From NCBI RefSeq assembly GCF_007035645.1, contig NZ_AP019632.1:1-64000 (forward strand): a stretch of DNA of 64,000 bases, given 5' to 3'. Of the stretch, positions 1 through 64,000 are shown one piece after another. Position 1 is the stretch's first letter; each line of letters begins with the position of its first letter. The notes under the pieces were generated by a model. It did not search any database, was not told where the DNA came from, and saw only the letters and a list, made by a program, of their open reading frames with translations. The stretch comes from Enterobacter asburiae (lineage in GTDB: Bacteria; Pseudomonadota; Gammaproteobacteria; Enterobacterales; Enterobacteriaceae). The position numbers and the translations under genes were made by a program.

Positions 1-100
1 AGATAGCGGTTCGCACATCACCCTCATTGGGTCATGTCGATGTGCGCCAACAATCATGAATATTCAATAGTTTTCTTTTATTGTTCGAGTGGAGTCCGCC
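1..100 (+). promoter_or_regulatory. dnaA leader (partial upstream region)
   Basis: This is the stretch before dnaA. It ends in a GGAG Shine-Dalgarno at 91-94, six bases before the GTG at 101. I see no DnaA box of the TTATCCACA type here. In E. coli the two dnaA promoters lie further upstream, so they and oriC are outside the window. Confidence 0.5.
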
Positions 101-1495
101 GTGTCACTTTCGCTTTGGCAGCAGTGTCTTGCCCGATTGCAGGATGAGTTACCAGCCACAGAATTCAGTATGTGGATCCGCCCGTTGCAGGCGGAACTGA
201 GCGATAACACGCTGGCTTTGTATGCGCCAAACCGTTTTGTGCTCGATTGGGTAAGGGATAAGTACCTTAATAACATCAATGGACTGCTGAACGATTTCTG
301 CGGGTCAGATGCCCCGCAGCTGCGCTTTGAAGTGGGCACAAAGCCGGTCACCCAAACCGTTCGTGAAACCGTGAACGTAGCAGCGCCTGCTCAGGCCGCG
401 CCTGCTCCGGCCCCTCGCGTCGCACCCGCTCGTCAGGGCTGGGATAATGTCCCTGCACCGGCTGAGCCAACCTACCGCTCTAACGTTAACGTGAAACACA
501 CGTTCGATAACTTCGTTGAAGGTAAGTCGAACCAGCTGGCGCGCGCGGCGGCTCGTCAGGTTGCTGATAACCCTGGTGGGGCCTACAACCCGCTGTTCCT
601 TTACGGCGGCACGGGTCTGGGTAAAACGCACCTGCTGCATGCGGTGGGTAACGGCATTATGGCGCGCAAGCCCAATGCCAAAGTGGTGTATATGCACTCC
701 GAGCGCTTCGTTCAGGACATGGTAAAAGCCCTGCAAAACAATGCGATCGAAGAGTTTAAACGCTACTATCGTTCCGTTGACGCGCTGCTCATCGATGACA
801 TCCAGTTCTTTGCGAATAAAGAACGATCTCAGGAAGAGTTTTTCCACACCTTCAATGCCCTGCTGGAAGGCAATCAGCAGATCATTTTGACCTCGGATCG
901 TTATCCAAAAGAGATCAACGGCGTTGAAGATCGTCTGAAATCCCGCTTCGGCTGGGGCCTGACCGTGGCGATCGAGCCACCGGAGCTGGAAACCCGCGTC
1001 GCGATCCTGATGAAGAAAGCCGATGAAAACGACATTCGCCTGCCGGGCGAAGTGGCGTTCTTCATTGCCAAGCGTCTGCGCTCCAACGTGCGCGAGCTGG
1101 AAGGGGCACTGAACCGCGTTATCGCCAATGCCAACTTCACCGGTCGTGCGATCACCATCGATTTTGTGCGTGAAGCGCTGCGAGATTTGCTGGCATTGCA
1201 GGAAAAACTGGTCACTATCGACAATATTCAAAAGACGGTGGCTGAGTACTACAAGATCAAAGTGGCAGATTTACTGTCTAAACGTCGTTCCCGCTCGGTG
1301 GCGCGTCCGCGTCAGATGGCGATGGCGCTGGCAAAGGAGTTAACCAACCACAGTCTGCCGGAAATCGGGGATGCGTTTGGTGGCCGTGACCATACGACCG
1401 TGCTGCACGCTTGTCGTAAGATTGAGCAGTTACGCGAAGAAAGCCACGACATAAAAGAAGATTTTTCCAATTTAATCAGAACATTATCATCGTGA
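101..1495 (+). CDS. dnaA: chromosomal replication initiator DnaA
   Basis: DnaA binds 9-mer boxes at oriC, oligomerises with ATP, melts the origin and helps load DnaB. The product is 464 residues (E. coli 467). The N-terminal DnaB-interaction domain is followed by a variable Ala/Pro-rich linker, an AAA+ domain with Walker [10 protein letters not shown] and Walker B LLIDDIQ, and a C-terminal helix-turn-helix with [18 protein letters not shown] at 101 is chosen because a GGAG lies just before it and the protein then begins MSLSLWQQ as in E. coli; an in-frame GTG at 89 would add four residues and overlaps the GGAG. dnaN follows after four bases, forming the conserved dnaA-dnaN-recF(-gyrB) cluster. 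Confidence 0.98.
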
Positions 1496-1499
1496 CGCT

Positions 1500-2600
1500 A
1501 TGAAATTTACCGTTGAACGTGAACATTTATTAAAACCGCTGCAACAGGTGAGTGGCCCATTAGGTGGCCGCCCAACGCTGCCTATTCTCGGAAACCTGCT
1601 GCTTCAGGTCGCGGACGGTACGCTGTCGCTGACCGGTACAGATCTGGAAATGGAAATGATCGCGCGCGTTACGCTGACGCAGCCGCACGACGCGGGCGCG
1701 ACCACGGTTCCGGCACGTAAATTCTTTGACATCTGCCGCGGGCTGCCGGAAGGCGCTGAAATCGCCGTGCAGCTGGAAGGCGACCGTATGCTGGTGCGCT
1801 CTGGCCGCAGCCGTTTCTCGCTCTCCACGCTGCCTGCTGCGGACTTCCCGAACCTGGACGACTGGCAGAGCGAAGTTGAATTCACCCTGCCGCAGGCGAC
1901 GATGAAGCGTCTGATTGAAGCCACGCAGTTCTCCATGGCGCATCAGGACGTCCGTTACTACTTAAACGGCATGCTGTTCGAAACTGAAGGTGAAGAGCTG
2001 CGTACCGTAGCCACCGACGGCCACCGTCTGGCGGTCTGTTCTATGCCGATTGGCGACGCGCTGCCAAACCATTCGGTGATCGTGCCGCGTAAAGGGGTGA
2101 TTGAGCTGATGCGTATGCTCGACGGCGGCGACACGCCGCTGCGCGTGCAGATCGGCAGCAACAACATCCGCGCACATGTGGGCGATTTTGTCTTCACTTC
2201 TAAGCTGGTTGACGGTCGTTTCCCGGATTATCGCCGCGTATTGCCGAAGAATCCGGACAAAACGCTGGAAGCGGGCTGCGATAGCCTCAAGCAGGCCTTT
2301 GCCCGTGCGGCCATTCTCTCCAACGAGAAATTCCGCGGCGTGCGCCTGTACGTGAGTGAAAACCAGATCAAAATCACCGCTAACAACCCGGAGCAGGAAG
2401 AGGCAGAAGAGATTCTGGACGTCACCTACGCCGGCGCTGAGATGGAAATCGGCTTTAACGTCAGCTACGTACTGGATGTGCTGAATGCGCTGAAATGCGA
2501 AAACGTGCGCATTCTGCTGACCGACTCCGTTTCAAGCGTACAGATTGAAGATGCCGCATCACAGTCGGCTGCCTATGTTGTTATGCCAATGAGACTGTAA
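1500..2600 (+). CDS. dnaN: DNA polymerase III beta sliding clamp
   Basis: The 366-residue beta subunit dimerises into a ring around DNA, tethers Pol III and other polymerases, and stimulates Hda-dependent DnaA-ATP hydrolysis. The length equals that of E. coli and the three clamp folds run end to end. The C-terminus YVVMPMRL forms part of the hydrophobic pocket that binds clamp-binding motifs. It starts four bases after dnaA, and its stop overlaps the recF start by one base (TAATG), so translation is probably coupled. No promoter of its own can be asserted in the four-base gap; in E. coli promoters lie inside dnaA. Confidence 0.98.
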
Positions 2601-3673
2601 TGTCGCTCACCCGTCTGTTGATCCGCGACTTTCGCAATATCGAAAGCGCGGATCTCGCTTTATCCCCTGGCTTTAACTTCCTGGTTGGCGCAAACGGCAG
2701 CGGCAAAACCAGCGTGCTTGAGGCCATCTATACGCTCGGCCACGGTCGGGCGTTTCGCAGTTTGCAGATTGGTCGCGTCATTCGCCACGAGCAGGAATCC
2801 TTTGTTCTGCACGGGCGTTTGCAGGGGGCGGAGCGGGAAACCGCGATCGGCCTGACCAAAGACAAGCATGGCGACAGTAAGGTGCGCATCGACGGCACCG
2901 ACGGCCATAAAGTGGCGGAACTGGCGCTGCTGATGCCAATGCAGCTGATTACGCCGGAGGGGTTTACTTTACTCAACGGCGGCCCCAAATACAGAAGAGC
3001 GTTCCTCGACTGGGGATGCTTTCACAACGAAGCCGGTTTCTTTAACGCCTGGAGCAACCTGAAGCGTCTGCTCAAGCAGCGTAACGCTGCACTGCGCCAG
3101 GTTACCCGTTACGCCCAGCTGCGTCCGTGGGACATGGAGTTAATCCCTCTCGCGGAACAAATCAGCAACTGGCGTGCCGAATACAGCGCAGGTATCGCCG
3201 AAGACATGGCCGACACCTGCAAACAGTTTTTACCCGAGTTCTCTCTCACCTTCTCTTTCCAGCGCGGCTGGGAGAAAGAGACGGATTATGCCGAGGTGTT
3301 AGAGAGAAGCTTCGAGCGCGACCGCATGTTGACCTATACCGCGCACGGCCCGCACAAGGCGGATTTCCGCATTCGTGCCGACGGTGCACCGGTGGAAGAC
3401 ACGCTGTCGCGCGGGCAGCTCAAGCTCCTGATGTGCGCGCTGCGCCTGGCACAGGGGGAGTTTCTCACCCGCGAGAGCGGAAGACGCTGCCTGTACCTGA
3501 TAGATGATTTTGCCTCGGAACTTGACGACGCGCGGCGCGGGCTGCTTGCCAGCCGCTTAAAAGCCACGCAGTCGCAGGTTTTCGTCAGCGCCATTAGCGC
3601 TGAACACGTTATAGACATGTCGGACGAAAATTCGAAGATGTTTACCGTGGAAAAGGGTAAAATAACGGATTAA
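2600..3673 (+). CDS. recF: recombination mediator RecF
   Basis: RecF is an SMC-like ATPase. With RecO and RecR it loads RecA onto SSB-coated single-stranded gaps and helps restart stalled forks. The 357-residue product has Walker [10 protein letters not shown] near residue 30, the ABC signature region [16 protein letters not shown] near 270, and Walker [12 protein letters not shown] near 300. The start codon shares its A with the dnaN stop. gyrB follows after 28 bases. The gene is intact. Confidence 0.97.
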
Positions 3674-3683
3674 CCCAAGTTGA

Positions 3684-6113
<2,430 letters not shown>

Positions 6114-6138
6114 TTGTCGTTATACCGCACGATAACTG

Positions 6139-6163
6139 GCCGCGCTTTTAGCGCGGCTTTTTT
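6139..6163 (+). terminator. rho-independent terminator after gyrB
   Basis: A 7-bp stem GCCGCGC/GCGCGGC with a five-base loop is followed by six T. It lies 26 bases after gyrB. It also covers the stop codon and last codons of the convergent LysR gene (stop at 6148), so the LysR reading frame ends inside the hairpin. Confidence 0.9.
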
Positions 6164-7083
6164 ATGGACGCTGGAAGGTCCAGTGACATCGCTGCCGGTA
6201 AACGGCTCGCCAGCGTATCTATCGCTATTCTTACCCTCAGCGGCAGATGCGGCGTCTGCTGCCATACGGCATGAACGTTGAAATGCACATCCGGTGCCTG
6301 CTTCAGGAGCGGGACGAGTTTACCCTGGTGAATATCTTTGACGACCATCCAGCAGGGCAGCCATGCAATGCCGTGTCCGGCCAGCGCAGCGTCGCAGATC
6401 GCCTGCAAATCATCCATATTGAGCGACGATCGGGGCGTAAAGGTGTGCGACGTTCCTTCGTTATCCATCAGCTGCCAGGACAACACTCTGCCTGCGCTCA
6501 AATAGTTGATGGCCGTATGCTGGGATAAATCATTAACGCTTTGTGGCTGGCCTTTCTTCAGCAGATACTCCGGCGCGGCGCACAGCACCATCCGGTGTTC
6601 TCCCAGCTTTCTGGCGACCAGCACGCTGCTGTCCTGAAGCGTGCCGTTACGCACCGCCATATCAAACCCTTCCTCGACGAGATCCACCACGCGGTCGCTG
6701 AATGACATTTCCAGTTCAAGCCCGGGGTGTTCCTGCGCCAGCGCTACCAGCAAGGGGGCGACGCACTGGCGACCAAACAGCACCGGCATGGAAATGCGCA
6801 GGCGGCCGCTGACCTGCTGTTTCCCCGTTTCAAGCAGCGATTCCGCACCCCGAATCTCCTCCAGCGCGCGCAGACAGCGTTCATAAAAAAGGGCGCCGTT
6901 ATCGGTCAGACTCTGGCTGCGGGTGGTGCGCTGAAAAAGACGTACCCCCAGCCGCTGTTCGAGGCGAGCGATGCTTTTTCCGACCGCCGAACGTGACAAA
7001 TGCAGGCGAATCGCGGCCTGCGCGAAACTTCCCGCCTCAACGGCGGCCACGAAAACAGGAATATCCTTCAGCGTATCGGTCAT
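6148..7083 (-). CDS. LysR-family transcriptional regulator
   Basis: The 311-residue protein has a typical LTTR layout. An N-terminal winged helix-turn-helix (residues 5-65, FAQAAIRLHLSRSAVGKSIARLEQRLGVRLFQRTTR) is followed by a periplasmic-binding-protein-like effector domain from about 90 to 300. It belongs to the large CrgA/DsdC-like group that acts on nearby genes. It is divergent from the oxidoreductase gene at 7194 with a 110-bp gap carrying a T-N11-A palindrome, so it probably controls that gene and itself. The inducer is unknown. I do not recognise an E. coli orthologue at this place. Confidence 0.85.
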   Translation of the reverse strand: MTDTLKDIPVFVAAVEAGSFAQAAIRLHLSRSAVGKSIARLEQRLGVRLFQRTTRSQSLTDNGALFYERCLRALEEIRGAESLLETGKQQVSGRLRISMPVLFGRQCVAPLLVALAQEHPGLELEMSFSDRVVDLVEEGFDMAVRNGTLQDSSVLVARKLGEHRMVLCAAPEYLLKKGQPQSVNDLSQHTAINYLSAGRVLSWQLMDNEGTSHTFTPRSSLNMDDLQAICDAALAGHGIAWLPCWMVVKDIHQGKLVPLLKQAPDVHFNVHAVWQQTPHLPLRVRIAIDTLASRLPAAMSLDLPASIKKPR

Positions 7084-7122
7084 GGATTGTATCTATTCTG
7101 GCGTCAATAAAGAGAAAACTTA

Positions 7123-7135
7123 TCGCCACTGGCGA
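7123..7135. promoter_or_regulatory. candidate LysR-type operator (T-N11-A)
   Basis: The 13-mer TCGCCACTGGCGA is a perfect palindrome around one central base and has the T-N11-A form of LTTR boxes. It lies in the divergent gap. A second inverted repeat, CTTTAGTC at 7137-7144 and GACTAAAG at 7161-7168, lies between it and the oxidoreductase start. Confidence 0.5.
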
Positions 7136-7193
7136 CCTTTAGTCAACGGTAGACTGTCAGGACTAAAGCTCATCTGATGGCAGGAGAAATAAA

Positions 7194-8219
7194 ATGACAG
7201 AGACAATGCAACGCTGGTCCATGGATGCCCTCGGGCGCGAGAACCTCAAGCTGACTCAGGCGCCCGTCCTACAGCCAGGCCCGGGTGAAGTGCGCGTAAG
7301 GGTGAATGCTGTTGCGCTCAACTATCGCGATAAAATGGTTGTTGAAGGCACAATGCCGATCCCGCTTTCCTTCCCGTTTACCCCGGCGTCTGACATGGCG
7401 GGCGTGGTGGACAGCATTGGTGAAGGCGTTACGCGCTTCCAGCCCGGCGCGCGCGTCATCTCAACCTTCTTCCCTGAGTGGATCGACGGTAAGCCGCAGG
7501 CGGACGCGCGCAATCTGCCCTATAAAACGTCCGGCGGATACTTCCAGGGCATGCTGTCCGAGTATGTGATTGTGAAGGAAGACGCGCTGGTGGCCTCTCC
7601 GGAGACCCTGGATGACGCCGAGGCCAGCACCTTACCTTGCGCAGGGCTTACCGCCTGGTTTGCGCTAGTGGAGCGCGGCCAGCTCCGCCCCGGGCAATCG
7701 GTGCTGGTGCAGGGCACGGGCGGCGTGGCGATATTCGCCCTTCAGATTGCAAAAGCGCACGGCGCGGAGGTGTTTGTCACCTCGGGGAGCGATGAGAAAC
7801 TGGCGCTGGCCAAAACGCTGGGGGCCAGCCACGGCATCAACCGGCTGAAAGGCGACTGGGCTGAAAATACGCTGGCGCTCACGCAGGATCGCGGTATCGA
7901 CCATATTATCGAAACCGTCGGTGGAGAGAACCTGAAGCATTCCCTGCGCGCCGTTGCCGTTCACGGACGTATCTCCGTCATTGGCGTGCTCGCCGGGACG
8001 GAGATTACCCTCTCTGCTGGCGAACTGCTGCTGAAATCCCCCGTCATTCAGGGGATTGGCGTGGGGCATCGCCGGGCGCTGGAAGATTTTGTCCGCGCTG
8101 TTGACGTCACGGGGCTGAAGCCGGTGATTGAGCATCGCTATCGTTTTAACGAGCTTGAACAGGCGTTTGAACATCTTGACCGAGGCGCGTTCGGTAAAAT
8201 TGTGCTCACCCGCGAGTAA
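7194..8219 (+). CDS. zinc-independent MDR-family NAD(P)-dependent oxidoreductase
   Basis: The 341-residue protein belongs to the medium-chain dehydrogenase/reductase superfamily, quinone-oxidoreductase-like branch. The N-terminal GroES-like domain contains NAVALNYRD, where zinc alcohol dehydrogenases carry a catalytic cysteine, and the structural-zinc cysteine cluster is also missing. I therefore infer no metal, although databases often label such proteins zinc-binding alcohol dehydrogenase. The Rossmann domain begins with GTGGVAIFALQIAKAHGAEV near residue 167. AGGAG at 7183-7187 precedes the ATG. It is likely regulated by the divergent LysR gene. The substrate is unknown. Confidence 0.85.
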   Translation: MTETMQRWSMDALGRENLKLTQAPVLQPGPGEVRVRVNAVALNYRDKMVVEGTMPIPLSFPFTPASDMAGVVDSIGEGVTRFQPGARVISTFFPEWIDGKPQADARNLPYKTSGGYFQGMLSEYVIVKEDALVASPETLDDAEASTLPCAGLTAWFALVERGQLRPGQSVLVQGTGGVAIFALQIAKAHGAEVFVTSGSDEKLALAKTLGASHGINRLKGDWAENTLALTQDRGIDHIIETVGGENLKHSLRAVAVHGRISVIGVLAGTEITLSAGELLLKSPVIQGIGVGHRRALEDFVRAVDVTGLKPVIEHRYRFNELEQAFEHLDRGAFGKIVLTRE

Positions 8220-8225
8220 GCCTTC

Positions 8226-8332
8226 GTTCCCCGGAATAAGCGTAAAAGGGGCATTCCTGTTGCGCAATATAGCTCTATTTTTGTGTGCTTAATCGCGTTA
8301 GCATGAGGCAGCACTCATTTATTCCGGGGAAC
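8226..8332 (+). promoter_or_regulatory. 14-bp inverted repeat flanking the yidA leader
   Basis: GTTCCCCGGAATAA at 8226-8239 is perfectly complementary to TTATTCCGGGGAAC at 8319-8332. The right arm contains the GGGGA Shine-Dalgarno of yidA (ATG at 8335). The left arm begins six bases after the upstream stop. A transcript reading through from the oxidoreductase gene could fold so that the yidA ribosome-binding site is closed; one starting between the arms could not. Confidence 0.6.
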
Positions 8333-8334
8333 TA

Positions 8335-9147
8335 ATGGCTATCAAACTCATTGCAATCGACATGGACGGCACGCTGCTGCTGCCAGACCACACCATCTCT
8401 CCAGCCGTTAAAAACGCGATCGCCGCGGCGCGCGCTAAGGGCGTGAATGTGGTCCTGACCACGGGGCGTCCGTATGCGGGCGTACACAGCTACCTGAAAG
8501 AGCTGCACATGAATCAGCCGGGCGACTACTGCATCACCTATAACGGCGCGCTGGTGCAGAAAGCCGCAGATGGCAGTACGGTTGCGCAAACCGCGCTGAG
8601 CTACGAAGACTATCTGTTCCTGGAAAAACTGTCCCGTGAAGTGGGTTCCCACTTCCACGCGCTCGATCGCAATACGCTCTATACCGCCAACCGCGATATC
8701 AGCTACTACACGGTACATGAATCCTACGTTGCGACCATTCCGCTGGTGTTCTGTGAAGCGGAGAAAATGGACCCGGCGACGCAGTTCCTGAAAGTGATGA
8801 TGATCGACGAGCCGGAGATCCTGGATAAAGCGATTGCGCGCATTCCGGCGGAGGTAAAAGAGAAGTACACCGTGCTGAAAAGTGCGCCGTATTTCCTCGA
8901 AATCCTCGATAAACGCGTCAATAAAGGCACCGGTGTCAAATCGCTGGCCGATGCGCTGGGCATTAAACAGGACGAGATCATGGCGCTGGGCGACCAGGAA
9001 AATGACATCGCGATGATTGAGTTCGCCGGTATGGGCGTGGCGATGGATAACGCGATCCCATCGGTGAAAGAGGTGGCCAACTTCGTGACCAAATCCAACC
9101 TCGAAGACGGCGTGGCTTATGCCATTGAGAAGTTTGTGCTGAACTAA
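8335..9147 (+). CDS. yidA: sugar-phosphatase YidA (HAD family)
   Basis: YidA is a cytosolic Mg-dependent HAD-superfamily (Cof type, cap C2) phosphatase active on small phosphosugars. The 270-residue product has the nucleophile motif DMDGTLL with D9 and D11, motif II TTGRP near residue 44, and the C-terminal motif GDQENDIAMIE near residue 218. The length equals that of E. coli. In E. coli K-12 the dgo galactonate genes follow; here yidR follows directly. Confidence 0.96.
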   Translation: MAIKLIAIDMDGTLLLPDHTISPAVKNAIAAARAKGVNVVLTTGRPYAGVHSYLKELHMNQPGDYCITYNGALVQKAADGSTVAQTALSYEDYLFLEKLSREVGSHFHALDRNTLYTANRDISYYTVHESYVATIPLVFCEAEKMDPATQFLKVMMIDEPEILDKAIARIPAEVKEKYTVLKSAPYFLEILDKRVNKGTGVKSLADALGIKQDEIMALGDQENDIAMIEFAGMGVAMDNAIPSVKEVANFVTKSNLEDGVAYAIEKFVLN

Positions 9148-9159
9148 AAACCCGCTTGC

Positions 9160-9194
9160 GATACCCTGATGCGATAACTGCGCATCAGGGTATC
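9160..9194 (+). promoter_or_regulatory. hairpin covering the yidR ribosome-binding site
   Basis: A perfect 14-bp stem (GATACCCTGATGCG at 9160-9173 with its complement at 9181-9194) closes a seven-base loop. The right arm holds AGGG at 9187-9190, the only Shine-Dalgarno-like sequence before the yidR ATG at 9198. There is no T tract, so it is not a normal terminator. Translational control, or an mRNA-stabilising hairpin after yidA, are the likely roles. Confidence 0.65.
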
Positions 9195-9197
9195 CTC

Positions 9198-10427
9198 ATG
9201 AAACAAGTCACCTTCGCTTCCCGCAACCACCAGCTGACCAACATCAATACCTGGACGCCGGACAGCCAGTGGCTGGTCTACGACGTGCGCCCGTCCGGTG
9301 CGTCGTTCACCGGTGAAACCATCGAGCGGGTCAATGTCGCGACGGGTGAGGTAGAGGTGGTTTATCGCGCGACTGACGGCGCGCATGTCGGCGTGGTGAC
9401 CGTTCATCCTGCAGAAGATAAATATGTCTTTATCCACGGCCCGAAAAACCCGGATGCCGACTGGCGCTACGATTTTCATCATCGCCAGGGAGTGATTGCG
9501 CAAAACGGTCAGGTGAGCAACCTGGACGCGATGGATATCACCGCGCCTTACACCGCAGGCGCGCTGCGCGGCGGCAGCCACGTCCATGTCTTCAGCCCGA
9601 ACGGGCAGCTCGTCAGCTTTACCTATAACGACCATGTCCTGCACGAGCGCGATCCTAAACTCGATTTACGCAACGTCGGCGTGGCTGCGCCTTATGGCCC
9701 GGTGAACCCGCAGGGGAACCATCCCCGTGAATATTCGGGAACCTTCTGGAGCGTGCTGGTTAGCCGCACCACGCCCAACCCACGGCCGGGCAGCGATGAC
9801 ATCAACCGCGCTTACGAAGAGGGCTGGGTGGGCAACGACAGGCTGGCGTTTATCGGCGATACCCTCTCCGCGCAGGGCGAAAAAGTACCCGAACTGTTTA
9901 TCGTCGACCTGCCGGAAGACGAGCAGGGCTGGAAGCGTGCGGGCGATGCGCCGCTACAGGGCACGACGGAGACCCTGCCAGCCCCGCCTGCAGGAGTGAA
10001 CCAGCGTCGTTTGACCTTTACGCATCAGAGGGCGTACCCGGGCCTGGTGAACGTGCCGCGTCACTGGGTTCGCAGCAACCCGCAGGGGACGCAGATTGCG
10101 TTTCTGATGCGGGATGATAACGGCATTGTGCAGCTGTGGCTGATCTCTCCTGAGGGCGGCGAGCCGCGCCAGTTGACGCGTACCGGGAGCGATATTCAGT
10201 CAGCATTTAACTGGCATCCTGCGGGCGGCAGTCTGGGGTTTGTGCTCGAAAATCGGATCGCCTGCTGCGACGCACGGACCGGAGAGGTGACGTTTTTGAC
10301 GTCCGATCACGGCAACCCGCCGTCTGCTGATGCGGTCGTGTTTTCCCCTGACGGGCGCGTTATTGCGTGGATGGAGGAGACAGCCGGTTTCCGTCAGCTT
10401 TGGGTGACGGAAACCGCACAGTACTAG
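9198..10427 (+). CDS. yidR: YidR, predicted beta-propeller (DUF3748) protein
   Basis: The 409-residue protein closely matches E. coli YidR along its whole length, beginning MKQVTFASRNHQLTN. It contains TolB/WD40-like blade repeats, for example WLISPEGGEPRQLT and VFSPDGRVIAWM near the C-terminus, which suggests a beta-propeller. No signal peptide is apparent at the chosen start. The function is not established. An in-frame TTG at 9156 would place the N-terminus inside the hairpin and add residues absent from E. coli, so ATG 9198 is preferred. The stop TAG shares the CTAG palindrome with the stop of the convergent yidQ. Confidence 0.92.
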   Translation: MKQVTFASRNHQLTNINTWTPDSQWLVYDVRPSGASFTGETIERVNVATGEVEVVYRATDGAHVGVVTVHPAEDKYVFIHGPKNPDADWRYDFHHRQGVIAQNGQVSNLDAMDITAPYTAGALRGGSHVHVFSPNGQLVSFTYNDHVLHERDPKLDLRNVGVAAPYGPVNPQGNHPREYSGTFWSVLVSRTTPNPRPGSDDINRAYEEGWVGNDRLAFIGDTLSAQGEKVPELFIVDLPEDEQGWKRAGDAPLQGTTETLPAPPAGVNQRRLTFTHQRAYPGLVNVPRHWVRSNPQGTQIAFLMRDDNGIVQLWLISPEGGEPRQLTRTGSDIQSAFNWHPAGGSLGFVLENRIACCDARTGEVTFLTSDHGNPPSADAVVFSPDGRVIAWMEETAGFRQLWVTETAQY

Positions 10428-10756
10428 CGTGGAGGCATGTCAGCGGGCGGGATGACGGCGTTTGTCGCCAGATTTTCCTGCTCGCTTTTCTCTACACGCG
10501 AGCGTACGGAGTTGTCCTTACGAAACATATCCCACGGCAGCAGAAGCGTATCCGCCACGGCCGTAAACGGCATATCGAGGATAACCAGGGATTTGGTGCC
10601 CCAGTTTGTATCGTCATCGGAGAGCATCGCCGCGCTGGCGCGCGTCCCCGGATATGTTCCTTCTTTACCGCCGGTGTGAGACATCACGCTCGAACACCCG
10701 CAAAGTAAAACTACCCCGCTGAACGTCGTCAGCTTTATCAGAACATTTTTCATCAT
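10424..10756 (-). CDS. yidQ: YidQ, small outer-membrane-type lipoprotein (DUF1375)
   Basis: The protein of about 110 residues has a short signal peptide ending in the lipobox LLCGC, followed by SSVMSHTGG, so it should be lipidated and, with Ser at +2, sorted to the outer membrane. The body (KEGTYPGTRASA...NWGTKSL) matches E. coli YidQ. The start is uncertain by one or two codons: GTG at 10759 or ATG at 10756 or 10753. It converges on yidR and the two stop codons overlap in CTAG. The function is unknown. Confidence 0.85.
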   Translation of the reverse strand: MMKNVLIKLTTFSGVVLLCGCSSVMSHTGGKEGTYPGTRASAAMLSDDDTNWGTKSLVILDMPFTAVADTLLLPWDMFRKDNSVRSRVEKSEQENLATNAVIPPADMPPR

Positions 10757-10935
10757 CACTCAGTCATCGTTAATGGCACTGCATAGACCTGCAACTCAGG
10801 GTTATAGCGAGCCTTATCCAAAATGGATAGCCCGATAACCCCGCACTGTGGCAGCCATCGCAATTTAACCCTTTGTGCTGTTGTCCCAGTCTAAGCGAGA
10901 TGCAGGAAAGTGCAAAAAAAAGTGCAGCTGTCGTT

Positions 10936-10963
10936 CTTGAAAAGCCCGATTGCAGACCCATTT
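10936..10963 (+). promoter_or_regulatory. sigma-32 heat-shock promoter of ibpA
   Basis: CTTGAAA at 10936-10942 and CCCATTT at 10957-10963 are separated by 14 bases, matching the sigma-32 consensus CTTGAA-N14-CCCCAT. It lies in the 313-bp yidQ-ibpA gap; the rest of that gap upstream shows nothing I can name. The start of transcription would be near 10971. Confidence 0.8.
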
Positions 10964-10970
10964 TAAGAAT

Positions 10971-11069
10971 GTGGCCCGATAACGAACTCGCCTGATGGGT
11001 GTTCGGGGGCGCAAAGGCCTGTCCATGGTGGAAGGCTACAATTTCTCGCTGATTTCAGGAGTTTTATTT
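10971..11069 (+). ncRNA. ibpA 5'UTR, ROSE-type RNA thermometer
   Basis: The last hairpin pairs CTCGCTG (11045-11051) with CAGGAG (11056-11061) across an ATTT loop, leaving one bulged G opposite the Shine-Dalgarno. This bulged-G arrangement is the mark of ROSE elements, which melt on heat shock and free the ribosome-binding site. The upstream part of the leader, with GCCTGTCCATGGTGGAAGGC able to pair on itself, would form an additional helix. Confidence 0.8.
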
Positions 11070-11480
11070 ATGCGTAACTTCGATCTTTCTCCGCTATACC
11101 GTTCTGCAATTGGTTTTGACCGCCTGTTTAACCATTTAGAAAATAACCAAAGCCAGAGCAACGGCTACCCTCCATACAATGTTGAGCTGGTTGACGAAAA
11201 TCACTACCGCATCGCTATTGCCGTCGCCGGTTTTGCAGAAAACGAACTGGAGATCACCGCGCAGGACAACCTGCTGGTGGTGAAAGGTTCCCATACGGCC
11301 GAGCAGAAAGAACGTACCTATCTTTATCAGGGCATCGCCGAGCGCAACTTTGAACGCAAGTTCCAGTTAGCCGAGAACATTCATGTTAAAGGCGCGAACC
11401 TGGTTAACGGCCTGCTGTTTATCGAACTGGAACGTGTGATTCCGGAAGAGAAAAAACCGCGTCGTATCGAAATTAACTAA
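11070..11480 (+). CDS. ibpA: small heat-shock chaperone IbpA
   Basis: IbpA is a cytosolic alpha-crystallin-type holdase that binds unfolding proteins and keeps them accessible to DnaK and ClpB. The 136-residue product starts [20 protein letters not shown] as in E. coli (137). It carries the alpha-crystallin domain from about residue 35 to 125 and a C-terminal tail with the IEIN motif after positively charged residues. ATG 11070 is fixed by AGGAG at 11057-11061; an upstream in-frame start at 10995 lies inside the leader. Expression is set by the sigma-32 promoter and the thermometer. ibpB follows after 136 bases. Confidence 0.97.
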
Positions 11481-11616
11481 TTACGCGGGTCGCGTAAGCG
11501 GCCCACCCAGACTTGCTTGCCGTAACGGGAGCATATGCGAATCCATCAGGATTTGCAGGAACAACTGTGCACAAAATTAGACTGTGCCGAACTCGCTTCT
11601 CAGAAGGAGATTTAGT

Positions 11617-12045
11617 ATGCGTAACTATGATTTATCCCCTCTGCTGCGTCAGTGGATTGGTTTTGACAAACTGGCTAACGCCCTGCAAAGCACCACCGAG
11701 CAACAGACGTTTCCGCCGTACAACATCGAAAAGAGCGACGATAACCACTATCGCATTACCCTTGCGCTGGCTGGTTTCCGCCAGGACGATCTGGACATCC
11801 AGCTTGAAGGCACTCGCCTGACCGTGAAAGGCACGCCGGAAAAACAAGAGACCGAGACCAAATGGCTGCATCAGGGGCTGGTTAATCAGCCGTTCAGCCT
11901 GAGCTTTACCCTGGCAGACCATATGGAAGTGTCCGGCGCAACGTTTACCAACGGTCTGCTGCATATCGACCTGATACGCAACGTGCCGGAAGCCATCGCG
12001 CCGCAGCGTATCGCCATTAGCGAGCGGCCAGCGTTAAACAGTTAA
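11617..12045 (+). CDS. ibpB: small heat-shock chaperone IbpB
   Basis: IbpB works with IbpA in aggregate binding and hand-over to DnaK/ClpB. The 142-residue product has the same length as in E. coli and starts [20 protein letters not shown]. The alpha-crystallin domain runs from about residue 35 to 125 and the tail contains the I-x-I motif RIAI. The Shine-Dalgarno AAGGAG at 11604-11609 partly overlaps a short hairpin CTTC-TCA-GAAG, so thermal control of translation is possible here too. It is likely co-transcribed with ibpA; I found no second sigma-32 promoter in the gap. Confidence 0.97.
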
Positions 12046-12060
12046 CAAGCCCGCCGAACC

Positions 12061-12094
12061 TGTAGGTCGGGTAAGGCGCAGCCGCCACCCGACA
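12061..12094. repeat. REP palindromic element
   Basis: TGTAGGTCGGGTAAGGCGCA followed by GCCGCCACCCGACA is an enterobacterial REP unit. Related copies lie near 18534, 29024, 43163 and 50563, all between genes. Confidence 0.8.
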
Positions 12095-12113
12095 ATACTC
12101 ATAGACTGCACGA

Positions 12114-12138
12114 AGCCCTGCCCCGGCAGGGCTTTTTT
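12114..12138 (+). terminator. rho-independent terminator after ibpB
   Basis: A stem of about 7-8 bp (AGCCCTGC/GCAGGGCT) is followed by six T. It lies 68 bases after ibpB and ends the ibpAB transcript. Confidence 0.85.
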
Positions 12139-12217
12139 GTGCGCCATCGCCCATACAATCGCATCCGGCTCTGAGAGAATCCTTAGCATAACTAAGGTTA
12201 TGCACAGGAAGTGGATC

Positions 12218-13879
12218 ATGAGTGATATCGCGTTAACCGTAAGCGTGTTGGCCCTGGTCGCTGTTGTTGGCCTGTGGATAGGGAATATCAAAATCCGTGG
12301 CGTCGGGTTTGGGATAGGCGGGGTGCTGTTTGGCGGCATTTTTGTCGGGCACTTCGCCGACAAGCTCGGGCTGCTCCTCAGCGCCGAAATGCTCCACTTC
12401 ACTCAGGAGTTCGGCCTGATCCTCTTCGTTTATACCATCGGTATTCAGGTGGGACCGGGCTTTTTCGCCTCACTTCGGGTCTCCGGATTACGGCTCAACC
12501 TGTTTGCCCTCGGCATAGTGGTGATGGGCGGGCTGGTCACCGCAATTCTGCACAAAATCTTCGATATCCCGCTTCCCGTGGTGCTGGGCATTTTCTCCGG
12601 GGCGGTTACCAACACGCCTGCGCTCGGCGCCGGGCAGCAAATCCTGCGCGATTTGGGTATCGAACCCGGCATCGTCGACCAGATGGGGATGAGCTACGCC
12701 ATGGCCTACCCGTTTGGGATTTGCGGCATTCTGCTTTCCATGTGGCTGGTACGCGTCCTGTTTCGCATTAACGTTGACAAAGAGGCGAAGGACCACGAAA
12801 CCACGCTCACCAACGGCCATATGCCAATTAAAACCATCAACATTCGGGTCGATAACCCCAACCTGAACAATATGGCGATTCAGGACGTGCCGATCCTCAA
12901 CAGCGCCAATATCATCTGCTCCCGCCTCAAGCGTGACGATATGCTGATGGTGCCCGCGCCCGGCACCGTCATTCGGCAGGGCGATCTGCTGCACCTGGTC
13001 GGCCAGCCCGGAGATTTAAACAACGCGCGGCTGGTGATTGGCCAGGAAGTGGATACCTCGCTCTCAACCCGCGGCACCGATATGCGCGTGGAACGCGTTG
13101 TGGTGACTAACGAACACGTTCTTGGCAAGAAAATACGCGATCTGCAGGTAAAAGAGCGCTATGACGTGGTGATCTCTCGCCTTAACCGTGCGGGTGTTGA
13201 ACTGGTCGCCAGCCCGGAGGCCAGCCTGCAGTTCGGGGATATCCTCAACCTGGTCGGGCGCCCGTCGTCCATCGACGCCGTGGCGGATATGGTGGGTAAC
13301 GCCCAGCAAAAGCTGCAGCAGGTGCAGATGCTGCCGGTGTTTATCGGTATCGGGCTTGGCGTGCTGCTCGGTTCTATTCCTGTGTACGTGCCGGGCTTCC
13401 CGGTGGCGCTCAAGCTGGGCCTGGCGGGCGGGCCGCTGATTATGGCGCTGATCCTCGGGCGTATCGGCTGTATCGGCAAGCTCTACTGGTTTATGCCGCC
13501 GAGCGCCAACCTGGCGCTGCGCGAGCTGGGCATCGTGCTGTTCCTGGCGGTGGTCGGCCTGAAATCCGGCGGAGATTTTGTCGATACCCTGGTCAAGGGC
13601 GAAGGGATGAGCTGGGTTGGATACGGCATCTTTATCACGGCGATCCCGCTGCTGACGGTGGGAATACTGGCGCGTATGTTCGCCAAAATGAACTACCTGA
13701 CGCTGTGCGGGATGCTGGCGGGCTCCATGACCGATCCGCCCGCGCTGGCTTTTGCCAACAACCTGCACGCCACCAGCGGTGCGGCCGCGCTCTCCTATGC
13801 CACCGTCTATCCGCTGGTGATGTTCCTGCGCATCATCACCCCGCAGCTACTGGCGGTGCTGTTCTGGGGGATGAGCTAG
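12218..13879 (+). CDS. yidE: YidE, putative AAE-family transporter
   Basis: The 553-residue inner-membrane protein (same length as E. coli YidE) belongs to the aspartate:alanine exchanger family. Five or so membrane helices lie in residues 1-185. Two soluble RCK_C/TrkA_C-like domains (about 195-275 and 280-365, each with an [10 protein letters not shown] or [10 protein letters not shown] motif) precede further helices from about 370 to the end. The two membrane halves each carry a T(D/N)TPALA-like motif ([16 protein letters not shown]). The substrate is not known. ATG 12218 gives MSDIALTVS as in E. coli. Its last 33 bp overlap the convergent yidP gene. Confidence 0.94.
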
Positions 13880-14593
13880 CAGGTCGTCCGGGTGGATGCG
13901 CCGCAGATGGTAGTCCACCTGGTAATCGCTGGTATTTCGGAACATCACGGAATAATTGAGGAACTCGCCGCTGTCGCTGTAGGAAAGAGACGTAATGCGC
14001 AGCAGCGGCGTCTGTTCCGGCAGGTTCATATAACCGGCCAGCGTTTTATCTGCCAGCACCGGCGTCAGGCTCTCGTAGTTGCCGCTGATGGTGATCCCGC
14101 ACTCCTTCTCGATGTAATCAAACTTAGACCCCTCAAGATGCGCCAGCGACAGATTGCGGAACAGCTTCACCGGCATAAAGCTGTCCTCCAGCATCAGCGG
14201 CTTCCCGTCCACGTAGCGCACCCGCCGGGAAAAGTAGATCCGTTCATCCACCTGAATCCGCAGCTGGCTGGCGATGGCGGGCGGGGCGGGCATCACTTCA
14301 AACTGTAAGACCTTACTCTGCACCTCTTTTCCCTGTTGACGCAGCACCTCCACCAGCCCGGTCAGGTTGGTGGTTTCGTGGTGAACGTCTTTGCGTGAGA
14401 CAAAGGTTCCGCTGCCGTGTCGACGCTCAACCAGCCCCCAGCTCACCAGCAGATCCAGCGCCTTGCGGATGGTCATTCGCGCCACGCCGAACTCCTGCGC
14501 CAGCGCTTTTTCGCCGGGCAGCGGGCTGCCGACGTTGTAGTCCGACGAATTCAGCCGCAGCCGCAATCTGTCAGCAATAGATTTGTAGATCAC
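13847..14593 (-). CDS. yidP: YidP/AglR, GntR-family repressor of the alpha-glucoside operon
   Basis: The 248-residue regulator has a GntR winged helix (residues 1-70, [43 protein letters not shown]) and a UTRA/HutC ligand-binding domain (about 95-235). It is divergent from the aglA-aglB operon, as the regulator is in Klebsiella, so it most likely represses that operon and is relieved by a phosphorylated alpha-glucoside. Its 3' end overlaps yidE by 33 bp on the opposite strand. Confidence 0.88.
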
Positions 14594-14594
14594 C

Positions 14595-14709
14595 AGTAGA
14601 CCTCTCTGCCGTTATCAGGGCGTGGATTGCGTTCTGACATGTCCATATTTACCGCAAAAAGTAGACCTGATTGGTCAAAATAAAACCATGAATGCGATCA
14701 CGAATCGCA
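14595..14709. promoter_or_regulatory. yidP-aglA divergent control region
   Basis: The 9-mer AGTAGACCT occurs twice in the same orientation (14595-14603 and 14660-14668), and TGCGAT-N5-ATCGCA at 14693-14709 is a perfect inverted repeat. These are candidate operator sites for YidP or a global regulator. The rest of the 221-bp gap shows no other clear signal. Confidence 0.45.
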
Positions 14710-14814
14710 GCGGCACGCCATGTTCGCGCATCAGTAACTTCTTATGCTCACCTCAGGCCAGCAAAAAACCATAAAGGCCTCTACCCCTACAGGTTGTTTC
14801 ATGAGGATTTAAAA

Positions 14815-17756
<2,942 letters not shown>

Positions 17757-17763
17757 TCGTCCT

Positions 17764-17795
17764 GACCGGCATCGCCCGATGCCGGTCTCCTTGTC
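17764..17795 (+). terminator. probable terminator of the aglAB operon
   Basis: A strong inverted repeat (GACCGGCAT/ATGCCGGTC around a small C-rich loop) is followed by a broken T-rich stretch, TCTCCTTGTCCTTGT. It lies seven bases after aglB. Confidence 0.6.
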
Positions 17796-17848
17796 CTTGT
17801 CGATTTACGCTATGCTGAAGCCTGCCTGGAGCACGACAAGGAACCTTC

Positions 17849-18196
17849 ATGAAAATTTCCCGCCTCGGCGAAGCGCCGGACTACCGCTTCTCTCTGGCCA
17901 ATGAACGCACTTTTTTAGCGTGGATCCGCACCGCGCTGGGCTTTCTTGCCGCAGGGGTCGGTCTCGATCAGCTCGCGCCGGATTTCGCCACGCCGCTGAT
18001 TCGCGAAGTGCTGGCGCTGCTGCTGTGCTTGTTTGCGGGCGTGCTGGCGATTTACGGCTACCTGCGCTGGCTGCGCAATGAGAAGGCGATGCGTCTGAAG
18101 CAGGATCTGCCATATACGCGCGGGCTGCTGATTATCAGCACGATTCTGCTGACGGTGGCGGGCGTGCTGATGGTGCTGGTGTTCTATGGCGGATAG
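17849..18196 (+). CDS. yidH: YidH, DUF202 inner-membrane protein
   Basis: The 115-residue membrane protein has the DUF202 signature near the N-terminus (RFSLANERTFLAWIRTALGFLAAG) and three predicted membrane helices (about 28-45, 52-72 and 92-113). The family is found in bacteria and in yeast Vtc subunits; its role is unknown. AAGGAA at 17839-17844 precedes the ATG. The end overlaps yidG by 11 bases, so the two are co-expressed. Confidence 0.9.
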   Translation: MKISRLGEAPDYRFSLANERTFLAWIRTALGFLAAGVGLDQLAPDFATPLIREVLALLLCLFAGVLAIYGYLRWLRNEKAMRLKQDLPYTRGLLIISTILLTVAGVLMVLVFYGG

Positions 18197-18533
18197 CCGC
18201 AAAGCGCGGCGCGAGGCGGACCCCGGCCTGCAGCCGGAGCGGACGTCACTCGCCTGGCTGCGCACGCTGCTGGGGTATGGCGCGCTGATTGCCCTGGCGA
18301 TTAAGCACAACTGGCACCGCGCGGGGGTGCCATTCTGGATTTCTATTGTTGTGCTGGCGCTGGTGGCGATCGTTTTATGGCGCTATACCCGCAGCCGTAA
18401 CCTGATGGACGTGGCGCAGAACGATTTTGTACAGCCGAAAGCGGTGCGGGATAAGTTCCTGATCGCGCTCGCTGTTCTCTCCCTGTCGCTGCTGTTTGCG
18501 ATAACCCATATTCAGCAAATTTTGAGCCTGTAA
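18186..18533 (+). CDS. yidG: YidG, DUF202 inner-membrane protein
   Basis: A paralogue of YidH of 115 residues. It has the same LQPERTSLAWLRTLLGYGAL motif and three helices (about 20-40, 46-66 and 88-112). The ATG lies inside the end of yidH. It probably forms a complex with YidH. The function is unknown. A REP element follows at once. Confidence 0.9.
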   Translation: MADSRKARREADPGLQPERTSLAWLRTLLGYGALIALAIKHNWHRAGVPFWISIVVLALVAIVLWRYTRSRNLMDVAQNDFVQPKAVRDKFLIALAVLSLSLLFAITHIQQILSL

Positions 18534-18565
18534 GCCCGGTGGCGGCTGCGCCTTACCGGGCCTAC
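18534..18565. repeat. REP palindromic element
   Basis: GCCCGGTGGCGGCTGCGCCT followed by TACCGGGCCTAC is the inverted form of the REP unit seen near 43163. It starts one base after the yidG stop and ends three bases before the dsdA stop, between convergent genes. Confidence 0.8.
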
Positions 18566-18567
18566 GA

Positions 18568-19854
18568 TTAACGGCCTTTTGCTAAATACTTCGCCATCTC
18601 GTCTTCCGGCACCATTCCGCCGCCGGTCGCCCACACCAGGTGGGTAACGTTGGTATGCGAATGAACGCGCACCGGCCCGGCCATGCCCGCGAGCGCGGAC
18701 GGTTCGAGGCGGATCCCTTCCTCCTGCGCGAGCCAACCGAGCATGTCGTACATGCTCTGGTCGGAAAGGGTGTAGAACCCGTCGAGCAGGCGCTCCATCG
18801 CGCGGCCCACGAAGCCGGAGGCGCGTCCTACCGCCAGCCCGTCCGCCGCCGTCACGTTATCAATGCCCAGATCCTGCACCGCGATCTCATCGTGCAGGCC
18901 GGTGTAGACGCCAAGCAGCATGCACGGGGAGTGCGTTGGCTCCGCGAAGAAGCAGTGGACGTTATCGCCAAAGGCCAGCTTCAGGCCAAATGCTACGCCG
19001 CCGGGGCCGCCGCCGACGCCGCACGGCAGGTAAACGTACAGAGGATGGTCCGCATCCACCACGCGGCCCTGTTCGGCAAATTGCGCCTTCAGCCGCTCGC
19101 CTGCAACGGCGTAGCCCAGGAAAAGGGTGCGGGAGTTTTCATCGTCAATGAAGAAACAGTTCGGATCGCTTTCCGCCGCTTTTCGTCCCTGCTCCACCGC
19201 CACGCCGTAATCCTGCTCATATTCCACGACGATGACGCCGTGGCTGCGCAGTTTGGCTTTCTTCCACTCGCGGGCGTCGGCGGACATATGCACCGTCACC
19301 TTAAAGCCGATGCGGGCGCTCATAATGCCGATGGACATCCCGAGGTTGCCGGTTGAGCCTACCGCAATGCTGTACTGGCTGAAGAAGTCCTTAAAGCGTG
19401 GCTCCAGCAGAATGCTGTAGTCGTCGTCGATACTCAGCAACCCGGCTTCCAGCGCCAGTTTTTCCGCATGGGTCAGCACTTCATAGATGCCGCCGCGCGC
19501 TTTAATCGAGCCGGAAATCGGCAGATGGCTGTCTTTTTTCAGCAGCAGCGTGCCGGGAATAGGCTTACCAGTTTCTCTCTCCAGCCGCTTTTGCATCGCC
19601 GGGATGGCAACCAGTTCGGATTCGATAATCCCGCCCGTTGCCGCCGTTTCCGGGAAGGCTTTCGCCAGATACGGCGCGAAGCGGTTGAGGCGCGCGTGCG
19701 CGTCGTCCACGTCGTCTTTGGTCAGCCCGACGTACGGCAACCCTTCTGCAAGCGTCGTGGTGCGCGGGTTAAGCCAGGTGGTTTCTTTCAGTGCGATCAG
19801 ATCCTCAACCAGAGGAAACTGTGCGGTTAAAGTAGTGATAGTTGCGTTTTCCAT
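18568..19854 (-). CDS. dsdA: D-serine dehydratase
   Basis: This cytosolic PLP enzyme converts D-serine to pyruvate and ammonia, which detoxifies D-serine and lets it serve as a nutrient. The 428-residue product is highly similar to E. coli DsdA (442). The PLP lysine is K118 in SGSIKARGG, the phosphate-binding loop is GSTGNLGMS, and [10 protein letters not shown] is present. It is 14 residues shorter in one place: after MAGPVRV the segment before [10 protein letters not shown] is much reduced, away from the active site. The gene is second in dsdXA, 17 bases after dsdX. Confidence 0.95.
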
Positions 19855-19871
19855 AATACGTCTCTTCGCGC

Positions 19872-21209
19872 TCAGATAATGAAGGAAAGCAGGAATGTGC
19901 CGCCAAGTGCAAGCACCGAGGCGATAAACGTCGCCGTCGTATAGTATTTGAAGGTCTCATTCAGGGTCGCGCCGCAGTATTGCTTCACCAGCCAGAAGAG
20001 GGAATCGGTCACGATCGTGCAGCCAATGGCGCCGGAACCGATGGCAATGGTGATGATCTCCGGGCTCACGTTCGGATAGAGCGGCAGCATCGGCGCGACT
20101 ATCGCCGTCGCGCCCATCATCGCCACCGTCGCGGAGCCGACGGCGGCATGCAGCACTAGCGCCACCAGCCAGGCGAGCAGGATAGGGTGCATGTGCAGGT
20201 TCGAGAGAATATGCGCCAGCGAGTCCGCCAGCCCGCTGGTTTTCAGGATGGCGTTAAACGCGCCGCCCGCGCCGATAATCAGCAAAATGTTAGCGATAGA
20301 GCCGAAGCCGTGCTCGGTGTGCGTCAGCATCGTGCCCATGCCCATATGCTGGCGTATCCCCAGCAGGTAGTAGGCGACAAACACGGCGATAAACATGGCG
20401 GTGATCGGGTTGCCGATAAACTCCAGCAGCGTATACAGCGTGCCTTCTTTTGCCATATTCAGCTCGGCAATGGTTTTCACCAGCATCAGGGCAATCGGCA
20501 GCAGCACCGTGAACAGCGTGGCGCCCAGCGACGGCAGGGTGTGCTCTTCCCGCACCTTCAGGTCTGAAAATTCCGCCGGAACCGGTTTAAACGGCAGACG
20601 GTTGCCGAGCAGTTTCAGGAACAGCGGGCCGCCGACCAGCGAGGCCATCAGGCCTACCATCAAACCGTAGACAATGACCGTTCCGACGTCCGCGCCTAAT
20701 TTATTGGTCACAAACAGCGCGGCCGGATGCGGCGGCACCACGCAGTGCACCGCCATCAGCGCGGTACAGAGCGGAATGGCCAGCTTGAGCAGCGACGTGT
20801 TGGTCTTTTTGGCGATCGAAAACGCCAGCGGGATCAGCAGTACCACACCCACTTCCACGAACAGCGTGATCCCGCAGATAAGACCCACCAGCACCATAAT
20901 CACGTCCGCCGACAGCCAGCGGCAGCGCTGCAGTGCGATCCCGATGCGCTCGGCCGCGCCGGAGACTTCCATCATTTTGCCGAGAATGGTGCCCAGACCA
21001 ATCACCGCCGCCAGGAAGCCCAGCGTACCGCCAATTCCGCTCTCAATGGCATTCACCATATCCAGCGGGCTCATCCCCATCATCGCGCCGACGAAAAAGC
21101 TCGCCAGCAGCAGCGCGAGGAACGGGTGAAACTTCAGCTTAACGATGGTTAAAACAATCAACACAATGCTGACCAGCAGCGTTGCCACAACCCAGACCTG
21201 AGATCCCAT
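19872..21209 (-). CDS. dsdX: D-serine permease DsdX (GntP family)
   Basis: This 445-residue inner-membrane transporter of the gluconate:H+ symporter family imports D-serine. It has about 12 to 14 hydrophobic helices along its length and the family's GxG-rich segments ([34 protein letters not shown]). The length equals that of E. coli. It starts with ATG after AGGTGAG and forms an operon with dsdA. It is divergent from its activator dsdC. Confidence 0.95.
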
Positions 21210-21413
21210 ATCTCACCTCACCCTTATGTCATCTGTGGGTATTGGACGAAAAAACGGCGTGGGCTGACAAACGATATAAATTGGCGTTCAGGTGAGCCAG
21301 ATTGGATCAACTGAGTGACTGCGGTCTAAAAAGTGCACTTAATTCGTATTAGGTTCACATAAATTCACCCTTGAGCGGTATGCTGAGCGCAGAAAACCCG
21401 CGTGAGAATTGTG
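21210..21413. promoter_or_regulatory. dsdX-dsdC divergent promoter region
   Basis: The 204-bp gap must hold the DsdC-activated dsdXA promoter and the dsdC promoter. Its dsdC-proximal part is AT-rich. I could not place DsdC or CRP boxes with confidence. Confidence 0.4.
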
Positions 21414-22340
21414 ATGACCGATGCGAATGAAGCCAGAAACCGGCTGTTAAACGGCTGGCAGCTGTCGAAAATGTACACCTTTGAAGTGGCCGCCCGGCAT
21501 GAGTCCTTCGCCCTGGCGGCGGAGGAGCTGTCGCTCAGCCCAAGTGCGGTGAGCCACCGCATCAACCTGCTGGAAGAGGAGCTGGGTATTCAGCTGTTCG
21601 TCCGCTCGCACCGTAAAGTTGAGCTGACGCAGGAGGGAAAGCGCGTTTACTGGACGCTTAAGTCGTCCCTCGACACCCTGAATCAGGAGATCCTGGACAT
21701 CAAAAACCAGGCGCTGTCCGGCACGCTGACGGTCTACTCCCGGCCGTCGATCGCCCAGTGCTGGCTGGTGCCCATGCTGGGGGACTTTACCCGCCGCTAT
21801 CCGTCAATTTCACTCACCATCCTGACCGGCAATGATTACGTTAATATGCAGCGAACGGGCGTCGATCTGGCGCTCTATTTCGACGATACGCCGCCAAACC
21901 ACCTCTCTCATCACTTCCTGATGGACGAGGCGATTTTGCCCGTCTGCTCGCCGCAATATGCCCGCGAGCATGAGCTGCTGAAAAACCCCGATAACCTCAG
22001 CCACTGCACGCTGCTGCACGACCGTCAGGCCTGGAGCAACGATTCCGGTACGGATGAGTGGCTGAGCTGGGCGCAACATTTTGCGGTGAATATGCCGCCA
22101 TCGTCGGGTATTGGTTTCGATCGTTCCGATTTAGCGATTATTGCGGCCATCAACCACGTCGGCGTCGCGATGGGCAGAAAGCGGCTGGTGCAGAAACGGC
22201 TCGAACGGGGCGAGCTTATCGCCCCGTTTGGTGAAAAGACCCTGAAATGCCATCAGCACTACTATATCTCGACGCTCTCTGGCCGACAGTGGCCGAAAAT
22301 AGACGCCTTTATCGGCTGGCTGAGAGAACTGGCAGGTTGA
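21414..22340 (+). CDS. dsdC: DsdC, LysR-type activator of dsdXA
   Basis: DsdC activates dsdXA in response to D-serine. The 308-residue protein has an N-terminal winged helix (RHESFALAAEELSLSPSAVSHRINLLEEELGIQLFVRSHRK, residues 25-65) and an effector domain (about 95-300), strongly matching E. coli DsdC. ATG 21414 gives MTDANEARNRLLNGWQLSKM, which lines up exactly with the E. coli start; in-frame GTGs at 21402 and 21411 are less likely. Confidence 0.94.
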   Translation: MTDANEARNRLLNGWQLSKMYTFEVAARHESFALAAEELSLSPSAVSHRINLLEEELGIQLFVRSHRKVELTQEGKRVYWTLKSSLDTLNQEILDIKNQALSGTLTVYSRPSIAQCWLVPMLGDFTRRYPSISLTILTGNDYVNMQRTGVDLALYFDDTPPNHLSHHFLMDEAILPVCSPQYAREHELLKNPDNLSHCTLLHDRQAWSNDSGTDEWLSWAQHFAVNMPPSSGIGFDRSDLAIIAAINHVGVAMGRKRLVQKRLERGELIAPFGEKTLKCHQHYYISTLSGRQWPKIDAFIGWLRELAG

Positions 22341-22424
22341 AGAATTATTACGCTTTCGCTCTACACGAAATGTGAAAAAGCGTGCTAAATACAGGTAATG
22401 CTTTCGATTTATCCAGGGTAAACC

Positions 22425-23513
22425 GTGTTAAAGCCTTTTATTGCCTGTGCATTACTGATCTCTTCCGGCTGGGCGATTGCCGCTGAGCCGCCGCTGACGG
22501 CTGCCCGTTATGCGCAGCAGCTGGGCGTCGGGATGGATGTGGACTGGGCACGCACCGAGCGCGGCATACGCGAATTCGACCCGCTGGTGGTGCGCGATTT
22601 TCGTGCAAAAGGCATTACCCACGTGCGCATTCGCGTCGCCGATGAGCCGACGGAAGCGCGGCTAATTCACCTGCGCAAGCTGGTGGAAGCCTGCGAACAG
22701 TATGGCGTGATCCCGATTATCGCTTATCAGGCTGATGAATATAAAAACGACCCGAAAGCCGATAACGAGAAAGAGACGATTAACTGGTGGATTGCCGTGG
22801 CGCACTATTTCGGTCAGAGCTATCCGCTGCTGGGTTTTGATCTCATTTATGAGCCCGCCGACAAGCTTAACCACAACCTCGCGTCGCTAAACCGCGTGTA
22901 TGAAAAAACCATTAAAGCTATCCACGACATGGACCCGCAGCGCATGATCTTTATTGCGCCACGCCTGCGCGCCGCGCCGGAGGATTTATCCAGCCTGAAG
23001 CTGCCCGCGCACAGCCAAAACTACCTGCTGGCGGAGTGGCATATTTTCCCGTGGGGGCCGCTGAAAAATAGCGGTAAATATCCGTGGACGTCCGGCACGG
23101 CGGCGGAGAAAGCGGCTATCCATAATCGCATCACTACCGCGCTGCGCTGGCAGCAAAAAACCGGGCACGTGAGCTGGGTCGGGGGCTGGGGCGTGGGAGA
23201 GTCAAACCACCTTACGCCAACTGCTTCGCAAATGGCGTTCTCCACTTTTATGGCGTGCGAGCTGCAAAAGGCGAAAATCCCGTATGCGCTGAACGCAGAT
23301 TTCCAGTTTTACGATGGGGAAGAGGGGGCCTGGCGGCCCGCGCCAGAGCCGTTACTGCAGGCGATGATTGCGCCCGTCTGTGAAAAGCCCGGCGAGAAGC
23401 CGGGCCATCATGCGGTTAAACCGGCTGCTCGTGATGCGGAACACGCGACGCCAGCGGCAGCCAGCACAGTAAAATCAGCAGCCCCATCAGCGTCATCAGC
23501 AGGCCCAAACTAG
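22425..23513 (+). CDS. secreted glycoside hydrolase-like protein (GH5, cellulase fold)
   Basis: The 362-residue protein has a signal peptide (about residues 1-20, ending AIAA) and a GH5-like TIM-barrel. Likely catalytic residues are E143 in DLIYEPADK (acid/base) and E259 in GWGVGESNH (nucleophile). The usual Asn before the first Glu is Tyr142, which is unusual. The GTG start follows AGGGT. The last 30 or so residues are low-complexity Ala/Pro/Ser and lie antisense to the 3' end of emrD (98-bp overlap), so that tail may be a read-on extension. A glucanase role is likely; the substrate is unknown. Confidence 0.75.
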   Translation: MLKPFIACALLISSGWAIAAEPPLTAARYAQQLGVGMDVDWARTERGIREFDPLVVRDFRAKGITHVRIRVADEPTEARLIHLRKLVEACEQYGVIPIIAYQADEYKNDPKADNEKETINWWIAVAHYFGQSYPLLGFDLIYEPADKLNHNLASLNRVYEKTIKAIHDMDPQRMIFIAPRLRAAPEDLSSLKLPAHSQNYLLAEWHIFPWGPLKNSGKYPWTSGTAAEKAAIHNRITTALRWQQKTGHVSWVGGWGVGESNHLTPTASQMAFSTFMACELQKAKIPYALNADFQFYDGEEGAWRPAPEPLLQAMIAPVCEKPGEKPGHHAVKPAARDAEHATPAAASTVKSAAPSASSAGPN

Positions 23514-24600
23514 CCTGCCCGGTCTGCGGCATCATCGCCGAGAGCCAGGCCAGCGCGCCGGAGCCGATATTCTGCAAACCGCCTACCAGCGCGCCAGCCG
23601 TGCCTGCGAGAAACGGGAACGGCTCCATCGCGCCGCTGGTCGCTAGCGGGAACAGCATCCCCGCGCCGAAGAAGAACAGCGCTGCCGGGATGAGCAGCGT
23701 CCAGACCGTCATCACGCCAAACAGCCCCGGTATCCACATCATCAGACCCGCCAGCAGACAGCTGATCACCGACTGCCACATCAGGGTGGAGAAGCGTTTA
23801 TTTGGGCGTCCGGCAAACCACGCGCCGAAGAACGCCGCCGGGATCGGCAGAATAAACAGAATACTCACGACCATGCTGCTCAGGCCCAGACCCGCGCCCA
23901 GCAGCACGCCGGAACAGGCTTCAAACACCGCAATGCCCGCCAGGCCGCCGATCAGCATCAGCAGGTAGCAGGTAAACGACCCGTTGCCGAACAGCGTTTT
24001 ATAGCTGGTGATAAGCTTCGTGCGCGGCGCGTCCTGCGGGCGCGTTTCCGGCATCCAGCGCGCCATGCTGAAGGTGACAATGACGCACAGCACCAGCAGG
24101 AAGGCGTAGCAGGCGCGCCAGGACCACATTGTGTCCAGCAGGCCGCCAATCAGCGGGGCGAGAAGCGGGCTGACCAGAATACCCATATTCAACAAGCTGT
24201 TGGCATGACGGAGCTGGGTGCCCTGATACATATCGCGCGGTAAGGTTCGCGCCATCACCCCACCGACGCCGGTTCCGACGCCCTGCAGGGCGCTGGCGGC
24301 AATCAGTACGGTCAGGCTGTGCGTGGTAATGGCAATCACCGTCGCCACCATGAAAATGCTCATGCCCACCAGGATCACCGGGCGACGCCCGATTCGGTCA
24401 GACAGCGGGCCGTAGAAGAGCTGCGAAACGCCATAGGTCAGCAGGTAGGCTGCCATCACGCTCTGCACCGCGCCCTCGCGGACGTTCAATTCCTTTGCCA
24501 TGTCGGCAATCGCCGGAATGTAGATGGTTTGCGCCATCTGACCGACGGCCACCAGTAACACCAGCATCAACAATAAGTTAACGTTCCTTTGTTTTTTCAT
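23416..24600 (-). CDS. emrD: multidrug efflux MFS transporter EmrD
   Basis: EmrD is a 12-helix major-facilitator drug:H+ antiporter of the DHA1 family that expels uncouplers and amphipathic drugs. The 394-residue product has the same length as in E. coli and starts MKKQRNVNLLLMLVLLVAVGQ. Motif A is GPLSDRIGRRPVILVG between helices 2 and 3. A longer in-frame extension upstream has no ribosome-binding site and lacks similarity, so ATG at 24600 is chosen. Its C-terminal codons overlap the GH5-like gene on the other strand. Confidence 0.95.
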   Translation of the reverse strand: MKKQRNVNLLLMLVLLVAVGQMAQTIYIPAIADMAKELNVREGAVQSVMAAYLLTYGVSQLFYGPLSDRIGRRPVILVGMSIFMVATVIAITTHSLTVLIAASALQGVGTGVGGVMARTLPRDMYQGTQLRHANSLLNMGILVSPLLAPLIGGLLDTMWSWRACYAFLLVLCVIVTFSMARWMPETRPQDAPRTKLITSYKTLFGNGSFTCYLLMLIGGLAGIAVFEACSGVLLGAGLGLSSMVVSILFILPIPAAFFGAWFAGRPNKRFSTLMWQSVISCLLAGLMMWIPGLFGVMTVWTLLIPAALFFFGAGMLFPLATSGAMEPFPFLAGTAGALVGGLQNIGSGALAWLSAMMPQTGQASLGLLMTLMGLLILLCWLPLASRVPHHEQPV

Positions 24601-24740
24601 GTCGCTGAATACTTTTGCCAAAAGAGAAAAATGAAGAATAAGTGACTGCGCATTCCCATAAATGCGCGAGGAATCTACCACAGAGAGATGACAATTTAAG
24701 CATTGTCGTGGTGAATGAAAAAACCGGGAAAGGCAGGATT

Positions 24741-24769
24741 TGTAAACAAGAACGGCAACTAATGTTGCC
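24741..24769 (-). terminator. possible terminator of the EamA gene
   Basis: GGCAAC-N4-GTTGCC (24754-24769) forms a 6-bp stem; read on the minus strand it is followed by GTTCTTGTTT. It lies seven bases after the EamA stop. Confidence 0.5.
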
Positions 24770-24775
24770 AGTGAT

Positions 24776-25609
24776 TTACGCCAGGCGCAGCAGAATGGCG
24801 CCGCCGGCAATACCCAGCGCCGCCGCGATGCGCAGGCCCGCAACCTTCTCTTTTAAAAGGACAAACGCGATCAGCGCCCCGAAAAGAATCGAGGTTTCAC
24901 GCAGCGCCGCGACCACCGCCAGCGGTGCCTGCGTCATGGCCCAAAGCGCCAGACCGTAAGAGCCCATGGTGCCCACCCCGCCGAGTAACCCCTTTTTCCA
25001 GTGCAGGCGCAGGTAGCCGGACGCCTCGCGCCGACGCGCCACCATCGCCCAGCTCAGCAGGCAGAAGCCGTTCATAAAGAAGGTCCACAGCGTGTAGCCC
25101 AGCGCGGTGTCCGACAGCCGCACGCCGGTGCCGTCCACCAGCGTATACCCGGCAATGAAGCAGGCGTTCAGCAGCGCCAGCCAGATCCCTTTGCGTGACT
25201 GCATGCGGCTATGCATCGCCATCGCCAGAATCGAAAGGCAAATTACTCCGATGCCGGACCAGGCGAGCCAGGAGAGACGATCGCCGAGCGCCAGCACGCC
25301 GATCAGCGCCACCAGCAGCGGGGCGGTGCCGCGCATCAGGGGATAGGTCTGGCTCATATCGGAGACCTGATAGGTCTTCGCTACCAGCACGGTGTATACC
25401 ACCTGTAAGGCGCAGGAGACGATCAAAAACGGCCAGCTTGCAGCAGATGGCTGTGGGGACAACGGCAGTAAGACCAGAGCGATAAGCGTGGCGGATCCGC
25501 TGACGCTTATCGCGGAATAGAGCTTGTCCGTTCCGGCCTTAACGATGGCGTTCCAGCTGGCATGCAGCAGCGCGGCGAAGAGCAAAATGCAGAAAACGAT
25601 GGTGGTCAT
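24776..25609 (-). CDS. EamA/DMT-family inner-membrane transporter
   Basis: The 277-residue protein has about ten hydrophobic helices in two EamA repeats (residues 1-135 and 145-277), the drug/metabolite transporter plan. The second repeat contains GTMGSYGLALWAMTQAPLAVVAALRETSILFGALIAFVLLKEK, with the family's conserved Glu in LRETS. An export role for a small metabolite is likely. The substrate is unknown and I do not match it to an E. coli gene. A gap of 175 bp separates it from emrD, which is also on the minus strand. Confidence 0.8.
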   Translation of the reverse strand: MTTIVFCILLFAALLHASWNAIVKAGTDKLYSAISVSGSATLIALVLLPLSPQPSAASWPFLIVSCALQVVYTVLVAKTYQVSDMSQTYPLMRGTAPLLVALIGVLALGDRLSWLAWSGIGVICLSILAMAMHSRMQSRKGIWLALLNACFIAGYTLVDGTGVRLSDTALGYTLWTFFMNGFCLLSWAMVARRREASGYLRLHWKKGLLGGVGTMGSYGLALWAMTQAPLAVVAALRETSILFGALIAFVLLKEKVAGLRIAAALGIAGGAILLRLA

Positions 25610-25671
25610 GGCGTATCGGGTGATGAATTGTCACTCAACTGTAACATTCACACCCTGATGCTGCCAGCCGG

Positions 25672-26118
25672 TTACACGGCACAAAAAAGGCGGTGCGTCA
25701 TCCGCGGTTCGTCCGAGACCAGCGTAAAACCCGCCCGATTATAAAACCCGTAGGCACTGTCCGGCGCGTGGGTATTCAGAAAATCAAACCAGATGCTGGC
25801 ATCGGCCATCACCACGGTTAAAAGCTGTTTGCCAATGCCCAGCCCGCGGCACTTCTCGCTGACGTAGAGATGGCGAATACGTCCGGCGCGCGGCTGCTGG
25901 CTGAACGGATCGCGGTTGAGGCCGCATACGCCGACCAGCTTGCCGTTAAGAAACGCGCCCAGCAGCTTTTCTCCCGGTGCGTTAAAGCGGTTCTCGCCGC
26001 GCTGCCAGTTCTCTTCCAGCCTGCGCAGCATGTTGAAATTCAGTGCGATACTTTCAGCCTTCAGGGCGATATACCCCGGTTCATCCGGTGTGACGGGCTC
26101 AATTAACAGACGCGACAT
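25672..26118 (-). CDS. GNAT-family N-acetyltransferase
   Basis: The 148-residue protein has the acetyl-CoA motif A (IRHLYVSEKCRGLGIGKQLL, residues 81-100) and the FYNRAGF motif B region (near 125). The acceptor is unknown. GAGGGAAT precedes the ATG. It lies downstream of the tisB terminator, and the hairpin at 26138-26161 separates it from tisB. Confidence 0.8.
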   Translation of the reverse strand: MSRLLIEPVTPDEPGYIALKAESIALNFNMLRRLEENWQRGENRFNAPGEKLLGAFLNGKLVGVCGLNRDPFSQQPRAGRIRHLYVSEKCRGLGIGKQLLTVVMADASIWFDFLNTHAPDSAYGFYNRAGFTLVSDEPRMTHRLFCAV

Positions 26119-26137
26119 AGCATTCCCTCGTTATTAA

Positions 26138-26161
26138 AGAGGGGCGGTTTCCCGCCCCTCT
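26138..26161 (-). terminator. hairpin ending the tisB transcript
   Basis: A perfect 10-bp stem (AGAGGGGCGG/CCGCCCCTCT) with a TTTC loop. Read on the minus strand it is followed by TTAATAA, a short U run. It lies 21 bases after tisB and 20 before the GNAT start. Confidence 0.65.
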
Positions 26162-26182
26162 CAGGTGCGACTTGAACCTGAA

Positions 26183-26272
26183 TTACCGAAGGAATTTCAG
26201 GACAGCATCAAGCAGTTGCAGTACTGCAACAATGAGTTTGAGGATAAGTATCACCATATCCACTACGCTCAT
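26183..26272 (-). CDS. tisB: TisB, SOS-induced membrane-depolarising toxin peptide
   Basis: TisB inserts in the inner membrane, collapses the proton-motive force and promotes persister formation after DNA damage. The reading frame is 29 codons, exactly the length of E. coli TisB, and shares the core ILILKLIVA, LQLLDAVLK and a charged C-terminus (FLR here, YLK in E. coli); it is a single amphipathic helix. AAAGGAG lies six bases before the ATG. Its Shine-Dalgarno is locked in a hairpin, a LexA box lies about 200 bases upstream, and the antisense RNA gene istR is on the other strand, the full arrangement of the E. coli locus. Confidence 0.95.
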   Translation of the reverse strand: MSVVDMVILILKLIVAVLQLLDAVLKFLR

Positions 26273-26278
26273 ACGCGT

Positions 26279-26298
26279 CTCCTTTTGGTTAAAAGGAG
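26279..26298 (-). promoter_or_regulatory. hairpin sequestering the tisB Shine-Dalgarno
   Basis: On the minus strand CTCCTTTT pairs perfectly with AAAAGGAG across an AACC loop, burying the whole ribosome-binding site six bases before the tisB ATG. In E. coli tisB the ribosome-binding site is also closed and ribosomes first bind an upstream standby site. Confidence 0.85.
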
Positions 26299-26343
26299 CA
26301 CGATGCTGGCGTACCTTTCCGCCGCCTGTTGCCAGCACCTGGA

Positions 26344-26361
26344 TTGACGTAACACAGTGTG
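26344..26361 (-). promoter_or_regulatory. IstR-1 antisense target in the tisB leader
   Basis: The plus-strand 18-mer TTGACGTAACACAGTGTG here is identical to 26590-26607, the second base onward of IstR-1. The tisB mRNA therefore contains its exact complement, giving an 18-bp duplex about 70 bases upstream of the start codon, where the standby site lies in E. coli. Confidence 0.85.
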
Positions 26362-26461
26362 CTCACTTCAGGGGTTAAGGCACTGACGGCACCACCCGTT
26401 TCAGCCAGGACTTCGTTGCGCCGGTAAAACTGCGGCCCCCTCGCTCACTGCGAACACCCTC

Positions 26462-26491
26462 AGTATAGATAAACACTGTATGCATGAACAG
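26462..26491 (-). promoter_or_regulatory. tisB promoter with LexA (SOS) box
   Basis: CTGTATGCATGAACAG at 26476-26491 fits the LexA box CTG-N10-CAG. On the minus strand a TATACT -10 lies at 26467-26462, so LexA would cover the spacer and -35. The transcript would start near 26455, giving a leader of about 180 bases. Confidence 0.85.
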
Positions 26492-26498
26492 TATTTTT

Positions 26499-26527
26499 TG
26501 GACAAAATCAGGAAGGCGATCCATAAT
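26499..26527 (+). promoter_or_regulatory. candidate IstR-2 promoter
   Basis: TGGACA (26499-26504) and CATAAT (26522-26527) are spaced by 17 bases, eight bases from the LexA box. A transcript from near 26534 to the istR terminator would be about 130 bases, close to the roughly 140 of E. coli IstR-2. Confidence 0.55.
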
Positions 26528-26553
26528 CAAAAGCGTCAAAATCCGTGCCGGAA

Positions 26554-26582
26554 TTGCGCGTTCGTCTTCGATCGCGTATACT
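26554..26582 (+). promoter_or_regulatory. istR-1 promoter
   Basis: TTGCGC at 26554-26559 and TATACT at 26577-26582 are spaced by exactly 17 bases. The start would be G26589, giving a transcript beginning GTTGACG, as IstR-1 does in E. coli. Confidence 0.8.
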
Positions 26583-26588
26583 TTTTGC

Positions 26589-26664
26589 GTTGACGTAACA
26601 CAGTGTGTTCTGCGGCGACCAACCGCAAAACCCTGATAAAAACCTCGCTCCGGCGGGGTTTTTT
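26589..26664 (+). ncRNA. istR: IstR-1 antisense RNA, antitoxin to tisB
   Basis: The small RNA is about 76 nt (75 in E. coli). Its 5' part carries the 18-mer complementary to the tisB leader. The 3' end is a terminator: CCTCGC-TCCG-GCGGGG (26643-26658) followed by six T. It prevents ribosome loading on tisB mRNA in uninduced cells. It is transcribed divergently from tisB and toward ivbL. Confidence 0.9.
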
Positions 26665-26689
26665 GTTTTCATCCCTCAACAAACGAAAC

Positions 26690-26787
26690 GTGATCCCTGG
26701 CGCATTTTTGCGCAGATGAAAATATTTCCATTGTCACGCCCGAAAACCTGTGTTTGTATAAATTCCATCAATGATTCCAAACACAGG
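26690..26787 (+). promoter_or_regulatory. ivbL-ilvBN promoter region
   Basis: CGTGATCCCTGGCGCATT (from 26690) resembles a CRP site and sits where cAMP-CRP activates ilvB in E. coli. A TTGTCA at 26731 and TATAAA at 26757 are possible core elements, although their 20-base spacing is long. The 11-mers ACCTGTGTTTG (26746-26756) and CAAACACAGGT (26778-26788) form a perfect inverted repeat around the -10. Confidence 0.6.
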
Positions 26788-26793
26788 TCCCCA

Positions 26794-26892
26794 ATGACTT
26801 CATCCATCTTCACTTCGACCCTACTAAAAACTGCGCAACCAGCCGCAGTGGTCGTCGTGCGTGTGGTGGTGGTCGTCGGCAATGCGCCGTAG
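26794..26892 (+). CDS. ivbL: IvbL, ilvB operon leader peptide
   Basis: The 32-codon leader ends in AAVVVVRVVVVVGNAP, a run of nine Val codons with one Arg, followed by an attenuator. Ribosome stalling on Val codons (and Leu) when valyl-tRNA is scarce lets transcription enter ilvBN. The length and C-terminal half are the same as in E. coli. The peptide itself has no known role. Confidence 0.95.
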   Translation: MTSSIFTSTLLKTAQPAAVVVVRVVVVVGNAP

Positions 26893-26915
26893 GGACTGGA
26901 TCAACACACGAATCC

Positions 26916-26949
26916 AAAACCCCGCCGGCGCAAACCGGGCGGGGTTTTT
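26916..26949 (+). terminator. ilvBN attenuator
   Basis: AACCCCGCC (26918-26926) pairs with GGCGGGGTT (26938-26946), followed by T residues. It lies 26 bases after the leader stop and 50 before ilvB. Confidence 0.9.
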
Positions 26950-26998
26950 CGTTTAGGACCCTCCCCGGAACGTCGGCCCAGAAGAAAAGGACTGGAGC

Positions 26999-28687
26999 AT
27001 GGCAAGTTCGGGCACAACATCCACCACGACGCGTTTTACTGGCGCGCAGCTGATCGTTCATCTGCTGGAACGGCAGGGCATCACCACGGTTGCGGGTATC
27101 CCTGGCGGCACGGTACTGCCGCTGTACGATGCGTTAAGCCAAAGCACGCAGATCCGCCACGTGCTGGCGCGCCACGAGCAGGGGGCTGGCTTTATTGCTC
27201 AGGGCATGGCGCGTACGCAGGGCAAACCGGCGGTCTGTATGGCCTGCAGCGGCCCGGGCGCAACCAACCTGGTGACCGCCATCGCCGACGCGCGCCTCGA
27301 CTCCATTCCGCTGATCTGCATTACCGGCCAGGTACCGTCCTCAATGATCGGCACCGATGCGTTCCAGGAAGTGGACACCTACGGCATCTCTATCCCCATC
27401 ACCAAACATAACTATTTAGTTCGCGATATCAGCGAGCTTCCTCAGGTTATCAGCGATGCGTTCCACATTGCGCAGTCTGGCCGCCCGGGCCCGGTGTGGA
27501 TAGACATTCCTAAGGATGTCCAGACCGCTGAGATCGAAATCGACGTCCTGCCGGAGCCGGGCGAGCGTGCCCCCGCGCCGGAATTCAGCGCTGAGAGCGT
27601 GCGCGATGCCGCCGCCATGATTAACGCCGCCAAACGCCCGGTGCTCTATCTGGGCGGCGGAGCGATTAACGCTGCGGATGAAATCCGCCAGTTTGCAGAG
27701 AAAGCCAACCTGCCGACCACCATGACCCTGATGGCGCTGGGCATGCTGCCTAAAGCGCACCCGCTCTCTCTCGGCATGCTGGGTATGCACGGCGCGCGCA
27801 GCACCAACTACATCCTGCAAGAGGCTGATTTGCTGATTGTTATGGGCGCGCGTTTTGATGACCGGGCGATCGGCAAAACCGAGCAGTTCTGCCCGAACGC
27901 CAAAATCATTCACGTGGATATCGACCGCGCCGAGCTGGGTAAAATCAAGCAGCCGCACGTGGCGATTCAGGGCGACGTGGCCGAGGTTCTGGCGCAGCTG
28001 ATCCCGCAGACGGACGCAGCCGACCGCGCCGACTGGCGCCAGCTGGTGGCCGATCTGCAGCGCGAGTTCCCGGGCGCCATCCCAACCGAAGGCGACCCGC
28101 TGAGCCACTACGGACTGATCAACGCCGTGGCAGCCTGCGTGGACGACAGCGCAATCATCACCACCGACGTGGGCCAGCATCAGATGTGGACCGCCCAGGC
28201 CTACCCGCTGAACCGTCCGCGCCAGTGGCTGACCTCCGGCGGTCTGGGAACCATGGGCTTCGGCCTGCCCGCAGCCGTGGGTGCGGCGCTCGCCAACCCG
28301 GACCGTAAGGTCATCTGCTTCTCCGGCGACGGCAGCCTGATGATGAACATTCAGGAAATGGCGACCGCGGCCGAAAACCAGTTAGACGTGAAAATCATCC
28401 TGATGAACAACGAGGCGCTGGGGCTGGTGCATCAGCAGCAGAGCCTGTTCTACAAGCAGGGCGTGTTTGCCGCGACCTACCCGGGGATGATTAACTTTAT
28501 GCAGATTGCCGCCGGTTTTGGCCTGCACACCTGCGATCTGAACGCCGAAGAGGATGCCCACGCGGCGCTGCAGGACGCGATTTCTCGCCCCGGCCCGGCG
28601 CTGATCCACGTGCGTATCGACCCTGAACAAAAAGTGTATCCGATGGTGCCGCCGGGAGCGGCAAATACTGAGATGGTGGGAGAATAA
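26999..28687 (+). CDS. ilvB: acetolactate synthase I, catalytic subunit
   Basis: IlvB joins two pyruvates to acetolactate, or pyruvate with 2-oxobutyrate, in branched-chain amino acid synthesis; it needs ThDP, Mg and FAD. The 562-residue product equals E. coli IlvB in length. The catalytic Glu is E60 in RHEQGAGF, the middle FAD-binding domain spans about 200-350, and the ThDP motif GDGSLMMN...NN is near residue 445. GGAG precedes the ATG. Expression is governed by the ivbL attenuator. ilvN starts three bases later. Confidence 0.97.
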   Translation: MASSGTTSTTTRFTGAQLIVHLLERQGITTVAGIPGGTVLPLYDALSQSTQIRHVLARHEQGAGFIAQGMARTQGKPAVCMACSGPGATNLVTAIADARLDSIPLICITGQVPSSMIGTDAFQEVDTYGISIPITKHNYLVRDISELPQVISDAFHIAQSGRPGPVWIDIPKDVQTAEIEIDVLPEPGERAPAPEFSAESVRDAAAMINAAKRPVLYLGGGAINAADEIRQFAEKANLPTTMTLMALGMLPKAHPLSLGMLGMHGARSTNYILQEADLLIVMGARFDDRAIGKTEQFCPNAKIIHVDIDRAELGKIKQPHVAIQGDVAEVLAQLIPQTDAADRADWRQLVADLQREFPGAIPTEGDPLSHYGLINAVAACVDDSAIITTDVGQHQMWTAQAYPLNRPRQWLTSGGLGTMGFGLPAAVGAALANPDRKVICFSGDGSLMMNIQEMATAAENQLDVKIILMNNEALGLVHQQQSLFYKQGVFAATYPGMINFMQIAAGFGLHTCDLNAEEDAHAALQDAISRPGPALIHVRIDPEQKVYPMVPPGAANTEMVGE

Positions 28688-28690
28688 GCC

Positions 28691-28978
28691 ATGCAGAAAC
28701 AACATGATAACGTCATTCTGGAACTCACCGTCCGCAACCATCCTGGCGTCATGACCCACGTCTGCGGGCTCTTTGCCCGCCGGGCGTTTAACGTGGAAGG
28801 CATTCTCTGTCTGCCGATTCAGGGCAGCGAGCACAGCCGCATCTGGCTGCTGGTCAACGACGACCAGCGTCTGGAGCAGATGATGGCGCAGATCGACAAG
28901 CTGGAAGACGTCACCAGAGTGGCGCGCAACCAGTCCGATCCCACCATGTTTAACAAAATTGCGGTGTTTTTCGAATAA
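28691..28978 (+). CDS. ilvN: acetolactate synthase I, regulatory subunit
   Basis: IlvN is the small ACT-domain subunit that raises IlvB activity and gives valine feedback inhibition. It has 95 residues (E. coli 96). The ACT fold begins [30 protein letters not shown]. The three-base spacing to ilvB indicates coupled synthesis in one operon. Confidence 0.96.
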
Positions 28979-29000
28979 ATCGCTTAAGGTAAGCGCCCTG

Positions 29001-29053
29001 GTCGGCCTGCAGGCGTCGCGCTTGCAGGCCGGATAAGCGCAGCGCCATCCGGC
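29001..29053. repeat. REP element in the ilvN-uhpA gap
   Basis: GGCCTGCAGGCG and CTTGCAGGCC can form one hairpin, followed by GCCGGATAAGCGCAGCGCCA, a REP-type unit ending CCGGC. The gap is 98 bp and the REP fills most of it. Confidence 0.7.
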
Positions 29054-29076
29054 GCTTTCAGACCGCAGGAAGACAC

Positions 29077-29670
29077 ATGACCACCATCGCTCTCATCGAC
29101 GACCACCTTATCGTCCGCTCCGGCTTTGCCCAGCTTTTAAACCTCGAACCGGATTTTCAGGTCGTGGCCGAGTTTGGCTCCGGTCGCGAGGCGCTGGCGG
29201 GCTTGCCGGGGCGCGGGGTGCAGGTCTGTATCTGCGACATCTCGATGCCGGATCTCTCCGGGCTGGAGCTGCTAAGCCAGCTGCCGAAAGGGCTGGCGAC
29301 GATTATGCTGTCGGTCCACGACAGCCCGGCGCTGGTCGAGCAGGCCCTCAACGCGGGCGCGCGCGCCTTTCTCTCCAAGCGCTGTAGCCCCGACGAACTG
29401 ATCGCCGCCGTGCGAACCGTCTCCACCGGCGGCTGCTATTTAACGCCGGATATCGCCATCAAGCTGGCGGCCGGACGTCAGGATCCGCTCACTCGGCGCG
29501 AGCGCCAGGTGGCTGAGAAGCTCGCGCAGGGGATGTCGGTAAAAGAGATTGCCGCCGAGCTGGATCTGTCCCCGAAAACCGTGCACGTCCACCGCGCCAA
29601 CCTGATGGAAAAACTCAACGTCAGCAACGACGTCGAGCTGGCGCGCCGCATGTTTGACAGCTGGCAATGA
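29077..29670 (+). CDS. uhpA: UhpA, response regulator of hexose-phosphate uptake
   Basis: UhpA activates uhpT when phosphorylated by UhpB. The 197-residue protein has a receiver domain (residues 1-120, phospho-acceptor D54 in CDISMPD, Lys in LSKR near 104) and a LuxR/NarL helix-turn-helix (140-195, [43 protein letters not shown]). The length is one more than in E. coli. AGGAAG precedes the ATG. Its stop overlaps the uhpB start as ATGA. Confidence 0.96.
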
Positions 29671-31172
29671 GTTCCGCTTTTTCACGGCTGATCGCCGTTG
29701 TCGCCAGCTTTTTTATCTTCTCCGCCGCCTGGTTTTGCCTGTGGAGCATCAGCCTGCACCTGGTGGAACGCCCGGAGCTGGCGGTGCTGCTGTTTCCCTT
29801 CGGCCTGCGTCTGGGGTTAATGCTCCAGTGTCCGCGCGCCTACTGGCCCGTTTTGCTCGGTGCTGAATGGCTGATGCTGGTCTGGCTGGCGCAGGAAGTC
29901 GCTCTCGCGCACCTGCCCTTATTGATGACCGGAAGCCTGCTCACGCTTCTCCCGGTTGCTCTCATTTCCCGCTACCGCCACCAGCGCGACTGGCGCACGC
30001 TGCTGCGGCAGGGGGCGGCGCTGATGGCCGCCGCGCTGCTGCAGTCGCTTCCGTGGGTCGGCGAGAAGGAGATGCTCAACGCCCTGCTGCTGACCCTGAC
30101 CGGCGGCCTGACGCTGGCGCCAACCTGTCTCGTGATCTGGCACTACCTCACCAGCACCGTCTGGCAGCCGCTCGGCCCGGCGCTGGTTTCCCAGCCGGTG
30201 AACTGGCGCGCCCGGCACCTCATCTGGTATCTGCTGCTGTTTGTGGTGAGCCTGTGGCTCCAGCTTGGCCTGCCCGCCGAGCTTTCTCGCTTCACGCCGT
30301 TCTGCCTGGCGCTGCCGATTATCGCCCTGGCCTGGCACTACGGCTGGCAGGGGGCGCTGATCGCCACGCTGATGAACGCCATCGCGCTGATCGCCAGCCA
30401 GACCTGGCACGATCACCCTGTGGATTTACTGCTTTCCCTGCTGGCTCAGAGCCTGACCGGGCTGCTGCTCGGCGCGGGCATTCAGCGCCTGCGCGAGCTG
30501 AACCAGTCTCTGCAAACCGAGCTGGCGCGCAACCGCCGCCTGGCGGAGCGTCTGCTGGAGACGGAAGAGAGCGTGCGGCAGGAGGTCGCCCGCGAGCTGC
30601 ACGACGATATCGGCCAGACCATCACCGCTATCCGCACCCAGGCGGGCATTGTCCAGCGCCTGGCGGCAGAAAACGCAGGCGTGAAGCAGGGCGGGGCGCA
30701 TATCGAACAGCTTTCGCTGGGCGTCTATGACTCCGTTCGTCGCCTGTTAGGACGACTGCGCCCGCGCCAGCTTGACGACCTGTCGCTGGAGCAGGCGGTG
30801 CGTTCTCTGATGCGCGAGATGGAGCTGGAAAGCCGCGGAATAGTCAGCCATCTCGACTGGCGCATTAACGAATTTACGCTCAGCGAAGGCCAGCGCGTGA
30901 CGCTGTTCCGCGTCTGTCAGGAGGGGCTGAACAACATCGTCAAGCACGCCAGCGCCAGCGCGGTCACGATCCAGGGCTGGCAGCAGGACGACAGCCTGAA
31001 GCTGATAATTGAAGACGACGGCTGCGGCCTGCCGCCGGGTTCCGGCCAGCAGGGCTTTGGCCTGGCGGGCATGCGCGAGCGCGTGAAGGCGCTGGGCGGC
31101 ACGCTGAACCTCTCCTGCACCCACGGGACGCGCGTCAGCGTCAGCCTGCCGCTACGGAGTTACCATGTTTAA
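29667..31172 (+). CDS. uhpB: UhpB, sensor histidine kinase
   Basis: UhpB is the membrane sensor kinase of the glucose-6-phosphate system and phosphorylates UhpA. The N-terminal MASE1-type half has about eight hydrophobic helices (residues 8-275). A coiled linker is followed by a HisKA_3 phospho-acceptor H312 in [11 protein letters not shown] and a HATPase_c domain with NNIVKHASA and EDDGCGLPP and [11 protein letters not shown]. Length is 501. It works with UhpC. Its 3' end overlaps uhpC by eight bases. Confidence 0.96.
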
Positions 31173-32484
31173 AACCCCTGCCAGCGCCGCGCCGATTGGC
31201 GATAAAGCGGAAATCGACGCCCGCTACCGCTACTGGCGTCGCCATATCCTGATGACCATCTGGCTCGGCTACGCGCTGTTCTACTTCACCCGCAAAAGCT
31301 TCAACGCCGCCGCGCCGGAAATCCTCGCCAGCGGCGTGATGACGCGCATCGATATCGGCCTGCTGGCGACGCTGTTTTACATCACCTACGGTCTGTCGAA
31401 GTTCTTCTCCGGCATCGTCAGCGACCGCTCCAACGCGCGCTATTTCATGGGCGTTGGGTTGATCGCCACCGGGGTGGTGAATATCCTGTTTGGCTTCTCG
31501 ACGTCGCTTTGGGCCTTTGCCCTGCTGTGGGCGCTGAACGCCTTTTTCCAGGGCTGGGGCGCGCCGGTCTGCGCCCGCCTGCTCACCGCCTGGTATTCGC
31601 GCAACGAGCGCGGCGGCTGGTGGGCAATCTGGAACACCGCGCATAACGTCGGCGGGGCGCTGATTCCGATGGTGGTGGGGGCGGCGGCGCTGCACTACGG
31701 CTGGCGCGCGGGGATGATGATTGCCGGTGGCCTGGCGATAATTGCCGGGCTGTTTCTCTGCTGGCGCCTGCGCGACCGGCCGCAAACCGTCGGCCTGCCT
31801 GCGGTGGGCGACTGGCGGCACGACGAAATGGAGATTGCCCAGCAGCAGGAGGGTGCGGGGCTGACCCGCAGGGAGATCCTCACCAAGTACGTGCTGAAAA
31901 ACCCGTACATCTGGCTGCTGTCGCTCTGCTATGTGCTGGTCTACGTGGTGCGCGCGGCGATCAACGACTGGGGCAACCTGTACATGTCCGAGACGCTCGG
32001 CGTGGATCTGGTGACCGCCAACTCGGCGGTTACGATGTTCGAACTGGGCGGGTTTATCGGCGCGCTGGTGGCGGGCTGGGGCTCGGACAAGCTGTTCAAC
32101 GGCAACCGTGGCCCGATGAACCTGATTTTCGCCGCCGGGATTTTGCTCTCCGTCGGCTCGCTGTGGCTGATGCCGTTCGCCAGCTACGTGATGCAGGCGG
32201 CGTGCTTCTTCACCACCGGATTCTTCGTGTTTGGCCCGCAGATGCTGATCGGCATGGCGGCGGCGGAGTGTTCCCACAAAGAGGCGGCAGGCGCGGCGAC
32301 GGGCTTTGTCGGACTGTTTGCCTACCTCGGCGCATCGCTCTCCGGCTGGCCGCTGGCGCGGGTGATCGACGTCTGGCACTGGAGCGGATTCTTCGCGGTG
32401 ATCGCTATCGCGGCGGGGATCTCCGCGCTGCTACTGCTGCCCTTCCTGCACGCGCAGGCGCCGCGCGAGGTGAGCGAAGCGTGA
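31165..32484 (+). CDS. uhpC: UhpC, glucose-6-phosphate receptor/transport protein
   Basis: UhpC is a UhpT-like MFS protein of the organophosphate:Pi antiporter family that senses external glucose-6-phosphate and stimulates UhpB. The 439-residue product has 12 helices. The family motif is present as [18 protein letters not shown] near the first helix. It is encoded overlapping uhpB. uhpT follows after 140 bases with its own promoter. Confidence 0.95.
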
Positions 32485-32624
32485 TGCGTCTCACCTTTTC
32501 ACCCCGAATGGCGCAAAACCAGGAAATTTTCCCGGTTTTACCTGGACGCTGTCTCAGGCATCTCTCCCGGCTGATTTTTACAATGCCTGCCATTCGCAGG
32601 TAAAAATCAGCTCAGGAGCAAACC
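32485..32624 (+). promoter_or_regulatory. uhpT promoter and leader
   Basis: CCAGGAAATTTTCCCGG and the following ACCTGG give an imperfect dyad from 32518 to about 32545, where UhpA sites lie in E. coli. Downstream, GCTGATTTTTAC (32570-32581) pairs perfectly with GTAAAAATCAGC (32600-32611), with an inner CCTGC/GCAGG stem. The CAGGAG ribosome-binding site follows at 32613. Confidence 0.6.
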
Positions 32625-34016
32625 ATGCTGGCCTTCCTCAACCAGGTGCGCAAGCCGACCCTGGATCTGCCGCTCGACGTGCGGCGCAAGATGTGGTTCA
32701 AACCGTTCATGCAGTCCTATCTGGTGGTCTTCATCGGCTACCTGACCATGTACCTGATCCGCAAAAACTTTAACATCGCGCAGAACGACATGATCTCAAC
32801 CTACGGGCTGAGCATGACGCAGCTGGGGATGATTGGCCTGGGCTTCTCCATCACCTACGGCGTGGGTAAAACCGTCGTTTCCTACTACGCGGACGGCAAA
32901 AACACCAAGCAGTTCCTGCCGTTTATGCTGATCCTCTCCGCCATCTGTATGCTCGGCTTCAGCGCCAGCATGGGCGCGGGCTCCGTCAGCCTGTTCATGA
33001 TGATCGTCTTCTACGCCCTGAGCGGCTTCTTCCAGAGTACCGGCGGGTCGTGCAGCTACTCCACCATCACCAAATGGACCCCGCGCCGCAAGCGTGGTTC
33101 GTACCTCGGCATGTGGAACATCTCCCACAACCTCGGCGGGGCGGGTGCGGCAGGCGTGGCGCTGTTTGGCGCAAACTACCTGTTCGACGGCCACGTGATC
33201 GGCATGTTTATCTTCCCGTCGATTATCGCCCTGATTGTCGGCTTTATCGGCCTGCGCTACGGCAGCGACTCCCCGGAATCTTACGGCCTCGGCAAAGCCG
33301 AAGAGCTGTTCGGCGAGGAGATCAGCGAAGAGGACAAAGAGACCGAAGAAAACGAGATGTCCAAATGGCAGATCTTTGTTGAGTACGTGCTGAAAAACAA
33401 AGTGATCTGGCTGCTGTGCTTCTCAAACATCTTCCTCTACGTGGTGCGTATTGGCATCGACCAGTGGTCGACCGTATATGCCTTCCAGGAGCTGAAGCTC
33501 TCTAAAGAAGTGGCGATTCAGGGCTTCACTCTGTTCGAAGTGGGCGCCCTGGTCGGCACCCTGCTGTGGGGCTGGCTCTCGGATCTCGCCAACGGCCGTC
33601 GTGCGCTGGTGGCCTGCGTCGCGCTGGCGTTGATTATCGCCACGCTCGGCGTCTACCAGCATGCCAGCAACCAGTACGTTTACCTGGCGTCCCTGTTCGC
33701 GCTCGGCTTCCTGGTGTTTGGTCCACAGCTGCTGATCGGCGTGGCGGCAGTCGGCTTCGTACCGAAAAAAGCGATCGGCGCCGCCGATGGGATTAAAGGC
33801 ACCTTCGCCTACCTGATCGGCGACAGCTTCGCCAAGCTGGGTCTGGGGATGATCGCCGACGGCACGCCAATTTTCGGCCTCACCGGCTGGGCGGGCACCT
33901 TCGCGGCGCTGGATGCGGCAGCCATCGGCTGTATCGTCCTGATGGCGATGGTAGCGGTGCTGGAAGAACGTAAAATTCGCCGTGAGAATCGTGCGCAGAA
34001 ATTAAAAACAGCCTGA
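32625..34016 (+). CDS. uhpT: UhpT, hexose-6-phosphate:phosphate antiporter
   Basis: UhpT imports glucose-6-phosphate, fructose-6-phosphate and similar esters in exchange for phosphate; it also admits the antibiotic fosfomycin. The 463-residue MFS protein has 12 helices, same length as in E. coli, beginning [22 protein letters not shown]. The conserved [16 protein letters not shown] carries the substrate-binding Arg (near 46). It is intact, with no frameshift. Its expression depends on UhpABC. Confidence 0.97.
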
Positions 34017-34035
34017 GTGTGCAGGTAACTTCTTT

Positions 34036-34062
34036 GCCCGGTGTGTGATGCCGGGCTTTTTT
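34036..34062 (+). terminator. rho-independent terminator after uhpT
   Basis: GCCCGG (34036-34041) pairs with CCGGGC (34051-34056), followed by six T. Confidence 0.85.
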
Positions 34063-34126
34063 ATGCCTGTCGCTGTCGACGCCCTGCGTTTCCCGCTATG
34101 ATGAGCGGCAATTCATAGGAGAACGC

Positions 34127-34579
34127 ATGGTCTGGATAATGCTGGCAACGCTTGCCGTGGTGTTTGTGGTGGGATTTCGCGTCCTGACCTCAGATTCCCG
34201 CCGCGCCATCAAACGTTTGAGCGAGCGTCTGGGGATCACCCCGATGCCGGTCGAGTCGATGATCGACCAGTTCGGTAAAACGCCCGGCAATGAGTTTATC
34301 CGCTACCTTGAGCGGCCGGACGAGGCGCATCTGCAAAACGCGGCGCAGGTGCTGCTGATCTGGCAGGTTTGCATCGTCGACGGCAGCGAGGAGAACCTGC
34401 ACGCCTGGCACCGCATGCTGCGTAAAGCCCGCCTTGCCGCGCCGATTACCGATGCGCAAATTCGTCTGGCGCTTGGCTTCATGCGCGAGATGGAGCCCGA
34501 TCCGCAGGAGCTAAACGCTTTCCAGCTTCGCTATAACCAGCTCTTCCTGCCGGAAGAGGGCGTGTTTTACCTACACTGA
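34127..34579 (+). CDS. yicN: YicN, DUF1198 protein
   Basis: The 150-residue protein, the length of E. coli YicN, has one N-terminal membrane segment (IMLATLAVVFVVGFRVL, residues 4-20), then a soluble mostly helical domain rich in charge. The function is unknown. AGGAGA precedes the ATG. In E. coli K-12 the adenine genes adeQ and ade lie between uhpT and yicN; they are absent here. Confidence 0.88.
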   Translation: MVWIMLATLAVVFVVGFRVLTSDSRRAIKRLSERLGITPMPVESMIDQFGKTPGNEFIRYLERPDEAHLQNAAQVLLIWQVCIVDGSEENLHAWHRMLRKARLAAPITDAQIRLALGFMREMEPDPQELNAFQLRYNQLFLPEEGVFYLH

Positions 34580-34681
34580 TCCCCTGTAAAAACGACAAAA
34601 GTTGTCAAATCGTTAAATCCGTCACACTTTTGATGATAAACTGCGCGACTTTTCCGCACGTTTTTATCTTCAGGTGACGCC

Positions 34682-35872
34682 ATGACAGAACATATCCAGC
34701 CCACGACCAGACCGCAGACCAAAGAGGTTTCTCGCCCCAACTGGTCGGCCGTTTTCGCCGTGGCGTTCTGCGTCGCCTGCCTGATTACCGTTGAGTTTCT
34801 GCCGGTGAGCCTGCTGACGCCGATGGCGCAGGATTTGGGCATTTCCGAGGGCGTGGCGGGGCAGTCCGTCACCGTTACCGCCTTCGTGGCGATGTTCGCC
34901 AGCCTGTTTATCACCCAGGTGATTGGCACCATCGACCGCCGCAAGGTGGTCATTCTGTTCAGCGTGCTGCTGACGCTCTCCTGCCTGCTGGTCTCCTTCG
35001 CGGAAAGCTTCACCCTGCTGCTGCTGGGGCGCGCCTGCCTGGGGCTGGGATTAGGCGGTTTCTGGGCGATGTCGGCCTCGCTCACGATGCGACTGGTGCC
35101 CGCGCGGACGGTGCCAAAAGCGCTTTCCGTTATCTTCGGTGCGGTCTCTATCGCGCTGGTGATTGCCGCGCCGCTCGGCAGCTTCCTCGGCGGGATTATC
35201 GGCTGGCGTAACGTCTTCAACGCCGCGGCGGTGATGGGCCTGCTCTGCATCATTTGGGTGTGGAAAGCGCTACCGTCGCTACCGGGCGAAGCGGCGCACC
35301 ACAAACAGAACATGTTCGCGCTGCTGAAGCGCCCCGGCGTGCTGGCGGGGATGACCGCCATCTTTATGTCCTTTGCCGGGCAGTTTGCCTTCTTTACCTA
35401 TATCCGCCCGGTGTTTATGACCATGGCGGGCTTTGACGTGGACGGCCTGACGCTGGTGCTGCTGAGCTTTGGTATCGCCAGCTTTGTCGGCACCTCGCTG
35501 TCTTCCCAGTTCCTGAAACGCTCCCTGAAGGTGGCGCTGGCGGGTGCGCCGCTGGTGCTGGCAGCGAGCGCGGCGGTGCTGGTGCTGTGGGGCAGCGATA
35601 AGTGGGTGGCGTCTGCCATCGCGATTATATGGGGGTTGGCCTTTGCCCTGGTGCCGGTGGGCTGGTCGACGTGGATCACCCGCACGCTGGCCGATCAGGC
35701 GGAAAAAGCCGGGTCGATTCAGGTGGCGGTGATCCAGCTGGCAAACACCTGCGGCGCGGCCATTGGCGGCGTGGCGCTCGACCATTTGGGGCTGACGTCA
35801 CCGCTGGTGATCTCCGGCACGCTGATGCTGCTGACCGCGCTGCTGGTGGCGGGGAAGGTTAAGGCGAAGTAA
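34682..35872 (+). CDS. nepI: NepI, purine ribonucleoside efflux MFS transporter
   Basis: NepI exports purine ribonucleosides such as inosine and guanosine by proton antiport. The 396-residue product has 12 helices and equals E. coli NepI in length. The motif between helices 2 and 3 is modified ([10 protein letters not shown]). The N-terminal tail is about 20 soluble residues. ATG follows CAGGTGACGCC, a Shine-Dalgarno of moderate strength. Confidence 0.93.
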
Positions 35873-35882
35873 GTCAATTTCC

Positions 35883-35978
35883 CCCCTCACCCCGGCCCTC
35901 TCCCCAAAGGGGCGAGGGTGAAAAGACAGCACCGAGCCGTCCCCTCTCCCCTGTGGGGAGAGGGTTAGGGTGAGGGGA
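35883..35978. repeat. pair of inverted CTCTCCC-type intergenic repeats
   Basis: CCCTCACCCCGGCCCTCTCC (from 35884) with its internal hairpin, and, after a 20-base spacer, an inverted copy ending TTAGGGTGAGGGG. A third single copy lies at 36957-36992. The pair sits between the convergent genes nepI and yicL and can form a long stem, so it may end transcription from both sides. Confidence 0.75.
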
Positions 35979-35985
35979 CATCAGG

Positions 35986-36891
35986 CTACGCCGATGTCTG
36001 AACCCGTCTTCTCGAATCCATTGAAATCAACACTACCGACGACACAATCAATAGCGTCCCCAGCCAGTCCGGCAGGGTGAACGCCACCCCCAGCAAAATC
36101 ACCGACAGCAGCGCGCTGCTCAGCGGCTCGGCGCAGCTCAGAATGCTCGCCTTCGGCCCGCCGATCATCTGTGCGCCTTTCAGATACAGGCTGAACGTCA
36201 GCGCCGTGCCAATCACCACGAGGTAGAAAAACGCCAGCAGCAGGCTGCCGTCAATCACAAAGGTGGTCCCGCGTCCGGCGTAGAACGGCGTCAGCATTAG
36301 CCCGGCGATCAGCATGCTCCAGCCGACAATCGGCAGCGTGCCGTAGCGGGCGATCAGCGTTGACGGATAGGTGGTGTAAAACGCGGCGGCAAACGCCGAG
36401 GCGATGCCGAAGAACAGCGCGGCAGGCGAGATGGAGAGCGAGGTCGGGTCGCCGTGAGTGACCAGCAGGAAGGTGCCGACAAGCGACGTCATGATGGCCG
36501 ACAGCACAAACAGGCCGGGACGCTTTTTCCGCGCCAGGGCGAACCAGGCCACGATAATGGTCGGCGAGAGAAACTGCAGCACGGTAGCGGTCGCAGCGTT
36601 GGATTTTTCAATCGTCAGCAGGAAGGTGAGCTGCACGGTGAGCGCGCCGACCAGCGAGAAAATCAGCAGGCTGAGGGCGTCTTTGCGATGTTTGATGACC
36701 GAGAAAATCTTATCGCCGTGCACGAAAGAAAGCGTCAGCAGGATCACGCCGGTAAACAGCAGGCGAACCATGGTCAGGTAAGGCGAAGAAATGTGGCTTT
36801 TCTCCATGATGTACTGCGCGCAAACGCCGGAACTGCCCCATAAAACGGCGGCGATCAGGACGTTTAGCATCCCTTTACGTGTGGAACCCAT
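35986..36891 (-). CDS. yicL: YicL, EamA/DMT-family inner-membrane transporter
   Basis: The 301-residue protein begins [29 protein letters not shown] as E. coli YicL does. It has ten membrane helices in two EamA repeats (about 8-140 and 155-290). A longer open frame upstream has no similarity, so ATG at 36891 is preferred. The substrate is unknown. Confidence 0.93.
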
Positions 36892-36956
36892 TTTCTCCCC
36901 TGCGATGTTGTCGTTAATTCGGTCAACAGCATAGCATGGTTGCGTGCGGCCTGATG

Positions 36957-36992
36957 CCCTCACCCCGGCCCTCTCCCACGGGGAGAGGGAGC
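36957..36992. repeat. CTCTCCC-type intergenic repeat
   Basis: GCCCTCACCCCGGCCCTCTC followed by CCACGGGGAGAGGGAGC, the same repeat type as the pair near 35883. It lies just after the end of the porin operon on the minus strand. Confidence 0.75.
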
Positions 36993-36999
36993 AAACACT

Positions 37000-37026
37000 A
37001 AAAACGGCAACTTGCGTTGCCGTTTT
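37000..37026 (-). terminator. terminator of the beta-glucoside operon
   Basis: AAAACGGCAAC-TTGC-GTTGCCGTTTT is a perfect 11-bp stem with a T run on the minus strand. It lies 14 bases after the porin stop. Confidence 0.88.
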
Positions 37027-37039
37027 GCTTCTACCTTGC

Positions 37040-38419
37040 CTAGAACCACGCCTCCCACATCGCGCCGACGTTGAAGTCGTCGAGCGTTTCGTCTTTGGTG
37101 TTGTTTACGCGCGCGGTGCGTTCGTTATCCACCTTGCCGCCGGTCACGTAGAAGCGCAGCATCGGGCGGAACTCCGGCCCCATGGCGATAGACATGTTCT
37201 GGGACAGGGTCAGCTTCCAGCCCTTGTTGTCGCCACCGTTGTCGTAATCAACATGCTGCCAGCCCGCTTCCAGCCAGGTGGAGTGAACGTCGTTCCACCA
37301 GTGCATTGGTCGCACGATGGCGTTGTAGTTTTTGCGGTTGTCGGTCTTATCGCGGCTGTTGTCGTAGTCGTGGAAGGCGAGGATGTACTCCACCTGCGTG
37401 GCCTGGGTGAATTTGTATAGCCCTTCGAAGCTGGCGTAGACCGTGGTCAGATCCTCGGTTTTGTTGAACACGCTGTTGTCCGCGTTATCGGAGTAGCGGG
37501 CGATCACCTTGTTCACGCCGCTGTCGTTGGTGTGGCTCAACACCACGCCGCCTTGCCACGCGTTCAGACGCTCGTCGCTCTCCACCGCCTTGGAGTCAAA
37601 GCCGTAGTTGGCGTACAGCTCCATGTCGATCGGGCCAAGCTTCATGCCGTGGATTTTTGAGGTCGCGGCGTAGTTGCCTTTGTCGCCCGTGCCGGAACCG
37701 CCGGTACAGGTGATGCGCGACGGGTTGGCTTCATCTTCCATCACTTCCGGGCTACAGGATTCCACCGCCGCCACGGCGGCCACGTCGAACTGCACGCCGC
37801 CGATGTCGAAGTTCTTCACCCCGGCGCCCTGGCCGTCGTGGTTCATCCAGAAGTAGTCGTTGATGCCCTGCTGCGGACGCTGGTGGAAGTCACGACCTGC
37901 CCAGAAATAGGCGTTCGGGTTGGAGGCCATAATGTTGGTCACCCCCGCGTAGGCTTTTTTCAGGTTAACTTCGTCGCCCCAGTGGTCGATCATCACGTTA
38001 ACGTCCCAGATGGCCCCGTTTTCACCCTTGAAGGCCTTGGAGAGCTGGAATTCCCCGCCGTTGCCTTCGTTGCCCAGACGACCAATGGCGGACGCGCCGT
38101 TGTACGAGCCGTCCACCGCGACGTATTTCTGATCGGCGGCCTGGAAGTGCGCGCCGTAGCGGGCGTAGCCGGTAAATTTAATTCCGAACGGGATCGCCAT
38201 ATCCGGAGATTGCGCCGCGCTTTGCGGCTCGGTCACCACGTCCGCTTTTTTCGCGACCGCCGCATCCATTTTAGCCTGACGTTCGGCCAGGGCTTTATCC
38301 ACCGCTTTCGCCACAATGGCGTCGATTTGCTCCTGGGTGAATTCCTGTGCGAGCACGGAAATTGGGCAAAGCGCGGCGATAACCGCCATGGTTAATGGAA
38401 GTTTTTTAATCGTATTCAT
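37040..38419 (-). CDS. LamB/ScrY/BglH-type carbohydrate porin
   Basis: The 459-residue outer-membrane protein has a signal peptide (1-24, ending SVLA), a charged coiled-coil-like segment (residues 26-60, [30 protein letters not shown]) as in the sucrose porin ScrY, and an 18-strand maltoporin-type barrel ending MWEAWF with a terminal aromatic. CysCys in [18 protein letters not shown] could form a loop disulphide. It is the last gene of the beta-glucoside operon, so it should admit aryl-beta-glucosides or cellobiose. It resembles BglH. A 136-bp gap, with no clear signal, separates it from the EIIA gene. Confidence 0.85.
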
Positions 38420-38555
38420 GGTTATCTCAATATAGTTTAATTTTATTCAGACAATAACCATCCCGCTCCGATCTGACAGAGTATGTCGCTATCATCAGAA
38501 CAAGTGGATCTCTATTTAGGGTACAGAGGTATTACAATAATTATTTCGCCATAGA

Positions 38556-38864
38556 CTATCTCTGATATAAATGAATAATTTCTTCGGACAGTTCACGCGC
38601 TAATAAGGAGTTCATTAAATGATCCTGCGCGTGCACCATAATTAACGTCATCGGCTGGCGGCCTTCGCCCGCATCCTGCTCGATCAGTTTGGTCTGCATC
38701 TTGTGCGCCTGGCGCGCGTAGCCGTCGGCTTCGCGCAGCAGGCTTTTGGCTTCGTCAATATTGCCCTGGCGCGCCGCGTGCAGCGCTTCAAAGCACAGGC
38801 TGCGGGACTGTCCGGCATTGACGATAATTTCCATTACGGCTTCTTCTAATGCGATCATCATCAT
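38556..38864 (-). CDS. PTS lactose/cellobiose-family EIIA
   Basis: The soluble EIIA phosphocarrier passes phosphate from HPr to the EIIB at 41595. About 102 residues, trimeric helical family. The phospho-histidine is H78 in MVHAQDHLMNS and the metal-binding Asp is D81. The stop of the upstream glucosidase gene overlaps the first ATG by one base (TAATG). Two further ATG codons follow directly, so the true start may be three or six bases later. Confidence 0.92.
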   Translation of the reverse strand: MMMIALEEAVMEIIVNAGQSRSLCFEALHAARQGNIDEAKSLLREADGYARQAHKMQTKLIEQDAGEGRQPMTLIMVHAQDHLMNSLLARELSEEIIHLYQR

Positions 38865-40240
38865 TACTCTTTTTCAAAACTATTATTTAACGCGGTAGCG
38901 GCAAACCACTCTCCGCTTTTCTTAATGGTGCGTTTCTGCGTCTCTAAATCGAGCTGGATAAATCCGTAGCGATTTTTATACGCGTTGCACCACGACCAGT
39001 TATCAATAAACGTCCACATATGGTAGCCGAGACAATTGCACCCTTCGCTAATACCCTTATGCAGCCAGGCTAAATGTTCGGAAATAAACTCGATGCGGTA
39101 TTGATCGTTAATCTGGCCATTTTCAATAAACCGCTGCTCGTTTTCGACGCCCATGCCGTTTTCAGAAATAAAGCAGCGAGGGTTGCCGTAATTGTCGCGC
39201 AGGTTAACCAGAATATCGTAAATACCCGGCTCGTAGATTTCCCAGCCACGGTACGGGTTCATCTTGCGGCCCGGCATCTCGTAATTATCGAAGAACCACT
39301 CCGGCATAAACGGCGCCTGCGGGTTCACCGCGCTGTCGCGACACTTCACGCGACGCGGCTGATAGTAGTTCACGCCGAGCAGGTCGATTTTCCCTTCCGC
39401 AATCAGGAAACCGTCTTCCGGTTTACAGGCGGGTAATTGATCGCAGGATTTCAGCAGCGCTACGAGATCTGCCGGGTATTCGCCGCGCAGGACCGGGTCA
39501 AGGAAGCTGCGATTAAACATCAGATCCGCGATGTGCGCCGCCTTCACGTCCGCCGGGTTCTGCGAACGCGGGTACGACGGCGTCAGGTTTAGCACGATGC
39601 CAATCTCCCCCGCGTAATGCCCGGCGCGGTAGGCCTGCACCGCCTTCGCATGGGCCAGCACGGTGTGATACGCCACGGTGGCTGCCCGACGAAAATCCAC
39701 CACGTTCGGGTAGTGGAAGTCGTACAGATAACCGCCTTCCACCGGCACGATCGGCTCGTTGAAGGTAAACCAGTGCAGCACGCGATCGCCGAACAGCTCA
39801 AAGCAAATCTGCGCATAGCGGGCGTAGGCGTCCACCACGTCGCGGTTTTCCCAGCCGCCGATCTCCTGCATCGCCATCGGCATGTCGAAATGGAACAGGG
39901 TCATAAACGGCGTGATGCCCTGTTCATTCAGCTCATCAATGACCTGATTGTAAAAATCGACCGCTTCCGGGTTCACTTCACCGATACCGTCGGGGATCAG
40001 GCGCGCCCAGCTAATCGAGGTGCGAAAGCTGTTGTGGTTCAGCTGCTTTAACAGCTGAATATCCGTTTTCCAGTGCTGATAAAACGTGGAGGTCTGCTGC
40101 GGCCCCACGCCGTTGTGAAAACGGTTTGGCTCGCGGGAAAACCAGTAATCCCACGTGGTTTCCCCCTCTCTTGCCCCTTCCGTCTGGAGAGCGGAGCTTG
40201 CGCTGCCCCACCAGAAGTTATCGGGAAATGTGTATTTCAT
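38864..40240 (-). CDS. 6-phospho-beta-glucosidase, GH1 family
   Basis: The 458-residue cytosolic retaining glycosidase should hydrolyse 6-phospho-beta-glucosides brought in by the PTS. The acid/base is E162 in TFNEP and the nucleophile E360 in ISENGMG. The last motif of the barrel, TFIDNWSWCNAYKNRYGFIQLD, has the usual W-S-W shape. It lies between the EIIC and EIIA genes. The exact sugar cannot be read from sequence. Confidence 0.93.
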   Translation of the reverse strand: MKYTFPDNFWWGSASSALQTEGAREGETTWDYWFSREPNRFHNGVGPQQTSTFYQHWKTDIQLLKQLNHNSFRTSISWARLIPDGIGEVNPEAVDFYNQVIDELNEQGITPFMTLFHFDMPMAMQEIGGWENRDVVDAYARYAQICFELFGDRVLHWFTFNEPIVPVEGGYLYDFHYPNVVDFRRAATVAYHTVLAHAKAVQAYRAGHYAGEIGIVLNLTPSYPRSQNPADVKAAHIADLMFNRSFLDPVLRGEYPADLVALLKSCDQLPACKPEDGFLIAEGKIDLLGVNYYQPRRVKCRDSAVNPQAPFMPEWFFDNYEMPGRKMNPYRGWEIYEPGIYDILVNLRDNYGNPRCFISENGMGVENEQRFIENGQINDQYRIEFISEHLAWLHKGISEGCNCLGYHMWTFIDNWSWCNAYKNRYGFIQLDLETQKRTIKKSGEWFAATALNNSFEKE

Positions 40241-40257
40241 GACTCTTCCTCTTTGAC

Positions 40258-41583
40258 TTAATTGCTGGCGGTCTCGGCGGCGCCGACGGTTGCCTGGGCC
40301 TTCTGCTCTTCGTTTTTGATGAGCGTACGCTCATAGGCGCGCAGGAACGGCAGGTACATCAGCGCGGACATCACCATACAGACCAGGCACATCACCACGG
40401 GGCTCAGCGCCCAGTTTGCCGCCCACGAGGCGCCAATCGGTGCAGGGGTGGTCCACGGGGTCAACGAGACGACCTGCGCCAGCCAGCCGAGTTTGGTTGC
40501 CGCGTACGCCAGGCAGGCGTTGACCAGCGGAACGAACACGAACGGGATAAACAGCATCGGGTTCATGATGATCGGCGCGCCGAACAGAATCGGTTCGTTG
40601 ATGTTGAAGAAGCTTGGCACCACGCCCATTTTGCCGATGGTGCGCAGGTGGGTAACGCGGCTGCGCAGCAGCAGGAACGCCAGCGGCAGCGTGGAGCCTA
40701 CGCCGCCAATCAGCAGGTAGTGATCCCAGAAGCCCTGGAGGTAAACGTGCGGCAGCGCCGCGCCGGCCGCCAGCGCCGCCTGGTTTGCCGAGAGGTTCGC
40801 CATCCAGAACGGGTTCATGATGCCGGTGACGATCAGCGAGCCGTGAATACCGGCGAACCAGAAGATCTGGCACAGCAGCACGGAGAGCAGAATGGCGGGC
40901 AGGGAGTCAGAGGCGGACACCAGCGGCTCCAGCAGGTGCATGATCGCCTGCGGTATGATCATTCCGGTCTGCGCTTCAATGAACAGGTTCAGCGGGTGCA
41001 GCGTGCCGATCACCACCATCACCGGGATCAGGATTTCAAACGAGCGCGCCACGCCGGTTGGTACTTCCTTCGGCAGGCGAATGGTCACGTTGTTCTGCTT
41101 CAGCCACGCGTAAACGCGGGTGGCGTAAATGGCGGTGATCAGGGCGGTGAAGATGCCCTGGCCGGAGAGATACTGGGTCGAGATCTTGCCGTCGGCATAC
41201 GGCGCGGCGACCAGCAGGAAGGCCATAAAGGCCAGCAGGCCGGACATCACCGGGTCGAGGTTAAACTGACGCCCCAGGCTCGCCCCAATTCCCACCGAAA
41301 TGAAGAAGGTCATCACGCCCATGCTGAGGTTAAACGGCAGCATCAGCTGTTCACGATAGGTCTGGGAGAAATCCAGCCAGCCGCGGGCAAAGCTGTTGGT
41401 GGTATCCGCCGAGAAAGGCGGGAAGATGAACACCAGCATAAACGAGCCGATGATCATAAACGGCAGCGCGGCGGTAAAGCCGTCGCGGATGGCAATCACA
41501 TACTTTTGCTGGCCCAGCTTGGCGGCCAGCGGGGTAATTGACTGCTCAATCACCGCGACCATGGATTGATATAACGAACTCAT
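40258..41583 (-). CDS. PTS lactose/cellobiose-family EIIC permease
   Basis: The 441-residue inner-membrane permease translocates the sugar while EIIB phosphorylates it. About ten helices are visible. The conserved NINEPILFGAPI motif near residue 320 is present. The start ATG follows AAAAGGTG. It follows EIIB by 11 bases and precedes the glucosidase by 17. Confidence 0.93.
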   Translation of the reverse strand: MSSLYQSMVAVIEQSITPLAAKLGQQKYVIAIRDGFTAALPFMIIGSFMLVFIFPPFSADTTNSFARGWLDFSQTYREQLMLPFNLSMGVMTFFISVGIGASLGRQFNLDPVMSGLLAFMAFLLVAAPYADGKISTQYLSGQGIFTALITAIYATRVYAWLKQNNVTIRLPKEVPTGVARSFEILIPVMVVIGTLHPLNLFIEAQTGMIIPQAIMHLLEPLVSASDSLPAILLSVLLCQIFWFAGIHGSLIVTGIMNPFWMANLSANQAALAAGAALPHVYLQGFWDHYLLIGGVGSTLPLAFLLLRSRVTHLRTIGKMGVVPSFFNINEPILFGAPIIMNPMLFIPFVFVPLVNACLAYAATKLGWLAQVVSLTPWTTPAPIGASWAANWALSPVVMCLVCMVMSALMYLPFLRAYERTLIKNEEQKAQATVGAAETASN

Positions 41584-41594
41584 GTGAACACCTT

Positions 41595-41909
41595 TTAGTG
41601 TGCCGCTTCGATGAGCGACAGAGCATAGTCCAGTACTTTATCGCCACGCTGCATGCCGTAGTCCATCATATCGATGGGCTGCACCGGAATGCCTTTCGTA
41701 GCCGCCTTGTCTGAGAGTGTCTTTAACATGTATTTCACTTGCGGTCCGAGAAGGACAACCTGGTATTGCGGAAACTGCGTATCAAATTCGGAAACACCGT
41801 ACGCATCAATCTTCACCGGCAAACCACGTTCTTTCGCGACATCGACCATTTTGCTGACCAACAGGCTGGTGGACATCCCGGCAGAGCAGCACAGCATAAT
41901 CTTGAACAT
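41595..41909 (-). CDS. PTS lactose/cellobiose-family EIIB
   Basis: The 104-residue soluble EIIB carries the phospho-cysteine C8 in MLCCSAGMSTSLLVSKM (P-loop type motif). ATG at 41909 is chosen because AGAGGA lies nine bases upstream; a TTG at 41915 would put the ribosome site too close. It is the first gene of the operon, directly downstream of the LacI-type operators. Confidence 0.93.
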   Translation of the reverse strand: MFKIMLCCSAGMSTSLLVSKMVDVAKERGLPVKIDAYGVSEFDTQFPQYQVVLLGPQVKYMLKTLSDKAATKGIPVQPIDMMDYGMQRGDKVLDYALSLIEAAH

Positions 41910-41964
41910 CGACAACCATCCTCTAAATGTAAAAAGTTATTGCGAGGATGATTGGACATTATAC

Positions 41965-42121
41965 GGAAACCGGTTTCCATTCATAAAAGACAGAAGTGTG
42001 ACAACCATCAAGATCCCTTACTTATGAGGCTAATTAACCGGATGTGGGTCACATAATTTGGCTGTTATGACATCATTTTGAGTAGAAACGGAAAATCGGT
42101 TTCCATGGAAAACGGAAACGG
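41965..42121. promoter_or_regulatory. LacI-family operators in the divergent gap
   Basis: GGAAACCGGTTTCC at 41965-41978 is a perfect 14-bp palindrome with a central CG as LacI-family operators have. A second site, GGAAAATCGGTTTCC, is at 42090-42104, followed by TTCCATGGAA and a half site CGGAAAC. The two main sites are about 125 bp apart, enough for DNA looping. The 293-bp gap shows nothing else I can name. Confidence 0.8.
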
Positions 42122-42202
42122 ATATACTCCGTTCTGGCTATAATGTAAGCCGAAGCGGTGATGGAATTTGCAGGCGCGAGGTAAGCCTGCCAGGGGAAAG
42201 AG

Positions 42203-43153
42203 ATGTCGACAATCAATGATGTATCACGTCTTGCCGGGGTGTCTAAAGCCACGGTATCGCGAGTGTTGAGTGGGTCGCGTGGCGTTAAGGAAGCCAGCCG
42301 TCAGGCCGTTCTGAAGGCCGTGGATGAGCTAAACTATCGTCCCAACGTGATTGCCCAGTCGCTGCTGAGCCAGTCGACGGGCTGCATTGGAGTCATTTGC
42401 GCGCAGGAAAATATTAACCAGACCACTGGTTATCTCTACGCGCTGGAAAAACAGCTCAGCCAGCATCAAAAACACCTCCTGCTGCGCTTCGCGCACAGCA
42501 AAGCGGAAGTGATGCACGCCCTTGAAGAACTCTCCTGCGGGCTCTGCGATGATATCCTGGTGATTGGCGCCCGTTTCCCGCTGGACGTGGAGATGGACAA
42601 CGTCATTCTGGTGGACTGCATGGAGTCTGATAATTCCAACAGCATTCAGTTCGATCACGCCTTTGCCGCCGAAACCGCATGTAACTACCTCACCAGCCAG
42701 GGGCGTCGCCAGATTGCGCTGATCCACCCCCACGGCAGCGGTTTTGCCGACCAGGTGCTGCTCGGCTACAAGCACGCGCTGGAGAAAAATTTCCTGCCCT
42801 TTAATCGCAGCCTGGTCTTTATGGACGCGACTTCTTCATCCGTTGCGCTGCAGGAGCTGCTTAACAACGCCAGCACCCTGAATTTCAACGCGCTGCTGGT
42901 GGCGGACGAGCAGGAAGCCCAGCGGGTGATCCCGCAGCTGCAGGCGTTTAATAAATCGGTGCCGGACGACATCATGGTCTTCAGCCTGGCCGGATCGCTG
43001 CACCTGCCGGGCATTCCGGTGATCCCGGCAATTGAATATTCCATGGACGCGATGGCGGCGCGCATTGTGAGCTGGCTGACGGAGAAAACGCAGATGCTCG
43101 GGTCCTATGTTCTGCGCGGGGATTTGATCATTCCAGACGTGCGTAAGCGTTAA
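42203..43153 (+). CDS. LacI-family repressor of the beta-glucoside operon
   Basis: The 316-residue regulator has an N-terminal LacI helix-turn-helix (residues 2-50, TINDVSRLAGVSKATVSRVLSGSRGVKEASRQAVLKAVDELNYRPN) with the hinge helix (NVIAQSLLSQ), then a periplasmic-binding-protein-like core. GGGGAAAGAG precedes the ATG. It is divergent from the EIIB gene with paired operators between, so it most likely represses the operon until its sugar phosphate is present. Confidence 0.92.
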   Translation: MSTINDVSRLAGVSKATVSRVLSGSRGVKEASRQAVLKAVDELNYRPNVIAQSLLSQSTGCIGVICAQENINQTTGYLYALEKQLSQHQKHLLLRFAHSKAEVMHALEELSCGLCDDILVIGARFPLDVEMDNVILVDCMESDNSNSIQFDHAFAAETACNYLTSQGRRQIALIHPHGSGFADQVLLGYKHALEKNFLPFNRSLVFMDATSSSVALQELLNNASTLNFNALLVADEQEAQRVIPQLQAFNKSVPDDIMVFSLAGSLHLPGIPVIPAIEYSMDAMAARIVSWLTEKTQMLGSYVLRGDLIIPDVRKR

Positions 43154-43162
43154 ACATGTTGT

Positions 43163-43194
43163 GTAGGCCGGGTAAGGCGCAGCCGCCACCCGGC
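43163..43194. repeat. REP palindromic element
   Basis: GTAGGCCGGGTAAGGCGCAG followed by CCGCCACCCGGC, ten bases after the LacI gene and 21 before the yicS stop. Confidence 0.8.
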
Positions 43195-43214
43195 GAGAAG
43201 CACGTTTCCAGCTC

Positions 43215-43511
43215 TCAATAATCTTCCATACAATCCACCTGACCAATCGCCCCCCAGTAGGCATCCAGGTTGTCGCGCTTCACGGCGGTGATGGCATTTT
43301 TAATCAGCAGCTGATTGGCCTCGGACGACAAAATCATCTCCTGCCAGGCTTTATCGCTCTGCTTTTTCTGTGGCGTACAGGTTTTCTTAATATCTTTAAG
43401 GACCTGCTGCTTTATTTGCGCCTCTTTCGCGGGGTCATCCTTTTCCTGAGCATGGACAAACGCGGCGAAGAGCAGACAAACCAGCAGGCAGACCAGGTGC
43501 GCAGCTTTCAT
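43215..43511 (-). CDS. yicS: YicS-like small secreted protein
   Basis: The 98-residue product has a signal peptide (1-21, ending VHA) and a short mature domain containing two cysteines (KKTCTPQKK and QVDCMED), probably disulphide-bonded in the periplasm. It resembles E. coli YicS (97) in length and in the C-T-P-Q motif. ATG 43511 is preferred over TTG codons at 43514 and 43517; GGGGG lies six bases upstream. The function is unknown. Confidence 0.75.
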   Translation of the reverse strand: MKAAHLVCLLVCLLFAAFVHAQEKDDPAKEAQIKQQVLKDIKKTCTPQKKQSDKAWQEMILSSEANQLLIKNAITAVKRDNLDAYWGAIGQVDCMEDY

Positions 43512-43632
43512 CAACAACCCCCTTTAGAAGTCACATGCTTCCCATGAAATATATCGTTACATTCAGTGTAGCGACGCCAGCCGAAAGTATGAATTTTCTC
43601 TTCACCGCCTGTCATGAACTTCCCGGCAAGCG

Positions 43633-44997
43633 CTACTGAATACCGCCCCCCAGCGACTGCCACAGCGTGATGCGGTTTTCCAGGTCGGTTTGCTGCAGCG
43701 CGATCAGCGATTCCTGCGCCGACCACAGCGACCGCTGCGCGGTCAGTACCGTCAGATAATCCCCCGCGCCCGCCCTATAGCTTCGCGTTGCCACATCCAG
43801 CGTTTTTTGCTCCGCCGCGACGTATTCGCGCTGGGCGTCGAGCTGTTCGCTCAGGGTTTCTCGTCGCGCCAGCGCGTCGGCCACGTCCTTAAACGCGCTC
43901 TGGATGGCTTTCTCATAGGTGGCGATCAGCCCTTTCTTCTCCGCTTCCGCGTAGCGCAGCTGCGCCAGGTTGTTCCCGCCGCTAAACAGCGGCAGGGTGA
44001 TGGACGGCGCAAACGACCAAACCTTCATCCCGTGGCTGAACAGGGAGGAGAGCGAGTCGCTGCCGACGCCCGCGCTGGCGGTGAGTGAAATGGTCGGGAA
44101 GAAGTTGGCGCGCGCCGCGCCGATGTTGGCGTTGGCGCTCAGCAGGTTATGTTCCGCCTCCTGAATATCCGGACGACGCAGCAGGGTGCTGGAGCTGACG
44201 CCCGCCGGGATCAGCGTGATGGCGTTGTCGCTCAGGCTCTCCAGCGTGCCGGGCAGCAGCTTGTCCGGCACCGTATCGCCCGCCAGCAGATTAAGGGCAT
44301 TTTTGTCCTGCATCACCAGCGTCCGGTAGCTTGCGACGCTGGCGCGCGCCTGCTGGTACACCGCTATTGCCGAGCTGACGTCCGTCGCCGCCGCCACGCC
44401 CACTTCCTGCTGGCGCTTCACAATCTTCAGCGAGTTTGCCGCGCTCTCCATGGTGGATTTTGCCAGCGCCAGGTTGCTGTTATCCGCCGCCAGCGTCACC
44501 CAGGCCGTGGTCAGCTCGCTGACCATCGTCAGGCGCGTGTTCTGCGCGGTGAACTCGCTGGCAAGCCAGGTTTCACGCGCGGCGCGGGAGAGGCTCTGGT
44601 TGCGGCCAAACAGATCCAGCTCGAAGCTGGAGACCGCGCCGTTGGCTTCATCGCTTGTCGCGACGCCGCTTGCCAGCGTGCGGCTGCGGGTGTGGCTCAG
44701 CTCGGCGTCCACCGTCGGGAACAGGGACGAGCGCGTTTCACCGTACTGGGCGCGGGCGGCGTCGATATCGGCAATCGCTTTTTGCACGTCGCGGTTGCTG
44801 TTAAGCGCCATCGTCACCACGCTTTTCAGCCGCGCATCGTTCATTACCTGCTGCCACTGGCTCACCATGGCGGTGGCTTCGCCGTGCGCGCCGGGCAAGG
44901 TTGCCGGGACGGGCGCGTCCGGGCGTTGATACGTTGGATCTAACGACACACAACCCGCGCTCAGCAGGGCTAGCGCTAAAACAGATACACGAAACAT
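43633..44997 (-). CDS. eefC: RND efflux outer-membrane factor lipoprotein (EefC-like)
   Basis: This TolC-family, NodT-type outer-membrane lipoprotein forms the exit duct of the pump. The 454-residue product has lipobox LLSAGC (Cys16) and two OEP repeats (about 50-240 and 260-450) made of long coiled helices. TAATG overlap with the RND gene gives coupled translation. The MFP-RND-OMF order and TetR neighbour match EefABC of Klebsiella aerogenes; the symbol is by that resemblance, not by a search. Confidence 0.8.
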   Translation of the reverse strand: MFRVSVLALALLSAGCVSLDPTYQRPDAPVPATLPGAHGEATAMVSQWQQVMNDARLKSVVTMALNSNRDVQKAIADIDAARAQYGETRSSLFPTVDAELSHTRSRTLASGVATSDEANGAVSSFELDLFGRNQSLSRAARETWLASEFTAQNTRLTMVSELTTAWVTLAADNSNLALAKSTMESAANSLKIVKRQQEVGVAAATDVSSAIAVYQQARASVASYRTLVMQDKNALNLLAGDTVPDKLLPGTLESLSDNAITLIPAGVSSSTLLRRPDIQEAEHNLLSANANIGAARANFFPTISLTASAGVGSDSLSSLFSHGMKVWSFAPSITLPLFSGGNNLAQLRYAEAEKKGLIATYEKAIQSAFKDVADALARRETLSEQLDAQREYVAAEQKTLDVATRSYRAGAGDYLTVLTAQRSLWSAQESLIALQQTDLENRITLWQSLGGGIQ

Positions 44998-47900
44998 TAT
45001 GACCTCCGGTTCGCGTGTTTACCGGAGAACAGTCGTTTCACCAGTACAAAGAATAAGGGGACGAAGAAGATCGCCAGCAGCGTCGCGGCCAGCGTCCCGC
45101 CGATAATGCCGGTACCAATTGCCACGCGGCTGTTGGCGCCTGCACCGGTTGCCACGGCCAACGGCGTAACCCCTGCGATAAACGCCAGCGAGGTCATGAT
45201 GATCGGCCGCAGACGCGTCTGGGCGGCACGCAGTGCGGCGCGCGTCAGAGAGTACCCTTCAGCGACTTTGGCTTCGGCAAACTCGACAATCAGGATCGCG
45301 TTCTTCGACGACAGGCCGATAGTGGTGAGCAGCGCCACCTGGAAGTAAACGTCGTTGTTCAGGCCGCGCAGCGAGGCGGCCATGGCCGCGCCCAGCACGC
45401 CAAGCGGGATCACCAGGATGACCGAAATCGGCACCGACCAGCTCTCATACAGCGCTGCCAGGCACAGGAACACCACCAGGATGGAGAGGGCATACAGGCT
45501 CATCGCCTGACCGCTCGCCAGTTTTTCCTGCAACGACAAACCGCTCCACGCCCAGGTGCTGCCGGACGGTAGGCTGTTTGCCAGCTGCTCCATTTTGCCC
45601 ATCGCCGTGCCGGAGCTGGCGCCGCTGGCGTTTTCACCCTGAATCTCATACGCCGCCGAGCCGTTGTAGCGCACCAGGCTTTCCGGGCCGTACTCCCAGC
45701 GGGTGGTGGCAAAGGCGGAGAACGGGGTCATGGTGCTGTCACTGCCGCGCACAAACCATTTGTTGAGATCCGACGGCACGGCGCGGGTGTCGCTGTCGCC
45801 CTGGATGTAGACCTTTTTCACGCGGCCGCGATCGATAAAATCGTTCACGTAGGTCCCGCCCCAGGCGCTGGAAAGGGTGTTGGTAACGTCGCTCAGGGAC
45901 AGCCCCAGCGACACGGCCTTGTTGTTATCGATATCCACCTGAAGCTGCGGCATCTGCGGCAGATCGTTGGCGCGCACGGCGTGCAGCGAGCTGTCCTGAT
46001 TGGCCTCGCCAATCAGCTGGTTACGCAGCTTCAGCAGCGCGTCGCGGTCGGTGCCGCCGCTGGCCATCAGCTCAAAGGTAAAGCCGTTGCTCTGGCCCAG
46101 GCCGTCCACCGCGGGCGGCGTCATGGCAAAGATGGTCGCATCGCGGATGGTGCTCAGCTCCTGCGTGGCGCGCAGGGCGATGGCCTGAGCGGTATTCTCA
46201 TCGCCTTTACGTTCGGACCAGTTTTTCAGGGAGACAAACGCCATCCCGGCGTTCTGGCCGCTGCCGCTGAAGCTGAAGCCCTCAATGGTGAAAATAACGT
46301 TGGTGTTGGCTTTCTCTTTGGTGAGGAACCACTCGCGCACCTGGCGGCTGACTTCGGCGGTACGCACCGTCGTCGCACCGGCCGGCAGGGTGTACTGCAC
46401 CATGATTTCACCCTGGTCTTCCGTCGGCAGGAAGCTGCCCGGCAGCTTAAGCATGGCGAAGCCCATCGCGCCGCAGAGCAGGGCGTAGATGACCAGCATG
46501 CCGCCGGAACGGCGCAGGGCGCGCAGGACCTTGTTCTGATAGCCGCGCTCGGTCCTGCTGTAGAAGCGGTTAAACGCGCCGAAGAAGCCCTTTTTGTGCG
46601 GCGTCGTGTGGCTCAGGATCGAGCCGCAGAGTGCGGGCGTCAGTGTCAACGCCACCACCACGGAGAGGAACATCGCCGAAATGATGGTGACCGAGAACTG
46701 ACGGTAAATCACCCCGGTGGATCCGCCGAAGAAGGCCATCGGCAGGAATACCGCAGAGAGCACCAGCGCAATGGCAACCAGCGCGCCGGAGATTTCGCCC
46801 ATCGATTTTTCGGTGGCTTCCCGCGCGGGCAGGCCTTCGTCGCGCATAATACGCTCGACGTTTTCCACCACCACGATGGCATCATCCACCAAAAGCCCGA
46901 TCGCCAGCACCATCGCAAACAGCGTCAGGGTATTGATGGAGTAGCCGAACAGCGCCAGCACGCCGAAGGTGCCCAGCAGAACGACGGGCACCGCCAGCGC
47001 CGGGATCAGCGTCGCGCGGATGTTTTGCAGGAACAGGTACATCACCACCACCACGAGGATAATGGCTTCGAACAGGGTCTGAATCACGTCCTCAACGGAG
47101 ATCTTGATGAACTCGGTGCTGTCTTTCGGGTAGGCCACGTCGTAGCCTTCCGGCATCGACTTTTTGAACTCGGCGATCTTGTCTTTTACCGCCGTCGCCG
47201 TGTTGAGCGCGTTCGCGCCCGGTGAGAGCATCACCGCCATACCCGCCGCCGGGTGGCCGTTGAGCTTCGCGGTGGCGGTATAGTCTTCGCTGCCCATCTC
47301 CACGCGGGCAACGTCGCTGATGCGCACCACCGCGCCGCTGGACTGGCTCTTCACAATGATGTTTTTAAACTGATCGACCGTCTGCAGGCGCGACTGGGCG
47401 CGGACGGTGGCGGTCAGCTGCTGGGCGTTCGACGAGGGCAGCGCGCCGATTTTACCGGCGGAAACCTGCACGTTCTGGGCTTCAATCGCGCTCTGCACGT
47501 CGGACGGCATCAGCGAGTAGGACGCCAGCTTCGCCGGGTCGAGCCAGATGCGCATCGCGTATTCCGCACCGAACACCTGCAGGCTGCCAACGCCCTCCAC
47601 GCGCGCCAGCGGGTCCTGCATATTGCTCACCAGCCAGTCGGCGATATCCGAGCTGCTGGCGGCGTCGGTTTTGTCGTACACGCCCATGATCAGCAGGAAG
47701 TTGCTCTGCGATTTCTCGACGGTAATGCCGGACTGCTGCACCTCGGTCGGCAGGCGCGATTCTGCCTGCTGAACCTTGTTCTGCACCTGCACCTGGGCGG
47801 TGTCCGGGTCGGTTCCCTGCTCGAAGGTGACGGTAATGCTCACCGACCCGTCCGAGCTGCTGGTGGAGGTGAAGTAGAGCAGGTTATCCAGCCCGGTCAG

Positions 47901-48107
47901 CTGCTGCTCGATCACCTGCGTCACGCTGTTTTCCAGCGTCTGCGCGGAGGCACCGGTGTAGGTGGCGGAGATTTTGATCGACGGCGGGGCGATGTCCGGG
48001 TATTGCGCCACCGGCAGCGTGCGGATCGCCAGCATCCCGGCGAGCATGATAAGAATGGCGATAACCCAGGCAAAGACCGGGCGACGCACGAAGAAGCGGG
48101 AAAACAT
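44997..48107 (-). CDS. eefB: RND multidrug efflux transporter (EefB-like)
   Basis: The 1036-residue HAE1-type pump is an inner-membrane proton/drug antiporter. It has 12 helices and two large periplasmic loops (about 35-335 and 560-870). The proton-relay motif in helix 4 is LVDDAIVVVENVERIM with the paired Asp residues near 407-408. ATG at 48107 gives MFSRFFVRRPVFAWVIAI, the family start; a longer frame upstream runs into eefA. It overlaps both eefA (TGATG) and eefC (TAATG) by one base. Confidence 0.9.
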   Translation of the reverse strand: MFSRFFVRRPVFAWVIAILIMLAGMLAIRTLPVAQYPDIAPPSIKISATYTGASAQTLENSVTQVIEQQLTGLDNLLYFTSTSSSDGSVSITVTFEQGTDPDTAQVQVQNKVQQAESRLPTEVQQSGITVEKSQSNFLLIMGVYDKTDAASSSDIADWLVSNMQDPLARVEGVGSLQVFGAEYAMRIWLDPAKLASYSLMPSDVQSAIEAQNVQVSAGKIGALPSSNAQQLTATVRAQSRLQTVDQFKNIIVKSQSSGAVVRISDVARVEMGSEDYTATAKLNGHPAAGMAVMLSPGANALNTATAVKDKIAEFKKSMPEGYDVAYPKDSTEFIKISVEDVIQTLFEAIILVVVVMYLFLQNIRATLIPALAVPVVLLGTFGVLALFGYSINTLTLFAMVLAIGLLVDDAIVVVENVERIMRDEGLPAREATEKSMGEISGALVAIALVLSAVFLPMAFFGGSTGVIYRQFSVTIISAMFLSVVVALTLTPALCGSILSHTTPHKKGFFGAFNRFYSRTERGYQNKVLRALRRSGGMLVIYALLCGAMGFAMLKLPGSFLPTEDQGEIMVQYTLPAGATTVRTAEVSRQVREWFLTKEKANTNVIFTIEGFSFSGSGQNAGMAFVSLKNWSERKGDENTAQAIALRATQELSTIRDATIFAMTPPAVDGLGQSNGFTFELMASGGTDRDALLKLRNQLIGEANQDSSLHAVRANDLPQMPQLQVDIDNNKAVSLGLSLSDVTNTLSSAWGGTYVNDFIDRGRVKKVYIQGDSDTRAVPSDLNKWFVRGSDSTMTPFSAFATTRWEYGPESLVRYNGSAAYEIQGENASGASSGTAMGKMEQLANSLPSGSTWAWSGLSLQEKLASGQAMSLYALSILVVFLCLAALYESWSVPISVILVIPLGVLGAAMAASLRGLNNDVYFQVALLTTIGLSSKNAILIVEFAEAKVAEGYSLTRAALRAAQTRLRPIIMTSLAFIAGVTPLAVATGAGANSRVAIGTGIIGGTLAATLLAIFFVPLFFVLVKRLFSGKHANRRS

Positions 48108-49228
48108 CAGGCTTTTCCTCCCGCAGCTTTCATCTCTTCGGCCTTCACTTCCTGCCCGGGAGTCACTTTGTCGGTACCTTCCACAATCAGCCTGTCGCCC
48201 GCCTTCAGGCCGCTCAGCACCAGCCATTTGTCGCCGTAGGTGTCGCCCGTCTCCAGCTGACGCTGCTCGACCTTATTGCTGGCATTCACCACCAGCGCGG
48301 TGGCGGTGCCTTTGGCGTCGCGGGTGATGCCCTGTTGCGGTGCCAGGATCGCGTCGTTCATGATGCCTTCATCTACCCTGGCGCGAACGAACATCCCCGG
48401 CAGGAGCTGGTGCTGCGAATTCGGGAAGACGGCGCGCAGCGTGACCGAGCCGGTTGATTCATCCACCGCCACTTCGGTTAACGCCAGACGGCCTTTCTCG
48501 CCGTAGGTGCTGCCGTCTTCGAGGATTAAGGACACGCTTAACGTATCGCTATTTGTGGCAAGGGTTTGCTTGCGTAAACGCAGCAGATCGGCGCTGGAAC
48601 GCGTGAGATCGACGTACATGCTGTCCAGTCCGCGAACGGTGGCAAGCGCGGTATCCTGCTGCGCGGTCACCAGCGCGCCGGGCGTGACGGAGGAGATGCC
48701 GATGCGTCCGGCAATCGGCGCGGTCACGGTGGTCCAGTTGAGGTTAATGCGCGCGCTCTCCTGTGCGGCCTTCTTTGACTCGACGCTGGCCTTGTCCTGC
48801 GCGCAGGTGGACTGTGCGTCCTCTGCGTCCTGGCGCGACACGCCCTCGTCTTTCACCAGCTGCGCATAGCGCCGGGCCTTCTGGCAGTCGGCCGCTACCA
48901 GCGCCTGAGCCTGCTTCAGCGCCGCGGCGGCTTCATCAAACGCCGCGCGGTAGCTGGAAGGGTCAATTTGATACAGCGCCTGCCCGGCTTTCACGGTATC
49001 GCCTTCGGCGAACAGCCGCTTCTGGATAATGCCGCCCACCTGCGGGCGCACTTCGGCGCTCATGGCGGCGGTGGTGCGGCCGGTCAGCTCGCTGACGACG
49101 GACACCGGCTGGCTCATGAGGGTGACAATCCCCACATCCGGAAGAGGACGCTGGGGAGCAGATGTTTGCGCATTATCGCACCCGGTCAGGAGAAATAATG
49201 CCGCGATGGAGGTTGTTATGTTTTTCAT
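48107..49228 (-). CDS. eefA: RND efflux membrane-fusion lipoprotein (EefA-like)
   Basis: The periplasmic adaptor joins the pump to the outer-membrane duct. The 373-residue product has lipobox LLTGC (Cys17), a split lipoyl domain, an alpha-helical hairpin (about 95-165) and barrel domains. The tip motif R120-x3-L124-x6-S131 matches the docking motif of the family. Two extra cysteines, C115 and C142, lie equally far from the hairpin tip. It is the first gene of the pump operon. Confidence 0.88.
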   Translation of the reverse strand: MKNITTSIAALFLLTGCDNAQTSAPQRPLPDVGIVTLMSQPVSVVSELTGRTTAAMSAEVRPQVGGIIQKRLFAEGDTVKAGQALYQIDPSSYRAAFDEAAAALKQAQALVAADCQKARRYAQLVKDEGVSRQDAEDAQSTCAQDKASVESKKAAQESARINLNWTTVTAPIAGRIGISSVTPGALVTAQQDTALATVRGLDSMYVDLTRSSADLLRLRKQTLATNSDTLSVSLILEDGSTYGEKGRLALTEVAVDESTGSVTLRAVFPNSQHQLLPGMFVRARVDEGIMNDAILAPQQGITRDAKGTATALVVNASNKVEQRQLETGDTYGDKWLVLSGLKAGDRLIVEGTDKVTPGQEVKAEEMKAAGGKA

Positions 49229-49333
49229 AATCTTTTTCCAGGGTGAACGACGCCTGCCCCGTTAATGGCTCAACGGGGAGGAGGGCTATTTAAAGGCACA
49301 GCGATACCGCATCTCCGGCTGAGCCAGAAATGT

Positions 49334-49357
49334 AAAAAAGGGGAATTACTTATTCCC
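49334..49357 (-). terminator. terminator after the TetR gene
   Basis: GGGAAT-N5-ATTCCC (49341-49357) has a run of T on the minus strand (CTTTTTTAC). It separates the TetR gene from the pump operon, which must then have its own promoter in 49229-49333. Confidence 0.65.
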
Positions 49358-49376
49358 GCTAATTATTCATATGCGA

Positions 49377-49946
49377 TTACTTCGCAGAGAAAAGCATATT
49401 TAAAATATCCTGATAAAGGGGTTCTAATTGTTCTGACGGGACTTTTAAGGGGGTTAATCGACGATAAATCGTCCCCTCAATCATCACGGCGGTAATCTCC
49501 ACGCAGCAGCGAATATGCTCGTCGCTCAGGTGGGGAAACTGCTTTTTCAGGTGCGCACAGGCGTTGGCGAACATGCGCGATTCGGCTTCGATCAGCATCG
49601 TCGCCACCTGCGGATTACGCGTGGCCTCAGCGGACATTTCCAGCATCAGCGCATCGTCATCTTCATTGAGGGTCTGTCGCCAGGCGAGCGCCTGCGGCAT
49701 CCCTTCCACCAGGGTTTTACCCTGCATCTCCTCAATGCGCGAGTCGATGATGCGGCGGATCATCTCTTCGATAATCGCGTCTTTGTTGCTGAAATAACGG
49801 TAAATTTGCCCGACGCTGAGCTTCACCTCGCTGGCGATCTGCGACATGCTGGCGGCGTGAAATCCGCTGGCGCGAAAGCAACGACGCGCGGCGGTGATGA
49901 TCTCGTCCTGACGTTGTTTTTGTCGTTCTTCCAGTTTCGTACTCAT
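49377..49946 (-). CDS. eefR: TetR-family repressor of the efflux operon
   Basis: The 189-residue regulator has an N-terminal TetR helix-turn-helix (residues 10-60, FRASGFHAASMSQIASEVKLSVGQIYRYFSNKDAIIEEMI) and an alpha-helical ligand domain. It lies upstream of the pump genes in the same direction. A dyad covering its own promoter suggests autorepression and probable control of the pump. The symbol follows the eef locus by position only. Confidence 0.8.
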   Translation of the reverse strand: MSTKLEERQKQRQDEIITAARRCFRASGFHAASMSQIASEVKLSVGQIYRYFSNKDAIIEEMIRRIIDSRIEEMQGKTLVEGMPQALAWRQTLNEDDDALMLEMSAEATRNPQVATMLIEAESRMFANACAHLKKQFPHLSDEHIRCCVEITAVMIEGTIYRRLTPLKVPSEQLEPLYQDILNMLFSAK

Positions 49947-49966
49947 CGTCGGCTACCGTGTAAAAG

Positions 49967-49989
49967 TGAGAATGATCGTTCTCAGTATA
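49967..49989 (-). promoter_or_regulatory. candidate TetR operator and promoter
   Basis: TGAGAATGATCGTTCTCA at 49967-49984 is palindromic at eight of nine base pairs. Just upstream on the minus strand a -10 TATACT overlaps its end (49989-49984), so a repressor bound here would block transcription of the TetR gene. Confidence 0.65.
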
Positions 49990-50132
49990 CGTTTTGGGTG
50001 CATATTGGAAAGGCCTTTTTTATTTAGATATTGAGGGAATGTTTCCGTATTTAAAAAATGGAGGGAATGAGGAGTTTTTGTGGAGGTTAAGCTGTGAGAT
50101 ATTCAGATTGCATAGAAAATAAGGAGAGAAAA

Positions 50133-50552
50133 ATGCACCTGAGCATAACAAATAATGTAACGCCCGCTGAAAAAGAAGAGTTATTTGTGGGGTTAAGAGC
50201 CTATAACGGGCAATTTTTGGATATGGCGACCTTTAGCGGCGACATTGGCGTTTACGTACGAGACGATAAAGGCGTCATGCTCGGCGGGCTAATTGGGGTG
50301 CGTAAAGGCGACTGGCTGAATATCGACTATCTCTGGGTCAGCGAGACCGTGCGCGGATCCGGCGTGGGCAGCCAGCTCATCAAAACGGCCGAAGAGGAAG
50401 CCAGACGCAAAGGCTGCAAGCACGCGCTGGTCGATACCGCCAGCTTCCAGGCGCGCCCGTTCTATGAAAAACAGGGGTACCAGCTGCAGATGTCGCTACA
50501 GGATTACCCGTATGAGGGCATGCAGCGGCATTACCTGGCGAAAGCGCTTTAA
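50133..50552 (+). CDS. GNAT-family N-acetyltransferase
   Basis: The 139-residue protein has motif A ([31 protein letters not shown], residues 65-95) and motif B with [11 protein letters not shown] near 115. ATG 50133 follows AAGGAG; an in-frame start at 50094 has no ribosome site. The acceptor is unknown. Confidence 0.82.
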
Positions 50553-50562
50553 GCCCCGGATC

Positions 50563-50593
50563 TGTAGGCCGGGTAAGCGCAGTGCCACCCGGC
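50563..50593. repeat. REP palindromic element
   Basis: TGTAGGCCGGGTAAGCGCAG followed by TGCCACCCGGC, ten bases after the acetyltransferase. Confidence 0.8.
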
Positions 50594-50699
50594 AAAACCC
50601 GCATATAACTTATCCTTCTTATTGATTCTTTTTCGGTTTTTATTTCACCGCTTCGTTGTCGATATAGTCACTACAACATTTAGCAAAAGGAACTGTCTT

Positions 50700-51500
50700 G
50701 TGAAACGTCGATTGGGTGCTCTGGTACTTGCTGGCCTGCTGCTGGCAGGGTGCGATCAAAGTGGCAGCGATGCCAAACACATTAAAGTGGGCGTCATCAA
50801 CGGCGCTGAACAGGACGTGGCGGAAATCGCCAAAAAGGTGGCAAAAGAGAAATATGGCCTGGACGTGGAGCTGGTCGGCTTCAGCGGCTCGCTGTTGCCC
50901 AACGATGCCACCAACCAGGGAGAACTGGATGCCAACGTCTTCCAGCATCGCCCGTTCCTCGCTGAGGATAACAAGGCGCATGGCTACAAGCTGGTGGCCG
51001 TGGCGAACACCTTTGTTTTTCCGATGGCCGGCTATTCCCGCAAAATCAAATCCGTCTCTGACCTGAAGGACGGGGCGACGATTGCCATTCCAAACGACCC
51101 GACCAATCTTGGCCGCGCGCTGTTGCTGCTGCAAAAGGAGAAGCTCATTACCCTGAAGCCGGGCACCGGGCTGCTGCCGACGGCGCTGGATATTACCGCC
51201 AACCCTAAACAGCTGAAAATTATGGAACTGGAAGGGGCACAGCTGCCGCGCGTGCTGGACGATCCGAAAGTGGATGTCGCCATCATCAGCACTACCTATA
51301 TTCAGCAAACCGGGCTGTCGCCGGTGCATGACAGCGTCTTTATTGAAGACAAAAACTCGCCGTACGTGAACATCGTGGTGACGCGCGAAGACAACAAGGA
51401 CGCGGAGAACGTGAAGACGTTTATCCAGTCGTATCAGTCGCCTGAAGTGGCAAAAGCGGCTGAGACGATCTTTAACGGCGGGGCGGTGCCGGGTTGGTAA
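50700..51500 (+). CDS. nlpA: NlpA, inner-membrane MetQ-type lipoprotein
   Basis: NlpA belongs to the methionine-binding (MetQ) family of lipoproteins. The 266-residue product begins at GTG 50700 after AAAAGGA, with a short signal and lipobox LLAGC (Cys18). Aspartate at +2 after the lipid-modified Cys is the inner-membrane retention signal. The body (HIKVGVINGAEQDVAEIAKKVAKEKYGLDVELVGFSG) closely follows E. coli NlpA. It binds methionine in vitro and may help MetNI; it is otherwise dispensable. Earlier in-frame codons lack a signal-peptide pattern. Confidence 0.93.
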   Translation: MKRRLGALVLAGLLLAGCDQSGSDAKHIKVGVINGAEQDVAEIAKKVAKEKYGLDVELVGFSGSLLPNDATNQGELDANVFQHRPFLAEDNKAHGYKLVAVANTFVFPMAGYSRKIKSVSDLKDGATIAIPNDPTNLGRALLLLQKEKLITLKPGTGLLPTALDITANPKQLKIMELEGAQLPRVLDDPKVDVAIISTTYIQQTGLSPVHDSVFIEDKNSPYVNIVVTREDNKDAENVKTFIQSYQSPEVAKAAETIFNGGAVPGW

Positions 51501-51585
51501 ACGATCTGACGGAAAACGGGTTGCTTAAATTGGCCCGATTCCATCGGTAATCGCCCTTTAACCCACTGCGCCAAGTGCGACGGCT

Positions 51586-51621
51586 GGCTATCCTCCTTAT
51601 CACACCCACCGGAGGATAGCC
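51586..51621 (+). promoter_or_regulatory. hairpin sequestering the ribosome-binding site of the metallo-hydrolase gene
   Basis: GGCTATCCTCC (51586-51596) pairs perfectly with GGAGGATAGCC (51611-51621) around a 14-base loop. The GGAGG Shine-Dalgarno lies in the right arm, and the ATG at 51623 follows at once. There is no T tract. Confidence 0.75.
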
Positions 51622-51622
51622 C

Positions 51623-52402
51623 ATGAACATTACCCACATTCGCAACGCCACCCAGCTGATTTCCTACGCCGGAAAACGTCTTTTAATCGACCCGATGCTG
51701 GCCCCGAAGGGGGCTTATCCGGGCTTTCCCGGCACGGCGTATGCCGAACGCCGTAACCCGACGGTCGAACTCCCCGTTGACGTCAACACGCTGCTGGGCG
51801 CCGACGCGGTGATCGTTACCCATACCCATGACGATCACTGGGATCGCACTGCAGCGGAGCTGATCGCCAAAGATAAACCTGTCTACGTGCAAAACGATCG
51901 TGACGCCGCGCTGCTGCGCAGCCAGGGATTCAGCAACCTGACGGTCATGACCGACGCGACCTTCTTCGGCGATATTCAGATTACGAAAACCCACGGCGGG
52001 CAGCACGGCACCGATCGCGCTTACGCCGTGCCGGAGCTGGCGGAGCGTCTGGGCGAGGCCTGCGGCGTGGTGCTGCGTCATCCCGATGAGAAGACGCTCT
52101 ATCTTGCCGGGGATACCGTCTGGCGTGACGAGGTGGCGGCCGATCTGCAAAAGCACCAGCCGGACGTGGTGGTGCTGAACGCGGGCTATGCCCACGTTAT
52201 TGGTTTTGGGCCCATTATTATGGGGCAGGAGGACGTGCTCAACGTTCATTTCCTGCTGCCGCAGGCCAGCATTGTGGCGATCCATATGGAGGCGATTAAC
52301 CACTGCCTGTTGACCCGCAGCGCGCTGCGTGAGTACGTTGAAGCCAATCAGGTGAGTGACGCAGTGAGCATTCCCCAGGATGGCGAAACCGTTATATTCT
52401 GA
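51623..52402 (+). CDS. metallo-beta-lactamase-fold hydrolase
   Basis: The 259-residue soluble protein has the metal-binding motif HTHDDH (H67, H69, D71, H72) and later conserved His/Asp (YLAGDTVW, HMEAINH). It belongs to the UlaG-like branch of the metallo-beta-lactamase superfamily. The substrate is unknown. It is followed after 26 bases by the DJ-1/AraC regulator in the same direction, probably one operon. Confidence 0.85.
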   Translation: MNITHIRNATQLISYAGKRLLIDPMLAPKGAYPGFPGTAYAERRNPTVELPVDVNTLLGADAVIVTHTHDDHWDRTAAELIAKDKPVYVQNDRDAALLRSQGFSNLTVMTDATFFGDIQITKTHGGQHGTDRAYAVPELAERLGEACGVVLRHPDEKTLYLAGDTVWRDEVAADLQKHQPDVVVLNAGYAHVIGFGPIIMGQEDVLNVHFLLPQASIVAIHMEAINHCLLTRSALREYVEANQVSDAVSIPQDGETVIF

Positions 52403-52428
52403 GTGCATTAAAGGGAAAGGAGAGACAG

Positions 52429-53382
52429 ATGTCGCTAATCAACGTCGCGATTGTCGCGGTAGACGGGTTCAGCCCGTTCCACTACTCCGTTCCCTGCATT
52501 CTGTTTGGCGATTCGGTCTCCGGTGAAAAGCGTTTTAACGTGGCGATCTGCGCCGAAACGCCGGGTTTTCTCACCTCAAAAGACGGATTTGCCCTCAACG
52601 CCACGCAGGATTTTACCGCCCTTGGTCAGGCCGATATTGTCGTCGTTCCCTACTGGCAGCACGTCCTTGAACGACCGCCCCAGACGCTGCTCGACAGCCT
52701 GGTGCAGGCGAGAGACAACGGCGCGGAAATCGTCGGGCTGTGTCTGGGGTCGTTTGTGCTGGCCTGGGCGGGGCTTCTCGACGGCAAACGTGCGGCCACC
52801 CACTGGGAGTTCGAACATCAGTTCCAGTCCCTTTTCCCGCACGTTCAGCTGGATATCAATGCGCTCTACGTGGATGACGGCAATATCATCACCTCCGCCG
52901 GAACCGCGGCGGCGCTGGACTGCTGCCTGTATATCATTCGTCAGCGCTTTGGCAGCGTGGTCGCCAACCAGATTGCCCGTCGGATGATTGTTCCGCCCCA
53001 CCGCGATGGCGGTCAGGCGCAGTTCATCGCCCAGCCGGTACCCAAAGATACCCGCGACGGACGCATTAACTGCCTGATCGACTACCTGCAGCGGCACATC
53101 ACCGAACCGCATAGCCTGGACTCACTGGCGGAGGTGGTTTCGATGAGCCGCCGCACCCTGACCCGTCATTTTATTCAAGCCACGGGGATGAGCGTCGCCG
53201 ACTGGCTTACCGCCGAACGCCTGCGGCGCAGCCAGCTCCTGCTTGAAGCCGGAAATATGCCGATTGAGCGCGTGGCCGAACTGGTGGGATTTAATTCCGC
53301 CGTCACCTGGCGACAGCAGTTTAAGGCGCGTTTTGGGGTGAGCCCTGCGGAATGGAGGAAAACATTCCGTCTTCACAGCTAG
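52429..53382 (+). CDS. DJ-1/PfpI-AraC (GlxA/FtrA-type) transcriptional regulator
   Basis: The 317-residue protein joins an N-terminal DJ-1/PfpI domain (about 5-170; nucleophile-elbow cysteine C105 in GLCLGSFVL) to a C-terminal AraC helix-turn-helix domain (about 210-315, SLDSLAEVVSMSRRTLTRHFIQATGMSVADWL...FGVSPAEWRKTF). The DJ-1 part probably serves as sensor. AAAGGAG precedes the ATG. It may control the metallo-hydrolase just upstream or other genes. Confidence 0.87.
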   Translation: MSLINVAIVAVDGFSPFHYSVPCILFGDSVSGEKRFNVAICAETPGFLTSKDGFALNATQDFTALGQADIVVVPYWQHVLERPPQTLLDSLVQARDNGAEIVGLCLGSFVLAWAGLLDGKRAATHWEFEHQFQSLFPHVQLDINALYVDDGNIITSAGTAAALDCCLYIIRQRFGSVVANQIARRMIVPPHRDGGQAQFIAQPVPKDTRDGRINCLIDYLQRHITEPHSLDSLAEVVSMSRRTLTRHFIQATGMSVADWLTAERLRRSQLLLEAGNMPIERVAELVGFNSAVTWRQQFKARFGVSPAEWRKTFRLHS

Positions 53383-53565
53383 TGTATTACGGCTAACTCA
53401 AGATTTAAGGGGTAGTTAAATCACTTCTTATTTTTTCTTAATCCACCTCTCATTTTTCTGAAAAAATATTTTATTTGCTTCGCCTTAACGCAAATTAGAT
53501 ATACTCGCATTAAGAATGCTCTTATATTTCGAAAATATTAATTGCGAATAAATTTTGTGGCATGG
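53383..53565 (+). promoter_or_regulatory. AT-rich gap before the two-partner secretion locus
   Basis: The 183-bp gap is markedly AT-rich compared with its surroundings, with long T and A tracts. This is typical of H-NS-silenced acquired genes. It must hold the tps promoter. I could not place a clear -35/-10. Confidence 0.5.
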
Positions 53566-55263
53566 ATGAATAGCAATAAAATAGAAAGAAGAATAATTTC
53601 ATTAGCAAATTATATTATTTTTATCTTATCGGGTGCGCTTTTTTCAGCAAGCATTAACGCTGCGCCCTTGTCGCCAGCCGATCGCGATACTATTCAGCAG
53701 CAACAGCAGCAGCTTTTATTACAGAACCAGCAACAGCGTGAAGAGCTGGAGCGGAGTATTCCTCGCCCGGCGCCTGACAGGCCTCTGCCTGCAGCCGGCA
53801 CCGGGCCCTGCTTCACCATTGATACCATTACCCTTTCCGGCACGACCCTCATTTCCCCGAAAACGCAGCAGGCCCTTGTCGCGCCGTGGCAGGGCCGGTG
53901 TCTGGATATGGCGAAAATAACGGAGCTTCTCGCCCGTATTTCTGACTGGTATATCAGCCGGGGATATATCACCAGCCGCGCTTTTCTTACCGAGCAGGAT
54001 CTCTCCGGCGGTCAGCTGAATATTGTGGTGCTGGAAGGACGGCTGGAAGCGATCCGTCTGGAAGGTGAAACGCCGCGCATGCTGAAAATGGCGTTTCCGG
54101 GACGGACAGGCGGCATCCTTAATTTACGCGACATCGAACAGGGGATGGAGCAAATTAACCGTTTGCGCGCCGAGCCGGTGCAGATTGAAATTCTGCCGGG
54201 AACGCAGGCCGGATATTCCATCGTTAATCTCACGGGCAAGCCGGAATTTCCGTTAAATGCATCCGTGAGCCTGGATAATAGCGGGCAGAAGAGCACCGGT
54301 GAAAACCAGCTTAACGGCGTGCTCACCGCCAATAATATGCTGGGGCTGGCGGATAAATGGTTTGTCAGCGGCGGGCGCAGCAGCGATTTTGCCAGCGCGT
54401 ACGATGCGCAGAATTTCCAGGCGGGCGTCAGCGTGCCGTCTGGCTACGGCCTGCTGGACTACAGCTACGCCTGGAGTAACTACCGGACCACCATCAGTAA
54501 CCAGGGGTTCAACTGGCTCTCCACGGGCGATACGAAAACCCACCGCCTTAACGCGTCCTGGGTGGTTTTCCGCAACGGGGATGTTAAAACCGGCATTGCG
54601 GCGGGCGTGGTTCAGCGCTCCAGCCGCAACTGGCTGAACGACGCGCCGCTTAAGAGCAGCACGCGCAACCTCTCGAGCCTGGTCCTGGGGATTACCCACA
54701 CGCAAAAAATGCTGGGCGGCGTGGCGACCTTTAACCCGACCTGGAGCCACGGCATGCCGTGGTTCAATGCCGAAACCGACGAAAATAAATCCGGGGATAT
54801 GCCGCGGGCGGAATTCCGCAAATGGAGCCTGAACGCCAGCTTCCAGCGTCCTGTCGCCCGTAACGCGTGGTGGCTGACCAGCGCCTACGGCCAGTGGTCG
54901 CCCGACCGGCTGTACGGCGCCGAGCGCCTGACGCTCGGCGGCGAAAGCTCCGTGCGCGGTTTTAAAGAACAGTACCTGTCCGGGGATAACGGCGGCTACT
55001 GGCGTAACGAGCTGGGGTATTCCCTCTTCACCCTCCCGGTGATTGGCGCGGTAAGCGCAACGGTCGCCGTTGACGGCGGCTGGCTGGAAAAAGACCGTCA
55101 GGACCGCTTTGCCTCCGGCACGCTGTGGGGCGGTTCGGTGGGGCTGAGCAGCGCAGGACGCGGGTACAGCAGCCAGATTTCGGTCGGCACGCCCCTGCGC
55201 TACCCCGACTGGCTCGGCCCGGATCATGTGAGCGTTAACTGGCGCATTGCCTTCATGCTTTAA
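53566..55263 (+). CDS. TpsB outer-membrane transporter of two-partner secretion (ShlB/FhaC/CdiB family)
   Basis: TpsB exports its TpsA partner across the outer membrane. The 565-residue product has a signal peptide (about 1-32, ending INA), a Gln-rich N-terminal linker (QQQQQLLLQNQQQ, corresponding to the plug helix), two POTRA domains (about 80-230) and a 16-strand barrel. The VRGFKEQYLSGDNGGYWRNELGY segment is the VRGY/F motif of the L6 loop. The start is uncertain: ATG 53566 is chosen; in-frame GTG 53557 and TTG 53542 lie upstream, none with a strong ribosome site. The tpsA gene follows after 14 bases. Confidence 0.88.
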   Translation: MNSNKIERRIISLANYIIFILSGALFSASINAAPLSPADRDTIQQQQQQLLLQNQQQREELERSIPRPAPDRPLPAAGTGPCFTIDTITLSGTTLISPKTQQALVAPWQGRCLDMAKITELLARISDWYISRGYITSRAFLTEQDLSGGQLNIVVLEGRLEAIRLEGETPRMLKMAFPGRTGGILNLRDIEQGMEQINRLRAEPVQIEILPGTQAGYSIVNLTGKPEFPLNASVSLDNSGQKSTGENQLNGVLTANNMLGLADKWFVSGGRSSDFASAYDAQNFQAGVSVPSGYGLLDYSYAWSNYRTTISNQGFNWLSTGDTKTHRLNASWVVFRNGDVKTGIAAGVVQRSSRNWLNDAPLKSSTRNLSSLVLGITHTQKMLGGVATFNPTWSHGMPWFNAETDENKSGDMPRAEFRKWSLNASFQRPVARNAWWLTSAYGQWSPDRLYGAERLTLGGESSVRGFKEQYLSGDNGGYWRNELGYSLFTLPVIGAVSATVAVDGGWLEKDRQDRFASGTLWGGSVGLSSAGRGYSSQISVGTPLRYPDWLGPDHVSVNWRIAFML

Positions 55264-55277
55264 GAGACTCTACGACT

Positions 55278-58200
55278 ATGGATACCCGTCACCCACCCGT
55301 TCGTTTCTCGCAGCGTCTGATCAGCTGGATTGTCTGCGGCCTGATGGTCTGGCAGCCGGTGGCACCCGCCGTCGCGGCGGCGCTCACGCCGGCCGGGCAG
55401 ACCACGGTCGACCGGGCGGGGAACGGGGTGCCGGTCGTCAACATCGCCACCCCGAACGGGGCGGGTATCTCGCATAACCAGTTCGGCGAGTATAACGTCG
55501 GCAGCGAGGGGCTTATCCTCAACAACGGCACGGACCGTTTAACCCGGACCCAGCTGGGCGGGCTTATCCAGAACAACCCCAACCTGCAGGCCGGGCGGGA
55601 AGCGAAAGGCATCATCAACGAAGTCACGGGCGCCAGCCGCTCGCAGCTGCAGGGCTACACGGAAGTCGCCGGTAAGGCGGCAAACGTCATGGTGGCCAAC
55701 CCGTACGGCATTACCTGTAACGGGTGCGGATTTATCAACACCCCGAACGTCACCCTGACCACGGGGAAACCGCAGTTCGACGCCAGCGGTAACCTGCTGG
55801 CGCTGGAGGTGACGAAAGGGGCCATCACGGTTGAAGGCCAGGGGCTGGACGCCAGCAAGAGCGACGCGCTGTCGCTGATTGCGCGCGCAACGGAGGTGAA
55901 CGCCGCGATACATGCGAACGACCTGACGGTAACGGCAGGGGCGAACCGCGTGGGTGCCGACGGCAGCGTCAGGCCAATTGCCGGCGAGGGCGCCGCGCCC
56001 GTGGTGGCGGTGGATACCGGCGCGCTCGGCGGGATGTATGCGAACCGTATCCGCCTGGTCTCCAGCGAGGCGGGCGTCGGGGTGAACCTCGGCAACCTCA
56101 CCGCGCGCCAGGGCGACATTCAGCTGGATGCGGGCGGGAAACTGACGGTCAGGAACAGCCTCGCCAGCGGCTCGATTAGCGCGAAGGGCGCGGGGGTGGC
56201 CCTCAGCGGCAGCCATCAGGCAGGGGGCGCACTGAACGTGGCCAGCTCGCAGGATGTGGAGCTCAGTAACAGCACGCTCGCCAGCCAGGGCGACATGCGC
56301 CTTTCCGCGGCGGGGAAAGTGCAGATGACGGGCGGCGGGACAAACAGCGCGGGCGCGCTGGCGGTCAGCAGCGGGCAGGCGATGACGCTCAACAATACCT
56401 CTCTTATCTCCCGCGGCGCGGCGACGCTCAGCAGCGGCGGCACGCTGTCATCCACGGGCAGTGCGGTCTCGGCAGGGGAGAGCCTGGCGCTGAGCGGCGG
56501 GCAGCTGGTGCTGGACGGCCAGAGCCGGGCCGATGCCGCGGCCGATATCCGCCTGACGGGCAGCACCGTCAGTAACCAGGGGCAGGTGAATGCGGGGCGC
56601 GACATTGCGCTCTCCGGCGACAGGGTGTCCAGCAGCGGCCTGCTGGCGGCGAAAGGCCGTCTGGACGTGAACGCCGGAGAGCTGACGAACGGCGGCACGG
56701 CGCAGGGCAGCGACGTCACCCTGAAGGGGCAGACGGTGACCAACAACGGCACCCTGCAGAGCGCCGGCAACCTGGCGTTAAGCGCCGGAACCCTGGCGCA
56801 GCGGGGCACGCTGAGCGCGAAGGGCAATGCGAACGTCACGGCGCAGCAGACCCTGCGTAACGACGGCAGCCTGCTGGCTGACGGTGCGATGAACGTGACC
56901 GCAGGCGTGCTTGAGCAGAACGGCACCCTGTCCGGCGCGACGGCGCTGACGGCGCAGGCCGGCACCCTGACCAGCGGTCAGGCGTCCCGCACGACCAGCC
57001 AGGGCAATATACAGATTACCGCGACCCGCAGCGCCAGCCTGAACGGGCAGACGGACGCGGCGGGGGCGGTCACCGTCAGCGCCGGCGACCTGACCACCGG
57101 CCCGGACGCGCACCTGCAGAGCGGGCAGGGGCTCACCCTGCAGGCGCAGAGCGCCGCGCTGAACGGCACCCAGGCGGCGAAAGGCGCCCTGTCGGTGACG
57201 GCGGGCACGATTGCGCACGCCGGGAAATCCACCGGTGACGCGCTGAGCTTTAACGCGTCCGGCGACCTGACCAGCGGCGGGGAGCTCACCGCCGGCGCCA
57301 TTACTCTCAGCGGACAGAACATCCTCCAGTCCGGCGCCGCAAAAGCGGACCGCATGACCCTGACGGCCCCCGGGCGCATCACCAGCAGCGGCTCGCTGGT
57401 TGCCGGTACCCTCTCGCTGGACGCTGCCTCGGTGGAGAACGGCGGGCTGCTGCAGGGCACCACCCTGCTCGGCCTGAAGACCGGGTCACTCGCGAACCTC
57501 GCGGGCGGGTCGGTCTACAGCGCGCAGGATTTAACGCTGAACGTTCCGGTGCTGGCCAACGGCGGGCTTATCACCACCGACGGCACGCTGCGCATTAAAG
57601 GCGACACGCTGACCAACCAGGGTGAAATCAACGGCGTCAGCCTGAGCAGCGACTACCTCAGCCTGACCAGCAGCGGACGCCTGCTGGCGGACGACCGGCT
57701 CACCCTGAACGGCACTACTCTGGTTAACGCGGGCAGTATTGCCGCCGGCGACCTGCACATCACGGCGGACAGCCTGGAGAACCAGGGCACCGTCGAGGGG
57801 GACGCGGCCCTGACGCTCGGCGTGGCAGACCTCACTAACCGCGGCGCGCTGCGCAGCGGCGGAACGCTGACGCTCAGCGGCGACACCCTTACCAGCAGCG
57901 GCGAGCTCAGCGCCACCGCGCTGCTGCTGAACCTGACCCGTCAGGTCAGCAACGAGGCGGGCGGCCGGGTGATTGCCCGGGACGGCCTGACGCTGACCGC
58001 CGCCAGCCTGACCAACAGCGGGCTGATGGCCGGTGCCGACGCGCAGTTCAACAGCGCGTCGGTGACCAACGGCGGCACGCTGCAGGGAACCCGCTCGCTG
58101 ACGGCGACGGGGGCACAGCTCAGCAACCTGCAGGCGGGCATGCTGCTCTCCGGTGGCGCGCTCGGCCTGCACCACACCACCCTGAACAACGCCGGGCTCA

Positions 58201-60035
58201 TGCAGGGCAACACCCTGAACCTGGCCACCGGCGAGTGGATGAACACCGGTAACGCGCTGGGGGAAGCGGGCGTGACGGCGGCGGTGACCGGCGCGCTGAC
58301 CAACAGCGGTAAGGTGCTCAGCCAGCAGGCGCTGGACGTTCAGGCCGGCAATACCGATAACCGGGGCCAGCTGCTGGCGAAAGCGCTGACCCTGCGGGGC
58401 GACCTGCAGAACAGCGGCCTGCTTCAGGGCAGCAGCACGCTGGCCTGGTCCGGCAACACCTTCGCGAACCAGACTCAGGGGCAGGTGACGGGCGGTGAGA
58501 CCCTCACCCTGAGCGGACACACGCTGAGCAACGCGGGCAGCCTGCAGGGGCGCAGCGCCACGCTGGACGCCGCAGGCCTGAATAACCAGGGCAGCGTTCA
58601 GGCGCTGGACGCCCTGACGCTTGCTGCAACCGGCAGGCTGGACAACACCGGCGCCCTGCTCAGCCAGAACCTGTTCACGCTGACGGCGGCGCAGCTGTTT
58701 AACGACGGCCGGCTGGCGGGGAAAGCGCTGACGGTGAACGCCGCGCAGCTGACCAACACCGGCATGCTGCAGGGCAACGACACGCTGGCGCTGACCACCC
58801 GCGCGCTGAGCAACGGCGCCACCGGGCAGCTGGTGAGCGGAAGCGGCCTGAATCTGTCCCTGGACACGCTCGATAACGCCGGTCTGCTGCTGGTGAACGG
58901 CGGGTTCACCCTCCGGGGCAGCGACCTGACCAACCGGGGCGATATTCAGGCGCAGGACCTGGATTTGGGGCTGGGCAACGCCCTGAGCAATACCGGGAAC
59001 ATCGTGGCCACCGGCGATGCCGCGCTTCACGCGACGACGCTGACCAGCAGCGGCACGGTGGCGGGCAGAACGCTGACCGCAGGCGCGACGGAGCTGCGCA
59101 ACAGCGGCCTGATGCAGGGCAGCAGCGCGGTTAACGCCGCCGCTGACCGCTTTATCAACGCGCTGAACGGCAAATGGCTCTCCGGCGGCGGCTTCACGCT
59201 GACGGGCGGGCAGCTGACGAACGCCGGTACGCTGCAGGGCGCGACGCTGGACATGACCGGCACCACCCTGACCAGCAGCGGCACGGTGAACGGGCTGGCG
59301 GGGCTCAGCGGCACGCTCGGCGGGGCGTTAACCAATACCGGGCTGCTGCAGAGCGGCGGCGCAACCACCTTCACCGCGGACACCCTGGCGAACCCGGGGC
59401 GCATCACCGGCGGCACGCTCTCCCTGACCGCCCGCGAGATGAACAACGACGGCCTGATGCAGGGAACGAACGGCCTGGCGCTCACCGGCACCGCGCTGAC
59501 CACGGGCGCGGCCTCGCGCACCCTCTCCGGCGGCATGCTGACGCTGGACGCAGGCCAGCTGACCACGCAGGGCACGCTGCAGGGGAACGGCGCGGACATC
59601 CGCGCCACCGGCGACTGGACGCACGGCGGGTCCCTGCTCAGCCAGGGGGCGCTGACGGCCGCGACCGGCGGCACGCTGACCTCGTCCGGCTCGCTGATGA
59701 GCCAGGGGCGGGCGGATATCACCGCGCAGACGCTGGATAACCGCGGGCAGCGCCACGCTGCAGGCCGCGACGCTGGCGAACCAGGGGCAGTGGGCGGCGA
59801 AAAACCTGACGCTGACCGGCGGCACGCTCAGCAACAGCGGCGCCATCAGCGGGGTGAATGGCCTGACCCTCAGCCAGACCGGCGCGGTCAGCCAGCAGTC
59901 GACCGGCACCCTGCTCTCCGGCGGGGCGCTGAACGTCACGGCGGCCTCCGTCACCAGCGACGGCAAAATGCAGGGGAGCACGCTCGGCATCACCACCGGG
60001 GCGCTCACCAACGGCGGACGTCTGCAGGGCGATAA
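55278..60035 (+). CDS. TpsA exoprotein (filamentous hemagglutinin/CdiA-like), 5' part with frameshift
   Basis: The first 1490 codons (to about 59745) are genuine TpsA; the rest of the frame to 60035 is Arg/His-rich nonsense after a frameshift. The signal peptide is extended (ending VAA), followed by the TPS secretion domain with the NPNL and NPYGI motifs (about 100 and 143) and CNGCGF. From residue about 270 a long FHA-1 region of 20-residue repeats (LNNTGTLQ.GNTL-type) forms a beta-helix rod. The gene follows the tpsB gene by 14 bases, in the usual TpsB-TpsA order. See the next entry for the continuation. Confidence 0.9.
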   Translation: MDTRHPPVRFSQRLISWIVCGLMVWQPVAPAVAAALTPAGQTTVDRAGNGVPVVNIATPNGAGISHNQFGEYNVGSEGLILNNGTDRLTRTQLGGLIQNNPNLQAGREAKGIINEVTGASRSQLQGYTEVAGKAANVMVANPYGITCNGCGFINTPNVTLTTGKPQFDASGNLLALEVTKGAITVEGQGLDASKSDALSLIARATEVNAAIHANDLTVTAGANRVGADGSVRPIAGEGAAPVVAVDTGALGGMYANRIRLVSSEAGVGVNLGNLTARQGDIQLDAGGKLTVRNSLASGSISAKGAGVALSGSHQAGGALNVASSQDVELSNSTLASQGDMRLSAAGKVQMTGGGTNSAGALAVSSGQAMTLNNTSLISRGAATLSSGGTLSSTGSAVSAGESLALSGGQLVLDGQSRADAAADIRLTGSTVSNQGQVNAGRDIALSGDRVSSSGLLAAKGRLDVNAGELTNGGTAQGSDVTLKGQTVTNNGTLQSAGNLALSAGTLAQRGTLSAKGNANVTAQQTLRNDGSLLADGAMNVTAGVLEQNGTLSGATALTAQAGTLTSGQASRTTSQGNIQITATRSASLNGQTDAAGAVTVSAGDLTTGPDAHLQSGQGLTLQAQSAALNGTQAAKGALSVTAGTIAHAGKSTGDALSFNASGDLTSGGELTAGAITLSGQNILQSGAAKADRMTLTAPGRITSSGSLVAGTLSLDAASVENGGLLQGTTLLGLKTGSLANLAGGSVYSAQDLTLNVPVLANGGLITTDGTLRIKGDTLTNQGEINGVSLSSDYLSLTSSGRLLADDRLTLNGTTLVNAGSIAAGDLHITADSLENQGTVEGDAALTLGVADLTNRGALRSGGTLTLSGDTLTSSGELSATALLLNLTRQVSNEAGGRVIARDGLTLTAASLTNSGLMAGADAQFNSASVTNGGTLQGTRSLTATGAQLSNLQAGMLLSGGALGLHHTTLNNAGLMQGNTLNLATGEWMNTGNALGEAGVTAAVTGALTNSGKVLSQQALDVQAGNTDNRGQLLAKALTLRGDLQNSGLLQGSSTLAWSGNTFANQTQGQVTGGETLTLSGHTLSNAGSLQGRSATLDAAGLNNQGSVQALDALTLAATGRLDNTGALLSQNLFTLTAAQLFNDGRLAGKALTVNAAQLTNTGMLQGNDTLALTTRALSNGATGQLVSGSGLNLSLDTLDNAGLLLVNGGFTLRGSDLTNRGDIQAQDLDLGLGNALSNTGNIVATGDAALHATTLTSSGTVAGRTLTAGATELRNSGLMQGSSAVNAAADRFINALNGKWLSGGGFTLTGGQLTNAGTLQGATLDMTGTTLTSSGTVNGLAGLSGTLGGALTNTGLLQSGGATTFTADTLANPGRITGGTLSLTAREMNNDGLMQGTNGLALTGTALTTGAASRTLSGGMLTLDAGQLTTQGTLQGNGADIRATGDWTHGGSLLSQGALTAATGGTLTSSGSLMSQGRADITAQTLDNRGQRHAAGRDAGEPGAVGGEKPDADRRHAQQQRRHQRGEWPDPQPDRRGQPAVDRHPALRRGAERHGGLRHQRRQNAGEHARHHHRGAHQRRTSAGR
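59745..59747 (+). other. frameshift in tpsA (one extra base)
   Basis: At 59742 the sequence reads CGC GGG CAG. Removing one G of the GGG gives CGC GGC AGC GCC ACG CTG (R G S A T L), which restores the repeat and leads into the open frame. Both sides are clean FHA repeat coding. Whether it is real or a sequencing error cannot be told; the run is only three G. Confidence 0.85.
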
Positions 60036-63000
60036 CGGCGCGACGCTGGCCCTCAGCGGCACGCTGACCAACAGCAGCGGGGGCGAAATCGTCAGCCGAG
60101 ATGGCCTGACGCTGACCACGCCCGCGCTGTTTAACTACGGCCTGATTCAGGGCGGCGGCGAGACGCGAGTGACCGCCTCCTCGCAGGCGCGTAACGACGG
60201 CAGGCTGCTTTCCGGCGCGCGCCTGACGCTCGGCACGCCGCAGTTCACCGGTACCGGCTGGCTGCAGGCCACCGACCTGATACTCAATGCGGCAAACGCC
60301 ACTAACGGCGGCACGTGGGTGGCCGACCGGGCCACGCTGACCGGCACCACCTTTGCCAGCCAGGGCACCACCCAGGCGGGACAGCTGACGGTTAACTACG
60401 GCCAGCTGAACAACAGCGGCACGCTGCTCGGCAACGCGCAGCTGAACATCGACGCGGACCAGGTGACCCAGAGCGCGGGCGGCAGGCTGCTGAGCGGCGG
60501 CAACCTGTGGCTGCAGAGCCGGGGGCTGGACCTGACCGGCCAGCTGGTCTCTCTGGGGGACTTAACGCTGCAGCTGACGAACGCGTTTACCAGCCGGACC
60601 GCCGTGGCGGCAGGCCGGACCCTGACCATCAGCAGCGGCGGCGACATCGATAACCGCAGCGTGCTGCAGGGGCAGGCGGTTAACCTCAGCGCGGGCGGGC
60701 AGCTCAGCAACAACGGACAAATCACCACCGGCGGCGGCACCAGCACGCTCTCCGGCAGCAGCGTGGCGCTGAACGCCGCGGGCGCGGTGCAGGGCGGGGG
60801 CGACATCACCGTCGCCAGCCGGAGCAACATTACCGTCGACGGCTTCACCGGCACGCGCGGCTCGCTGACCCTGAGCGCGCCGGGCGCCATCGTCAACACC
60901 GCGCTGCTGTACGCGGCGAATAATCTGGCGCTGTTTGCTGACAGCATCACTAACCGGCGCGGCGACATCATGGCGGGGAACAACCTGTGGATGCAGCGGG
61001 ATGCGGCGGGGAATGCGAACAGCCAGGTGGTGAACACGTCGGGGAATATTGAGACGCAGAATGGGGATATTACGGTTAAGACTGCCAGCCTGTTAAATCA
61101 GCGTGATGGATTAACGTCAACCACAACAACAAGTGCGTCGCCAGCGTATGGTTGGGTTGGGCAGGCAACTGTTGACATACCTGTGTCGGTTCTCGGAATC
61201 GATACGCTTGTTCGGGATAAATACAGCACTTATACCCATGACGGTTCAGGTACATGTGGGGGAGTTCCCTGTTTCTTGTATGAGGATACCCATTACTATT
61301 ACAAACCAATTACAGGCTATGAAACACGTAAATATGCACTAAATCAGATAGCGCAGGTTGTAAATGCTGAGGGTGGAAGCGCTCGTATTTCTTCCGGGCG
61401 TAACCTGACTATCACTGCCGCAGAGTTGAACAATCAGGCGAGTGCAATCCTGGCGAATAGCAATATTACGCTTGCAGGAAACACGCTGAATAATCAGAGC
61501 TATCAGAGCGGAACTTATACAGAATATGCTGTATATAAATATGTAAGCCCCTCATATGGCGGGGGTTCTCCTGGCTCCTACTCTCCAACCCATCGCAATA
61601 CTTACTACGACAATGACGTAACCTATGTATTAGATGGGCATGTCACAGAAAGTGAAAATGGTGAAACATACCGCGCCGTCATCCAGGCGGGCGGCAACGT
61701 CACCGCGAACTTCACCAGCAACATCAGCAACACTAATACCACCGCTAACGCGGGCGGCGTCAGTAACGTTATCTCCACCCCGTCGCTGAACACCCTCAGC
61801 AACCAGACCATCGGCAGCGGCGTGCAAAAACAGGGGCTGAACACGACCGGCACCGTGGCGGTGAACTCGCCGCAGTGGAACGATCGGCTCCAGGGGGCGC
61901 TGCAGCAGCTTAACGGCGGTGGCGCGCTGGAAAACGGCGGCGCGTCCGGCACGTCTCTCAGCAACATTGTCACCACGCAGAAAGGCAACGCGAACCTCGG
62001 TCAGCTGGGCGCACTGGCGAACACCGGGGTCACCACCGCCGATCTCCGAACCGCTCAGGGCGGCGCCGTCGGGCATTATCAGGGCCAGCGCGTCGATACC
62101 AGCGCTTACCCGCTGCCGTCGGGCAACAACGGCTATTTTGTCTTCTCCGACAACCCGAAAAGCCCGTACCTGATCGGCATCAACCCGAAACTGAATGGTC
62201 TCGGACAGCTTGATCCCGCCCTGTTTGCCGATCTGAACGCGATGCTCGGGATCAAACCGTCGTCCACGGCGCCGCAGGAGACGCGGCTGGCGTTTACCGA
62301 CGAGAAGCAGTTCCTCGGCTCGTCCTATATGCTTGGCCGCCTCAACCTGAACCCGGACTACGACTACCGCTTCCTCGGCGATGCGGCGTTCGATACCCGC
62401 TATGTCTCCAACGTGGTGCTCAACCAGACCGGTAACCGCTACCTGAACGGCATCGGCTCCGATCTGGATCAGATGCGCTACCTGATGGACAACGCCGCGG
62501 CGGCGCAGCAGTCGCTGGGCCTGCAGTTTGGCGTCTCGCTGACCGCCGATCAGATTGCCGCGCTCGACCACAGCCTGCTGTGGTGGGAGAAAGCCACCGT
62601 CAACGGCGAAACGGTGATGGTGCCGAAACTCTACCTGTCGCCGAAGGACGTCACCGTCAACAACGGCAGCGTGATCGCGGGCAACAACGTCACCCTGAAG
62701 GGCGGCAGCATCACCAACGGCGGCAGCTCGCTGCTGGCGAAAAACAGCCTGACGCTCGACAGCCAGAACAGCATCAGCAACCTCAGCAACGGCCTGATGA
62801 AAGCGGGCGGCGACCTGAACCTGAGCGCCATCGGCGATATCAATAACATCAGCTCCACCATCAGCGGCAAAACGGTCGCGCTGGAGAGCCTGGACGGCAG
62901 CATCAACAACCTGACGCAGGTTGAGCAGATTGATATCAACGCCGGAGGGAAGTACGGCAACATCGGCCTGAAAGACACGCTGCTGGGCAACACGGCGTCG

Positions 63001-64000
63001 ATTACCGCGCAGGATGGCCTGTCGCTTGAGGCGGGGAAAAACATCACCGTCACCGGGGCGAACCTGGCCTCCGGCGGGGATATACTGCTGAATGCGTGGG
63101 GCGATATTGCCGTCAACGCGAATCAGATCAACGACGCATTCAGCTCCAGCCGGGAGAAAACCAGCCGTTCGTCCGTCACGTATCAGGGCAGTAACGTCAC
63201 CGCGGGCGGCAACCTGCTGGTGAATGCCGGGCACAACCTTGACGTGACCGCCAGCGACCTGAAGGCGGGCGGCAGCGCGGGGCTGAGCGCGGGCAACGAC
63301 CTGAACCTGAACGCGGAGCAAACAAGCGAAAGCAGCCGGAAAGGGAAAAGCGAATCCCACAGCACCGGGCTCGACCGCACCACGATTTCCGCAGGCGATA
63401 ACCTGGTCCTGAAGGCCGGGCAGGATATCAACGCCCGGGCCGCCGCGCTGGCGGCGGAGAAAAGCGTCGGGCTGCAGGCGGGTCGCGACGTGAATCTGGC
63501 TGCGGAAGAGACCACGCAGGGCGACAGCTATAGGTCAGGCAAGAAAACCGTTATTAACGAATCGGTGCGTCAGCAGGGAACCGAGATCGCCAGCGGGGCG
63601 AATACCCAAATCCTCGCCGGACGCGATGTCACCACCGAAGCCGCGCAGGTGACGGCGAAGGGCGATATCGGCGTGGCGGCAGGCCGCGACGTCAGCCTCA
63701 ATACCGCAACCGAAAGCGATTATCACTACAAAGAGCAGACCAAAACCAAAAAAGGTTTCCTCAGCAAGAAAACCACCCACACCATCGAGGAGGACAGCGC
63801 GACGCGTGAATCCGGCTCATTACTTAGCGGCGACAACGTGCAGGTGGTGGCGGGCAACAACCTGCAGGTGAACGGCTCCGCCGTGGCGGGCGATGGCGAC
63901 GTGCAGCTTAAGGCGGGCAACAACGTCGATATCGTGGCGGCCACGAACAGCGACACCTCCTGGCGCTTTAAGGAAGAGAAAAAATCCGGCCTGATGGGCT
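59746..64000 (+). CDS. TpsA exoprotein, continuation in the second frame (runs off the window)
   Basis: This frame begins GSATLQAATLANQGQW, carries no stop for 1418 codons and leaves the window. In order it has more FHA-1 repeats to about 61050, an AT-rich variable segment (about 61070-61675), a bridge with SAYPLPSGNNGYFVFSDNPKSP and [26 protein letters not shown] (as in the Tyr/Pro-rich region of CdiA), then FHA-2 repeats (SGNDLNLNAEQTS, AGQDINARAAALAAEKSVGLQAGRDVNLAAEE). No toxin end or immunity gene is within the window. The arrangement resembles CdiA, but a hemagglutinin is also possible. With the 5' part it makes more than 2,900 residues. Confidence 0.85.
61070..61675 (+). other. AT-rich variable module inside tpsA
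   Basis: This stretch of about 200 codons differs in base use from the GC-rich repeats on both sides. It carries non-repeat sequence with a close cysteine pair (TCGGVPC) and many Tyr residues (EDTHYYYKPITGYE, YTEYAVYKYVSPSYGGGSPGSY). It lies between FHA-1 and the Tyr/Pro-rich region, where the receptor-binding domain of CdiA lies. Confidence 0.6.

Follow-up and report, generated by a model that had tools for sequence, protein, structure and literature searches.

The closest described relative of the locus analysed here is the tisB/istR type I toxin-antitoxin locus of E. coli, whose mechanism is set out in PMC7708055, PMC9040746 and PMC11264685; the statements cited in this text are taken from excerpts of the papers. 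The E. coli promoter hexamers were given as TTGCGC/TATACT for IstR-1 and TGGACA/GATACT for IstR-2, and the tisB -10 element as TATAAT (PMC11264685). Lysine 12 of E. coli TisB was reported to be essential (PMC11449926). A further frame, tisA, was found in >99% of E. coli loci, with no evidence of translation, and its implications were called unknown (PMC11264685). tisB/istR has been reported in Citrobacter, Salmonella, Escherichia/Shigella and one Enterobacter cancerogenus strain at 80-90% thresholds (PMC9040746), and PMC11449926 also aligns TisB of Klebsiella pneumoniae and states that TisB occurs only in Enterobacteriaceae.

Within the window (the whole stretch of 64,000 nucleotides analysed) we identified a locus that we take, with a probability of about 97%, to be the Enterobacter orthologue of E. 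coli tisB/istR, with a mode of action carried over from E. coli. The identification is supported by the agreement of curated TisB and IstR models, synteny, antisense complementarity with co-changes, a LexA-type box and a predicted hairpin that hides the ribosome-binding site (RBS). The sequence comparisons show the parts of the window locus, their order, the LexA-type box and the complementarity, together with its co-changes across genera.

Beyond tisB, on the same strand, lie GNAT-type, EamA-type and EmrD-type genes (EmrD: NF008654, 670 bits). Beyond istR, on the plus strand, come IvbL, which scored just under its cut-off (58.2 bits, cut-off 60), and a 562-codon frame taken as ilvB. Its 562-aa product shares 99% identity with the proteins of several Enterobacter species, and the nearest named relatives are Enterobacter. 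The annotation of an E. coli record runs in the order emrD, ysdE, tisB, ivbL, ilvB. The sample for comparison consisted of 82 sequences, made up of 80 ilvB-relative loci, one E. coli locus and the window; because the 80 were the best 80 of 401 ilvB relatives, the sample leans to near relatives. Counts were made on 64 of these sequences and 18 were left out: 13 of the 82 gave no BLAST hit to tisB or istR within the stretch compared, two (L014 and L016) have a locus end that cuts the tisB leader, and three (L017, L019 and L038) encode a TisB with arginine at residue 12 that was missed by the frame pattern. The loci compared include Kosakonia, Lelliottia, Leclercia, Raoultella, Phytobacter, Trabulsiella and Superficieibacter, seven genera that are not named in the excerpts of PMC9040746 and PMC11449926, and that other papers may name. 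Between istR and ivbL, 16 of the 69 loci with both matches carry 0.9-4.5 kb of extra DNA (L004-L009, L012-L014, L016, L017, L025, L027, L033, L039 and L072), and the window carries none.

The initial annotation had pointed to a 90-bp frame with the length and core of TisB, and the curated models agree with it: the 29-codon frame scored 39.2 bits against PF13939 (cut-off 25), 63.9 bits against TIGR04459 (cut-off 38) and 55.6 bits against NF011340 (cut-off 53), and provided the single TisB match in the whole 4.77-Mb genome. No other family matched the peptide at E 0.1 or better in the Pfam and NCBIfam scans. The accompanying remark that the toxin is too short for most gene finders does not give the full account, as the RefSeq annotation of the listed E. 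coli records includes tisB. The window peptide keeps D5, K12, Q19, D22 and K26, and K29 is replaced by R. The toxin gene and the element behind it are:

26183 to 26272, minus strand: tisB, 29 codons plus stop, MSVVDMVILILKLIVAVLQLLDAVLKFLR
26134 to 26160, minus strand: GC-rich hairpin 3' of tisB, GAGGGGCGG-GAAA-CCGCCCCTC-TTTAA, seen in folds (printed for 13 of the 64 loci, E. coli included)

The downstream hairpin was not picked up by the terminator scan; judged from its predicted fold, it is possibly the 3' end of the tisB mRNA. A GNAT-type acetyltransferase gene (region 25672-26160) starts 20 bases beyond this hairpin on the same strand, so that read-through from the SOS promoter is conceivable.

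On the opposite strand, the Rfam istR model RF01400 matched over its whole length (127.8 bits, E 9.3e-26, model positions 1-130, 26534-26664). The divergent RNA gene described in the initial annotation, with its two promoter elements, 76-nt product and terminator, stands as IstR-1, and a second, nested RNA that had gone unnamed, IstR-2, has a promoter of its own, which adjoins the LexA box and points to the position where the Rfam match begins. The RNAs and promoters of the locus are:

26554 to 26582, plus strand: IstR-1 promoter TTGCGC-17-TATACT (-35 at 26554-26559, -10 at 26577-26582, 17-bp spacer)
26589 to 26664, plus strand: IstR-1 antitoxin RNA, 76 nt, start placed by homology
26499 to 26527, plus strand: IstR-2 promoter TGGACA-17-CATAAT, the one site found in the promoter scan, with 0.6 expected in shuffles
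26534 to 26664, plus strand: IstR-2, about 131 nt, full-length RF01400 match, start placed from the model
26638 to 26664, plus strand: terminator common to IstR-1 and IstR-2, an 11-pair stem and T run, from the terminator scan
26462 to 26467, minus strand: tisB promoter -10 TATACT, read from the sequence and the E. coli alignment
26455, minus strand: presumed tisB transcript start, placed by alignment to the E. coli mRNA numbering (PMC7708055)

Both IstR-1 hexamers, TTGCGC and TATACT, occur 17 bp apart in 34 of the 64 loci; the -10 alone is TATACT in 51 and TATAGT or TATAAT in 12 others, and in L070 it was read at the wrong copy. The 77-nt IstR-1 stretch folds 3.6 standard deviations better than shuffled sequences (z = -3.6). 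A candidate second istR copy in the same genome (G000:C1:3661867-3661963) was rejected: it scored 31.8 bits against a gathering score of 45 and covers a terminator-like hairpin and the end of a frame that we take to be proS. Comparable short terminator-like istR matches have been described in E. coli (PMC11264685). Elsewhere in the window, Rfam matches above the gathering score were found for ROSE_2, an RNA thermometer (11005-11076, plus strand), and AsdA, an antisense RNA of dnaA mRNA (602-682, minus strand).

RF01400 scored above its cut-off in 47 of 294 genomes drawn from the family; matches at E 0.001 or better were present in 92, and those beyond the 47 were weak. None of the 14 control genomes had a match above the cut-off. 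One control genome, Synechococcus elongatus, showed a weak istR match. Among complete E. coli genomes, 4312 of 5426 matched a 681-base query, 4081 of them at a coverage of at least 80%, counts that fit the reported absence of the locus from phylogroup B2 (PMC9040746).

A LexA box had also been claimed ahead of tisB, and the claim holds at the level of sequence, backed by genome-wide and cross-species counts:

26474 to 26493, no strand assigned: LexA-type box TACTGTTCATGCATACAGTG (minus-strand reading, 26493-26474), from a pattern scan with genome and cross-species counts

The box overlies the place of a tisB -35 element and stops five bases short of the IstR-2 -35. By this position one LexA dimer, if bound there, could affect both promoters, and by sequence this one box stands at the tisB and the IstR-2 promoter alike. 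Taken alone, the window does not set the LexA pattern apart from chance, as 43 of 100 shuffles contain a match at ≤2 mismatches; the support for the box comes from the wider comparisons. Genome-wide, 11 distinct sites, the tisB box among them, carry TACTGTN8ACAGT (16 rows, five sites being listed on both strands), compared with 2 rows for the reversed control. As the neighbour of each box we took the longest frame lying no more than about 260 bases away. At eight of the ten other sites this neighbour is of SOS type, namely RecA, RecN, two UmuD-type proteins, YebG, a ydjM-type hydrolase, Cho and SulA; the YebG frame is below its cut-off (106.2 vs 161). We assume that the hydrolase is YdjM, with the SOS link that we associate with this name. 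The two other box-adjacent frames (L086 and the 74-aa L096) had no NCBIfam match at 1e-20, and the 74-aa frame is presumably DinI. In the cross-species comparison, 61 of the 64 loci have CTGTN8ACAG upstream of tisB, and the three exceptions differ from it by one, one and two of 12 positions.

The link between the two RNAs is an 18-mer, TTGACGTAACACAGTGTG, that occurs twice and exactly, at 26344-26361 and 26590-26607. Only 0.02 matches are expected at ≤3 mismatches, and none of 100 shuffles contained two. The copy on the tisB side marks the target:

26344 to 26361, minus strand: IstR-1 target in the tisB mRNA leader, presumed ribosome standby site, from the exact 18-nt repeat and the pairing

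In the window, the duplex between the IstR-1 5' end and the tisB leader spans 22 positions, with 20 Watson-Crick and 2 G-U pairs. The target lies 71 nt from the tisB ATG, so the pairing site is far upstream of the RBS. Over 64 loci and 22 columns, 1379 of 1408 cells are standard pairs (1291 Watson-Crick and 88 G-U) and 29 are mismatched, none of the latter belonging to the window locus. Parsimony on the ilvB tree (one FastTree tree, midpoint-rooted) gave three, one and one pair-keeping co-changes at columns 6, 11 and 15, respectively, and one further co-change at column 9 that breaks the pair (a double change in two loci). Columns 0, 10, 12, 17, 18, 19 and 21 show one-sided variation, often to G-U, and column 20 is mixed. 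In a permutation control on columns 0-17, 1129 of 1152 cells were paired, whereas 2000 shuffles averaged 1110.3 and never exceeded 1116; since shuffling ignores relatedness, the tree-based co-changes are the better evidence. E. coli IstR set against the window target gives one mismatch (column 6) and three G-U pairs over the 22 positions. At column 4, the fifth base of the duplex, an A-C mismatch is present in 15 of the 64 loci (for example L023, L026, L049, L071 and L077), and is common to Kosakonia, Phytobacter, Superficieibacter and others.

Two structural elements are assigned to the tisB leader, and AAAAGGAG within the first of them stands directly upstream of the tisB frame (26183-26272, minus strand):

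26273 to 26301, minus strand: RBS-hiding hairpin GUGCUCCUUUU-AACC-AAAAGGAG-ACGCGU, predicted fold with the Shine-Dalgarno sequence (AGGAG) paired
26382 to 26409, minus strand: 5' structure of the presumed +42-like mRNA, GCUGA (26405-26401) and UCAGU (26386-26382) as pseudoknot stem 2 partners

The predicted hairpin would sequester the tisB RBS. The mean unpaired probability of the window Shine-Dalgarno sequence is 0.02 by prediction, and in predicted 37-nt folds the sequence is fully paired in 61 of the 64 loci and four-fifths paired in the other three, despite differing stem letters. The stem 2 partners, in the pseudoknot register of the mutant pairs in PMC7708055, are kept in all 64 loci, as GCUGA with UCAGC (33) or UCAGU (31); the window has UCAGU and consequently an outer G-U pair where E. 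coli has G-C. The 265-nt leader-plus-gene RNA folds 2.7 standard deviations better than shuffles. The target has a mean unpaired probability of 0.47 compared with 0.38 for the whole RNA (E. coli, 0.48 vs 0.37), and it is partly paired in the window's minimum-energy fold and so not clearly single-stranded. Accessibility was computed for 60 of the 64 loci; the target is more open than the RNA average in 51 of these and no more open in nine. The distance from target to ATG ranges from 67 to 141 nt over the loci, and among the longer leaders, those printed (L029, L030, L033 and L084) fold their extra bases into hairpins. Such natural variation in leader length, pairing and TisB residues provides material for testing the standby and antisense models.

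The initial annotation held that all parts of the E. coli locus are present. This stands for TisB, IstR, the promoters, the box and the pairing; the start codon of tisA, however, is absent. In E. coli, tisA is a 37-codon frame whose ATG lies within GTTATGTCAA of the IstR target, and the window has ACG at this position, so that tisA is not a reading frame there. The ATG is missing in 50 of the 64 loci; in the 14 loci that have it, the frame runs from 12 to 46 codons and is 37 codons long only in E. coli. Because the 50 loci without the ATG have TisB and the IstR/target pair, tisA is not counted among the defining parts of the system. The start-codon base that differs falls in column 6 of the pairing, where both RNAs change together in every case but L034, and across genera the tisA start comes and goes with the IstR pairing sequence. 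This cross-genus pattern favours a cause at the RNA level, and tisA is probably not a gene. We consider it likely, if well short of certain, that two things hold together: that tisA is a non-gene whose start codon exists in E. coli only because the IstR pairing sequence reads GTTATGTCAA, and that the target-ATG distance can vary freely (67-141 nt) since the added bases are taken up in hairpins. If so, the >99% conservation of tisA inside E. coli would reflect RNA constraint and low divergence, which would provide a cross-genus answer to the remark left open in the excerpts of PMC11264685.

By analogy with E. coli, we infer transcription, processing to a +42-like mRNA, ribosome standby and membrane action for the window locus. 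In undamaged cells, LexA would keep the tisB promoter off, and constitutive IstR-1 would block ribosome standby by pairing, through its first ~22 nt, with a site in the tisB leader 71 nt ahead of the start codon. The RBS itself would be closed in the predicted hairpin. Upon DNA damage, LexA would be cleaved and tisB mRNA would come to outnumber IstR-1; ribosomes would then load at the standby site and open the RBS hairpin, and the amphipathic 29-aa peptide would enter the inner membrane and dissipate the proton motive force.

A locus with these parts could also be a decayed or silent tisB/istR remnant that is recognisable in sequence and without function. Absence or loss does occur in the family, as in the 13 of 82 sequences lacking a tisB or istR match in the stretch compared and in the independent losses reported for E. 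coli B2 (PMC9040746). However, TisB, the promoters, the LexA-type box, the 22-position pairing, the Shine-Dalgarno hairpin and the IstR terminator are intact in the window, and close Enterobacter relatives keep the same parts, so that we regard a remnant as very improbable. Still less probable is a different small membrane-peptide type I system, similar to dinQ/agr, zor/orz or shoB/ohsC, that merely resembles tisB. A small peptide, far-upstream antisense pairing and a processed leader are a layout common to such systems (PMC7708055, PMC3567139), but here the TisB equivalog models and the istR Rfam model are above cut-off, the place beside ivbL-ilvB is that of E. coli tisB, and the peptide scans brought up no competing family. 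We retain the reading of the locus as a tisB/istR orthologue, the elements of which look intact and the mode of action of which is taken from work on E. coli.

To our knowledge, zor/orz and shoB/ohsC are not under SOS-box control. They are like tisB/istR in having a small toxic peptide, an antisense RNA that acts far upstream of the RBS and a processed mRNA, and are non-homologous to it (PMC7708055). Comparison with E. coli tisB/istR-1, as proposed in the initial annotation, revealed the same layout: a 29-aa toxin, the same IstR-1 hexamers (TTGCGC/TATACT) and IstR-2 -35 (TGGACA), a LexA-type box between the divergent genes, an antisense site with 20 Watson-Crick and 2 G-U pairs of 22 in both, a predicted sequestered RBS, and emrD and ivbL-ilvB nearby. 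The window differs from E. coli in the length of IstR-1 (76 nt vs 75, counted from sequence), in the target-ATG distance (71 nt vs 103), in lacking the tisA start codon, in the IstR-2 -10 (CATAAT vs GATACT), in the outer pseudoknot pair (G-U vs G-C), and in the EamA- and GNAT-type genes that stand between emrD and tisB. In Citrobacter, Salmonella, Klebsiella and other Enterobacteriaceae the layout is the same throughout the 64 loci, the window and one E. coli included, and these loci differ in target-ATG distance (67-141 nt) and in istR-ivbL spacing. By its sequence, the window locus is an ordinary, complete-looking member of this already known system, and it indicates that Enterobacter has both the SOS toxin TisB and its antitoxin RNA in apparently intact form.
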